Position numbers and translations under genes: made by a program. A stretch of DNA of 44,326 bases. It comes from an uncultured Brachyspira sp. (GTDB lineage Bacteria > Spirochaetota > Brachyspiria > Brachyspirales > Brachyspiraceae). Positions within the stretch are counted from its first letter, which is position 1. Every line of letters begins with the position of its first letter. The DNA is taken from contig NZ_CALXRM010000024.1 of NCBI RefSeq assembly GCF_944390845.1, positions 1 to 44,326 of the forward strand. Reading direction: 5' to 3'. Under the pieces are notes generated by a model. That model was given only the letters and a program-made list of their open reading frames with translations. It ran no database searches and was not told where the DNA came from. Shown here in pieces: positions 1 through 44,326 of this stretch.

Positions 1-77
1 GGGTATGGGGCAAAGCCCCAGATATAAAAACAAAAATATAACTTTACTTTTGACAAAGTATAGTTGTTTAGGTATAT
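1..77 (+). repeat. Partial dispersed repeat (border half) at the window edge
   Basis: This is the 3' part of a dispersed repeat that recurs at 5080-5155, 5399-5478 and, inverted, at 44150-44326. It contains a GGGGC-AAA-GCCCC hairpin near position 8-20 and a TTGACA-like box, and ends in the shared border GTTTAGGTATAT. It runs into the gntP reading frame and ends it. The body of the element lies outside the window. That the window edge falls inside a repeat suggests an assembly break at a multicopy sequence. Confidence 0.85.
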
Positions 78-403
78 CCTGTGATTCCCATAGTTAATAC
101 TGATCTGTCTTTACCTACTATTTTTAATATAGTATTTGCCATAGTCAAAGCAGCACCTGTTTTCTCTAATATAGTTCCTATAATTGTTCCTGATATAATA
201 ACTATACCTATGCTGCTTAATATGCTTCCGAAACCTGTTTGAACTTTAGTAACAACATCTCCCACTTTCATACCTGATAAAATACCAACCAGTATAGAAA
301 TAGTAATTAATACCACAAAAGGGTGTTGTTTGAATTTACTAATAGCAATAATCATTACTATTACTGAAATGACTATTAAACTAAAAATATAAATACCATT
401 CAT
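68..403 (-). pseudogene. GntP-family gluconate/glycerate permease, N-terminal fragment cut by a repeat
   Basis: The first 110 or so residues look like the start of a GntP-type H+ symporter: very hydrophobic, with a first helix (residues 4-22), the KFKQHPFVVL segment, and the glycine-rich stretch SILSSIGIVIISGTIIGTILEKTGAA typical of the family, quoted here only as a region near residues 60-87. GntP proteins are usually about 440-450 residues; here the frame reaches TGY and stops two codons later inside the dispersed repeat. A strong AGGAGG ribosome site precedes the ATG. It diverges from the cdaR-like and glycerate kinase genes, so the likely substrate is glycerate or a sugar acid. Whether the gene is broken in the cell, or only at the contig edge by an assembly join, cannot be told from here. 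Confidence 0.8.
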
Positions 404-451
404 TTTTTTCCTCCTTGTTTTTATGTTTAAATTGTATCTAAATAATGATAA

Positions 452-507
452 TTGTCTTTATATATACAGAACAATATATCATACATTATTTTGTACATTA
501 TATACAA
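452..507. promoter_or_regulatory. Candidate operator pair in the gntP/cdaR divergent region
   Basis: An imperfect palindrome at 491-507 has arms TTGTA and TACAA around an AT core (14 of 16 paired positions symmetrical). A related TTGT...TACAG sequence lies at 452-469. They sit in the 274-bp region between two divergent genes, one of which encodes a CdaR-type regulator, so they could be its binding sites. This is inference; AT-rich DNA produces such palindromes by chance. Confidence 0.3.
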
Positions 508-677
508 TAAATCTATTATTATTATTTTTTTATATATAAAGCACAATTATTTTATATGTATTTTATATATTGCAAATAATGAAATAGATTTTGTATTTTT
601 ATATATTATGTATATAAATTTGACATATTTATTATATAATTATTTTAATATCAAAATAAAAATATTTAGGAATATAT

Positions 678-1841
678 ATGCCTTTAAATACCTTAACAGC
701 ACAAAAATTATTAAAAAAGATAATGGATAAATTGGGATACAATATCAATATAATGAATGAATATGGAGAAATTATAGCCAGCGGAGATGAAACAAGAATA
801 GGTAAAATACATTCAGGTGCTTTGGAAGTATTGAAAGAAGGCAAAGACATGGAATATTTTGATTTTATTGATAATAATATAGAAAGTGCCAAACCCGGAG
901 TAAATATACCTCTAGTAATAAATAATGAAATAATAGGAGTATTGGGAGTTACAGGCAATCCCAAAGAAGTTGGAAAAATAGCAGCCATTGTGAAATTAAC
1001 AGCAGAAATATTGATAGAAAAAGAATTGGATACTGATAAAAAAATATTAAAACAAACTTCTATTAATAATTATATCAATATGATGATTTCTAAAAATAAT
1101 GAGCATTATATACCATCAATACTTATATGGCTTGAAAAGAATAATTATCAAATTGAAAATATTAATAGAATAGTATGCCTCATAAAATTTGATAATAATG
1201 ATTATTTGGATAAAAACAGAATGAATGATTATATTATATCAAAAATAAAAGATTCATCAGATTTTAATTCTCAGGATATAATATCATATTTCGGAGATAA
1301 TGAATTCATACTCATAAAAAGTTTTGATAAAAAGCAATACGGTTTAGAAAGAAAAATACTAAATAATTTTTTTATATATTTACAAAATTCTTTAGATAGT
1401 AAATTAGGACTTCATTTTAAAGCTTCCTGCGGTGCTGTATCAAAGAATATTAATGAAATTTCAAGCAGCTATGAACAGGCAAAATTTTTACTTAATTGGA
1501 ATCAATATTCTAATAATGGAGAAGTATTCTTTATAGAAGACTATATATTAGAATTTTATATATCTACTAATGAACAATCAAGTTTAAAAATGATACTTAG
1601 AAATGTATTGAAGATTATAAAAAACAATTCTAATCTAAAAGAAACGATTATCACTATGAGTAAATACAATATGAGCATTACCAAAACAAGTGATAAATTA
1701 TCTGTTCATAGAAATACTATAGTGTATAGAATGAGAAAAATTAAAGAGCTGTTAAATTTGGATCCAATTAATAATAATATTGATAGGATTAAATTTCATA
1801 TAATATCAATTTTGTTAATAAACAATAATATAAAAAAATAA
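678..1841 (+). CDS. cdaR: CdaR/PucR-type sugar-acid (glycerate) responsive transcription regulator
   Basis: The 387-residue protein has the layout of the CdaR family. An N-terminal diacid-recognition domain (about residues 5-130) opens with LTAQKLLKKIMDKLGYNINIM and IIASGDETRIGKIHSGA-like sequence. A middle GGDEF-like region follows, and a C-terminal PucR-type helix-turn-helix (about 335-370) contains SVHRNTIVYRMRKIKELL. In enterobacteria CdaR activates galactarate, glucarate and glycerate genes; the glycerate kinase 16 bp downstream and the GntP-type permease divergent to it fit a glycerate-sensing role here. The ATG at 678 follows a weak TTAGGA ribosome site. The family is clear; the exact ligand is inferred. 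Confidence 0.88.
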   Translation: MPLNTLTAQKLLKKIMDKLGYNINIMNEYGEIIASGDETRIGKIHSGALEVLKEGKDMEYFDFIDNNIESAKPGVNIPLVINNEIIGVLGVTGNPKEVGKIAAIVKLTAEILIEKELDTDKKILKQTSINNYINMMISKNNEHYIPSILIWLEKNNYQIENINRIVCLIKFDNNDYLDKNRMNDYIISKIKDSSDFNSQDIISYFGDNEFILIKSFDKKQYGLERKILNNFFIYLQNSLDSKLGLHFKASCGAVSKNINEISSSYEQAKFLLNWNQYSNNGEVFFIEDYILEFYISTNEQSSLKMILRNVLKIIKNNSNLKETIITMSKYNMSITKTSDKLSVHRNTIVYRMRKIKELLNLDPINNNIDRIKFHIISILLINNNIKK

Positions 1842-1857
1842 TATTAAGGAAATAATT

Positions 1858-2982
1858 ATGAAAATAGTAATAATACCAGATTCATTCAAAGGAAGTGCCA
1901 GCAGTATGGAAGTTTGCAATTGTATAGAAAGAGGTATATTAAAAGTATTTAAAAATGCTGATATAAAAAAAATACCCGTTGCTGACGGAGGCGAAGGCAC
2001 AGTTGATTCTGTACTTTATGCGGCAGGCGGAAATATAAAAAAAGTAAATGTTAAAAATCCATCTGGAAAAATTATAGAAGCGAAATATGGTATTATTAAT
2101 AAAGAAAAAGCAGTAATAGAAATGGCAGAAGCTTCTGGTATTACTTTAGTTGATGATGCTATAAGAAACCCTTTGAAATATTCAACTTATGGTACCGGCG
2201 AACTTATAAAAGATGCTATAAATAACAATATAAAAGAAATTTTAATAGGCATAGGCGGAAGTGCTACAAATGATTGCGGCATAGGAATGGCAAATGCATT
2301 AGGATATAAATTCCTTGATGAAAATAATAATGAACTTGAAGCTATTGCTGAAAATATGATAAAAGTATCTTCTATTGATGACAGCAATGTAGATAAAAGA
2401 ATATTTGATATAAAAATAAATGTTGCCTGTGATGTAAAAAATCCGCTTTACGGTGAAAACGGAGCTACAGCTATATATGGAAAACAAAAGGGGGTTACTG
2501 AGGAGAGTTTTGATATACTTGATAATGGACTTAAAAATATAGCAAGAATTGTTAAAGAAAAATTTAATAAAAAGATAGACTATATTGAAGGTTCAGGTGC
2601 AGCAGGCGGACTTGGAGGGGGACTTGTGGCTTTTTGCAATGCCGAGTTGAAAAGCGGTATTGATGCAGTGCTTGATATAATAGATTTTGAAGATAAGATA
2701 AAAGATACTTCCCTTATAATAACAGGAGAAGGAGCTATTGACGGACAGACAAAAAAAGGAAAAGTTCCAGTAGGCGTTGCAAGAAGATCCAACAAAATAC
2801 CAGTTATTGCTATAGTTGGAGATATAAGAGATGGTGCTGAGGCAGTTTATGATATGGGTATTGTATCGATTATGCCTGCTTTGAAAAAAGCTATGCCTCT
2901 TAATGAAGCTATAAAAAACTCAAAAAGCTTAATAGAAGATGCAGCAGAAAGAGCATGCAGATTTATTAGTATTAATTTATAA
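1858..2982 (+). CDS. garK: Glycerate 2-kinase (GarK/GlxK family)
   Basis: This enzyme phosphorylates D-glycerate to 2-phosphoglycerate, feeding lower glycolysis. The 374-residue length matches type I glycerate kinases (about 375-380). Conserved family segments are visible: MKIVIIPDSFKGS at the N-terminus, VADGGEGT at 41-48, GGSATNDCG at 133-141, the glycine-rich GSGAAGGLGGGL near 246-257, and TGEGAIDGQTKKGK near 288-301. It lies 16 bp after cdaR with a TAAGGA ribosome site and is probably co-transcribed with it. With the divergent GntP permease it forms a glycerate uptake and activation module, although that permease is broken in this window. Confidence 0.93.
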   Translation: MKIVIIPDSFKGSASSMEVCNCIERGILKVFKNADIKKIPVADGGEGTVDSVLYAAGGNIKKVNVKNPSGKIIEAKYGIINKEKAVIEMAEASGITLVDDAIRNPLKYSTYGTGELIKDAINNNIKEILIGIGGSATNDCGIGMANALGYKFLDENNNELEAIAENMIKVSSIDDSNVDKRIFDIKINVACDVKNPLYGENGATAIYGKQKGVTEESFDILDNGLKNIARIVKEKFNKKIDYIEGSGAAGGLGGGLVAFCNAELKSGIDAVLDIIDFEDKIKDTSLIITGEGAIDGQTKKGKVPVGVARRSNKIPVIAIVGDIRDGAEAVYDMGIVSIMPALKKAMPLNEAIKNSKSLIEDAAERACRFISINL

Positions 2983-3007
2983 TTTTCTTAAGTCATACAC
3001 ATAACCA

Positions 3008-3050
3008 AAATAAGAATATAGTAATCAAATTATTATATTCTTATTTGTTT
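3008..3050. terminator. Bidirectional terminator hairpin between convergent genes
   Basis: A 13-bp perfect stem (AAATAAGAATATA at 3008-3020 paired with TATATTCTTATTT at 3034-3046) is followed by a T-rich run. It sits between garK and the convergent hypothetical gene at 3051. Confidence 0.65.
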
Positions 3051-3431
3051 TTAAATGTTATCTGTAATGCCGTATATATTAAAATATCTCACTTCAATAT
3101 CTTCTATATCATCATCAATATTTTTCAATTTGAATTTTAAATTAAGCCCCATTAAATAAGTTTTATTCAAACAAATATATCTTTCTTTTTTACCGTCATC
3201 TTTTGAAATATAATCATAAACTATCATATTAACATCAATATGAACATCAGAAATAATATAACCTTCCTCAAAAATTTCTGCTGTTATTAATGTATAATTG
3301 TTTAAATATTCATACTCACAATCTGCCCTATTTGGAACTGTATGAGATAAATAATTTTCTACTCCGTCTTTTATAGCTGTTTCAACATTTTTATCCTTAT
3401 AAACTTTTTCTCTTATCTGTTCTTTATTCAT
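3051..3431 (-). CDS. Hypothetical protein, 126 residues
   Basis: I do not recognise this protein. It is a small, charged, probably cytoplasmic protein with no signal peptide or membrane segment. The N-terminus (MNKEQIREKVYKDKNVETAIKD) looks helical, and the rest alternates short hydrophobic strands with acidic turns (KLKNIDDDIEDIEVRYF), suggesting a mixed alpha/beta fold. The frame is open upstream to 3500, but I chose the ATG at 3431 because TAAGG lies nine bases before it and the extra residues upstream look like translated AT-rich spacer. It is a single gene convergent with garK and divergent from hisB. Confidence 0.7.
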   Translation of the reverse strand: MNKEQIREKVYKDKNVETAIKDGVENYLSHTVPNRADCEYEYLNNYTLITAEIFEEGYIISDVHIDVNMIVYDYISKDDGKKERYICLNKTYLMGLNLKFKLKNIDDDIEDIEVRYFNIYGITDNI

Positions 3432-3598
3432 TATTACAACCTTAATACAAAATAAATTAATAGCATTAACAATTTTAGTATAATATATTGAAATATTCAA
3501 ACTTTAAATACAAGTTGTATATGTAGTACAATTAAAAATAATACTATTAATAATAAGATAAAAGTTGTAAAAAAACTATAAAACAGTTAAAATAAATT

Positions 3599-3627
3599 TT
3601 GACAAAATATCATTTTTCTAGTATTTA
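3599..3627 (+). promoter_or_regulatory. Probable sigma-70 promoter of hisB
   Basis: TTGACA at 3599-3604 is followed after 17 bp by TATTTA at 3622-3627. The hisB start is at 3649 with an AGGAG ribosome site. The -35 is perfect; the -10 is weak. Confidence 0.5.
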
Positions 3628-3648
3628 TGAAATTAACTAGGAGTTTTT

Positions 3649-4242
3649 ATGAGAATACATGAAATAGAAAGAAATACAGCAGAAACAAAAATAAAAATCA
3701 AATTAAATATTGACGGAAGCGGTAAATACAATAATGATACAGGTGTAGGATTTTTGAATCATATGCTTGATTTATTTGCACGCCATGGAAGATTTGATTT
3801 AGATGTTACCTGCTATGGCGATACAAATGTAGATTATCACCATTCAGTTGAAGATATTGGAATAGTACTTGGGAAATGCTTTAAGGAAGCTTTAGGCGAT
3901 TTAAAAGGAATTAAAAGATACGGAAACTTTTATATGCCTATGTGCGAAGCTTTAACATTGGCTGCTGTTGATATATGCGGAAGAAGTCATTTAGTTTTTA
4001 ACAGTGATTTAATACATGAAAAAGTAGGCGATTTTGATACTGAGCTTGTAAAAGAGTTTTTTGTTGCTTTTACTAATTCAATGAATATTACTTTGCATAT
4101 AAAAACTTTTTACGGTGAGAATACTCATCATATAATAGAATCTATTTTTAAAGGCGTTGCCAGAGCTTTAGCACAAGCATGCGAAATAGATGAAAAATAT
4201 AAAGATGAAGTATTATCAACAAAAGGTATGTTAGAAAAATAA
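3649..4242 (+). CDS. hisB: Imidazoleglycerol-phosphate dehydratase
   Basis: It dehydrates imidazole-glycerol phosphate to imidazole-acetol phosphate in histidine synthesis. At 197 residues it is the normal monofunctional length. The metal-binding histidine motifs of the family are present: HHSVED at 64-69 and HHIIES at 160-165, with GVGFLNHMLDLFARHG near 32-47. The ATG follows CTAGGAG. hisH lies 191 bp downstream, separated by a duplicated hairpin element, so the two may not be simply co-transcribed. No other his gene is present in the window. Confidence 0.96.
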   Translation: MRIHEIERNTAETKIKIKLNIDGSGKYNNDTGVGFLNHMLDLFARHGRFDLDVTCYGDTNVDYHHSVEDIGIVLGKCFKEALGDLKGIKRYGNFYMPMCEALTLAAVDICGRSHLVFNSDLIHEKVGDFDTELVKEFFVAFTNSMNITLHIKTFYGENTHHIIESIFKGVARALAQACEIDEKYKDEVLSTKGMLEK

Positions 4243-4272
4243 TATTTATTGTAAAATAAATTTTTTAATAAT

Positions 4273-4337
4273 AATAAAAAATTATGCTTGTTTGATAATG
4301 GCACTTGGCAGACTATATTAACGAATAATTTTTTATT
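4273..4337 (+). repeat. Hairpin element upstream of hisH, copy 1
   Basis: A 65-bp unit bounded by perfect 13-bp inverted repeats (AATAAAAAATTAT at 4273-4285 and ATAATTTTTTATT at 4325-4337). The interior contains TGGCA twice and CTTGGCAGACT at 4304-4314. A second copy follows 80 bp further on. Confidence 0.8.
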
Positions 4338-4352
4338 TAAAAAGAATTTATT

Positions 4353-4417
4353 ATAAAAAAATTATGAGCATCTGGCAAGTTTACTTGGCAGACTCTACCG
4401 GCGAATAATTTTTTATT
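4353..4417 (+). repeat. Hairpin element upstream of hisH, copy 2
   Basis: The second copy has almost the same terminal inverted repeats (left arm with one base difference, right arm at 4405-4417). It carries the same CTTGGCAGACT core at 4384-4394 and CGAATAATTTTTTATT end. It finishes four bases before the hisH ribosome site (AAAGGAA). It could act on hisH expression as an attenuator or operator, or be a miniature mobile element; the sequence does not decide. Confidence 0.8.
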
Positions 4418-4433
4418 AAAAAAGGAACGAATT

Positions 4434-5063
4434 ATGATAGCTATAATCGATTATGGAGTTGGAAATTTATTTTCACTTATGTCATCACTTGATTATGTGG
4501 GTATAGAAAATAAATTGACAGATGATGAAAATATAATAAAAAATGCTGATGCAATTATACTTCCAGGAGTTGGTGCTTTCAGAGATGCCATTGATAAATT
4601 AGAAAAAAGAAATGAAGGCATATTAAAACATACAATAATTGAAGAAGCTAAAAAAGGCAAATTAATTTTAGGTATATGTTTAGGTATGCAGATGTTTTTT
4701 GATAAAAGCTATGAATACGGCGAATATAATGGTCTTGGACTTATAAAGGGAAGTATATGCCCTATAGAAAAAGATTTAAAAAATAAAGAATTAAAAATCC
4801 CTCATATGGGTTGGAATAATTTAAATATCAGAAAAGAAGATAAATTATTTAAATATATTAATAATATGGAATATGTGTATTTTGTACATTCATATTATGG
4901 AAAGTACTGCGATGAAAGTATAATAGCTGACAGTGAATATGATGTTACTATACCAGCAGTTGTAAAATCTAATAATGTATATGGTATACAGTTCCACCCA
5001 GAAAAAAGCGGAAATACTGGTCTTAATATACTTAAAGGTTTTAAAGAATTAATATACAGCTAA
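4434..5063 (+). CDS. hisH: Imidazole glycerol phosphate synthase, glutamine amidotransferase subunit
   Basis: HisH releases ammonia from glutamine and passes it to HisF for closure of the imidazole ring. The 209-residue protein shows a class I amidotransferase triad: nucleophile Cys82 in GICLGMQMFF, and His188 and Glu190 in QFHPEKSG. The PGVGAF segment at 44-49 is also typical. Its obligate partner HisF is not in the window, so it must be encoded elsewhere for this gene to act in histidine synthesis. The ATG follows AAAGGAA directly after the duplicated hairpin element. Repeats begin within about 20 bp of the stop codon. Confidence 0.95.
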   Translation: MIAIIDYGVGNLFSLMSSLDYVGIENKLTDDENIIKNADAIILPGVGAFRDAIDKLEKRNEGILKHTIIEEAKKGKLILGICLGMQMFFDKSYEYGEYNGLGLIKGSICPIEKDLKNKELKIPHMGWNNLNIRKEDKLFKYINNMEYVYFVHSYYGKYCDESIIADSEYDVTIPAVVKSNNVYGIQFHPEKSGNTGLNILKGFKELIYS

Positions 5064-5079
5064 AGAATATATTTTATAA

Positions 5080-5155
5080 TAATAAGGCAAAGCCCCAGAT
5101 ATCAAAATAAAAATATAAATTTATTTTTGACAAAATATAGTTGTTTAGGTATATA
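5080..5155 (+). repeat. Dispersed repeat, border fragment just after hisH
   Basis: It begins at GGCAAAGCCCCAG and ends at GTTTAGGTATATA, matching the 3' part of the full copy at 5190-5478 with small differences. The 5' body is missing. A TTGACA box lies 17 bp before the terminal TATATA, which looks like a rightward promoter. Confidence 0.8.
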
Positions 5156-5189
5156 CTGAAACGATTTCATTTTGCCGACTACTGCACAT

Positions 5190-5478
5190 TATGTAATATT
5201 ATCAACTTTTTTGCCGCACAAAAAAGTTGCAAAAAACGCAAGTACTAGAACTTTATATTAAAAAATATATGTATTAAATGTAGGGTATAACTTAGATTTA
5301 GATTAAAAATGCAGTTTTTCGCGAAGCGTATCCGAGCCTGTCGAGGATATAGGTTCTTTTATACCAATACCGAAAGGTACCTACTCGGTAAAAGAACTGG
5401 GGTATGGGGCAAAGCCCCAGATATAAAAATATAAATTTATTTTTGACAAAATATAGTTGTTTAGGTATATACTAAAAT
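5190..5478 (+). repeat. Dispersed repeat, most complete copy in the window
   Basis: This about 290-bp unit has several parts in order. First is a strong hairpin at 5203-5229 (10-bp stem CAACTTTTTT / AAAAAAGTTG, loop GCCGCAC), then a small open frame from 5309, and a second stem at 5353-5361 / 5389-5397 (GTTCTTTTA / TAAAAGAAC). Next come the GGGGC-AAA-GCCCC hairpin around 5405-5418, and a TTGACA...TATATA border. Relatives are at 1-77, 5080-5155 and inverted at 44150-44326. It fills most of the gap between hisH and the FAD dehydrogenase gene. The left limit is my estimate because no second full copy is available here. Confidence 0.7.
5309..5434 (+). other. Small open frame inside the dispersed repeat
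   Basis: A 41-codon frame starting MQFFAKRIRACRGY runs through the repeat. The inverted copy at the right edge keeps the same frame over KRIRACRGY and FF and then diverges (SFFVAIPQALLSVAK versus RFFYTNTERYLLGK). There is no convincing ribosome site. I regard it as a by-product of a structured repeat rather than a proven gene, but frame retention across diverged copies leaves the question open. Confidence 0.3.
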
Positions 5479-5488
5479 TATTTCATAA

Positions 5489-7045
5489 TTAAAATAATGC
5501 TATTCTGGCACGTTTAATTTCTGTTCTGTATCTCTTTATTTCCCATTGTGTCTTTTCTTTATTCCAATTTAAAATATCAGCCATTGTTTCTGCTATATGT
5601 TCAGCAATTAAAGTACCGCAATCATTTTCTGTTAAAATGAATCTTAATCTTCTCATCATAATATCATCTAAATGACAAGCATGTTCCACTTCAATAAAGT
5701 ATTTTATCAATCCCCTATTTATTCTATAATCAAGACCAACTTCAACTAAAAGAGAAGAATCATTCTGACACATTTCATTTAATTTCATAATCATTTTTAC
5801 AGATCCGAAATAGTCTATTAAAAACTTAACCATTTCTTTATTAAGCACTAATTGAACATTCTTATCTATTTTACTATTTATAACCTTCTCATTACTGAAC
5901 CATTTATAAGGCTTACCATACATTTTTACTAAAGTTTTAATAGCAACAGCTGAAGAAGTTGTAAAATCTCCTCCTTCCACTGTAAATAATCTATATTGAG
6001 GGTGAGAATGTATTTTTACATTTAAAGGATTTAAAGGCATCATTCCTGCCTGAGTTGTAACAATATGATTCTTATTTACAATAGAACTAAAGTAAGTATT
6101 GTATATATCAAGCAAATATTCTGCCTCATCGCTTGTAGCATATACACAGTCAAAATCTGTATGATGCTTTTTTATTGTAGGGCCTATAATAGTAGAATTT
6201 TTCCAACGTGTTAAAAATACATTAGGTCTATTCTTTATTTTAGGCAGTACAACGGATTTATTTATATGTATCAAATCACTGTCTATAACTAAATGTGTTC
6301 CTTTTACATAAGATACACCATCTTCAAAACTTCCATTAGGCACTAAAGAACTTATACTCTGTCCCCAAGCTCCTGCCGCAATCAATATAGTTTTACCTGA
6401 AGCAACATAAACACGCCTATCAACATTATCAGTAAATACTACTGAATTTATTTCTTTTTGATTATATTCAAAGCCTTTTACTTCAGCATAATTCAATATA
6501 TCAGCACCATATTCCTCTGCTTTTAAAAGAAGTTCTATAACATATCTTGAGTCATCTACATAACCTTCATAATATTCTATTGCTGCTATTACATCATTAT
6601 TAACTAAATCCGGCAAAATATCTAAGGCCGAATTCCTGCTATGAGATACATGCTTCTTAGTCTTTCCAAATATGGAAAATAAATCATATAAAAATGCCCT
6701 CATCTCCTCTCTGAAAAGACCTTTGCGGCTATGTTCATATATAGGCTTCATAATACCAAAAGGAGAAGAAGAATTTTTATACATCAAATTGTTTCTTTCT
6801 TTTACCTGATTAATAACAGATATAAGATTCTTACTGTTCATATCATTGAATCTTCCAGTAAGCATTTTTGAAGTACGTGATGAAGCTCCGTAGGAGAAGT
6901 CATGTTTTTCTAATAGAAGTGTAGAAAATCCCACTCTTGAAGTTTTTAATGCTATAGTAGCACCTATAACTCCGCCGCCTATAATGATAATATCATAATT
7001 TTTTTTACTTTTACTATGGAGTATCTCAGCTCTAGTTTTTGCCAT
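5489..7045 (-). CDS. GlpA/GlpD-like FAD-dependent dehydrogenase, substrate uncertain
   Basis: The 518-residue protein has an N-terminal FAD-binding Rossmann motif (IIIIGGGVIGAT, 19-30) and the DAO-family GASSRTSK segment. A KGTHLVID strand near 248-255 and a C-terminal domain resemble glycerol-3-phosphate dehydrogenases. Two landmarks that touch the phosphate in GlpD differ. The HGGLRYL region reads TGRFNDM, and the Lys of GGKLTTYR is Asp360 in GGDFTTSS. It may therefore oxidise something other than glycerol 3-phosphate. I chose the ATG at 7045, after AGGAGAGG; the frame is open 14 codons further upstream. It is the last gene of the NuoEFG-like operon, 75 bp after the NuoG-like gene, so those proteins probably accept its electrons. 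Confidence 0.8.
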   Translation of the reverse strand: MAKTRAEILHSKSKKNYDIIIIGGGVIGATIALKTSRVGFSTLLLEKHDFSYGASSRTSKMLTGRFNDMNSKNLISVINQVKERNNLMYKNSSSPFGIMKPIYEHSRKGLFREEMRAFLYDLFSIFGKTKKHVSHSRNSALDILPDLVNNDVIAAIEYYEGYVDDSRYVIELLLKAEEYGADILNYAEVKGFEYNQKEINSVVFTDNVDRRVYVASGKTILIAAGAWGQSISSLVPNGSFEDGVSYVKGTHLVIDSDLIHINKSVVLPKIKNRPNVFLTRWKNSTIIGPTIKKHHTDFDCVYATSDEAEYLLDIYNTYFSSIVNKNHIVTTQAGMMPLNPLNVKIHSHPQYRLFTVEGGDFTTSSAVAIKTLVKMYGKPYKWFSNEKVINSKIDKNVQLVLNKEMVKFLIDYFGSVKMIMKLNEMCQNDSSLLVEVGLDYRINRGLIKYFIEVEHACHLDDIMMRRLRFILTENDCGTLIAEHIAETMADILNWNKEKTQWEIKRYRTEIKRARIALF

Positions 7046-7120
7046 AAATACCTCTCCTCTTATTTTATAAGAACATAATAAAACCAATATCTATATATTA
7101 TATAGTATAGAACAAAATTA

Positions 7121-8503
7121 TTATAAATACAAATATTTTAATAATTCAACTAAACGTAGTCTGTTTTTATTTTTTTCAGTAAAGGATAACATCTCCTTAG
7201 TTTTTCCATGATTATCTATATAATGCCCTTCAAATTCTCCAAGATACTGAATAGGAAAAGATAAATAGGAATTATAAGCTAATACAGAAAAAGTTGGAGT
7301 AAATAATATATAATTTCCTTTATTTCTTTTAGCAAAATCTATAATTTCATCATTATCATCTAAAGCATCGCCAAGTATAATATATTTACTAAATTTATTG
7401 CTGTTAATATCTTTTTCAAATTTTGAAATTCTCAAATCCTTAACAGAATAATCATTAATATTTGTATAATTATCCCTTATATTATAAGAATTAGTTGCCA
7501 TTCTATTTTTTTTGAAAGTTAAATGAGATATTCCCAAAGAATAAATAAAATCATCAAATGCCTTAATATCTTCTATAGGATACATACTTGAACTTATAGC
7601 CAAAGTACTGTCAATATCAATCTCACCTATAAATTTATGATAAAGTTCCTTAGCTTTTCTAAAATCAAATTGCATACCATTATAAAAAGGAGTTTCTAAT
7701 AAATTATTGGAATAGTAAGACATTTTCCTTCCATAATCGCATAATCCGTATTTTTTGCCTTTAGGAGAAGAAATATCTTTTATACTAATATCTATATAAC
7801 TATAATCTACTTCGCATAAATGATTACAGCCTATACAAAAACTTCTTATTTTCTTTACAGTGCTTATATCCTCATATAATTTATTGTCTATGTCCCTTTC
7901 TACTTCAAATACATGAGTAGGACATAAATCTGTTATCATAGAATTATATCCGTCTACAACTTTATAATCTCTGCATATTCCGCAATTAATACATCTTTCA
8001 TAATTAGTTTTTATATAATTAGGAAGCTTCATTTCCTCAACAATTTTTTTTACTTCTTTTAGATTAATATCATCTTCATTTGAAGCATTATCAGAGGCCA
8101 ATATTGAAACTTTATAAAAATCCAAATATTTTTTTAATTGACAAATATAATCTACTTTACAGCTTTCGCATATAGGCTTATGCATGTATAGTATAGACTG
8201 AAGCAATGATATCCTATATTTTATTATATCATCATCTTCAGTTAAAACACTCATAGAATTTTCTACTATTTCATTGCATGCAAATTTATAAGAGTAATTA
8301 ATTTCATTTCTGCGTTTTACTTTAACCACACATAATCTGCAGCATGCTATTGTATTTTTAGGTTCAAAAGTATTTGTAGATGGGTTTATTTTGTAAGAGC
8401 ATAAATGAGGTATATCAACATTAATGTATGATAGTGCTTGAAGTATAGTATATCCCTTTTGAGCAGATACCATTTTTCCATCAACATTAAATTTTACTAT
8501 CAT
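7121..8503 (-). CDS. NuoG/HndD-like iron-sulfur protein with a shortened C-terminal domain
   Basis: The 460-residue protein begins with a plant-type [2Fe-2S] domain (Cys35, Cys55, Cys58, Cys76). It continues with the His-Cys3 [4Fe-4S] site H108-x3-C112-x2-C115-x5-C121. Next comes one ferredoxin-like cluster (C171, C174, C177, C194-Pro) where full-length relatives carry two. A third motif, CIGCNHLCEV...GLCDYGR (about 223-260), corresponds to the N-terminal cluster of the molybdopterin oxidoreductase fold. After that only about 200 residues remain, far fewer than in NuoG or formate dehydrogenase, so a cofactor site is unlikely. It lies between the NuoF-like and FAD dehydrogenase genes and is best read as an electron wire between them. 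Confidence 0.8.
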   Translation of the reverse strand: MIVKFNVDGKMVSAQKGYTILQALSYINVDIPHLCSYKINPSTNTFEPKNTIACCRLCVVKVKRRNEINYSYKFACNEIVENSMSVLTEDDDIIKYRISLLQSILYMHKPICESCKVDYICQLKKYLDFYKVSILASDNASNEDDINLKEVKKIVEEMKLPNYIKTNYERCINCGICRDYKVVDGYNSMITDLCPTHVFEVERDIDNKLYEDISTVKKIRSFCIGCNHLCEVDYSYIDISIKDISSPKGKKYGLCDYGRKMSYYSNNLLETPFYNGMQFDFRKAKELYHKFIGEIDIDSTLAISSSMYPIEDIKAFDDFIYSLGISHLTFKKNRMATNSYNIRDNYTNINDYSVKDLRISKFEKDINSNKFSKYIILGDALDDNDEIIDFAKRNKGNYILFTPTFSVLAYNSYLSFPIQYLGEFEGHYIDNHGKTKEMLSFTEKNKNRLRLVELLKYLYL

Positions 8504-8518
8504 TCAAATAAAACCTCA

Positions 8519-9682
8519 TTAATCTTTTATAAAACTATACAATGTAACCTTATTCTCTATTAAATATAAAAACTCATCTCTGAACATCTCTATTGTAGAT
8601 GATATGCAATTAGCCAAATTCCTAATATATGAGCAGGAAGCCCCTAACTTTATCATATCAACAGCTTCTTTCAAACTTGCATAATCACTGTAAATAGAAT
8701 TAGCCAAAAGCATTTTATTAATATAATATTCGCATAAATCAAAACCATAATGACAAGGCATACATCTGCCGCAGGATATACTTCTTCCAAACTGAACTAT
8801 TTTTAATACTACCCTCACCATACATCTGTCTTCACGTATGAAACATATTCCTCCATTTCCAATTTTCATCTTAAGACTGTCAAAACATTCATAATCTAAA
8901 GTCATTTTCTGAAATGTTTCAAAATCTATAGGAGGATTCAAAAAACCATTAGTAAATACACATTTTGCAGTATACTCTTTATTAAGTCCTCCAGCTGCTT
9001 TACTGAGATTTTTTAAAGGAGTATCTATTTCAAACTCATATAAATTCGGATTAATTATATCACCAGTAACGGAAAATATATAAGTTCCTTTATTTTTACC
9101 AGTACCATAATTTTTGAAGCTGTATTCTCCAATATGTGCTAAATATGTAAGCTGAGTTATAGTATCTAAATCGAATATATATTTTTTATTTTCTAAATAT
9201 GAAGGAGTAATTCTTTGACTGCATTCTTGATAATATGTGTCCTCAGTATATATGTTCACTTTCACATCATATATAAATCTTGCATCTTCAGCTTCTGCTA
9301 CAGCCTTTATAATAATGTCTTTTTCTTCCAAATAATAATTTTTTAATACAATATCTATTCTTTTTAGATTAAGAATTTTTGCAAGAAATGAGGAACCGTC
9401 TAATATAAGATGCGGATTATTTTTTATAAGAAATTTATCTTTAAAAACAAGATAATCAAAAGATGCTGCATTAACGATCAAAAAATCTTCTTTTATATTT
9501 TTATCAGTTAGAATACTATACAATGATCTTTGAAAAGCATCGCGTGAAAGTACAGAAAAACTCTGCAAATCTCTTATAAAGGTTTGCTCTAATGATTGTA
9601 CTACTAAATAATCACCAAAATGATCTTTATAGGTTCCAATATTAGTTATATTACTTTCACTATGCAGTACAAATTTCTTCAT
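8519..9682 (-). CDS. NuoF-like subunit that has lost its FMN/NADH site
   Basis: The C-terminal half is clearly NuoF: an SLBB-like stretch (EFEIDTPLKNLSKAAGGL, from residue 216), then NGGICFIREDRCMV and the N3 [4Fe-4S] motif SCGRCMPCHYG (C304, C307, C310). The fourth ligand is C350. The N-terminal half aligns only loosely. Where the family has GRGGAGFPTG there is no glycine-rich loop. The NADEGEPGTFKDR motif reads NAASFDYLVFKDK (71-83), and GEETAL is not found. FMN and NADH binding are therefore doubtful. At 387 residues it is slightly short for the family (about 420). The start overlaps the NuoE-like stop by four bases (ATGA), indicating coupled translation. Confidence 0.8.
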   Translation of the reverse strand: MKKFVLHSESNITNIGTYKDHFGDYLVVQSLEQTFIRDLQSFSVLSRDAFQRSLYSILTDKNIKEDFLIVNAASFDYLVFKDKFLIKNNPHLILDGSSFLAKILNLKRIDIVLKNYYLEEKDIIIKAVAEAEDARFIYDVKVNIYTEDTYYQECSQRITPSYLENKKYIFDLDTITQLTYLAHIGEYSFKNYGTGKNKGTYIFSVTGDIINPNLYEFEIDTPLKNLSKAAGGLNKEYTAKCVFTNGFLNPPIDFETFQKMTLDYECFDSLKMKIGNGGICFIREDRCMVRVVLKIVQFGRSISCGRCMPCHYGFDLCEYYINKMLLANSIYSDYASLKEAVDMIKLGASCSYIRNLANCISSTIEMFRDEFLYLIENKVTLYSFIKD

Positions 9683-9963
9683 CTTTTTCTTACATGTATA
9701 GCTTCTATATACTTGATAATACTTTTAAAAGACGATTTTGTACATTCCATACCATTAATAAGGACAGGTACAGCATTACGGCAATTATGCATACACTCCA
9801 TCTCTTTAAGAAGCATACCATCTGCTGATGGTACGCCTATTTGCAAGTCATAATGCGAACGAATAGATTCTAAAAGAGCATAAGCCTCTTTTGTAGAACA
9901 ATGAAGTCCCACGCATACCTCTATGACAGTTCTCACATCGGTTGACATACTATTATTTCCCAT
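9679..9963 (-). CDS. NuoE-like thioredoxin-fold [2Fe-2S] protein
   Basis: The 94-residue protein matches only the C-terminal thioredoxin-like [2Fe-2S] domain of NuoE (about 160 residues in complex I); the N-terminal helical part is absent. Four cysteines are spaced as in the family, C17-x4-C22 and C55-x3-C59 by approximate count, with the AVPVLING segment that follows the second pair. It is the first gene of a four-gene operon with NuoF-like, NuoG-like and FAD dehydrogenase genes. Ribosome sites are weak for both candidate starts (the ATG at 9963 and a second ATG five codons later, which has GGGA ten bases before it). Confidence 0.75.
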   Translation of the reverse strand: MGNNSMSTDVRTVIEVCVGLHCSTKEAYALLESIRSHYDLQIGVPSADGMLLKEMECMHNCRNAVPVLINGMECTKSSFKSIIKYIEAIHVRKR

Positions 9964-9989
9964 TAATAAACTTTAACATTCAAGAGATG

Positions 9990-10015
9990 AAAAAAACATT
10001 AATATGTATAATGTT
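9990..10015 (-). terminator. Terminator after the small ribosomal protein gene
   Basis: Read on the minus strand, AACATTA and TAATGTT (10015-10009 and 10001-9995) form a 7-bp stem followed by six T residues. It lies directly after the gene at 10024-10113 and before the NuoE-like gene. Confidence 0.5.
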
Positions 10016-10023
10016 AGTTTATA

Positions 10024-10113
10024 TTACTTTTTCTTATGCCTATTTTTGCGTAAACGTTTTTTGCGTTTATGCGTAGCCATCTTTTGACGAAGTCTTTTTC
10101 TTCCTGAAGGCAT
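10024..10113 (-). CDS. COX24/AURKAIP1-domain small basic ribosomal protein, 29 residues
   Basis: The product MPSGRKRLRQKMATHKRKKR continues with LRKNRHKKK: 29 residues, about half of them Lys or Arg. It matches the short bacterial COX24/AURKAIP1-like (mS38-like) proteins known from Bacteroidetes and some other phyla, which bind the ribosome. A GGGAG ribosome site lies seven bases before the ATG. Upstream is one of the best sigma-70 promoters of the window (10147-10175), and a terminator hairpin follows. The gene is easily missed because of its length. Family assignment rests on the recognisable PSG-x-KR, MATHKRKKR and NRHKKK blocks. Confidence 0.85.
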   Translation of the reverse strand: MPSGRKRLRQKMATHKRKKRLRKNRHKKK

Positions 10114-10146
10114 ATACACTCCCATTTTTATCTAATTTGAATACTT

Positions 10147-10175
10147 ATTATACCATGTTATGTAAATAATTTCAA
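10147..10175 (-). promoter_or_regulatory. Strong sigma-70 promoter of the small ribosomal protein gene
   Basis: On the minus strand TTGAAA (10175-10170), a 17-bp spacer and a perfect TATAAT (10152-10147) precede the gene by about 34 bp. Confidence 0.75.
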
Positions 10176-10250
10176 GTTAAACCCAGAAAAACTATACTTT
10201 ATTTTTTTGTATTTTATTATAATATTTATATTTGATAAAAGGAGGCAATT

Positions 10251-10844
10251 ATGAATGAATTAGAAAAAATGATTAATGGTCTTGAACATTGCAGCGGAGA
10301 TAAAGATTTAGAAATGATGAGGGATAAAGCTAAAGACTTGTGCTTGGAATATAATTTATTAAGATCAAATCAGACAAAAGAAAAAGAAGATATAATAAAA
10401 AAACTATTCGGAAAAATAGGAAAAGATTTCGGAATTACTGCTCCGTTTCATTGCGATTATGGATTTAATATAGAAGCCGGAGATAATTTTTATGTTAATT
10501 ATAATTGCATAATATTAGACTGTGCTAAAGTAAAATTCGGAAATAATGTATTTATAGCACCTAACTGCGGATTTTATACTGCTGGACACCCAATAGACAT
10601 AGAAAGAAGAAATCAATATATAGAATATGCTTATCCTATAACTGTCGGCGATAATGTATGGTTTGGAGCAAATACTATAGTTGTACCGGGAGTAACTATA
10701 GGAAATGGTGTTGTAATAGGTGCAGGAAGTGTTGTTGTAAAAGATATACCTGATAATGTTGTTGCTTTTGGAAATCCTTGCAAGATAATTAGAGAAATAA
10801 CTGATGAAGATAAAAAGAAATGCCTAAATTGGAATAAAAAATAA
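10251..10844 (+). CDS. Sugar O-acetyltransferase (maltose/galactoside acetyltransferase family)
   Basis: The 197-residue protein has the Maa/LacA layout. A short helical N-terminal cap comes first (MNELEKMINGLEHCSGDKDLEMMRDKAKDL region, 1-30). The left-handed beta-helix of hexapeptide repeats follows (about 70-185): IEAGDNFYVNYNCIILD, GNNVFIAPNCGFYTAGHP and VGDNVWFGANTIVVPGVTIG. The catalytic His of the family lies in TAGHP. These enzymes transfer acetyl from acetyl-CoA to a sugar hydroxyl. The gene stands alone, with an AAAGGAGG ribosome site and a TATAAT at 10218. The acceptor sugar cannot be told. Confidence 0.9.
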   Translation: MNELEKMINGLEHCSGDKDLEMMRDKAKDLCLEYNLLRSNQTKEKEDIIKKLFGKIGKDFGITAPFHCDYGFNIEAGDNFYVNYNCIILDCAKVKFGNNVFIAPNCGFYTAGHPIDIERRNQYIEYAYPITVGDNVWFGANTIVVPGVTIGNGVVIGAGSVVVKDIPDNVVAFGNPCKIIREITDEDKKKCLNWNKK

Positions 10845-10868
10845 ATTTTACTATCTAATTTTAAATAA

Positions 10869-10912
10869 AAAATAATCATAGCATATATCACTATACACTA
10901 TGATTATTTTCA
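10869..10912. terminator. Bidirectional terminator between acetyltransferase and pepA
   Basis: A 13-bp perfect stem (AAAATAATCATAG at 10869-10881 with CTATGATTATTTT at 10898-10910) has A and T runs at its feet, so it can end transcription from both convergent genes. Confidence 0.75.
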
Positions 10913-10938
10913 CATATATTTAAATTAAAAACCCATTA

Positions 10939-12414
10939 TCAAACTTTTTGAACTTCAACAAGTTTTTCTACTGTTTTAGCAAGTAAATATACGCCTACTC
11001 CAGTAGCACCTTTAGATAAGTATTTATTATCAAATTCACTTATAGAAGTACATGCTATATCCAAATGAGCCCATTTAGCTCCCTCTGTGAAACATGATAG
11101 GAATTGAGCAGCTGTTATAGTACCTGCAAGTCTTCCGCCAGTATTTTTTATATCAGCTATATCGGATTTTATTTGCTCTTTATACTCATCAAACATCGGA
11201 AGTTCCCATACTCTTTCATAAGTATCATTTCCTGCTTCTACTAAAGCTTTTGTTAATACTTCATCATTTGACATTAATCCTGTAGCATTTCTTCCCAAAG
11301 CTATAGAACAAGCACCAGTTAAAGTAGCAATATCTATAGCAAAATCCGGATTGAATTTTTTTATACCATAAGCCAAAGCATCAGCAAGTATCAATCTTCC
11401 TTCAGCATCTGTATTAACTACCTCTACTGTAACACCATTGCACATTTTTAATACATCGCCAGGGTTAATAGCAGCACTTCCTGTTTTATTATCAGTTAAA
11501 GGACATAATACTGTAACATTAGCATCTAAATTCATATCAGATATTAAAAATAATGCTCCGCAAACCGCAGCAGCTCCTGCCATATCATCTTTCATACCTA
11601 ACATACTATCAGCAGGCTTCAAAGACATTCCGCCTGTATCAAATGTTATACCCTTACCTACTAATAAGATATGTTTTTTAGCTCTTGCTTTTTTATATTG
11701 TGCTATGAATAATCTAGGAGGATTTTTACTTCCGGCATTAACTCCTAATAAACCATTCATATTTGCAGCTTTTAATTCTTTCTCTGTTAATACAGTAGTT
11801 GTTATTTTTCTGCTTTCAGCCTGTTTTTTAGCTCTATCAACAAATGTCAATGAGTTAATAACATTGCTTGGCTCATTAACCATATCTCTAGCCCAGAATA
11901 TGCAATTTGCTATTTGATTTGCTTTAGCTATAGCATTTTCAGTATCTTTTTTATCGCCTGAAACTAAAAGAATATTCTTTATAACTGTTTTTTCTTTTAA
12001 TCTCTTATCGCCTAAATAATTATCAAAGCTATAAGAAGAAAGTATCATACCCAAACAGAATTGAATATAAGATTCTTCAGAAGCTATTTCAGCGAATAAT
12101 TCAGCCATATCAACTTCTATATCATCAATATGTAAATCTTTCATTATTTTTATTAATGAAGCTCCGGCATTTTTCCAAGTTTCATACATATAATTTTTCA
12201 TTTCTCTATATGTAATAAAAATAACTCTAGTATTGCTTGCAAATCCGAAAGCAAAAGGAGTAGAAGGTGTATAATATTTATCTTTTACCAAACTATTGAA
12301 TAATTTTATATACTCTTCATTAAATGTACATACTTTAGGTTCTTCTTTTTCAACTTTTACAAAAATTGCTACTGTATGTTTTTTTATAAAATTGACTGTA
12401 TGTTTGAGTTTCAT
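10939..12414 (-). CDS. pepA: Leucyl aminopeptidase (M17 family)
   Basis: This dinuclear-metal cytosolic aminopeptidase removes N-terminal residues from peptides. The 491-residue protein has a variable N-terminal domain and a conserved catalytic half. The visible metal and catalytic residues are K254 and D259 (GKGITFDTGG), K266, D277 (MKDDMAGAAAV), and D336, E338 and R340 (NTDAEGRLILADALAYG). These match the M17 signature fully. The gene is monocistronic on the minus strand, ending near a shared bidirectional terminator. It probably serves peptide use in a fermentative gut organism. Confidence 0.95.
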   Translation of the reverse strand: MKLKHTVNFIKKHTVAIFVKVEKEEPKVCTFNEEYIKLFNSLVKDKYYTPSTPFAFGFASNTRVIFITYREMKNYMYETWKNAGASLIKIMKDLHIDDIEVDMAELFAEIASEESYIQFCLGMILSSYSFDNYLGDKRLKEKTVIKNILLVSGDKKDTENAIAKANQIANCIFWARDMVNEPSNVINSLTFVDRAKKQAESRKITTTVLTEKELKAANMNGLLGVNAGSKNPPRLFIAQYKKARAKKHILLVGKGITFDTGGMSLKPADSMLGMKDDMAGAAAVCGALFLISDMNLDANVTVLCPLTDNKTGSAAINPGDVLKMCNGVTVEVVNTDAEGRLILADALAYGIKKFNPDFAIDIATLTGACSIALGRNATGLMSNDEVLTKALVEAGNDTYERVWELPMFDEYKEQIKSDIADIKNTGGRLAGTITAAQFLSCFTEGAKWAHLDIACTSISEFDNKYLSKGATGVGVYLLAKTVEKLVEVQKV

Positions 12415-12507
12415 TTTATATCCTTAAATTTATAAGTTAATATTAACTAACAATTATATATAATGTTTATTTTATGTCAATTAAAATAGAAAAAAAACTA
12501 AAAATGC

Positions 12508-12538
12508 ATATTGCAATATACTATAAAAAATATACAAT
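12508..12538 (+). promoter_or_regulatory. Promoter with palindromic TATTGCAATA at -35, copy 1
   Basis: The palindrome ATATTGCAATAT (12508-12519) contains a -35-like TTGCAA (12511-12516). After 16 bp follows TACAAT (12533-12538). The first LPP20-like gene starts at 12593. The same arrangement recurs upstream of the next two genes. Confidence 0.6.
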
Positions 12539-12592
12539 CACATAATAGTACATATACAAATTATATTTTATACAATAAGAGGAATAATATTT

Positions 12593-13081
12593 ATGAAAAA
12601 ATTGTCTATTAGTTTAATAGTAATTACCATTATAATATTATCATGCTCAAAAGGTGTAAGCAGAAATAAACCGGAAGGTTGGGTAAACGATAACACATTT
12701 AGAGTACTAGGTTTAGGCTCCCCTTCTGATGATACAAGAGATAAATTCAGAAGAGAAGTAGAGGCAAAACAAGCAGCTGAATTGGACGGAAAGAATAAAA
12801 TAGTAGCAAAAATAGTAGGATCATATATAGAATCATTAAGCTCTACAGAAAAAGGCATGATAGATGAATATACTATACAAGAAAGAGTAGCTGGAAGAGT
12901 GAGAGGGCTTTCTGTTATTGAAAGTAAATGGGATTCAAGCCAAAACTGCACTGTTGTAATGGAATTGTATGGTAAGAATTTAAAGCAGAGAATTGATGAA
13001 TTGGTAGTTCAGTATCTTAATGAAGTTGGAATGCAATACACAGCTCAGGATATTGCCGGAATGGTTAGAACTTATGAATGA
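12593..13081 (+). CDS. LPP20-like lipoprotein, tandem paralogue 1
   Basis: The 162-residue protein starts with a lipoprotein signal peptide (MKKLSISLIVITIIILSC, lipid-modified Cys18) and is probably membrane anchored. The mature part has the PEGW...FRVLG block and a long amphipathic helix rich in Ala/Lys (KFRREVEAKQAAELDGKN, about 52-69). The IVGSYIESLSSTEKGMID and WDSSQNCTVVMELYGK blocks follow, as in LPP20/FlgP-like lipoproteins. The next gene encodes a close paralogue, and the C-terminal NEVGMQYTAQD-AGMVRTYE end is almost unchanged between them. The ribosome site is AAGAGGAA. The precise role is unknown; LPP20-type proteins occur on cell surfaces and near flagella in other bacteria. Confidence 0.8.
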   Translation: MKKLSISLIVITIIILSCSKGVSRNKPEGWVNDNTFRVLGLGSPSDDTRDKFRREVEAKQAAELDGKNKIVAKIVGSYIESLSSTEKGMIDEYTIQERVAGRVRGLSVIESKWDSSQNCTVVMELYGKNLKQRIDELVVQYLNEVGMQYTAQDIAGMVRTYE

Positions 13082-13284
13082 TTATTAATTATTTGTATAA
13101 AAACAATATATTAATTATTGTATAATATAACAAACATATTGTATATTATTACAATAATAATCATTTTTTGTTTAAAACAAATAAAATTAATAATCGATAA
13201 TCATAAAAGATATTTTACTTAATATGTATTTTATTTATTATATTTAAAGTATTAAAACAATATTATGTAAATATTTTTTACAGC

Positions 13285-13315
13285 TATTGCAATATATATT
13301 TTAAAAATATATAAT
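13285..13315 (+). promoter_or_regulatory. Promoter with palindromic TATTGCAATA at -35, copy 2
   Basis: TATTGCAATA (13285-13294) contains TTGCAA (13288-13293), followed after 16 bp by a perfect TATAAT (13310-13315). The second LPP20-like gene starts at 13341. The flanks also resemble copy 3 (ATATTTTTTA before, AAAATATATAATA at the -10). Confidence 0.7.
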
Positions 13316-13340
13316 ATCCTAGTAAGGAGGAGTAAAACAT

Positions 13341-13835
13341 ATGAAAAAAATTTTTATTATATTGATGATATCAGCAGCATTTGCTGTTTCATGCGGTACT
13401 GGCATCAGCAAAAGCAGACCAGAAGGCTGGATTAACGATGATACATTCAGAGTTATGGGTATGGGATTACCTTCAGAGGATATAGATCCTACAGATAAAT
13501 TTAGAAGAGAATTAGCTTCTAAACAGGCAGCTGAATTGGATGCTAAAAACAAAATCGTTGCTAAAGTAGTAGGTTCATATATAGAATCATTAAGTTCTAC
13601 AGAAAAAGGTATGATAGATGAATATGTTATACAAGAAAGAGTAGCTGGAAGATTAAGAGGTGCTTCTGTAGTAGAAACTAAATGGGATTCTAAACAAAAC
13701 TGTACTGTAGTTATGGAGCTATATTCTAAAGGATTAAAAAAACAAGTTGATGCTTTAATAACTAAATACCTTAATGAAGTTGGTATGCAGTATACAGCTC
13801 AAGATGTTGCCGGAATGGTTAGAACTTATGAGTAA
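13341..13835 (+). CDS. LPP20-like lipoprotein, tandem paralogue 2
   Basis: This 164-residue protein is a tandem duplicate of the gene at 12593. It has a lipoprotein signal peptide ending AFAVSC (Cys18), the PEGW-INDDTFRVMGMG block, and KQAAELDAKNKIVAKVVGSY and EYVIQERVAGRLRGA sequences nearly identical to the paralogue. The two differ mainly in the signal peptide and around residues 43-55, where this copy has a short insertion (EDIDPTD). It has its own promoter, a strong AAGGAGG ribosome site and a strong terminator, so it is probably an independent and well-expressed unit. Confidence 0.82.
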   Translation: MKKIFIILMISAAFAVSCGTGISKSRPEGWINDDTFRVMGMGLPSEDIDPTDKFRRELASKQAAELDAKNKIVAKVVGSYIESLSSTEKGMIDEYVIQERVAGRLRGASVVETKWDSKQNCTVVMELYSKGLKKQVDALITKYLNEVGMQYTAQDVAGMVRTYE

Positions 13836-13865
13836 ATAAATAATTCCTTGTTTTGTAAAATATGA

Positions 13866-13895
13866 GGGGCTATTTTCATAATAGCCCCTTTTTTG
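13866..13895 (+). terminator. Rho-independent terminator after the LPP20-like pair
   Basis: GGGGCTAT (13866-13873) pairs with ATAGCCCC (13881-13888), followed by six T residues. Confidence 0.92.
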
Positions 13896-14025
13896 TTACT
13901 AAAAGTATTATTTTCCACAAACATAATTTTCATTATTGGTAAAAAATCGGACATTTTTTTAGTCAAATTTCATTTTGTTGTTTTTTATTTTTTAATAAAA
14001 TTAATTAAAAATATTTTTTATATAC

Positions 14026-14055
14026 TATTGCAATATAGTGTTCAAAATATATAAT
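14026..14055 (+). promoter_or_regulatory. Promoter with palindromic TATTGCAATA at -35, copy 3
   Basis: TATTGCAATA (14026-14035) contains TTGCAA at 14028-14033, followed after exactly 16 bp by TATAAT (14050-14055). It lies about 80 bp before the SDR gene. Spacing and flanks match copy 2. Confidence 0.65.
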
Positions 14056-14132
14056 AAAAATATATTGTTGCATAAATACTAGAAATAGTATATTTTTATT
14101 TTTACATAATAAAACAGTATTAGGAGTTACTA

Positions 14133-14909
14133 ATGTATACAGAAAATATTAGCGGAAGATTAGCATTTGTTTCCGGAGCTAGTGCAGGTATTGGAGAAGC
14201 TGTTGCTAAAATGCTTGCTTCTAATGGAGTTAATCTTATATTGGCTGCTAGAAGAATAGAAAAACTTGAAAGTTTAAAATCTCAATTAGAAAAAGAATAT
14301 AATGTAAAAGTAGATGTTATAAAATTAGATTTTTCTAAAACTGAAGACATAATAAAAGCAATTGATAATATTGAAAACAAGAATATAGATATTTTAATAA
14401 ACAATGCTGGTTTAGCTTTAGGCAAAGATTTATACTATAATAATAGTATGGAAGATGCTTTACAAATGGTAAGAGTAAATTGTGAAGGTTTAATAGTATT
14501 AACAAGACTTTTGCTCCCTTATATCTTGAAAAGCAAGTATGGACATATAGTAAATTTATCTTCTACAGCTGCTGATGAAGCTTATAGCGGAGGTGCTATA
14601 TACTGTGCTACTAAATCTTTTGTAGAAATGTTCGGAGACAGTCTTAGGGTTGAATTAATAGATAAACCAGTAAAAATAACAAATATTAAGCCTGGTGCTG
14701 TTAATACAGAGTTTTCTACAGTAAGATTTAAAGGGGATAAAGAAAAAGCAGATAATGTATATAAGGGATTTATTCCTTTATATGCTGAAGATATAGCCGA
14801 TAATATAGAATATGCATTAACTAGAAAAAGCCATGTTCAAATATCAAGCATGACTATTATGGCAGAAAATCAAGGCAGTGCTACCATAATACATAGAGAT
14901 AATAAATAA
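14133..14909 (+). CDS. Short-chain dehydrogenase/reductase (YdfG-like)
   Basis: The 258-residue classical SDR has an NAD(P)-binding SGASAGIG motif at 14-21, NNAG at 90-93, and a catalytic Ser near 143-144, Tyr157 and Lys161 (YCATK). An ARRIEKL segment after the second strand suggests preference for NADP(H). The nearest remembered family is YdfG (serine/3-hydroxy acid dehydrogenase), but SDR substrates cannot be read from sequence. It has a TATTGCAATA-type promoter like the two lipoprotein genes before it and a TTAGGAG ribosome site. The next gene starts 30 bp downstream and may be co-transcribed. Confidence 0.88.
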   Translation: MYTENISGRLAFVSGASAGIGEAVAKMLASNGVNLILAARRIEKLESLKSQLEKEYNVKVDVIKLDFSKTEDIIKAIDNIENKNIDILINNAGLALGKDLYYNNSMEDALQMVRVNCEGLIVLTRLLLPYILKSKYGHIVNLSSTAADEAYSGGAIYCATKSFVEMFGDSLRVELIDKPVKITNIKPGAVNTEFSTVRFKGDKEKADNVYKGFIPLYAEDIADNIEYALTRKSHVQISSMTIMAENQGSATIIHRDNK

Positions 14910-14939
14910 ACAATTCATTTTTTAAGGGAGTTATTTTCT

Positions 14940-16943
14940 ATGGGTGATATAGATAACACTAGAGATAGACTAAAATTAGATGAACTAAACAAAGATGCTA
15001 GAAAAGATTTATTCAATAAATTCGTAGATGCTGGCGGTGAGGTTGTAACAGATAAGAAGAAGGTTAATACTGGAGTTGTTGGCGGTTCATCAAGAAGAAA
15101 TGCAAACACTTTAGTTGGAAACGATTCTAAAGGTTCAAAAGGTGCAAATACTTCAGGCGGAGCTAAACCAGATAGTAATTCTGCTAACAATAGCAATTCT
15201 ACTGCTGTTGCTGTTAAGCAAAAAAATAGCGGATTATTATTTAATTTAAAACTCTGGTTTGATGCTGTAGGTGCTGGAGTTATTACATTTATGGGCGGAA
15301 ATGTTAACCCTAAATTCTTGAACTTTATAGATAAAAATATCATATCAGCATTCTTAGAAATGGACACCTTAATATTTAATGCTTTAAATCCTACAGAAGC
15401 TACAGATATAGATGCTAAAACTAAACATCAAAAAATCATAGCTCAATTTTCAAAAGACCTTGATGATTTAGAGCTTTTGGAAAGAATTAAAGACCAATAT
15501 GATGAAAAAATTTATAAAGATTTCTTAAGACCATTCAAAGAATTAAATACTAATGTTATGGCTGAAAGTTATACAAGAGAATTAAAATCTATGTTCAAGC
15601 CATTATATGTTCTTCATGCCTATTCTTCAAGAATAAAATTGGCTGGAGAAAAAGCTATGCTTGCCTATGCTATGGTTGATAATATTAGTAAAGGTATAGT
15701 AAACTCAAGAATATCAGCATTCAAAAGAGCTGTTGATCTTGTATACTCAAAATATTATCCTAAATTGTTAATATTAGTTCAATATGCTTGTAAAGAGAAA
15801 TTAGAAACTATAAATGATTTTAACCGTTTCTTGAATATTTCAGATGAGGATATATTAGGATATTATACAAAATTAAGAAAAGAAAAAGAAAAATTACAAG
15901 AAACTAAAATAGAACAGGCAAAAGAAAATATAGGCAAGAAAAAAGATGCTGAAGAAGAAAAACTAAGCAAAGTTGAATCTATAGGCGTCAAACTAATAAA
16001 TAAATGCGTATCATTCAAAAAAGAAGATAATAATATAGCTTATGAAGCAGATCCTTTCTTTGTTGTATCTACAAAAGATAAGATATACAGAATAAAGGTA
16101 TTAATAGACTTCTTAGACAGAGAATATTCAGCTGTATTTGTATCTAATAAGGTAAGATATAATTTAGTTTATGACAATCAAGTTAGAACAGATTATAAAA
16201 ATGATTTTAATAATATATTCTTATCATTATCAGATACTCATTCAAGATTAAATGAATACAGCGAGCTTTGCAGAACTATTCTTAAAGTAGAAGAAGATAA
16301 AACTATGCGTTTTGAACAAAGAGTTTCTATGTTATCTGATAAAAATGGTCAGCGTTCTTATTTGGCTAAAAACTTGAGAAACACTTTTGTATCAATAATT
16401 TCTCCTTTCAAGAAAAAACTAGATAAATTATTATTAGATAAAGAAGAAAGAGAAAGAATCATAGAAAACCCTAATGATATATTAACTTTTTCTTCAGAAC
16501 TAGGTAAAGGCAAAAAAAGAATACAAGGTTATAATGTAATGAAAGCTTTAACAGAAGCATATTACTTTATTTCTGGATTCAATTATTTAATCACACAAGG
16601 TGAATTATCTGGAGCTGGAATATTGATAGAAGGCGAAGATGAAGAAGAAACACTCACTACAGAACAAACTTCTTCTCAAGATGCAGTACTACAAGAAACA
16701 GCAGAAGAAGTTGCTAATACTGAAGAAAGTCAAGTTAATACTGAAGGACAAACTGATGAACAATCTTCAGAAGAAAATGAAGGTATATCAGAAGAAGGTT
16801 CTAGCAATGCAGAAAATCCTGAAGCTATAACAGTTAATGGCAATGAATTTGATGAATCTATAGAAGATAAAGATTTATTTGAAGAACCAATTGATAATAA
16901 TAATGATAATGACAATAAAGAAGAAGAAACTAAAGAGGTATAA
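14940..16943 (+). CDS. Large hypothetical protein with acidic C-terminal tail
   Basis: I do not recognise a domain in this 667-residue protein. It opens with a charged segment (MGDIDNTRDRLKLDELNKDA), then a Gly/Ser/Asn-rich linker (about 45-90) and a mildly hydrophobic stretch (LLFNLKLWFDAVGAGVITFMGG, about 98-120). A long helical body includes a Lys/Glu coiled coil near 310-345. The last 110 or so residues are highly acidic and low in complexity (many Glu, Asn, Ser), probably disordered. No signal peptide is visible. The stop codon is two bases before the TTG start of an LpxL-like acyltransferase, so the two are translationally coupled and may share a task in the envelope; that is inference. 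Confidence 0.75.
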   Translation: MGDIDNTRDRLKLDELNKDARKDLFNKFVDAGGEVVTDKKKVNTGVVGGSSRRNANTLVGNDSKGSKGANTSGGAKPDSNSANNSNSTAVAVKQKNSGLLFNLKLWFDAVGAGVITFMGGNVNPKFLNFIDKNIISAFLEMDTLIFNALNPTEATDIDAKTKHQKIIAQFSKDLDDLELLERIKDQYDEKIYKDFLRPFKELNTNVMAESYTRELKSMFKPLYVLHAYSSRIKLAGEKAMLAYAMVDNISKGIVNSRISAFKRAVDLVYSKYYPKLLILVQYACKEKLETINDFNRFLNISDEDILGYYTKLRKEKEKLQETKIEQAKENIGKKKDAEEEKLSKVESIGVKLINKCVSFKKEDNNIAYEADPFFVVSTKDKIYRIKVLIDFLDREYSAVFVSNKVRYNLVYDNQVRTDYKNDFNNIFLSLSDTHSRLNEYSELCRTILKVEEDKTMRFEQRVSMLSDKNGQRSYLAKNLRNTFVSIISPFKKKLDKLLLDKEERERIIENPNDILTFSSELGKGKKRIQGYNVMKALTEAYYFISGFNYLITQGELSGAGILIEGEDEEETLTTEQTSSQDAVLQETAEEVANTEESQVNTEGQTDEQSSEENEGISEEGSSNAENPEAITVNGNEFDESIEDKDLFEEPIDNNNDNDNKEEETKEV

Positions 16944-16945
16944 TC

Positions 16946-17878
16946 TTGGCTTATAAATCCCCAAAAGTTATTATGCTTGAATATATTCCATTACGTATAT
17001 TGATGGAAATAATGGCAATTACACCATATATTATTGTTGTATTATTTGCCAAATTAGTAGGTACTTTAATGTATTATTTAGTACCTAGTGCCAGACGTGT
17101 AGCATTAATTAATTTAAAACAAGCTTTTCCTGAAAAAAGTTTTCATGAAAGAAAAAGAATAGCAAAGCGTTCTATGAAATCTATGATAATGACTTTTGCC
17201 GAGTTTATCAAATCTTCAAGAATGTCAAATGAGCAAATATTGAAAAGAATCAAAATAGAAGGTCAGGAGATGTTTGATGAAGCTATGCATAAAAAAAACA
17301 GAGGTATAATAGCTGTTACTGGTCACTTAGGAAACTGGGAATATATAGCTTTCTATTTCGCTATAAAAGGATATCATCCTAGTGTTATAGTAAGACCTCT
17401 TGATAATCCAAAACTAGATGCTTATATGAAGTCTTGGAGAGAAAAAAGAGGTATGAAATGTATATCTAGATGGGGAAATTTAAGAGAAATATTTTATGCC
17501 TTAAATGAAAATAGTCCTGTTGCCTTCTTATCAGATCAAAACTATTTAGATGGTATTTTTGTAGATTTCTTCGGATATCCTTGTGCCACAGCTACTGGAC
17601 CTGTTGCGATAGCTATGAAAACTGGAGCTCCTATAGCAATTCTTTATAGTGTACCAGATAGATACGGACATCATAAAATTGTAATATCAGAAATAATGTA
17701 TATAGAAGAAAAAGAAACAAAAGAAGAAACTATAAGACATAATACGCAAAGATATACTAAAAAGCTTGAAGAAATTATAGCTAAATACCCTGAAAATTGG
17801 CTTTGGGTACATCCAAGATGGAATACTAGACCTAAAGGGGAACCTGAAATATTTTATAAAAATAAGAATTATAAATAA
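16946..17878 (+). CDS. LpxL/HtrB-like lysophospholipid/lipid A acyltransferase family protein
   Basis: The 310-residue protein has an N-terminal membrane segment (about 20-46) and the acyltransferase catalytic motif H127-x4-E132 in TGHLGNWEYIAF. VRPLDNPKLD and the SDQNYLDGIFVDFFGYPCATATGPVA region near 193-218 follow, then WVHPRWNTRP near the end. These are typical of the lauroyl/myristoyl transferases that finish lipid A or lipooligosaccharide. The start is TTG at 16946, chosen because AAAGAGG lies eight bases before it and it is in frame directly after the previous stop. Which lipid is acylated is unknown. Confidence 0.85.
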   Translation: MAYKSPKVIMLEYIPLRILMEIMAITPYIIVVLFAKLVGTLMYYLVPSARRVALINLKQAFPEKSFHERKRIAKRSMKSMIMTFAEFIKSSRMSNEQILKRIKIEGQEMFDEAMHKKNRGIIAVTGHLGNWEYIAFYFAIKGYHPSVIVRPLDNPKLDAYMKSWREKRGMKCISRWGNLREIFYALNENSPVAFLSDQNYLDGIFVDFFGYPCATATGPVAIAMKTGAPIAILYSVPDRYGHHKIVISEIMYIEEKETKEETIRHNTQRYTKKLEEIIAKYPENWLWVHPRWNTRPKGEPEIFYKNKNYK

Positions 17879-18097
17879 TTTTTTTACTTTGTTTTTTTTT
17901 CGTAGGTTTATAATATGTACTAAAACACTATGATTATCAAAAAAACAATTATTATTTATTATACAAATAATCTTATTTTGTAAAATAATGAGGTAGAACA
18001 TTCATATAATATATTCAATTTTATTTTTTATATAATATATAAAATCAATAGGTTTTAGTAGAAAAATAAACTATTAATACAATAGGAGGTTATATAT

Positions 18098-19609
18098 ATG
18101 GAGCAAAAAAAACGTTCATTTATGTTCTTTTTAAACCTTGGGCTTACTTTTACCTTAGTTGGTATTATAATTTCCTTTTTCATTTTTTCATATGAAAAAA
18201 ATTATAAAAGAGATGAGTTTTTAGTTCATGCTCAAGCAGCACCTGAAAAAACTGCTTTTTCTGGTTCATTAGATGGTGCTTTAGAAGTTGAAAGTGCTAT
18301 AAGAGATGTAGTTGATAGAAATATGCCTGCTGTAGTTAATATATCTACAGAAATAGAAGCTGGTCAAACTGAAGAAGATAGATATGCTGATGAATTCTTT
18401 AGATTCTTTTTCGGCGATCAAATGCCTAGACAAAGAAGAAGTCAAAAATCATTAGGAAGCGGTTTTATAATTAATGAAGATGGTTATGTACTTTCTAATT
18501 ACCATGTAGTTAAAGGTGCTACTAAAATAATGATTACTCTTTATGGCGAAGATGGTGAATTACCAGCTCAATTAGTAGGATATGATGAAGCTTATGATTT
18601 AGCTTTATTAAAAATAGAAGCTAATAACAGAACTTTTCCTTATGTTTCTTTAGGAGACAGTGACGCTATAGAACCAGGAGAATTTGCTATTGCTATAGGT
18701 AACCCTTACGGACTTAATAATACAGTAACTTTCGGTATTGTAAGTGCTAAAGGTAGAAGCGATGTTGGTGCTAATAAATATCAAAGATATATACAAACTG
18801 ATGTTGCTATAAACCCTGGTAACTCAGGCGGTCCTTTATTCAATATACATGGACAAGTAATAGGTATAAACACTTTAATATACTCTACTTCAGGCGGAAG
18901 CATAGGTATAGGTTTTGCTACTCCTATAAATCTTGCTACTTCTGTTATGACTGAATTAAAAGAAAACGGAAAAGTAACTAGAGGATATTTAGGAATATAC
19001 TTACAAGACATTGATGAGAATTTATCAAGAGGTCTTAATGTTAAACAAAACAGCGGTGTTTATGTAAGTGAAGTTATACCAGATTCACCTGCTTCTAAAG
19101 GCGGATTACAAGACGGCGATATCATCATAGAATTTGATGGTGAAAAAATGACTAGATCTGGAGACTTATTTAATAAAGTTGCTACTACAAAAGTAGGTAA
19201 AGAAGTTACCGTAAAATATTTGAGAAACGGCAGAGAAAAAAGCACAAAAATCACTATAGAAGCTAGAGTTGAAGATGAAAATGTTGTCCCTAGCAGACAA
19301 TCACAGAATAATTCTCAGGGATCTGCACGTTCTTGGATGGGACTAGATGTTTCTAATATTACACCAGAAATATCTCAAAGACTTCAAATAAGAAGCAATG
19401 AAAGAGGCGTTGTTGTGCTTAATATGAGTCAGAACTCTCAAGCATATCAAGCAGGACTTAGACCTGGAGACGTTATTAAGGCTATTAATGGCATCACTAT
19501 TTCAAATACTGATGACTATAATAACTTTGTAAAATCTTATGGTAACGACAAATCTTTCACTATTACAATAAAACGTGCTAGAATGACTTATGTTATCATT
19601 ATAGAATAG
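18098..19609 (+). CDS. degP: HtrA/DegP-family periplasmic serine protease with two PDZ domains
   Basis: This envelope quality-control protease (Do family) is 503 residues long. A membrane anchor or uncleaved signal occupies residues 11-31. The trypsin-like domain (about 68-290) shows the full triad: H136 (SNYHVV), D167 (AYDLALLKI) and S243 (NPGNSGGPL). Two PDZ domains follow (about 295-385 with GYLGI, and 405-503 with WMGLDV). The charged linker around residues 85-118 (FFRFFFGDQMPRQRR) is the LA-loop region of the family. A TAGGAGG ribosome site and a terminator at 19633 make it a single transcription unit. Confidence 0.95.
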   Translation: MEQKKRSFMFFLNLGLTFTLVGIIISFFIFSYEKNYKRDEFLVHAQAAPEKTAFSGSLDGALEVESAIRDVVDRNMPAVVNISTEIEAGQTEEDRYADEFFRFFFGDQMPRQRRSQKSLGSGFIINEDGYVLSNYHVVKGATKIMITLYGEDGELPAQLVGYDEAYDLALLKIEANNRTFPYVSLGDSDAIEPGEFAIAIGNPYGLNNTVTFGIVSAKGRSDVGANKYQRYIQTDVAINPGNSGGPLFNIHGQVIGINTLIYSTSGGSIGIGFATPINLATSVMTELKENGKVTRGYLGIYLQDIDENLSRGLNVKQNSGVYVSEVIPDSPASKGGLQDGDIIIEFDGEKMTRSGDLFNKVATTKVGKEVTVKYLRNGREKSTKITIEARVEDENVVPSRQSQNNSQGSARSWMGLDVSNITPEISQRLQIRSNERGVVVLNMSQNSQAYQAGLRPGDVIKAINGITISNTDDYNNFVKSYGNDKSFTITIKRARMTYVIIIE

Positions 19610-19632
19610 TGCTTATAATTTAAAATGTTATA

Positions 19633-19667
19633 GAGGGCTCTTGGTATTTCCAACAGTCCTCTTTTTT
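19633..19667 (+). terminator. Terminator after degP
   Basis: GAGG...TTGG (19633-19644) pairs imperfectly with CCAA...CCTC (19650-19661), followed by six T residues. Confidence 0.75.
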
Positions 19668-19821
19668 ATTTGCCATTTTAATAATTTTAATCATATATTT
19701 TATAAATAGTTGTATTTGTTTTAAAATAAATAAATTTTTCAATCATTATTATGTTAACTATTTTTTAATTTGTACTTGCATTCATAACTAATTTAATATA
19801 TTATTAATAAACTATATAATT

Positions 19822-19850
19822 TTGAAATAAAAATAAAGTATTCATATATA
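19822..19850 (+). promoter_or_regulatory. Probable alaS promoter
   Basis: TTGAAA (19822-19827), a 17-bp spacer and TATATA (19845-19850) lie 22 bp before the start codon. I see no T-box sequence in the leader. Confidence 0.5.
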
Positions 19851-19872
19851 ATGTTCTTAAATAGGAGCTATC

Positions 19873-22446
19873 ATGACACATTTAGAATTGAGAGAAAAAT
19901 TTAAAGAGTTTTTTAAAAGTAAAAACCATTTTATAGAAAAATCATCTTCACTTATACCTATAGATGACCCTAGCCTATTATTCACAACTGCAGGAATGCT
20001 TCAGTTCAAGCCATATTATGCCGGAATAAAAAAAGCACCATATACAAGAGCTGCAAGCATACAAAAATGTTTCAGACTTTCAGATTTAGAAAATATAGGT
20101 AAAACTGCAAGACACCATACATTCTTTGAAATGTTTGGTAATTTCTGTTTTATGGGAGATTATTTCAAAAAAGAAGCTATTGAATTTGCTTGGGAATTTT
20201 CTACTCAGGTAATTAAACTTCCTATAGAAAGAATATATGTTTCTATTTATGAAAAAGATGATGATGCTTTCAAGATTTGGAACGAGCATATAGGAATACC
20301 AAAAGAGAAAATAGTAAGACTTGGAAAGAAAGATAATTTCTGGGGACCTGCTGGAGATTCTGGAGCTTGCGGACCTTGCAGTGAGCTTTATATTGATATG
20401 GGAGAAGAAAAAGGCTGCGGTAAACCTGATTGTTTCGTTGGCTGTGATTGTGAAAGATATTTGGAATTCTGGAATTTGGTGTTCAATGAATTTTTCCAAG
20501 ATGTTGAAGGTAATTTATCACCTCTAAAAAGTGTAGGTATAGATACTGGAATGGGTCTTGAAAGATTATGCTACATTATACAAGGTGTTGAAAGCAATTA
20601 TCAAACTGATGTAATGAAGCCTATTGTTGATGCTATAATAAAAAAATTAAATGTAAAATATGAAGATAAAAACAAAACAAAAATCAATTTAATAGCTGAC
20701 CATTTAAGAGCATTGGTATTCGTTCTTGCTGAAGGATGCATACCTTCTAATGAAGGCAGAGGATATGTATTAAGAAGACTTTTAAGAAGAGCTTTAAAAA
20801 CTGCAAATGATTTAGGACATAAAGGCGCTTTCTTAAATGAGCTTACTGGTGCAGTAATAAATGTTTATAAAGATATATATGATTATTTACCAAAAGAAGA
20901 AGAAAATATAAAAAGAATATTAAAAGATGAAGAAAACAAATTCATAAGCACAATATCTGCTGGTATGAATAAACTTTACAGTGTAATGGAAGAAAATAAA
21001 GAAAGTAAAGTTATATCAGGAAAAGATGCATTCATGTTATTCGATACTTACGGACTTCCTCTTGATATTACAGAAGAAGAAGCAGCTGATCATGGATTTA
21101 CAGTTGATAAAGCTGGTTTTGAAGAAGCTATGGAAGAACAGAAAAAAAGAAGCAGAGGAACTGGAGAAGATAAAAAATCTAAATTCGGTTATGTTGAAAA
21201 TTATGAAACTAAATATGTAGGCGAAGAAAGAGACAATTTAGTTAATGGAGTAAAAGCAAAAATAGTTGCTGTATATAAAGAAAATACTGTTATAGTAACA
21301 GATGTATCTCCTTTCTATGGTGAAATGGGCGGACAAGTTGGAGACAATGGACATTTAGAAACAAGCTCAAAAGAAACTATAAAAGTAATAGATACTCAAA
21401 AGAAAGAGAGTACTATTATACATATATTAGAAAATAATAATCATTCATTCAATGCAGGCGAAGAAGTAACATTATTCGTTAATGCTGACAGAAGAAATGC
21501 TATAAGAAAAAATCATACTGCTACACATATACTTCAAAGAGTTTTAGAACTTACATTAGGAAGCCATGTTAATCAGGCTGGTAGTTTTGTATGCGAAGAT
21601 TATTTAAGATTTGACTTCACTCACCCAGATTCAATTCCTGAAGAAACTTTGATTAATGTAGAAAATCAAGTTAATGAGGTAGTATTCAAATCAATGCCTG
21701 CTGTAATAAAATATATGCCTAAAGAAGAAGCTATTGCAGCTGGAGCTAAAGCATTATTCGGAGAGAAATATCCTGATACTGTAAGAATACTTGATATAGG
21801 AAATGGTTTTTCTGTGGAACTTTGCGGAGGCAGCCATTTGACAAATACATCTGAAGTTGGTTATTTCCATATAGTAAGCGAAGGTTCTGTTGCTAGCGGT
21901 GTAAGACGTATAGAGGCTATTACTGGCTTAAAAGCTGCTAAAGAAGCTACTGTATTATTCAATAAAGTTAAGAATCTAAGCAGTATATTAAATGCCAATA
22001 AAATAGATGAACTTACTGTAAAAGCTGAAAACTTACAGAATGAAGTAAAAAAATTGCAAAAAGAAATTAAACAATTAAAAACTTCAGGAGCTTCAGCAAA
22101 TTCATTTATAGATAAGTTTGAAGATTTAAATGGAATTAGATTCTATAATTTAGAGTTTAATGAGGATATAAAAGAAGTAAGACTATACGCTGATACTATA
22201 AAAGAAAGAGTAAAAGACAGTATTGCTATAATGATAAGTAAAACTGATTCTGCAAACTCTATACTTGTACAGATAACAGGAAATGCCTTGAAAGAAAAGA
22301 AATTATCTGCTAATAACATCATAAAAGATATTATAGCAGTAAGCGGCGGACGCGGCGGCGGAAAAGATACTTTTGCTCAAGGATCTATAGAAAATACTGA
22401 AAAGGCAAAAGAAGAAATTAATAAATTAAAGAGTAAATGGTTATAA
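19873..22446 (+). CDS. alaS: Alanine--tRNA ligase
   Basis: AlaRS of 857 residues, close to the usual 870-880. The class II catalytic domain has HHTFFEMFGNF near 77-87 and GMGLERL near 226. The editing domain carries the zinc-binding NHTATHIL near 554 and CGGSHL near 658, both intact. The C-terminal part has a coiled-coil segment (KAENLQNEVKKLQKEIKQLK, about 717-736) and the DHHA1 end SGGRGGGKDTFAQG. The ribosome site is ATAGGAG. A run of lipoprotein and small genes follows closely, ending at the terminator near 24236. Confidence 0.97.
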   Translation: MTHLELREKFKEFFKSKNHFIEKSSSLIPIDDPSLLFTTAGMLQFKPYYAGIKKAPYTRAASIQKCFRLSDLENIGKTARHHTFFEMFGNFCFMGDYFKKEAIEFAWEFSTQVIKLPIERIYVSIYEKDDDAFKIWNEHIGIPKEKIVRLGKKDNFWGPAGDSGACGPCSELYIDMGEEKGCGKPDCFVGCDCERYLEFWNLVFNEFFQDVEGNLSPLKSVGIDTGMGLERLCYIIQGVESNYQTDVMKPIVDAIIKKLNVKYEDKNKTKINLIADHLRALVFVLAEGCIPSNEGRGYVLRRLLRRALKTANDLGHKGAFLNELTGAVINVYKDIYDYLPKEEENIKRILKDEENKFISTISAGMNKLYSVMEENKESKVISGKDAFMLFDTYGLPLDITEEEAADHGFTVDKAGFEEAMEEQKKRSRGTGEDKKSKFGYVENYETKYVGEERDNLVNGVKAKIVAVYKENTVIVTDVSPFYGEMGGQVGDNGHLETSSKETIKVIDTQKKESTIIHILENNNHSFNAGEEVTLFVNADRRNAIRKNHTATHILQRVLELTLGSHVNQAGSFVCEDYLRFDFTHPDSIPEETLINVENQVNEVVFKSMPAVIKYMPKEEAIAAGAKALFGEKYPDTVRILDIGNGFSVELCGGSHLTNTSEVGYFHIVSEGSVASGVRRIEAITGLKAAKEATVLFNKVKNLSSILNANKIDELTVKAENLQNEVKKLQKEIKQLKTSGASANSFIDKFEDLNGIRFYNLEFNEDIKEVRLYADTIKERVKDSIAIMISKTDSANSILVQITGNALKEKKLSANNIIKDIIAVSGGRGGGKDTFAQGSIENTEKAKEEINKLKSKWL

Positions 22447-22453
22447 TATTGAT

Positions 22454-23125
22454 ATGAAAAAAAATATAATAGCTTTTATATTTACTGCATTTTCTATGCT
22501 TTTATTATCTTGTTCTGAAAAAGATGTTACTTTACGCAGACTTGAAGATGTGCATAAAGCAGAAAAGAAATTAGAAAAAGATCCAAATAATGAAGAAGTA
22601 ATATTAGAAGTTCTAAATGCAGCACAAAACGGAGGGAGAGAAGTTCGTGCCGAAGCTGTATGGCTTTTAGGAAAGATAGAAGCTGATATAGCCTATAGTG
22701 ATTTTCTTCGTGCCAGTGTTGAAGACCCTGACTTTAATGTACGCTGTTTAGCTGTTTTAGGGCTTGGAAAATTGGAAGCTAATAATCCGGAAGCTATTGA
22801 CAGAGTGAAAAGAGCAATATCCGATACAGATTTGCAAGTTCAAATAGAAGGTTTGAAAGTAGCAGGAACTATGAGGGCAAAAGCTCTTTTAAACTCTATA
22901 CTTGACAGTTTATCAAGTAAAAATAAATGGGTAAGAATGGCAGCTGTTGAGGCTTTAAAAGACTATGATGATGCCAGAGTTGATAGGTCTTTGAATTTAC
23001 TTGCTTCTACTGATAAAGACTATGCTGTAAGATCAACTATAAAACAAGTTGTAGAATACAGGGAAAATAAAAAACCTGAAGCTGTTGAAGAACCTAAAAA
23101 AACTCAAGAAGAAAAAACAGAATAA
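22454..23125 (+). CDS. HEAT-repeat lipoprotein
   Basis: The 223-residue protein starts with a lipoprotein signal peptide (MKKNIIAFIFTAFSMLLLSC, Cys20). The mature region is made of paired helices that read as HEAT/PBS-lyase-like repeats: VRAEAVWLLGKIEAD, VRCLAVLGLGKLEAN, VQIEGLKVAGTMRAK and VRMAAVEALKDYDD, spaced about 35 residues apart. The tail is charged (EEPKKTQEEKTE). Such repeats bind proteins; no enzymatic activity is expected. It starts seven bases after the alaS stop, so it depends on alaS transcription. Confidence 0.85.
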   Translation: MKKNIIAFIFTAFSMLLLSCSEKDVTLRRLEDVHKAEKKLEKDPNNEEVILEVLNAAQNGGREVRAEAVWLLGKIEADIAYSDFLRASVEDPDFNVRCLAVLGLGKLEANNPEAIDRVKRAISDTDLQVQIEGLKVAGTMRAKALLNSILDSLSSKNKWVRMAAVEALKDYDDARVDRSLNLLASTDKDYAVRSTIKQVVEYRENKKPEAVEEPKKTQEEKTE

Positions 23126-23145
23126 TAAGATTAGGATATATTATT

Positions 23146-23928
23146 GTGAGTAAAACGACTATTAAATTATTTATATTTATAATAATGGCTTTATTTATTA
23201 TGATATCTTGTGCCTCAAGATATTCCTATGTAAGAGTAGATGATATCATAGAAAAAAATAGAACCATTGCTATAGCCTCTTTTACATTTCCTAAAAATAT
23301 GACTAATCAATATACTGACAAATTAAAATATTTAAATACAGAAATATACACTGATTTTGTATTAAACAGTTTTATTAGTAATTTTAATTCTCAAAATGAA
23401 ATGGTTAGACTAATAACCTTGCAAGAAGCATTAGGAAATGAAGAATTTGCAAAACTGCCTAATCATTCAATATTAGGTGCTGATTATGTTGCTGCTACTG
23501 GTACACTTGCAACTAATAGACTAAGCGAAGAAACTTTATCGCTTCTTACTGATAAAGTTGATGGCGTAATGTATGCAAGTTCTGCTATGTCTTTTTGGGC
23601 TCAAAAGGTTAGTATAAATTTTGAGATTTATGATATTACAGGCGATTATTTGTGGATAGATACTTTAGATGGTGCTTCTTATCATATCATAGGCGATACT
23701 GGTGCTCCTACCAGACAAACTGCTTATGAGATAGTTATTGCTGATGTTATGAAGTATCAAAAAAAACATGCTGAAGAATTGTATGTAGTTATTGATCAGG
23801 CTATATCAAATGGTGTAGCTAGATTAAAAGGTAAAGCTCCTTATGCATTCAATACCAATGAGATTATATTTACCCAAAAAACATTTAGTCTAACCAATGA
23901 AGATTATGCAAAAAAGGCAGGTATATAA
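23146..23928 (+). CDS. Hypothetical lipoprotein, 260 residues
   Basis: A signal peptide with lipobox FIMISC (Cys22) marks this as a lipoprotein. The mature part starts with TIAIASFTFPKN and contains an alternating alpha/beta pattern; I do not recognise the family. The beginning resembles the layout of CsgG/FlgO-like surface lipoproteins (a conserved self-titled strand then a helix ending in FVLNSFISNF), but this is weak. The start codon is GTG at 23146, supported by TTAGGA 13 bases before. Its stop overlaps the next start by one base (TAATG), so the two are coupled. Confidence 0.72.
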   Translation: MSKTTIKLFIFIIMALFIMISCASRYSYVRVDDIIEKNRTIAIASFTFPKNMTNQYTDKLKYLNTEIYTDFVLNSFISNFNSQNEMVRLITLQEALGNEEFAKLPNHSILGADYVAATGTLATNRLSEETLSLLTDKVDGVMYASSAMSFWAQKVSINFEIYDITGDYLWIDTLDGASYHIIGDTGAPTRQTAYEIVIADVMKYQKKHAEELYVVIDQAISNGVARLKGKAPYAFNTNEIIFTQKTFSLTNEDYAKKAGI

Positions 23929-24218
23929 TGGCACAGAAACAAAAAGTTGAATTAAATTTTAGCGATGTAGATGATTTTCATTTCAAAAAATCTTTAAGAG
24001 GTTATATAATGAAAATTGCTGAAGATCATTATGTTATAGGTAATGATGATTTAGCTATAAAAGGAAGCGGTAAAACGCCTAAGGAAGCCGCTGAGATGCT
24101 TAAAGAACAATTTATAGTACTTGCAAATGATATAATGTATAAATCTAAATATGCTCCTTTAAGCGAAAGAGAAAGAAAAAAAGTTAATATTATAAAATCT
24201 ATATGTGATATTTTATAA
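23928..24218 (+). CDS. Hypothetical small cytoplasmic protein, 96 residues
   Basis: No signal peptide or membrane segment is present. The first half has short strands (KVELNFSDVDDFHF), followed by the helix TPKEAAEMLKEQFIVLANDIM and a basic C-terminal helix (SERERKKVNIIKSI). I cannot assign a family. It overlaps the preceding lipoprotein gene by one base and is the last gene before a strong terminator. Confidence 0.7.
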   Translation: MAQKQKVELNFSDVDDFHFKKSLRGYIMKIAEDHYVIGNDDLAIKGSGKTPKEAAEMLKEQFIVLANDIMYKSKYAPLSERERKKVNIIKSICDIL

Positions 24219-24235
24219 TACCGAATTAAAAAATA

Positions 24236-24268
24236 AAAAGTGAGGATTTTTAAGTCCTCACTTTTTTA
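24236..24268. terminator. Terminator closing the alaS operon, probably bidirectional
   Basis: AAAAAGTGAGGA (24235-24246 region) pairs with TCCTCACTTTTTT (24255-24267). A and T runs on both sides can serve the convergent gene at 24283 too. Confidence 0.9.
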
Positions 24269-24282
24269 TATAAAAACTTTTA

Positions 24283-24702
24283 TTATATTTTTCTATAAGT
24301 TTTATATTCTTCCATTAAATCATCAAATATTTTTGCTGCCTCAAATATTAAATAATCGCATCCATTTTCCGGATCTCTGTATTTCTCTACCAAACAGCCG
24401 CAATTTAATGAGCCTGTTCTTTTTTCAAATCTTGATAGATATTCTGCCTCAATTTCTTTCAAAAGCATACCTTCATGACCTCTCTCAGCTATAAAAGCTT
24501 TAGAAAGAGCCATTATGCCTCCAGTCAATACACCGCAAGTAATACCCATAGCCATACCGCCTCCGAAACCTGCTGCTAATTTTAAATCATCTTTATTGAT
24601 CCCTAAATTATATACCTTATTTGCTCCATAAAGCATTTTTTCAGCACAGTTCAAATCCTCTGCCTTTCCAAAACCTGAAGATAAATATTTATATAATGTC
24701 AT
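24283..24702 (-). CDS. C_GCAxxG_C_C family probable redox protein
   Basis: The 139-residue protein has the layout of this small family: NCAEKMLYG (Cys19), then the glycine-rich GFGGGMAMGITCGVLTGGIMAL (about 45-66, one Cys), CGCL near residue 101 and a final Cys near 114. The spaced cysteines suggest a metal- or thiol-based redox role, but the biochemical function of the family is not established. It lies 21 bp downstream of fabH on the same strand and is probably co-transcribed with it. Confidence 0.82.
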   Translation of the reverse strand: MTLYKYLSSGFGKAEDLNCAEKMLYGANKVYNLGINKDDLKLAAGFGGGMAMGITCGVLTGGIMALSKAFIAERGHEGMLLKEIEAEYLSRFEKRTGSLNCGCLVEKYRDPENGCDYLIFEAAKIFDDLMEEYKTYRKI

Positions 24703-24723
24703 ATCGTATAAACCTTGTAATTA

Positions 24724-25698
24724 TTAAAATTTTATTAAAGTAGAACCCCAAGTTAAACCCGCACCAAATGCTGTTAGAAGTACATAATCGCCTTCTTTTA
24801 TAACATGAGAATCAAAAGCTTCTGTAAATGCTATTCCTACACTTGCTGCAGAAGTATTGCCGTATTTTTGTATATTTATATAGAACTTATCATCTGATAA
24901 ACCTAAATTTTTAGCAACGGCATTCATTATTCTTGTATTTGCCTGATGGGTAATTATAAGAGATAAATCACTTAATTCCAAACCAGCATCTTTTACAGTT
25001 TTTCTGATTGTATTATCAAAAGTTGTAACTGCTTTTTTAAATACTTCAGTTCCTGCCATTTTTATAGTATTGGTTTTATCTTCAACATTTTCCTCTGTTA
25101 TAGGAGAAACACTTCCACCACCCTTTACTATAAGTATTTCCTCATTAGCTTCAGCACCTATATCTGTTGATATGATTCCTTTATCCTCGTCTGATGCTTC
25201 TAATAATGCACTGCTTACACCATCGCCGAATAATATAGCTGTAGTTCTATCTTCCCAATTAAGTATATCTGAACATTTTTCAGCTGCTATAATCAATACT
25301 TTTTTGCATTCTCCGCTCTCTATTAATGAAGAAGCTGTATTCAAAGCATATATATATCCTGAACAAGCGGCTGATATATCAAAAGCAAGGCAAGAATTTT
25401 TTATATTAAAAGCCTTTTGAACAAGTCCTGCTGTTGAAGGAAATGTATATGATTTTGTAGAAGTAGCAACTATTACTGCATCACAGTCCTCTACTACTGC
25501 ACCTTTATTTTTCAAATTTTCTACTGCTTTGATTGCCATATCGCCTGAACTTTCATTATCATTTGCTATTCTTCTTTCTTCTATTCCTGTTCTTGTAACT
25601 ATCCAATCATTGTTTGTATCTAAAGTCTTTTCTAAATCATAATTAGTAACAATATTTTCCGGCAAATATGATGATAAATATTTTATAATAGCTTTCAT
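24724..25698 (-). CDS. fabH: 3-oxoacyl-ACP synthase III (active form)
   Basis: FabH condenses acetyl-CoA with malonyl-ACP to start fatty acid synthesis. With the start at 25698 the protein is 324 residues, the normal length. The complete triad is visible: Cys112 (SAACSGYIYAL), His251 (THQANTRI) and Asn281 (YGNTSAAS). The NDWIVTRTGIEERR segment (30-43) is canonical. I chose the ATG at 25698 because GAGAG precedes it and the 27 codons upstream look like translated leader. It is not with plsX here; a degenerate FabH-like gene holds that place at 32990. Confidence 0.94.
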   Translation of the reverse strand: MKAIIKYLSSYLPENIVTNYDLEKTLDTNNDWIVTRTGIEERRIANDNESSGDMAIKAVENLKNKGAVVEDCDAVIVATSTKSYTFPSTAGLVQKAFNIKNSCLAFDISAACSGYIYALNTASSLIESGECKKVLIIAAEKCSDILNWEDRTTAILFGDGVSSALLEASDEDKGIISTDIGAEANEEILIVKGGGSVSPITEENVEDKTNTIKMAGTEVFKKAVTTFDNTIRKTVKDAGLELSDLSLIITHQANTRIMNAVAKNLGLSDDKFYINIQKYGNTSAASVGIAFTEAFDSHVIKEGDYVLLTAFGAGLTWGSTLIKF

Positions 25699-25784
25699 AT
25701 TATTTTTCTCTCTATTTCCTATATATAATTTTTGTAAATTAAGTTGCAAAAATATAACAATTAAACAATTATATGTCAAATTTT

Positions 25785-26411
25785 TTAATTTTTTTCTTTA
25801 ACTAAATATATCATAGGAACACTTATAACTGTAACTGCATATTTTACTATAAAATTAAATATAAATATTCCAACTAAAGCATCGAATGGCAAAGCACCCC
25901 AGAATGCTACAGCAACAAAAACTAAATTATCAACTGGAATACTAAAAGCATTGCTCACTAATACTCTTAACCATTGATGTTTTTTAGTAATTTTAGTAAC
26001 GAATAAATGATATATTTCTGTGTCTACTAATTCTGATAAAGTTGAACCTATTATAGAAGCTAATGCTATTCTAAGTACCGGACTTAATGTTAATTGAAAA
26101 GCTTCATTGAATTCCCAACTTGCATCTGCTGGTATTTGAGAAATTATATAAAAATAAATAGGAGAAAAAATATTTATAATGGCTGATACTATTATAAGTT
26201 TTTGAGTATTTTTTTTACCTATAGTTTTATGGGCCATATCTCTAATTGTAAATGCTAAAGGATATAAAAATGTTCCTCCATCTACTGCTAAACTTAAAAC
26301 ATTAGCTATCTTTACACTTGCTATATTTGATATCATTTGACAAGCGATATAAGAACAAATTACTAATATAGTAACAAATGAAATTTTGTATTCTTCTGCG
26401 TTTGTATTCAT
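25785..26411 (-). CDS. YhhQ/VUT-family queuosine-precursor transporter
   Basis: The 208-residue membrane protein has about six hydrophobic segments and the family features: FLYPLAFTIRDMAHKTIGKKN after the second segment (about 51-70) and LASIIGSTLSELVDTEIYHLF near 117-137. A late ISVPMIYL helix follows. YhhQ-type proteins import 7-deazaguanine precursors of queuosine. I prefer the ATG at 26411 to the in-frame TTG three codons upstream. I looked for a preQ1 riboswitch in the leader and did not find one. Confidence 0.83.
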   Translation of the reverse strand: MNTNAEEYKISFVTILVICSYIACQMISNIASVKIANVLSLAVDGGTFLYPLAFTIRDMAHKTIGKKNTQKLIIVSAIINIFSPIYFYIISQIPADASWEFNEAFQLTLSPVLRIALASIIGSTLSELVDTEIYHLFVTKITKKHQWLRVLVSNAFSIPVDNLVFVAVAFWGALPFDALVGIFIFNFIVKYAVTVISVPMIYLVKEKN

Positions 26412-26683
26412 AATCTTCAATCCATAATTTTTTAAGTATATAAGATGCTATATAATATATTAAAAAAAGATTTTAGTCTATATTTATTAAATCAATATTT
26501 TTGAAATGATGATTCACTTGTATAATAAAAATTTTCTTAATTATAATTTTTTTATTATTTTAAAACATATTTTACAAGAATAATAGAAAAAGAATATTTA
26601 TTTTTGTGTATTGAGGTTTTGACAAAAGTAAAAAGAATACTATTATTTGAACAAAAAATAATTTATTTTAATATATTTAATAA

Positions 26684-27016
26684 TTATTCTTGAGTCTCTT
26701 TAATAGTTTCTTTTCTTTCGTCCATAAGTTTAATTAATTTATTTGATCTTGAAGCTATACTTTCTTTTAAAGCTAATAAAGTATCCTTACCTGCCTTACT
26801 GTTAGCGATTTCTCTTTTCAATAAGTCTGCTATATTAAGACAGGCAAGTATAGCTATAGTGTCTCTAGGATAGTTCGGACCATAATGTTCTGCAATATCA
26901 TTCATACTTTCATCAACAAAATCTGCAACTTCTTTCAAATACTCAGCATTTTCCTCGCTGGATTTTATGCTGAGAGTTCTGCCGTATATAGTTACCTCTA
27001 AAGTATTATTATCCAT
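26684..27016 (-). CDS. zapA: Cell division protein ZapA
   Basis: The 110-residue protein has a ZapA domain: LEVTIYGRTLSIKSSEENAEYLKEVADFVDESM (about 5-37) with the IYG-R-L-IKS pattern, the helix TIAILACLNIADLLKREI, and a C-terminal coiled coil. ZapA bundles FtsZ filaments at the division ring. The gene lies 19 bp downstream of a large coiled-coil protein gene on the same strand, which could be a ZapB-like partner. Length is typical for the family. Confidence 0.85.
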   Translation of the reverse strand: MDNNTLEVTIYGRTLSIKSSEENAEYLKEVADFVDESMNDIAEHYGPNYPRDTIAILACLNIADLLKREIANSKAGKDTLLALKESIASRSNKLIKLMDERKETIKETQE

Positions 27017-27035
27017 TTCATTAACCTGCAGTCAA

Positions 27036-28088
27036 TTATTTTGATTCATTATCAAAGAAGAATTCTTCCTCATCATCATCGCCGAACATATATTGATCGT
27101 CTTCGTTTATATCAAATTCATAATTATCTTCTTTATTTTCATTACTGTTATTTTCTTTAACTTCTTCTTCTACAGCTGGAGCTTTAACTTCTTCTGTTTT
27201 TATATCTTCGTCCCAGCTTGCATCTGAAGCATTAGAGAATGGGTCTTCATCTTCAGTAACTTTTACATTTGAAGCTGATTTTATTTCTTGAGGTTCAGAA
27301 ACTTCAGCAGCTTCTTTAGTTTCATGACTTTCATTAGTGTTTTGAACTTCATTTACTTCTATTTTATTAGTTTCTTCTGCATTTTTATATTCTTCATATT
27401 CTGAACCAAATGTATCATCTTGAGTGCTGAAAGGATCTTCTTCGTCTTGTATTTCTGCTTCAACTTTAGTAACTTCTTCTTCAATATGTTTAACTTCTTC
27501 TTTTACTTCTTTTATATCCTCTTTTATTGATTCAACTTCCTCAGCTTGAGAAGGTTCTTGATTATTAGTTACTGGTGCTGATTGTGCCGCATGATAAGAT
27601 TTTTTTGAATCAAAATTTCCTTTTCTTACGCTGTCTATTTTTTCTATAAGAATGCTCAATTTTTCTTGTAAATCTTCATTTTCTTTTTTTAATGCTTCTA
27701 TAGTTCTATGAGCTTTTTCTAATTCTTTTTTTGTATGATCGTTTTCTTCTAAAAGGCTTACAGAATCTTTTTCTATATTTTCAAAATTAGATTTTAAATT
27801 ATCTCTTTCTATTCTAGTAGCTTCTAATTGCTTTATAAGAGTATCTTTTTCTTCTTTTATAGTGTTATAGATATCATTAGCATTTCTTTTATCAGCTTCT
27901 AAAATAGTTTTTTCTTCTTTTAGAGCATTATAACTGTCTTTAATTTGATTTAGGGTATTGATTAATTGTTCTTTTTCACCCTTTAATTGCTCTATAGTTT
28001 GTAATAATTCCTTATTATCGTAGGATATAACCTGATATTCATCTAAAAAATCTTTGATTTTTTCTTCTAAAATATTAAATTCTTTCAA
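27036..28088 (-). CDS. Coiled-coil protein with acidic tail, upstream of zapA
   Basis: Residues 1-155 are an almost unbroken heptad coiled coil (KELLQTIEQLKGEKEQLINTL and similar). Residues 175-350 form a long Glu/Asp-rich, low-complexity tail ending DDEEEFFFDNESK. It contains two related blocks, EDPFSTQDDTFGSEYE and EDPFSNASDASWDEDI, so the tail has internal duplication. No signal peptide. Adjacency to zapA and the coiled-coil start suggest a ZapB-like divisome partner, as an inference from position only. Promoter at 28118-28146. Confidence 0.75.
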   Translation of the reverse strand: MKEFNILEEKIKDFLDEYQVISYDNKELLQTIEQLKGEKEQLINTLNQIKDSYNALKEEKTILEADKRNANDIYNTIKEEKDTLIKQLEATRIERDNLKSNFENIEKDSVSLLEENDHTKKELEKAHRTIEALKKENEDLQEKLSILIEKIDSVRKGNFDSKKSYHAAQSAPVTNNQEPSQAEEVESIKEDIKEVKEEVKHIEEEVTKVEAEIQDEEDPFSTQDDTFGSEYEEYKNAEETNKIEVNEVQNTNESHETKEAAEVSEPQEIKSASNVKVTEDEDPFSNASDASWDEDIKTEEVKAPAVEEEVKENNSNENKEDNYEFDINEDDQYMFGDDDEEEFFFDNESK

Positions 28089-28117
28089 TTTTTTACTCCC
28101 CCAAAAGACTATTAAAA

Positions 28118-28168
28118 ATTATATCACATATAAATTCAATTGTCAATTTTTTATTTATATGATAGAAT
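28118..28168. promoter_or_regulatory. Back-to-back promoters with overlapping -35 boxes
   Basis: On the minus strand TTGACA (28146-28141), 17 bp, TATAAT (28123-28118) drives the coiled-coil/zapA pair. On the plus strand TTGTCA (28140-28145), 17 bp, TAGAAT (28163-28168) drives the outer-membrane protein gene. The two -35 hexamers share five bases. Confidence 0.7.
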
Positions 28169-28203
28169 TATAACATATAAATAAAACAATTAAAAACAAT
28201 TAT

Positions 28204-29361
28204 ATGAAAAATATTTTAACACTAATTATATTAAGCTTAATTATAAGCTTGCAGGCTGTATATGCACAATCACCATATACAGAGAAGGAACAAAGACTAT
28301 TAAAAGGAATAGTTGATGTGTGGCCATATATTGGAATAGAACCTATAAGACCTACTGAAAGTTACATGCCTTTTGACTTCATACATGAAAGTCATAAGAG
28401 AGAAGCTCCTTTACAAACTTCTTATTCTTCAAGACTTTTATATGAACTTTCTACAATAGAACTTCATATGAATACATTAATCGGTGTGGATTTAAAAAAC
28501 GGTCATTTCAGTATGCCTAATATGTATCTATCTTTAGGTAAAAGTTTCCATTTCGATTGGATGTTCTCCGCTACCCCATTTGTTACTATGACTTCCAAAT
28601 TCGACGTATTTGACAAAGACAATGCAACTGGAAGTATAGGTTTATATGATGCCGGTATAGAAACTGTTACATTAACTAGGATATTATTATCTTTCAGAAT
28701 GAAGGCTGTAAATGATATAAACGGAAATACATTTATGCTTCTTCCTTCTGTGATAGACAGTGAAGCTTCAAGTTTCGCACCTCATTGGTATTTGCCTAGA
28801 GTTGATAATGAAATGGGTTTCAGAGCAGGATTCATTGGTTATTATTATGAATTAACTTACTCTCAAGGTTTTTCTAAAGATTCAAAACCTTTAGGTGTTA
28901 ATTTCAAAATAAATGGAGATTATTTTAGAGCTCAAATTCTATATCAATACAATAACAAAACTTCTTTATCACCATCTAAATTCCAAAACTATTATGATGA
29001 TAATGATAGATATGATGATGATAGAACTCATCATTTAGTACAATTATCTGGTATGGGTAAAATTCCTTTCCTTGATAAACAATTATGGCTTAATTTATTG
29101 GGTGAATATACTTGGAGAGATAATGATGCTCATTATTTAAGATTTGAATTAGGTCTTGAATGGAAAATGCTAAACATTGCTATAAGACCATTATTCTATA
29201 TACCTGTTGATTATGATGATGACAATAAAAATAATTTTGATATGAGTAAAGATTTATTCTGTTTAGAGTATAGTGCTTATATAAAATTTGATCCTTTCTA
29301 CTTTGGTTTCCAAGGTTCAACAGATGGAAGATATTATATTGCTATGAAAGCAGTATTTTAA
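28204..29361 (+). CDS. Probable outer-membrane beta-barrel protein
   Basis: The 385-residue protein has a signal peptide (MKNILTLIILSLIISLQAVYAQS, cleavage after about residue 22). Its mature sequence is rich in aromatic residues and short amphipathic strands, such as FHFDWMFSATPFVTM, YYYELTYSQGF and AHYLRFELGLEWKM, and ends in a terminal aromatic strand (GRYYIAMKAVF). A C-terminal Phe is typical of barrel proteins inserted by BamA. No known family is recognised. No clear ribosome site precedes the ATG, which is unusual here. An eight-motif palindromic element follows 20 bp after the stop. Confidence 0.75.
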   Translation: MKNILTLIILSLIISLQAVYAQSPYTEKEQRLLKGIVDVWPYIGIEPIRPTESYMPFDFIHESHKREAPLQTSYSSRLLYELSTIELHMNTLIGVDLKNGHFSMPNMYLSLGKSFHFDWMFSATPFVTMTSKFDVFDKDNATGSIGLYDAGIETVTLTRILLSFRMKAVNDINGNTFMLLPSVIDSEASSFAPHWYLPRVDNEMGFRAGFIGYYYELTYSQGFSKDSKPLGVNFKINGDYFRAQILYQYNNKTSLSPSKFQNYYDDNDRYDDDRTHHLVQLSGMGKIPFLDKQLWLNLLGEYTWRDNDAHYLRFELGLEWKMLNIAIRPLFYIPVDYDDDNKNNFDMSKDLFCLEYSAYIKFDPFYFGFQGSTDGRYYIAMKAVF

Positions 29362-29381
29362 TTAAAAATATTAGCGATTAC

Positions 29382-29810
29382 AACGCACGGTGGACAAAAT
29401 TTTATTATTAAACTAATCATCAATACAAATTTATTAAATAATAAAATGCATTAACCGTGCGTTAATTTAAATTCTAAATTTAAACAGCACTTGGGTGGGC
29501 GTTAACATTTCTAATTAAGCAATAAAGATAATGCAAATAAAAATTTCAAAAATACACCATAGAGAATAAAGGGCGGGATTTCTAAATAAGTTTTTAAATT
29601 TTATTTTAGCTGCCCACCCTCTTTCTTTAATACTCAAATACAACTTTTTTATTTTATTTTTCCTAAATATTTTAAACAGATTTTTTAACACCCACCCAAG
29701 ATATGTTTAAATTTGTTATCTGCATACCGCACGAATAACTTAATTAAAATATATAAGTAAATATAAATACAATTTTAATTATATTTAGAATTTCTTTCAC
29801 CGTGCGTTAA
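29382..29810. repeat. Eight-motif nested palindromic element, copy A
   Basis: The region between 28204-29361 and trmB holds eight short GC-rich motifs in AT-rich DNA: AACGCACGGT 29382, ACCGTGCGTT 29454, CTTGGGTGGGCGTTAA 29490, AGGGCGGG 29570, CTGCCCACCCT 29610, TTAACACCCACCCAAG 29685, ACCGCACG 29726 and ACCGTGCGTTAA 29799. Motifs 1/8, 2/7, 3/6 and 4/5 are inverted complements placed symmetrically about the centre near 29596. Copy B has the same motifs at the same spacing to within 4 bp, while the spacers do not match. I see no open frame or tRNA in it. Confidence 0.88.
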
Positions 29811-29882
29811 AAAATATCTATGATGTATTGACATAAATACTAAGTAATATATCATTCAAACAAAATACTAGGAGAATAAATA

Positions 29883-30530
29883 TTGAGAAGTATAAATCTT
29901 AGCGACGAAATATTAAAAGAATATCTATTAGATGAATTTAATACAGAAGATAAAACAATAATAAAAGACGAATTATCAAAAAGATTATCTGAATATAATA
30001 TAAGAGAATTAGAAATAGGATGCGGAAACGGAAAGTTTATAGTAGAACTTGCTATGAATAATAAAGATAAATATTTCATAGGAATAGAGTATTCATATAA
30101 AGCTGCAAAAAAAGCTGTATCAAAAGCATATAAAAGAAATATAAAAAATCTTACTATTATATTTGGTGAAGCTAATAATGTAATAGATGAATATTTAAAT
30201 GAAAAATATTATTTTGATAAAATATATTTAAACTTCCCAGACCCTTGGCCAAAGAAAAAACATGCCCATAGAAGAATATTTACAAAAGACTTTTTAAATA
30301 AAATGTATCCTCTGCTTAAAGATGCTGGAGTGTTCTATTCTGTTACTGATGATGATACTTATGCATTGGAAATAATGAACCCTATTTATAAAGAAGCAGA
30401 TAATTTTAAAAATATTTTAGATAGTGATTATGTTCATAAATTGGAAGGCTATGGCGTTACTTTATATGAAGAAAAGATGAGAGCTATAGGACATAATATA
30501 TATTTCTTTGCACATAGCAAAAATATATAA
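29883..30530 (+). CDS. trmB: tRNA (guanine-N7-)-methyltransferase
   Basis: TrmB makes m7G46 in tRNAs using SAM. The 215-residue protein has the SAM-binding LEIGCGNGKF motif (about 43-52) and YFIGIEYSYKAAKKA. The family signature NFPDPWPKKKHAHRRIF (about 118-134) is present, including the catalytic Asp and the HKHR-like basic patch. The start is TTG at 29883, chosen because TAGGAG precedes it at normal distance and no ATG lies nearby in frame. A TTGACA at 29828 could be its -35, although the -10 is imperfect. Confidence 0.93.
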   Translation: MRSINLSDEILKEYLLDEFNTEDKTIIKDELSKRLSEYNIRELEIGCGNGKFIVELAMNNKDKYFIGIEYSYKAAKKAVSKAYKRNIKNLTIIFGEANNVIDEYLNEKYYFDKIYLNFPDPWPKKKHAHRRIFTKDFLNKMYPLLKDAGVFYSVTDDDTYALEIMNPIYKEADNFKNILDSDYVHKLEGYGVTLYEEKMRAIGHNIYFFAHSKNI

Positions 30531-30543
30531 TTAGGTGATTTTT

Positions 30544-31548
30544 ATGAACCCCATTAAATATTTATTATTATCGCTGTTATTATTAGTTATATCCTGTAGT
30601 GATGAAGAGTCTTCAAATAAAACCTTTATAGTTAGTTTAATAAAAGAAGAAAATGATAAAAAATTTAATTCATTAGAAAAAGGCTTGCTTGATCAAATAT
30701 CATTAGATAAATTAAATGTAAAAATAAACTTCTATACTTCTAATGGTGACGATTCTTCAATAATACAAATAGCTAATAATGTAAGAGATGATAATTCCAC
30801 AATAGCTATAGTTCTTGGAGAAAATGCCACTTTATTATCAATGAATATAATAGTACCACAGTCTATAGTATTTGCAGGCTCTTTCAATCATATATCCTTA
30901 TCATCTATAGAAAAAAATAAGATACAAAATAACAATATTACAGGAGTATATGTAGATTTGGATATAACTGAATATTTAAAAATAATATCAGATAAAGAAA
31001 TAAAGTCTTTAGGATATTTACATACAGGGGAATCAAGAATATCAAGTCATATATCAGAAGATTTACAAAGATACTGTAACAGTGAAAATATATCCTACTA
31101 TCCTATGTTAGTAAATGAGACATATACTATTAATGATATAGAAAAAGTTATCACTTCTGCGAAAATAGATTATTTGTTCATAGCCAAAGAAAATTACATA
31201 GATGATAATATTTATAATATAGACTACTTATGTGATAAATACTCAATACCAATAATCAATACAGATATAGAAAATGCTCTAAATTCGGATATACTATTCT
31301 CGCTTGATTGTAACTATTACTATTTGGGCAGAAAATTAGCATTATTACTTAAGTATGTTATGGATAATGATGGCAAAACAGATAGCATAGACTTTGTACA
31401 AGTTATGGATTCCTATGAAATACTTCTCAATAAAGATACATCTAAAACGTACCAAATCAATTTTAGCGATGAAATAATAGAAAAAAGCTCTATAATAATA
31501 AGCAATAGAAATGTTATAAAAAATAACATAGGCGGATTTATGAGATAA
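30544..31548 (+). CDS. ABC-type substrate-binding lipoprotein (TrpX-like family)
   Basis: The 334-residue protein has a lipoprotein signal (LLLSLLLLVISC, Cys18). The mature domain resembles the two-lobed periplasmic binding fold of the ABC_sub_bind family. It has VSLIKEENDKKFNSLEKGL at the start, then IAIVLGENATLLSM, SIVFAGSFNH and KSLGYLHTGES in the first lobe, and DYLFIAKENYIDDN and DCNYYYLGRKLALLL in the second. Ligands of this family include amino acids such as tryptophan, but no permease or ATPase gene is near. I prefer the ATG at 30544 to the in-frame GTG at 30535, since TTAGGTGA precedes it. Confidence 0.7.
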   Translation: MNPIKYLLLSLLLLVISCSDEESSNKTFIVSLIKEENDKKFNSLEKGLLDQISLDKLNVKINFYTSNGDDSSIIQIANNVRDDNSTIAIVLGENATLLSMNIIVPQSIVFAGSFNHISLSSIEKNKIQNNNITGVYVDLDITEYLKIISDKEIKSLGYLHTGESRISSHISEDLQRYCNSENISYYPMLVNETYTINDIEKVITSAKIDYLFIAKENYIDDNIYNIDYLCDKYSIPIINTDIENALNSDILFSLDCNYYYLGRKLALLLKYVMDNDGKTDSIDFVQVMDSYEILLNKDTSKTYQINFSDEIIEKSSIIISNRNVIKNNIGGFMR

Positions 31549-31574
31549 GAAAATTAATGTTATGTTAATTTTAC

Positions 31575-31603
31575 TTGACAAAATTGATACTTCATAGTAT
31601 TAT
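31575..31603 (+). promoter_or_regulatory. Promoter of the rpmF-plsX unit
   Basis: Perfect TTGACA (31575-31580), 17-bp spacer, TATTAT (31598-31603). Confidence 0.8.
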
Positions 31604-31687
31604 ATTTAATATTTTATATTGTAAAATAGTGACAGTTATCTAGTTTTGATAAAAGTCTATAATAAATATTTTTTAAGGAGATATAAA

Positions 31688-31882
31688 ATGGCAGTACCAA
31701 AGCATAGAAAATCGAAAGCAAAAAAAAGATCAAGACAAGCAGCTAATGATAAAAGATTCTTAGGTTCTTTATCAATTTGCCCACAATGCGGAGCAGAAAG
31801 AATGCCACATAGAATTTGTCCTGAATGTGGTTTCTATAAAGACAGAGTAGTAAAAGCTCCAAAAACACAAAATGCAGGATGA
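31688..31882 (+). CDS. rpmF: 50S ribosomal protein L32
   Basis: The 64-residue protein starts MAVPKHRKSKAKKRSRQA, as in bacterial L32. It keeps the zinc ribbon with two CxxC pairs (CPQCG near 33-37 and CPECG near 46-50). I chose the ATG at 31688, after AAGGAG, over an in-frame start 14 codons upstream. As in many bacteria it precedes plsX and a fabH-like gene, linking ribosome supply with lipid synthesis. Confidence 0.96.
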   Translation: MAVPKHRKSKAKKRSRQAANDKRFLGSLSICPQCGAERMPHRICPECGFYKDRVVKAPKTQNAG

Positions 31883-31914
31883 TAATAAAAAAAATTAATT
31901 AATTAGGAAGTACT

Positions 31915-32934
31915 ATGATTTTAGCCATTGATGTAGCCAGTGGAGAGAAGCCTCTCGAAGAATTGGTATCAGGTGCCATTAGTGCATTACCAGAAAACGA
32001 TAAAATTAATTTAATTTTGGTAGGTAATGAAAAAAGTATAAGTCAAGCCCTATCTAAAAAGAAATATGATCATAATCGTGTAGATATTAGACATACTGAT
32101 GAGATTATTAGTATGGACGAAAGTCCTGCTAATGCAATAAAACATAAGAAAAATGCTTCTGTTTTATTGGCTGCTCGTTTGGTTAAAGATAAAGAAGCAG
32201 ATGGTTTCTTTTCTCCAGGTAATACAGGTGCTACTCTGGCAGCAGCACTTACTGAAATAGGACGTTTAAAAGGTGTTATGCGTCCTCCTCTTATATCCAC
32301 ACTTCCTAAATTAGGCGGAGAATTCTGTATGTTGGATATGGGAGCTAATGTGGATTGTACGCCAGATTATATGGCACAATTCGCTGTTATGGGCAGAGTA
32401 TTCGCCAAAAGATATTTAAAAATAGAAAATCCTAGAGTTGGACTCCTTAATATAGGTGAAGAAGATTCCAAAGGTAATGCTGATACCAAAAAAGTCTTTG
32501 AACGCCTTCAAAAAATGAAAAAGATTAACTTCATAGGTAATGTTGAGCCTAATGATATGCTAAAATCTGATGTGGCTGATGTAGTTGTAGCAGACGGATT
32601 CGATGGAAATATAGTATTAAAAACTATAGAAGGTACAGCTTCTTTAGTAGTTAATATGCTCAAAACAGAGGTAAAAAAGAATCCTGTTAGCGTTATGGGC
32701 GGTCTTATGATGAAACCTGTATTTAACAGCTTAAAATCTCAATTAAGCTCTGATTCTTATGGTTCTGCTATACTATTAGGTTTAAATGGGGGAGCATTTG
32801 TAGGTCATGGAAAAACTAGCGGTGTTGGTGTAAAAAATGCTGTGCTTAATATGTATAAGTTCTTGGACAATAAAGTTAATGAAAAAATAGCTAAAGAACT
32901 CTTTGACTCTGGAGCTAAGAGAAGAATATTTTAA
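31915..32934 (+). CDS. plsX: Phosphate acyltransferase PlsX
   Basis: PlsX converts acyl-ACP to acyl-phosphate, the donor for glycerol-3-phosphate acylation by PlsY. The 339-residue protein begins unusually early (MILAIDVASGEKPLEELVSGA, where relatives have ...DAMGGDNAP). It retains SPGNTGATLAAAL near 99, LDMGANVDC near 140, GLLNIGEEDSKGN near 181, and DGFDGNIVLKTIEG near 224. The ribosome site is TTAGGAAG. It is part of an rpmF-plsX-fabH-like unit. The replacement of the usual DxMGGD start by DVASGE is a mild oddity. Confidence 0.94.
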   Translation: MILAIDVASGEKPLEELVSGAISALPENDKINLILVGNEKSISQALSKKKYDHNRVDIRHTDEIISMDESPANAIKHKKNASVLLAARLVKDKEADGFFSPGNTGATLAAALTEIGRLKGVMRPPLISTLPKLGGEFCMLDMGANVDCTPDYMAQFAVMGRVFAKRYLKIENPRVGLLNIGEEDSKGNADTKKVFERLQKMKKINFIGNVEPNDMLKSDVADVVVADGFDGNIVLKTIEGTASLVVNMLKTEVKKNPVSVMGGLMMKPVFNSLKSQLSSDSYGSAILLGLNGGAFVGHGKTSGVGVKNAVLNMYKFLDNKVNEKIAKELFDSGAKRRIF

Positions 32935-32989
32935 TTTATATCAAAATTAGATAAATAAAAACATTCAATTTTTATAAAGGAATTCTATA

Positions 32990-33844
32990 ATGGTATACAT
33001 AAAATCTTGTAAAGGCACTTATAAAAATCAAAAAACTAATATGGCAGCTTCAGATTTGGCTATGCTTTCTATCAATGAAGTATTAAAAGATATATCACCA
33101 GATAAAATAGATGCTATAATTTGTGCCACTGTTACTAAAGATTATGTTTATCCTTCTACTGCTTGTATATTAGCAGGAAAAATTAAAGCCAGCAATGCTT
33201 TTTGTTTTGATATAGAAAGTGATTTCACTGGATTTTTATCCGCTTTGAGATTAGCTTATGCTTTTGTTAAAAGTAATAGATACAAAAACATTTTAGTAGT
33301 AGCAACTGAATCTTTCTATATATGTGATGATGAAAATAGATTTGATGATGCTAGTGTTGCCGCACTTGTTACTAATGAACAATCAGATATTCAAATTGAT
33401 TTTATAGATTCTGTAACTGATGGAAGTGCTTTAGAAAATTGTTATATACCTATGGGCGGAACTGCTAAACCTTATACAAAAGAAGGTGTATTAAATAAAG
33501 AACATTTTATCTCTATAAAAAATAGTAATATTTTTGAGGAAGAAGCTAAAAAAGCAGCTTTATATGTAAAAGAAGTATTATCTTCCAATCATATAGAGCC
33601 TAATTTTTATATACCTTCCTATTCTAGTAAAGCCGCTTATGATAATTTTGTTGATACATTATCAGTAAGTAAAGATATAGTATATTCAAAAATGGAAAAT
33701 GCTAATCCTTCTTTAAGTGCTTCTTCTGGTGTAGCATTATCTATGGCTTTAGAAGATGGATTTATAAAGAAAAATAGTAAAGTTGCTGTATGCGGCTATG
33801 GAAGCGGTTATACAAAATCTGTAGCTGTGATTTCTATAAATTAA
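32990..33844 (+). CDS. FabH-like protein without the catalytic cysteine (probable pseudoenzyme)
   Basis: The 284-residue protein has the thiolase fold of FabH. The VATESF strand, the DASVAALVTNE segment and the GYGSGYTKSVAV end match the active FabH at 24724-25698 in order. The catalytic Cys position reads Phe79 (FDIESDFTGFLSAL versus FDISAACSGYIYAL), and the THQAN His is replaced by Ser210 in YIPSYSSK. The Asn motif is NPSLSAS, so Asn may or may not be kept depending on a one-residue gap. The N-terminus is also about 25-30 residues short. It occupies the usual fabH place after plsX, so it may have become a regulatory or binding partner. It has no signs of decay. Confidence 0.8.
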   Translation: MVYIKSCKGTYKNQKTNMAASDLAMLSINEVLKDISPDKIDAIICATVTKDYVYPSTACILAGKIKASNAFCFDIESDFTGFLSALRLAYAFVKSNRYKNILVVATESFYICDDENRFDDASVAALVTNEQSDIQIDFIDSVTDGSALENCYIPMGGTAKPYTKEGVLNKEHFISIKNSNIFEEEAKKAALYVKEVLSSNHIEPNFYIPSYSSKAAYDNFVDTLSVSKDIVYSKMENANPSLSASSGVALSMALEDGFIKKNSKVAVCGYGSGYTKSVAVISIN

Positions 33845-33908
33845 ATAAACAATAATTAAATTAATAATAGTGTTTTACATTAATTTGATTAAATGAAGGA
33901 TTGATAAT

Positions 33909-35216
33909 ATGAAGTTGGGTAAATTTCGTTTTGGTGGAGTGCATCCAAATGACAGCAAAGACACTGCTGATATAGCTTCATCAACTCTATCTAACTTGCC
34001 TAAAAGCGTTTTAATATCTATGGCACAACATATTGGTGCTCCTGCCAAAATATTAAAAAATAAAGGGGATAAAGTTAATAGAGGTGAACTTATTGGAGAA
34101 GCTAGCGGTTATGTTTCTGGTAATGTTTATTCATCTGTAACTGGTACAGTTGCTTCTGTTGAAATAGCTGCTAATCCTCTTGGACGCGGAGCTAATGCTT
34201 TACTTATAAATACAGACAGCAATGCTGATAATTTGGCATATTTTGAACACTCTAATTATATGTCTCTATCTGCTGAAGAAATGTCTAAAAAAATACAGCA
34301 GGCTGGAATCGTAGGTATGGGCGGTGCTACTTTCCCTACTAATGTTAAAGTTGATGGTGCTGCTAAAGGCGGATGCGATACATTAGTTATTAATGGTGTT
34401 GAATGCGAGCCTTATATCACCAGCGATTACAGACTTATGATAGAATATACCCAAGATTTATTTAAGGGTATTGAAATATTAAGAAAAATTATACCTTCTG
34501 TTAAAAGAACTGTTATTGGTATAGAAAATAATAAACCTAAAGCAATTGAAGAAATGACTAAAATAGGAAAAGAGCATAATGTTGAAGTTATGCCTTTAAG
34601 ACTTCGTTATCCTCAAGGTGCTGAAAAAATGCTTATAGATGCTACTACTGGAAGAGTGGTTCCTGTAAGTAAATTACCTATGGACGTTGGCGTTTTAGTT
34701 GTTAATATAGCTACACTTTATGCTATATATGAAGCGGTTGCTAAAGATAAACCTCTTATAGAAAGACTTGTTACCATTTCCGGTGATGCTATAAAAGAAC
34801 ATAAAAATGTTTGGCTTCCTCTTGGTACTCCTATTTCACATGTTGTTGAGGAATGCGGCGGAATTACTGCTGAAAACGTACTTATACTTGCAGGCGGCCC
34901 TATGATGGGAGCAAGTGTACCTAATTTAGAGCAATGTGTTAATAAAGGTACTAACTCTTTACTTTTCTTAGATAAAGATAAAATGCCTAAAGAAATAGAA
35001 TATCCATGTATTAAATGCGGAAGATGTGCTAATGCATGTCCGCTTAGATTATCTCCTACTGAGATTGCTCATACTGCTAAAGCTAAAGTTAAAGATAAAT
35101 TGAATGATTTAGATATAGCAACTTGTTTTGAATGCGGCTGCTGTTCTTATGTTTGTCCTTCTAAAATTCCTTTGACTCAGTGGATTAGATTTGGTAAAGA
35201 TTTGTTAAGAAGATGA
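33909..35216 (+). CDS. rnfC: Electron transport complex subunit RnfC
   Basis: RnfC is the NADH-binding, iron-sulfur subunit of the ion-translocating ferredoxin:NAD oxidoreductase. The 435-residue protein has the barrel-sandwich start KFGGVHP-like (KFRFGGVHPNDSKDT) and the NuoF-like GMGGATFPTNVK motif near 136-147. An NGVECEPYITSDYRLM segment and an SLBB region follow. Two C-terminal [4Fe-4S] motifs read CIKCGRCANACP and CFECGCCSYVCP. All features needed for FMN/NADH binding and clusters are present, in contrast to the NuoF-like protein at 8519. First gene of rnfCDG. Confidence 0.95.
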   Translation: MKLGKFRFGGVHPNDSKDTADIASSTLSNLPKSVLISMAQHIGAPAKILKNKGDKVNRGELIGEASGYVSGNVYSSVTGTVASVEIAANPLGRGANALLINTDSNADNLAYFEHSNYMSLSAEEMSKKIQQAGIVGMGGATFPTNVKVDGAAKGGCDTLVINGVECEPYITSDYRLMIEYTQDLFKGIEILRKIIPSVKRTVIGIENNKPKAIEEMTKIGKEHNVEVMPLRLRYPQGAEKMLIDATTGRVVPVSKLPMDVGVLVVNIATLYAIYEAVAKDKPLIERLVTISGDAIKEHKNVWLPLGTPISHVVEECGGITAENVLILAGGPMMGASVPNLEQCVNKGTNSLLFLDKDKMPKEIEYPCIKCGRCANACPLRLSPTEIAHTAKAKVKDKLNDLDIATCFECGCCSYVCPSKIPLTQWIRFGKDLLRR

Positions 35217-35231
35217 TTTAAGGAGATAATT

Positions 35232-36335
35232 ATGAAATTTTATACAGAATCGTCTCCACATATAAAAGCTGGAGATACTACCAATAAAATAATGCTAAGA
35301 GTTATTATAGCTCTTTTGCCTGCTATTATATATAGTATAGTATTATTCGGGGCTAAAGTTATAGTTCTATATTTAACTGCTATTATTACTTGTATACTTT
35401 CTACTGTAATAGTTAAAAAAGTAAGAAAAAGACCTTTACTCCCTGATTATGCTGTTATAGTTACTGCTGTGCTTCTTGTTATGACATTGCCTCCATCTGC
35501 TACTGTTACTATGGTGGTAATCGGAAGTGTTATAGCTATAGTATTTGCTAAAGAAGTATTCGGCGGTTTAGGTTCTAACATATTCAATCCAGCTTTAGTT
35601 GGAAGAGCTTTCTTACAAGTTGCTTTCCCTGCTCAAATGACTATGTATCCTGCTCCTGTGAGAGTTCCTTTCCTAGATTTATTTGCTCCAGGACTTCATA
35701 ATTTAGTAAATACTGTTACTGGCGGTACTCAGTCTATAGACATGATGAATGCTTTGACTCAGTCTACTCCTTTAACTTTCATGAAATTCACATACAATGC
35801 TAATTTAAGTACATCTTTAATAGAACAAATAAAATTTGAAGCTCATTATTATCTTCAAATGTTATTAGGAAGTACAGGCGGTGCTATAGGTGAAACTTCT
35901 TTCCTATTGCTTTTAATAGGAGGTATATACTTACTTGCTACTAAAACTATAGATTGGAGAGTACCTTTAGGAATGTTTATATCTTTATTCTTAGTAACTC
36001 TTATATTATGGTTATCTATGCCTGGAAAAATTGCTTCTCCTATATATCATGTATTGGCAGGCGGTTTTGGTTTAGGTGCTTTCTTTATGGCTACTGATAT
36101 GGTTACTTCTCCTTCAAGTCATTTAGGTGCTTGGATATATGCTCTTTTAATAGGTGCTGTACTTGCCATATTAAGAACTTTTGGTTCTTCTCCGGAATAT
36201 ATGATGTATTCTATACTTATAGGTAATATGTTTATGCCTTTAATTGCTATGCTTACTCGTCCTTTGCCTTTCGGTAAAAAAGAGCTGCTTGCTATAAATA
36301 AAGCTAATCTCCAAAAAGAAGGAGGAAATAAATAA
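35232..36335 (+). CDS. rnfD: Electron transport complex subunit RnfD
   Basis: RnfD is the membrane subunit carrying a covalent FMN and forms part of the ion channel. The 367-residue protein has nine or so hydrophobic segments. It contains GGLGSNIFNPALVGRAFLQVAFP (about 111-133), the flavin attachment region QSTPLTFMKF near 177-186, and FMATDMVTSPSS near 286-297. It lies 15 bp after rnfC with an AAGGAG ribosome site and overlaps rnfG by one base (TAATG), so the three genes are one operon. Confidence 0.95.
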   Translation: MKFYTESSPHIKAGDTTNKIMLRVIIALLPAIIYSIVLFGAKVIVLYLTAIITCILSTVIVKKVRKRPLLPDYAVIVTAVLLVMTLPPSATVTMVVIGSVIAIVFAKEVFGGLGSNIFNPALVGRAFLQVAFPAQMTMYPAPVRVPFLDLFAPGLHNLVNTVTGGTQSIDMMNALTQSTPLTFMKFTYNANLSTSLIEQIKFEAHYYLQMLLGSTGGAIGETSFLLLLIGGIYLLATKTIDWRVPLGMFISLFLVTLILWLSMPGKIASPIYHVLAGGFGLGAFFMATDMVTSPSSHLGAWIYALLIGAVLAILRTFGSSPEYMMYSILIGNMFMPLIAMLTRPLPFGKKELLAINKANLQKEGGNK

Positions 36336-36910
36336 TGAAAAAAGAAGTTGGTTATTCTGCTGTTATTTCTGTTACTCTTACAGCATTGCTTGCAGGCTTT
36401 TTACTTTCATTTGTATATTCTTCTTTTGAAAAGGATATTCTTGCAAACAATGAAAAAACTGTATTAAATGGTGTTAAAGCTGTTATTGATGGTGCTGATG
36501 AATTAGAAGGACCTTTAACTGAAAATTCTTCATATCCATATTATATAGGCAAAAAATCTGACGGTACTGTGGTTGGTTATGCTATACTTTCTTCTGCCGG
36601 CGGATACAATGGAGAAAATAAAGTACTTGTTGGTTTCGATGCTACTGTAGAAAACATTACAGCAATAGTTGTTACTGAACAGGCTGAAACTCCAGGACTT
36701 GGTGCTAAAATTACTGAGCCTAGCTTTAGAGATCAATTTAAAGGACAGAGTTCTATAGTTCCTTTATCTGTTGTTAAGGGTATTAAACCAGAGGAAGCAC
36801 AAGAAGCACAAATAGCTGCTATAAGCGGTGCTACAATATCTTCTACTTCTGTTGTTAATGCTGTTAATAGTGCTAAAGATGAGGCTGTTAATTTATTTAA
36901 AACTGAATAA
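36335..36910 (+). CDS. rnfG: Electron transport complex subunit RnfG
   Basis: RnfG carries covalent FMN outside the membrane. The 191-residue protein has one N-terminal membrane segment (about 8-30), the TPGLGAKI motif near 119-126 and the flavinylation motif SGATISST, in which Thr167 is the expected FMN-linked residue. The operon ends here: a terminator follows at 36936 and none of rnfE, rnfA or rnfB is in the window. The stop is followed within 71 bp by the second nested palindromic element. Confidence 0.94.
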   Translation: MKKEVGYSAVISVTLTALLAGFLLSFVYSSFEKDILANNEKTVLNGVKAVIDGADELEGPLTENSSYPYYIGKKSDGTVVGYAILSSAGGYNGENKVLVGFDATVENITAIVVTEQAETPGLGAKITEPSFRDQFKGQSSIVPLSVVKGIKPEEAQEAQIAAISGATISSTSVVNAVNSAKDEAVNLFKTE

Positions 36911-36935
36911 TTAAGTTACACACATTTTTATATAC

Positions 36936-36974
36936 GGGCTTATAAGATGTTTTCATTTTATAAGCCTTTTTTAT
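36936..36974 (+). terminator. Terminator after rnfG
   Basis: GGCTTATAA (36937-36945) pairs with TTATAAGCC (36958-36966), followed by a T run. Confidence 0.88.
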
Positions 36975-36980
36975 TTATAC

Positions 36981-37408
36981 AACGCACGGTAAAATCGCCA
37001 AATAATATAATTTCAATTCATTTTATTTACACTACCCTATTTTACAAACTTCATTAAACGTGCGGTAAATACATACCAAACCTAAAACCAATTTGGGTGG
37101 GGGTTAAATTTTTCTATTTATACAATAAAGAAATAAAAACTACAATTCACAAATTAAAATAAAAAAGATATAGGGTGGGTTTTAAAATAAACTTTAAAGA
37201 ATTACTTAGACTGCCCGCCCTTTATCCTTATGCTCGATTTAATCATTTATTGTTATTATCTTTAAAGCCAATAACAAAAAAGCATGCCCCACCCAAGTGG
37301 AGATTAGATTTTTTAATTTAAACACCGCACGGTTTATCTGTTTTGATATATAGAAAAATTTGAACTCTAAATTAATTTATATTTTTTATTTTATTTACCG
37401 TGCGTTAA
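36981..37408. repeat. Eight-motif nested palindromic element, copy B
   Basis: Motifs in order are AACGCACGGT 36981, AACGTGCGGT 37057, TTTGGGTGGGGGTTAA 37092, AGGGTGGG 37172, CTGCCCGCCCT 37211, a CCCCACCCAAG block ending 37297, ACCGCACGGT 37324 and ACCGTGCGTTAA 37397. Offsets from the first motif are 0, 76, 111, 191, 230, 301, 343, 416, against 0, 72, 108, 188, 228, 303, 344, 417 in copy A. The inner spacers are AT-rich and unlike copy A. The last motif contains the stop codon of the TPR gene on the minus strand. Confidence 0.88.
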
Positions 37409-39825
37409 TTAAAACTTATATTGTTTCTATTACAAAACTCTACAGCAGTTTTTATATTCTCTTTTGCAAGTGAAATAACACATTTTAATATAAGCTTCTT
37501 ATCTTCTTTATTTGCAAACTTATAAGCTTTTTCAAAATTTTTATAAGCCTGTTCATTTAACTTATCAAAAATATTATTCATCTTGTCAAACTGTATATCA
37601 ATATAAGCTAAACTATTATGAGCTAATGCATGTTTATTATTTAGTTCTATACACTTATTGAAATAAGATAAAGCTTCATTATAATATTTAATTGCTTTTT
37701 CTTTATCATTAGTAAATAAATATATATTAGCTAACTTTGTAACAGTATACCCAATACTGTCATATACTGAAGCAGTTGTTAAACTATCATCTATATTTAA
37801 TTCCAAACCTTTATTATAATAAATTAAAGCATCAGATATTAATTCTATAGCCTTAGAAATATTTCCTTTTCTAAACTCATTATTAGACTGTTTTGTCTTA
37901 GAAAATCCAATACCATTATAAGCAGTTAAATAATTAGGATCTATTTCTAACGCTTTTTTATAATCTTCCAAAGCTTCATCATAAAGGTGAATACCAACTT
38001 TACTCAAACCTCTATTATAATATGCCTCAATAGATGAAGGCTCCTTTTCAATAACTTTATCATAATATTTAATAGATTCTTCAAGATTATTCAATGAATC
38101 ATAACATATAGCTATATTAAAATAAGCATCAACACTATCATTATCAAGCTCTATTACTTTATTAAAATCTTCTATAGCTTCATTATATAAATCAAGCTCC
38201 ATTTCTGATAATGCCCTGTTATAATAAGATTCTACATGCTGATTATCAATATCTATAACTTTAGTATAATATTTAACAGCCTTTTCATAATCTTCTATTG
38301 CCTCATAACATAAAGCAGAATTATAATAAGCATATATATTTTCATCATCAATTTCTATTACTTTATTAAAATCTCTAAGAGCCAAATCATAATCATTTAT
38401 TCTATAATAAGTAAGACCTCTTTCATTGTAAGCATTAATGTAATACTCATCTAATTCTATTGCTTTAGAGAAATACTCAATAGCTTCATCATATTCATTC
38501 AAGTAGAAATTAGTAAGACCTCTGAAATAATAAAACTCACTGTCGCAGTTATGCAATTCTATAGCCTTATCAAAATCTTCTAAAGCCTCTCTATATAATT
38601 GCATTTTCCCTTTAAGCAAGGCTCTGTTATTGTATAAATAAGCATCATTTTTTTCTAACTCTATAGCTTTGTTATAATCATCTAATGCCTCATCATACAT
38701 TTTAAGCTCATTCTTTATAAGCCCTCTATTATTATATGAATAAACATCATTCGGATTTAATTCTATAGTTTTACTATAATCTTTGATAGCATCTTCATAC
38801 AAATCCAATGCTTCTTCAGCTAATGCTCTATTATAGTAGGCATAAAATATATTTTCATCTATTTCTATTATATTTGTATAATATTTTATTGAATCTTTAT
38901 AATTTCCTAGCTTGTATTCAAGAAGCCCCATATCATTATAAATATTTACTGTGTTTTCAGTACCTAATTCTAAAGCCTTCTTATAATCATTCATAGCTTC
39001 CTGATACAATTCCAAATTATTTTTTGCAAGCCCTCTAAAATAGTATGCATTTGAAAAAGTAGAGTCTAATTTTATGGAAGTATCAAAATCTTTTACAGCT
39101 TCTTCATATAAGCCTAAATAAAACTCGCTTAACCCTTTAGAATAATATGCCTCATTATCATCTTCTCTAAGCTCTATAAGTTTATTGAAATCAGATAAAG
39201 CTTCCTCATACATTTTTAAATAACACTTTGAATGTCCTCTATAATAATATATATCATCAATTTCTGCTTCCCCAGATTTTTCCAACAAAGATAAAGACAA
39301 GTCAAAATGCTTTATAGCTTCCTCATAGTTTGATAAATAAAAATATCCAAGTCCAACATAATACATTGCCTCATAATCATCTTCATTAAACTCTAATACC
39401 TTTTTAAAATCTTCGATACCTTCCTCATATCTTCTCAAATAGGATTTTGAATGTCCTCTATTGTAATATGCATCTGATTTGTCTGGAGATAATTCAATAA
39501 CTTTATCAAAATCTTTTATGGCTTCTTCATAATTTCTCATATTATATTTTGATATAGCTCTATTATAGTAAGCATCTACTAAAGTATTATGAGTGCTGTT
39601 TATATCCTCATCATTAACATTTATTCCTTCTTCCTCATCTTCATTATCATACGATGAATCGCTATATATAATAAATTCACTGTCAGAGTATGCTATAATA
39701 TCTTTATTGTAAATATTTATAATTTCATCTAAATACTCAATAGCCTTTTCATAATCTTTATTTACAAAAGCCTCATGTCCTAAATCAAATAATCTTTCAA
39801 TATTCTTTTTATCATCATTATTCAT
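37405..39825 (-). CDS. Giant tetratricopeptide-repeat protein
   Basis: The protein of about 806 residues is built from about 20 TPR units of 34 residues. Most keep the consensus AYYNRG-x-K-x2-L-x2-YEEAIKDFDKAIEL, for example around NDVYSYNNRGLIKNELKMYDEA. The first unit (residues near 5-40) is separated from the rest by an acidic insert (DSEFIIYSDSSYDNEDEEEG). No signal peptide is seen, so it is probably a cytoplasmic protein-interaction scaffold. I prefer the ATG at 39825, after GAGAGA, but an ATG ten codons upstream (39855) is possible. The stop codon lies inside the last motif of palindromic element B. Confidence 0.85.
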   Translation of the reverse strand: MNNDDKKNIERLFDLGHEAFVNKDYEKAIEYLDEIINIYNKDIIAYSDSEFIIYSDSSYDNEDEEEGINVNDEDINSTHNTLVDAYYNRAISKYNMRNYEEAIKDFDKVIELSPDKSDAYYNRGHSKSYLRRYEEGIEDFKKVLEFNEDDYEAMYYVGLGYFYLSNYEEAIKHFDLSLSLLEKSGEAEIDDIYYYRGHSKCYLKMYEEALSDFNKLIELREDDNEAYYSKGLSEFYLGLYEEAVKDFDTSIKLDSTFSNAYYFRGLAKNNLELYQEAMNDYKKALELGTENTVNIYNDMGLLEYKLGNYKDSIKYYTNIIEIDENIFYAYYNRALAEEALDLYEDAIKDYSKTIELNPNDVYSYNNRGLIKNELKMYDEALDDYNKAIELEKNDAYLYNNRALLKGKMQLYREALEDFDKAIELHNCDSEFYYFRGLTNFYLNEYDEAIEYFSKAIELDEYYINAYNERGLTYYRINDYDLALRDFNKVIEIDDENIYAYYNSALCYEAIEDYEKAVKYYTKVIDIDNQHVESYYNRALSEMELDLYNEAIEDFNKVIELDNDSVDAYFNIAICYDSLNNLEESIKYYDKVIEKEPSSIEAYYNRGLSKVGIHLYDEALEDYKKALEIDPNYLTAYNGIGFSKTKQSNNEFRKGNISKAIELISDALIYYNKGLELNIDDSLTTASVYDSIGYTVTKLANIYLFTNDKEKAIKYYNEALSYFNKCIELNNKHALAHNSLAYIDIQFDKMNNIFDKLNEQAYKNFEKAYKFANKEDKKLILKCVISLAKENIKTAVEFCNRNNISFN

Positions 39826-40042
39826 ATTATAGTCTCTCATAAAATTATTAATCATTTTTTATTATATATAAAAATTACAATAATTACTATATGTAAGATA
39901 AATTTTGTAATTAAAGAACAAAAAAAATTACTTTAATTAATAATTTAGATAGTTATTACTATATATAATAGTTAGTATTATTCATTGAAGTTTTTGTATT
40001 TTCACTTTATATATTAAAAATATAATTTAATTTGTCTAAATT

Positions 40043-40070
40043 TTGACAAAGCGTTTTTTTTAAATATAAT
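40043..40070 (+). promoter_or_regulatory. Strong promoter of the 2-oxoacid:ferredoxin oxidoreductase operon
   Basis: Perfect TTGACA (40043-40048), 16-bp spacer and perfect TATAAT (40065-40070). The first gene starts at 40133 with an AGGAGG ribosome site. Confidence 0.82.
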
Positions 40071-40132
40071 ATTATTATATTGGTATATATTTTTAATATA
40101 CTAAAAAAATCAATAAATATAGAGGAGGAAAT

Positions 40133-40366
40133 ATGGCTAAAGGTAGAGTTACTATTGATAGTGAGCAATGCAAAGGCTGCTCTAATTGTATATCTGTTTG
40201 CCCTACTAAGATATTATACTTAGATAAAGAAAATATGAATTCTTGGGGATATTATCCTGCTGCAGTTACTGATATGGAAAAATGCGTGGGCTGTGCTAAT
40301 TGTGCTATGATGTGTCCTGATATATGTATAAAAGTAGAAAGACTGGATAAAGAGGAGGATAAATAA
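40133..40366 (+). CDS. 2-oxoacid:ferredoxin oxidoreductase, delta (ferredoxin-like) subunit
   Basis: The 77-residue protein has two [4Fe-4S] motifs, CKGCSNCISVCP (about 13-24) and CVGCANCAMMCP (about 52-63), typical of the delta subunit of VOR/KOR enzymes. It passes electrons from the TPP site to free ferredoxin. It is the first of four genes and overlaps the alpha gene by one base (TAATG). Confidence 0.93.
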   Translation: MAKGRVTIDSEQCKGCSNCISVCPTKILYLDKENMNSWGYYPAAVTDMEKCVGCANCAMMCPDICIKVERLDKEEDK

Positions 40367-41421
40367 TGGCTAGAACATTAATGAAAGGAAACGAAGCTAT
40401 GGCTACTGCTGCCATTGCTGCTGGATGCAAATGTTTTTTTGGTTACCCTATAACACCGCAAAATGAAATACCGGAATTTATGTCTAAAGCTATGTATGAA
40501 TCCGGCGGAGCTTTTGTTCAAGCAGAAAGCGAAATAGCTGCTATTAATATGGTTTATGGTGCCGGCGGTGCTGGAGTTAGAGCTATGACTTCTTCTTCTT
40601 CACCTGGAATAGCATTGAAACAGGAAGGTATATCATATCTTGCCGGTGCTGAAGTACCTGCTGTTATACTTAATGTTATGAGAGGCGGTCCAGGACTTGG
40701 AAGTATACAGCCTGCTCAAAGTGATTATAATATGATGACTAGAGGCGGAGGCGACGGAGATTATAATTGTCCTATATTAGCTCCTTCCAATTTACAAGAA
40801 GCAGCTGATATGATAATGGAAGCTTTCGATTTAGCTGATCATTATAGAACTCCTGTTTATGTTGCTGCTGACGGTTTTATCGGTCAAATGATGGAGCCTG
40901 TAGAAATAATATATAAACCTAAATATGAATTAAAAGAGAAAACTTGGGCTACTAATGGAACTAGAGGAAAAAGAGAAAAAAATATAGTAAACTCTCTTTA
41001 TTTAGAGCCTGAATTATTATACAAACATAATATACATCTTCAAGAAAAATATGCAGAAATAAAAGAGAAAGAAGCCAGAGCTGAAAAATATAAAGCAGAT
41101 GATGCAGAACTTTTATTTGTATCTTATGGCACTATGTCAAGAGTAGTAAGAGGAGTAGTTGATAAACTTAGAGAAGAAGGCAAAAAGGTAGGTATGATTC
41201 GTCCTCAAACATTATGGCCTTTCCCAGTAAAAGCATTCGATAATCCTAATTGCAAAATGTATGTAAGTATAGAAATGAGTATGGGACAGATGGTAGATGA
41301 TATAAAATTGGCATGTGAATGTAAGGTTCCTGTTAAATTCTATGGTAAAGCTGGAGGATTAGTTCCTACTTCTCATGAAATAATAGATAATGTTAGAGGT
41401 TTTGCTGGAGGTATTATATGA
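40366..41421 (+). CDS. vorB: 2-oxoacid:ferredoxin oxidoreductase, alpha subunit (VorB type)
   Basis: The 351-residue protein matches the VorB/KorA alpha subunit. It starts LMKGNEAMATAAIAAGCKCFFGYPITPQNE and contains AESEIAAINMVYGAGGAGVRAMTSSSSPG (about 54-82) and MRGGPGLGSIQPAQSDY (about 105-121). A middle linker leads to the C-terminal domain with SYGTMSRVVRG. The start and glycine-serine blocks are closest, from memory, to 3-methyl-2-oxobutanoate (branched-chain) enzymes, although 2-oxoglutarate enzymes are near relatives. It overlaps the beta gene by four bases. Confidence 0.88.
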   Translation: MARTLMKGNEAMATAAIAAGCKCFFGYPITPQNEIPEFMSKAMYESGGAFVQAESEIAAINMVYGAGGAGVRAMTSSSSPGIALKQEGISYLAGAEVPAVILNVMRGGPGLGSIQPAQSDYNMMTRGGGDGDYNCPILAPSNLQEAADMIMEAFDLADHYRTPVYVAADGFIGQMMEPVEIIYKPKYELKEKTWATNGTRGKREKNIVNSLYLEPELLYKHNIHLQEKYAEIKEKEARAEKYKADDAELLFVSYGTMSRVVRGVVDKLREEGKKVGMIRPQTLWPFPVKAFDNPNCKMYVSIEMSMGQMVDDIKLACECKVPVKFYGKAGGLVPTSHEIIDNVRGFAGGII

Positions 41422-42152
41422 TAGTATTTGAAAAGTCAAAAGGATTAACTAATGATAGGACACATTATTGTCCTGGCTGTATGCATGGAACATCACAAAG
41501 AATAATAGCTGAATGTTTGGAAGAACTTAATGTACTTGACAGAACTGTAGGAATAGCTTCCGTAGGTTGTTCTGTACTTGCTTATAAATATTTTAATTGC
41601 GATATGCAGCAGGCAGCACATGGCAGAGCACCTGCACTTGCTACTGGAGTAAAAAGAGCTGTTCCGGATACTGTTGTATTTACACTTCAAGGCGATGGAG
41701 ATTTAGCTGCTATTGGTACTGCTGAAATAGTACATGCTGCAGCACGCGGAGAAAATATCACTGTTATTTTCTTGAATAATGCTATTTATGGTATGACAGG
41801 CGGACAAATGGCACCTACTACTTTGGAAGGACAAAAAACAACTACAACTCAAGCTGGAAGAGATTTCCATAGAGCTGGTAAACCTATAAGAGTATGCGAA
41901 ATGCTTGCTACTTTGGAAGGAGCTACTTTTGTTGAGAGAGTTGCTTTAGATAGTCCTGCTAATATAAGAAAAGCTAAAGTGGCTGTAAAAAAAGCTTTTG
42001 AAAATCAAATAGCAAGAAAAGGCTTTTCTATAGTAGAAATGCTTACAAGCTGTACTACTAACTGGGGTATATCTCCAACAGAATCACATAAATGGATAAG
42101 AGAATATATGATTCCTCATTATCCTCTTGGCAATTTTAGAAATGACGGTTAA
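41418..42152 (+). CDS. 2-oxoacid:ferredoxin oxidoreductase, beta (TPP-binding) subunit
   Basis: The 244-residue protein binds thiamine diphosphate and Mg. The motif GDGDLAAIGTAEIVHAAARG (about 93-112) is followed by the NNAIYGMTGGQMAPTT block, and CPGCMHGT near the start gives a cluster Cys pair. CxxC near 18-21 plus Cys near 51 and near 213 are likely [4Fe-4S] ligands. It overlaps alpha by ATGA, indicating coupled translation, and is followed 14 bp later by gamma. Confidence 0.92.
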   Translation: MIVFEKSKGLTNDRTHYCPGCMHGTSQRIIAECLEELNVLDRTVGIASVGCSVLAYKYFNCDMQQAAHGRAPALATGVKRAVPDTVVFTLQGDGDLAAIGTAEIVHAAARGENITVIFLNNAIYGMTGGQMAPTTLEGQKTTTTQAGRDFHRAGKPIRVCEMLATLEGATFVERVALDSPANIRKAKVAVKKAFENQIARKGFSIVEMLTSCTTNWGISPTESHKWIREYMIPHYPLGNFRNDG

Positions 42153-42166
42153 TTTAAGGAGGAAAT

Positions 42167-42721
42167 ATGAGTACAGATAGAATAATTTTTGCTGGTTTCG
42201 GCGGTCAAGGTGTTATGTCTATGGGACAGATGATTGCTTATGCTGGTATGATAGAAGATAAACATGTTACTTGGTGTCCTTCTTATGGACCTGAAATGAG
42301 AGGCGGTACTGCTAACTGTTCCGTTGTTGTAAGCGATGAACTTGTAGGCTCCCCTATTATATCACATGATGCTACTGCTGCTGTTATTATGAATCTTCCT
42401 TCTCTTACTAAATTTGAAAAAGATGTTTTGCCTAATGGCATACTATTAATCAATTCATCTTTAATAGAAAAGAAAGCTTCAAGAAATGATATAAAAGTAG
42501 CTTATGTTGAAGCAAATAAAATTGCAGGCGATATAGGTAATCCAAAATCCGCGAATATGGTAATGCTTGGTGCTTTGCTTACACTTCATAACATAGTATC
42601 ATTTGACAGTGTTCAGCAGGCATTCTTGAAAGTATTCGGAGAACGCAAGAAAGAATTTTTACCATCTAACGAAAAGGCATTAAATGCCGGACGTGATGCT
42701 GTGAAAGATTTAGTATCCTAA
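42167..42721 (+). CDS. 2-oxoacid:ferredoxin oxidoreductase, gamma subunit
   Basis: The 184-residue protein shows the family start IIFAGFGGQGVMSMGQMIAYAGM and the WCPSYGPEMRGGTANCSVVVSDE segment (about 36-58). A strand-helix pattern follows, as in PorC/KorC. With its three upstream genes it completes a four-subunit enzyme that oxidatively decarboxylates a 2-oxoacid to acyl-CoA and reduces ferredoxin. Reduced ferredoxin could feed the Rnf complex. A strong terminator follows. Confidence 0.93.
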   Translation: MSTDRIIFAGFGGQGVMSMGQMIAYAGMIEDKHVTWCPSYGPEMRGGTANCSVVVSDELVGSPIISHDATAAVIMNLPSLTKFEKDVLPNGILLINSSLIEKKASRNDIKVAYVEANKIAGDIGNPKSANMVMLGALLTLHNIVSFDSVQQAFLKVFGERKKEFLPSNEKALNAGRDAVKDLVS

Positions 42722-42743
42722 TAGAAGAAAATATTTAATAAAT

Positions 42744-42780
42744 AAAAGCCTGCTGTTTGCAAAAATGGCAGGCTTTTTTA
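42744..42780 (+). terminator. Terminator after the oxidoreductase operon
   Basis: AAAAGCCTGC (42744-42753) pairs with GCAGGCTTTT (42768-42777), followed by T residues. Confidence 0.92.
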
Positions 42781-43253
42781 AGAAATGATTTTTTATTTAT
42801 AAATAAAGTTTTTTATTATAATAAATATATTTCATCTAAGAATCATTTTTTATATCAAATTTTTTCGGGCTTCACCAAAGTTCATACATATAAAATATCT
42901 TATTTTAAACTAATGTCCTTATAAATTATTTCTATTCTAATTCATAGTAATTTATATTTTATTATTTTATAAAAAATTTCTATTTTTAGGCTCATTTTGT
43001 TAAAAAGGTTTGTTTAACTATAAGGGTGGGCGGGCGGGTTAATTATTGTTCATAATAATATTTTCACAAAAAAACAATAATTTAGTACTTATGATAGTAA
43101 TTTTAAGCACTTTATAGATATTTTTCTGTTTTTATAAGCACTAATTTTAAATTATTAGTTGAAAAAAATAAAAATATTCATATCTTTTATACGGCAATAT
43201 TACTAAGTATAATATAGTTAGTTATATATATGGTATTGATGGAGTAAATAAAA
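42781..43253. other. Intergenic region of about 470 bp with a G-quadruplex sequence
   Basis: This region is very AT-rich and holds no supported frame. Its only striking content is the G-run cluster at 43024-43038 and a single GC patch at 42867-42880 (CGGGCTTCACCAAAG). I see no palindromic motif of the ACGCACGGT type here. Confidence 0.6.
43024..43038 (+). other. Canonical intramolecular G-quadruplex sequence
   Basis: GGGTGGGCGGGCGGG: four runs of three G with single-base loops, the most stable type of parallel quadruplex in vitro. It is followed by TTAA, as are motifs 3 in elements A and B. It lies 216 bp upstream of an outer-membrane protein gene. In DNA of about 28% G+C such a sequence is very unlikely by chance. 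Confidence 0.85.
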
Positions 43254-43895
43254 ATGAAGAAAATAATATTAATAGTTTCAATATTTATAATGACAATAAG
43301 CGGAAGCCTTATGGCTAAAGATGGCTGGGGTGTTGATTTATCAGTACCTTTGGGAGCTGGAATAGGTTTTTATCTTGAAGACGGAAAACAAAGCCAAACT
43401 ATTAAACCAGATGGCGGATTTGAATTTGGAGTTTATTTAAAACCTAATTACTATTTTGATTTAAGTATATTATCTCTAGGTATTTCATTAGATTTAGGAT
43501 ATCAAAGAGATCATTTCGCTTTCAAATCAGATACAGGAAAAGGCAATGTTACATTTGATTCTATAAGTTTAGGTTTAATGCCAAAAATTGATGTATTATT
43601 TTTATCTATAGGTGTAGGTGCTGGTGTTAAATTCCCTCTAGGCGGAGGCAGTTATTATAAAGAAAATAGCGGCAGAGAACAAACTCATTCATATAATTTA
43701 AAAGAATTACAGAATAAATTCTATAATCTATACATTCCATATCTTAAAGCAAGTGTTGATTTCCTTTTATTATATAATGTAACTTTAGGACTTTATATGT
43801 CTTATGATTTCCCTTTAATGGAATATAAAGAATCTTTGCCTAAAGTAAGTTTCGGAGGACTTGATATAGGCGGTCAAATAGGAATAAGATTCTAA
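43254..43895 (+). CDS. Probable outer-membrane beta-barrel protein, 213 residues
   Basis: A signal peptide (MKKIILIVSIFIMTISGSLMA, cleavage near residue 21) is followed by alternating amphipathic strands with aromatic girdles: FEFGVYLKPNYYFDLSIL, LGISLDLGYQRDHFAF and VTLGLYMSYDFPLMEY. The last strand ends GGQIGIRF with C-terminal Phe. The size suits an 8-strand barrel. I recognise no specific family. It is downstream of a G-quadruplex sequence. No clear ribosome site is seen (TGGAGTAAATAAAAATG is the best). Confidence 0.72.
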   Translation: MKKIILIVSIFIMTISGSLMAKDGWGVDLSVPLGAGIGFYLEDGKQSQTIKPDGGFEFGVYLKPNYYFDLSILSLGISLDLGYQRDHFAFKSDTGKGNVTFDSISLGLMPKIDVLFLSIGVGAGVKFPLGGGSYYKENSGREQTHSYNLKELQNKFYNLYIPYLKASVDFLLLYNVTLGLYMSYDFPLMEYKESLPKVSFGGLDIGGQIGIRF

Positions 43896-43913
43896 TAAAT
43901 TAAAGGAAAAACA

Positions 43914-44326
43914 ATGCATACCTCTCTTAAAATATTCATTATCATAATGATTTTTTGCAGTACTATTCTTGCTCAAAGTAATAGTAAATTGGATATACCG
44001 CAATTAGATTTAAATTATTATACAAAATTGAAAGATCAAAATATTACTATTAATGTATGCAATTGGGGTGAATATATTGCTAATGGTGATAATAATTCTA
44101 TGGATGTAGTAAAAGAATTTGAAGACCTCACAGGAATAAAAGTCAATTATATATACCTAAACAACTATACTTTGTCAAAAGTAAAGTTATATTTTTGTTT
44201 TTATATCTGGGGCTTTGACCACCGCTCTGCGTGCTTACGCAAGACTCCCACTTCTTTTGCGACTGAAAGGAGTGCCTGTGGTATTGCCACAAAGAAGCTA
44301 TATCCTCGACAGGCTCGGATACGCTT
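43914..44326 (+). pseudogene. PotD-like spermidine/putrescine-binding protein, N-terminal fragment fused to a repeat
   Basis: The first 82 or so residues look like a polyamine ABC binding protein: a signal peptide (about 1-21, ending ILAQS), then ITINVCNWGEYIAN and VVKEFEDLTGIKVNYIY, where relatives continue into a conserved substrate lobe of about 340 residues. After NYIY the frame runs into the inverted dispersed repeat (from about 44150) and stays open to the window end as repeat-encoded sequence (SACLRKTPTSFATERSACG). The ribosome site is AAAGGAA. As with gntP, either the repeat has inserted into the gene or the contig joins at a repeat. Confidence 0.75.
44150..44326 (-). repeat. Dispersed repeat, inverted partial copy at the right edge
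   Basis: Read on the minus strand it matches the copy at 5320-5478: KRIRACRGY-encoding start, a stem CTTCTTT / AAAGAAG (44291-44297 with 44251-44257 on the plus strand), AAAGCCCCAG, then TTGACA and the GTTTAGGTATAT border. Its middle part is about 45 bp longer and unlike the 5190 copy, with a small hairpin GCGT-GCTT-ACGC (44229-44240). Confidence 0.85.

What the first reader, a model, noticed from the sequence alone, without database searches (positions are those of the whole stretch)
29382..29810. Element A: eight GC-rich motifs in a position-exact nested palindrome
Seen: eight motifs of 8-16 bp in AT-rich DNA. Motifs 1/8, 2/7, 3/6 and 4/5 are inverted complements, and motif 6 sits exactly at the mirror position of motif 3 (offset 303 from either end). 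The spacers between them are not complementary and are not shared with copy B. Conservation of short motifs and distances with free spacers suggests an array of protein sites with fixed geometry, a structured transcript, or a non-autonomous mobile element recognised by motif. I know of no described bacterial element with this plan. The function is unknown.
Basis: seen in the sequence. Interest (0 to 1): 0.9.

Follow-up and report, generated by a model that had tools for sequence, protein, structure and literature searches.

The report
Origin-clustered fixed-spacing DNA sites in Brachyspira
Brachyspira spirochetes carry up to about 150 copies of a DNA element built from short GC-rich motifs at fixed distances; the motifs are almost immune to mutation and the copies crowd around the chromosome's centromere (parS) and inferred replication origin, which suggests a previously undescribed set of docking sites that organise or segregate that part of the chromosome.

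Summary
Element A is one copy of a genus-wide family: 145 arms in this genome, 12-123 in 22 other Brachyspira genomes, none in three deep-branching ones or in other genera. The unit is not a true palindrome. It is a ~343-bp, tandemly extendable module of two distinguishable inverted arms (alpha: CCGTGCGTT / CTTGGGCGGG / AAAGGGCGGG; beta: nCGTGCGGT / TTGGGTGGG / AAAGGGTGGG). Spacing varies by only 1-2 bp.

Between two sister species the motif G/C positions changed 0.7%, against 25.8% in the spacers (p ~ 6e-48). Indels inside the element are 1-4 bp, against up to 35 bp in the flanks. Spacers show no hairpin covariation.

Loci are stable between species while unit number changes in ~340-bp steps. 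Copies lie between genes, often convergent ones, and are strongly concentrated around parS, which marks the origin (mean position 26-72 kb from parS in the three well-sampled complete genomes; Rayleigh p down to 3.5e-13).

Best reading: arrays of protein-binding sites in the origin domain, working like, but unrelated to, Noc or matS sites. Function and binding protein are inferred. RAYT/REPIN and a Noc paralogue were tested and are absent. A structured RNA and an active mobile element are disfavoured.

The parts
29382..29810 (+). Element A: one unit plus the shared H-H pair; alpha arm on the + strand (left), beta arm on the - strand (right)
   Evidence: sequence; blastn and nhmmer family; K centres C (left) and T-type (right), rule
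29384..29389 (-). motif 1, H core CGCACG
   Evidence: unchanged in the aligned orthologues
29454..29463 (+). motif 2, H ACCGTGCGTT (alpha type)
29490..29499 (+). motif 3, G CTTGGGTGGG
29568..29577 (+). motif 4, K AAAGGGCGGG (centre C = alpha type)
29613..29622 (-). motif 5, K CCCACCCTCT (centre T on its G strand = beta type)
29691..29700 (-). motif 6, G CCCACCCAAG
29726..29733 (-). motif 7, H ACCGCACG (rc CGTGCGGT, beta type)
29799..29810 (+). motif 8, H ACCGTGCGTTAA
36981..37408 (-). Element B: same plan in the opposite direction (beta arm left: GGGTGGG; alpha arm right: CCCGCCC), between two convergent genes
   Evidence: (inverted match 29563-29608 / 37183-37228)
36983..36988 (-). element B, H core CGCACG
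37059..37064 (+). element B, H core CGTGCG, followed by G (beta type)
37093..37101 (+). element B, G TTGGGTGGG
37172..37179 (+). element B, K AGGGTGGG (beta type)
37214..37220 (-). element B, K CCCGCCC (alpha type)
37288..37296 (-). element B, G CCCACCCAA
37326..37331 (-). element B, H core CGCACG
37397..37408 (+). element B, H ACCGTGCGTTAA
29828..29855 (+). conserved promoter-like block between element A and trmB (TTGACA-16-TATCAT); neighbour, not part of the element
   Evidence: 96% identical among orthologues; missing in the three species with the empty site

Best explanation
Shown: the element belongs to a Brachyspira-specific family of intergenic cis-acting DNA arrays. Each array is made of alternating inverted arms (H-36-G-77-K, alpha and beta types), joined head to head across K-K (~50 bp) and H-H (~68 bp). 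Arrays grow and shrink by whole ~343-bp units. Motifs and spacings are held by purifying selection, and copies are concentrated around the parS cluster. Inferred: one or more sequence-specific proteins bind the CGTGCG and GGGNGGG sites and assemble a defined nucleoprotein complex on each arm. Many such complexes scattered over about +-0.5 Mb mark the origin domain, and serve its compaction, segregation or membrane tethering, or shield it from division, as Noc sites and (at the terminus) matS sites do in other bacteria. The binding protein is unknown.
For: Family and geometry. Purifying selection: between G004 and G006, motif positions changed in 0.5% (741 sites) against 11.1% in spacers; G/C sites 0.7% against 25.8% (Fisher p 6e-48). 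Spacing: 64 of 65 intervals unchanged to within 2 bp; indels average 1.2 bp inside against 5.2 bp in the flanks, p 5e-6. Origin centring: mean arm position within 72, 32 and 26 kb of parS in three complete genomes, Rayleigh p 3.5e-13, 3.9e-8, 3.9e-5; 71-79% of loci lie in the third of the chromosome around parS; graded fall-off in G004. dnaA is not at the origin in this genus (PMC3163572, PMC3532143), and the GC3 skew turns over in the same region. Not explained by gene spacing: intergenic gaps are equally dense near and far. Convergent gaps are enriched (37% against 14%), and no motif pair lies inside an ORF over 150 aa. A degenerate H-H module sits between the two parS sites in five species. 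No hairpin covariation.
Against: No binding protein is identified and no functional data exist. Three deep lineages with parS and/or ParB live without the element, so the function is not universal even in the genus. Copy number ranges from ~12 to 145 arms per genome. Isolated copies lie far from parS, two arms near dnaA among them. Orientation relative to the origin is only weakly biased (40 of 64 in G004). In G010 and G011 only six strict arms each were placed, and G011 is not significant.
Confidence: 0.55

Rival explanations
1. A non-autonomous, REPIN/MITE-like repeat that once spread by a transposase, with a preference for origin-proximal (early replicated, high dosage) DNA, and is now largely immobile.
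For: Dispersed, intergenic, multi-copy; a clear empty site in three lineages (29, 35 and 94 bp against about 450-750 bp); tandem and half copies; one G004 copy (1690450) is missing at the G006 site.
Against: No Y1/RAYT transposase in any of 26 genomes. 36 of 38 comparable loci are occupied in both sister species. The locus of element A is shared by more than a dozen species. Motifs are under purifying selection at individual fixed loci, which dead mobile copies would not be. No fixed end: arrays stop at H or at the K-K centre. Absent from phage and plasmid collections; the one viral-contig match is a chance hit in GC-rich DNA.
Confidence: 0.2
2. Binding sites of a transcriptional regulator or bidirectional insulator acting on neighbouring genes, with the origin bias secondary.
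For: Fixed-spacing protein sites are typical of regulators; element A lies next to a conserved promoter-like block upstream of trmB.
Against: Enriched between convergent genes and depleted between divergent ones, the reverse of promoter regulators. Neighbouring genes of A and B are unrelated (trmB, FMN-binding, TPR protein).
Confidence: 0.15
3. A structured RNA or DNA cruciform: the nested palindrome works as a long hairpin.
For: Element A folds better than shuffles on both strands (z -7.9 and -7.1).
Against: Left and right halves are not more complementary within a copy than between copies, oriented or not, with or without G-U. K centres are opposite in type (C against T) in 33/34 and 33/40 units, so the helix nearly always carries C-A or U-G. 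No Rfam match.
Confidence: 0.05
4. Recombination sites or hot spots that drive the origin-symmetric inversions and the unit-number changes seen in Brachyspira.
For: Unit number changes in ~340-bp steps between sister species; one species kept exactly one H-H pair at the element A locus; symmetric X-pattern rearrangements are published for the genus (PMC3163572, PMC3532143).
Against: Recombination between repeats follows from repetition alone and does not explain selection on motifs and spacing.
Confidence: 0.05

Closest known systems
Noc binding sites (NBS) of Bacillus subtilis and Staphylococcus aureus
   Same: Tens of dispersed sites concentrated in the origin-proximal part and absent around the terminus (about 70 sites; 41 loci, all but one within 700 kb of the origin: PMC4726725, PMC5540599).
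   Different: NBS are single 14-bp palindromes read by a ParB paralogue; here multi-motif 343-bp directional arrays, and each Brachyspira genome holds only one full ParB.
matS/MatP (Ter) and maoS/MaoP (Ori) macrodomain systems of E. coli
   Same: A cis site family that marks a macrodomain of hundreds of kb (23 matS in 800 kb: PMC3330122; maoS: PMC5023128).
   Different: matS is 13 bp and terminal; maoS is a single 17-bp site; neither forms tandem fixed-spacing arrays.
BIME/REP and REPIN elements
   Same: High-copy intergenic mosaics with motifs in alternating orientation, vertically inherited.
   Different: REP units are 20-40 bp hairpins copied by RAYT; here the motifs are not hairpins, units are ~343 bp, and no RAYT is present.
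parS/ParB centromere
   Same: The family is centred on parS, and an H-H plus GGG-run module lies between the parS pair in five species.
   Different: The element's motifs do not resemble parS; the module is missing at parS in G000, G010, G011, G014 and G001.

Membership tests
Noc/NBS nucleoid-occlusion system | Dispersed sites enriched around the origin, depleted at the terminus | tested here: met
Noc/NBS nucleoid-occlusion system | A Noc protein (second ParB-family protein) | tested here: not met
   one full-length ParB-family match in each of 26 Brachyspira genomes; second matches in three genomes fall below the family cut-off
Noc/NBS nucleoid-occlusion system | Inhibits division over the nucleoid | not testable with these tools
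   needs genetics and microscopy
MatP/matS | Sites confined to the terminus | tested here: not met
   sites centre on parS
REPIN/RAYT | RAYT (Y1) transposase in the genome | tested here: not met
   PF01797: 0 of 26 genomes (family rings in 5 controls)
REPIN/RAYT | Inverted halves able to form a hairpin, kept by covariation | tested here: not met
   within-copy complementarity not above between-copy
Structured non-coding RNA | Compensatory base-pair changes or match to an Rfam family | tested here: not met
MITE | Terminal inverted repeats of fixed sequence with target-site duplication | tested here: inconclusive
   ends vary between H and K centres; empty site found but too diverged to read a target duplication
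Promoter regulator site | Enriched upstream of genes | tested here: not met
   divergent gaps depleted, convergent enriched, p 2.7e-7

The most novel reading that the evidence does not exclude
A new chromosome-organising system: a two-type (alpha/beta), directional, tandemly extendable nucleoprotein array that defines the origin macrodomain of Brachyspira around parS, read by an unknown DNA-binding complex with no relation to Noc, MatP, MaoP or SMC loaders.
Probability: 0.4. Interest if true: 0.93.

Novelty: new variant of a known kind. Interest (0 to 1): 0.85.

Why it matters
Few cis-site systems that organise an origin domain are known, and I know of none from spirochetes. This one announces itself by sequence alone: about 100 arms per genome, nearly frozen motifs, fixed distances, centred on parS in several species. 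If the reading is right, a single pull-down would give the protein. The genus offers natural element-free species as controls, and the origin, which published work moved away from dnaA on skew alone, gets an independent marker.

Tried and rejected
Rfam search: nothing. My first guess, a terminus cluster, was dropped when dnaA proved unlinked to the origin and parS marked the same region. Simple dif-like and DnaA-box searches gave no terminus or oriC marker. The loose pattern in viral contigs gave chance hits only; the three-motif pattern gave one hit, in GC-rich DNA. Plasmid and phage collections: no match. A second ParB (Noc) and RAYT as partners: rejected. Orientation towards the origin: weak, inconclusive. 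Helical phasing: H-H and K-K centre distances are near whole turns, but G-K is not and some K-K are 5-6 bp longer, so no claim. The first hairpin test mixed orientations and was repeated with oriented units, with the same result. Literature: no description of the family found in the held library.

Full report
What is there. A blastn search of the window's own genome (G000, 3.43 Mb, 133 contigs) gave 85 matches. Hits occur in 25 of 26 genomes of the genus and in none of the other genera of the order. A strict two-motif pattern counts arms: 145 in G000, 123 in G022, 112 in G009, 104 in G006, 100 in G004, down to 12; zero in G001, G003, G019 and all outgroups. The reversed pattern gives 0, with one single match in one genome. 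In a scan of 257 billion bases of bacterial and archaeal genomes with a three-motif pattern, all 80 listed rows are Brachyspira; the list was cut, so rarer outside hits cannot be excluded.

Anatomy. The repeat is modular. Reading along one strand the order is always H- H+ G+ K+ K- G- H- H+, with H = CGTGCG, G = TTGGGNGGG, K = AGGGNGGG. Modal spacings (as measured) are H-/H+ 67-68, H+/G+ 36, G+/K+ 77-78 and K+/K- 49-50. The reversed neighbour orders that were counted (H+/H-, G+/G-, K-/K+) are not seen within 110 bp. Units repeat in tandem with a period of about 343 bp, sharing the H-H pair, and arrays end at H or at the K-K centre. The two arms of a unit are different: K centres are C on one side and T on the other in 33 of 34 units of G000 and 33 of 40 of G004 (binomial p 4e-9 and 4e-5). 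Arms fall into two consensus classes, alpha and beta, with different spacers, the beta arm being A-rich. The element therefore has a direction. A points with alpha on the + strand, B with alpha on the - strand.

Selection. For 25 loci of similar length between the sister species G004 and G006 (flanks about 94% identical), motif positions changed in 0.5% and spacers in 11.1%. At G and C positions, which mutate fastest here, it is 0.7% against 25.8%, while the free centre base N changes like a spacer (p 6e-48). Motifs were found in G004 but not required in G006, so this is not circular for the second species. Indels inside are 1-4 bp, flank indels run up to 35 bp, and 64 of 65 motif intervals keep their length to within 2 bp. 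Homogenisation between copies would have levelled the spacers as well. So sequence and spacing are both constrained at individual loci.

Locus history. At the element A locus (outer-membrane-like gene to trmB) more than a dozen species carry the element. G001, G003 and G019 have 35, 29 and 94 bp instead. G001 and G003 branch first in a midpoint-rooted trmB tree (G019 was not in the tree). G011 keeps exactly one H-H pair, as expected from recombination between neighbouring units; G021 keeps a left half; G007 and G002 have foreign DNA at the K-K centre. Between G004 and G006, of 38 comparable loci, 19 are the same, 17 differ in motif content, often by one or two ~340-bp units, and 2 score as absent, one of which is only motif drift.

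Where on the chromosome. In G004 the arms pile up between 1.19 and 2.09 Mb of 3.19 Mb. dnaA is at 2.96 Mb, but published work finds dnaA unlinked to the origin in this genus (PMC3163572, PMC3532143). The parS 16-mer TGTTTCAYRTGAAACA occurs at one place per genome, in G004 at 1.676 Mb. The residual third-position GC skew turns over broadly in the same region, with the sharp opposite switch at about 0.05 Mb. The mean arm position lies 72, 32 and 26 kb from parS in G004, G009 and G007; the median distance is 272-278 kb against about 800 expected; Rayleigh p is 3.5e-13, 3.9e-8 and 3.9e-5. G010 agrees on six arms; G011 with six arms is not significant. Density falls from 12.6 arms per 100 kb within 250 kb of parS to about 3 beyond 530 kb, and to zero in most windows near the opposite pole (some far windows were chosen because they hold arms, so the far figure is an overestimate). 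Intergenic gaps are equally dense near and far, so gap supply is not the cause. In five species a degenerate H-H plus GGG-run module sits between the two parS sites themselves; it is missing in G000, G010, G011, G014 and G001. The orthologous element A locus lies about 133 kb (G004), 54 kb (G009) and 130 kb (G007) from parS.

Genes around. Elements sit in gaps between convergent genes more often (37% against 14%) and between divergent genes less often (17% against 27%) than other gaps, p 2.7e-7, and never inside an ORF over 150 aa. This speaks against promoter regulation.

RNA or cruciform. Element A folds well, but palindromic protein sites do that too. Across copies the two halves are no more complementary within a copy than between copies, oriented or not, with or without G-U. 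The slight deficit within copies suggests that perfect palindromes are avoided (inference).

Mechanism. Shown: a conserved array of short DNA sites with fixed distances, in intergenic DNA, concentrated around parS. Inferred: sequence-specific proteins occupy CGTGCG and GGGNGGG and build a complex of fixed geometry, and many complexes label the origin domain for organisation, segregation, tethering or protection from division. This works like the Noc site system (PMC4726725, PMC5540599) and like matS at the other pole (PMC3330122). It is not a member of either: no second ParB, wrong pole, different site anatomy. REPINs fail on RAYT and on hairpins (PMC8049555). The main rival is an old selfish repeat with origin-biased insertion; selection at fixed loci argues against it as the whole story, though a repeat later adopted by the host would fit all data.

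Limits. No protein, no expression data, no experiment. Origin position rests on parS and skew. G004 was sampled (about 1.2 Mb read in full, arms counted genome-wide). Chromosome positions come from five complete genomes, not from the window's draft genome.

Noticed in passing
window 49, 5126, 5442 (+), 44179 (-): A promoter-like block TTTGACAAARTATAGTTGTTTAGGTATA is repeated four times in the window, next to GGGGCAAAGCCCC-like hairpins; not found in 127 kb of other G000 stretches or 1.2 Mb of G004.
   Followed up: partly
window 5332 (+), 44318 (-): CCGAGCCTGTCGAGGATAT occurs twice in inverted orientation, about 39 kb apart, the second copy at the contig edge.
   Followed up: no
window 29828-29855: A promoter-like TTGACA-16-TATCAT block upstream of trmB is 96% conserved in element-bearing species and missing in species with the empty site, where trmB directly follows the outer-membrane-like gene.
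   Followed up: partly
L113 16260-16473 and L400, L401, L405, L407: An H-H pair plus runs of GGG (e.g. GGGGCGGGCGGG) lies between the two parS sites in G004, G005, G006, G007 and G009 but not in G000, G010, G011, G014, G001.
   Followed up: partly
G004 1550815, 1578233, 1646166: Lone G-K arms without H motifs occur as single intergenic copies that are kept in the sister species.
   Followed up: no
G004 844955 and 2956816: parB (0.845 Mb) and dnaA (2.957 Mb) both lie far from the parS cluster (1.676 Mb), an unusual separation.
   Followed up: partly
L133 (G007) and L134 (G002): At the element A locus these species carry extra DNA (about 114 and 225 bp) at the K-K centre, as if this were a preferred insertion point.
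   Followed up: no
window 4306, 4386, 42766: TGGCAGRCT-headed short repeats; 11 more matches in 1.2 Mb of G004.
   Followed up: no
window 37405-39855 (-): An 816-aa protein made of tetratricopeptide repeats with a 102-bp DNA period, next to element B.
   Followed up: no
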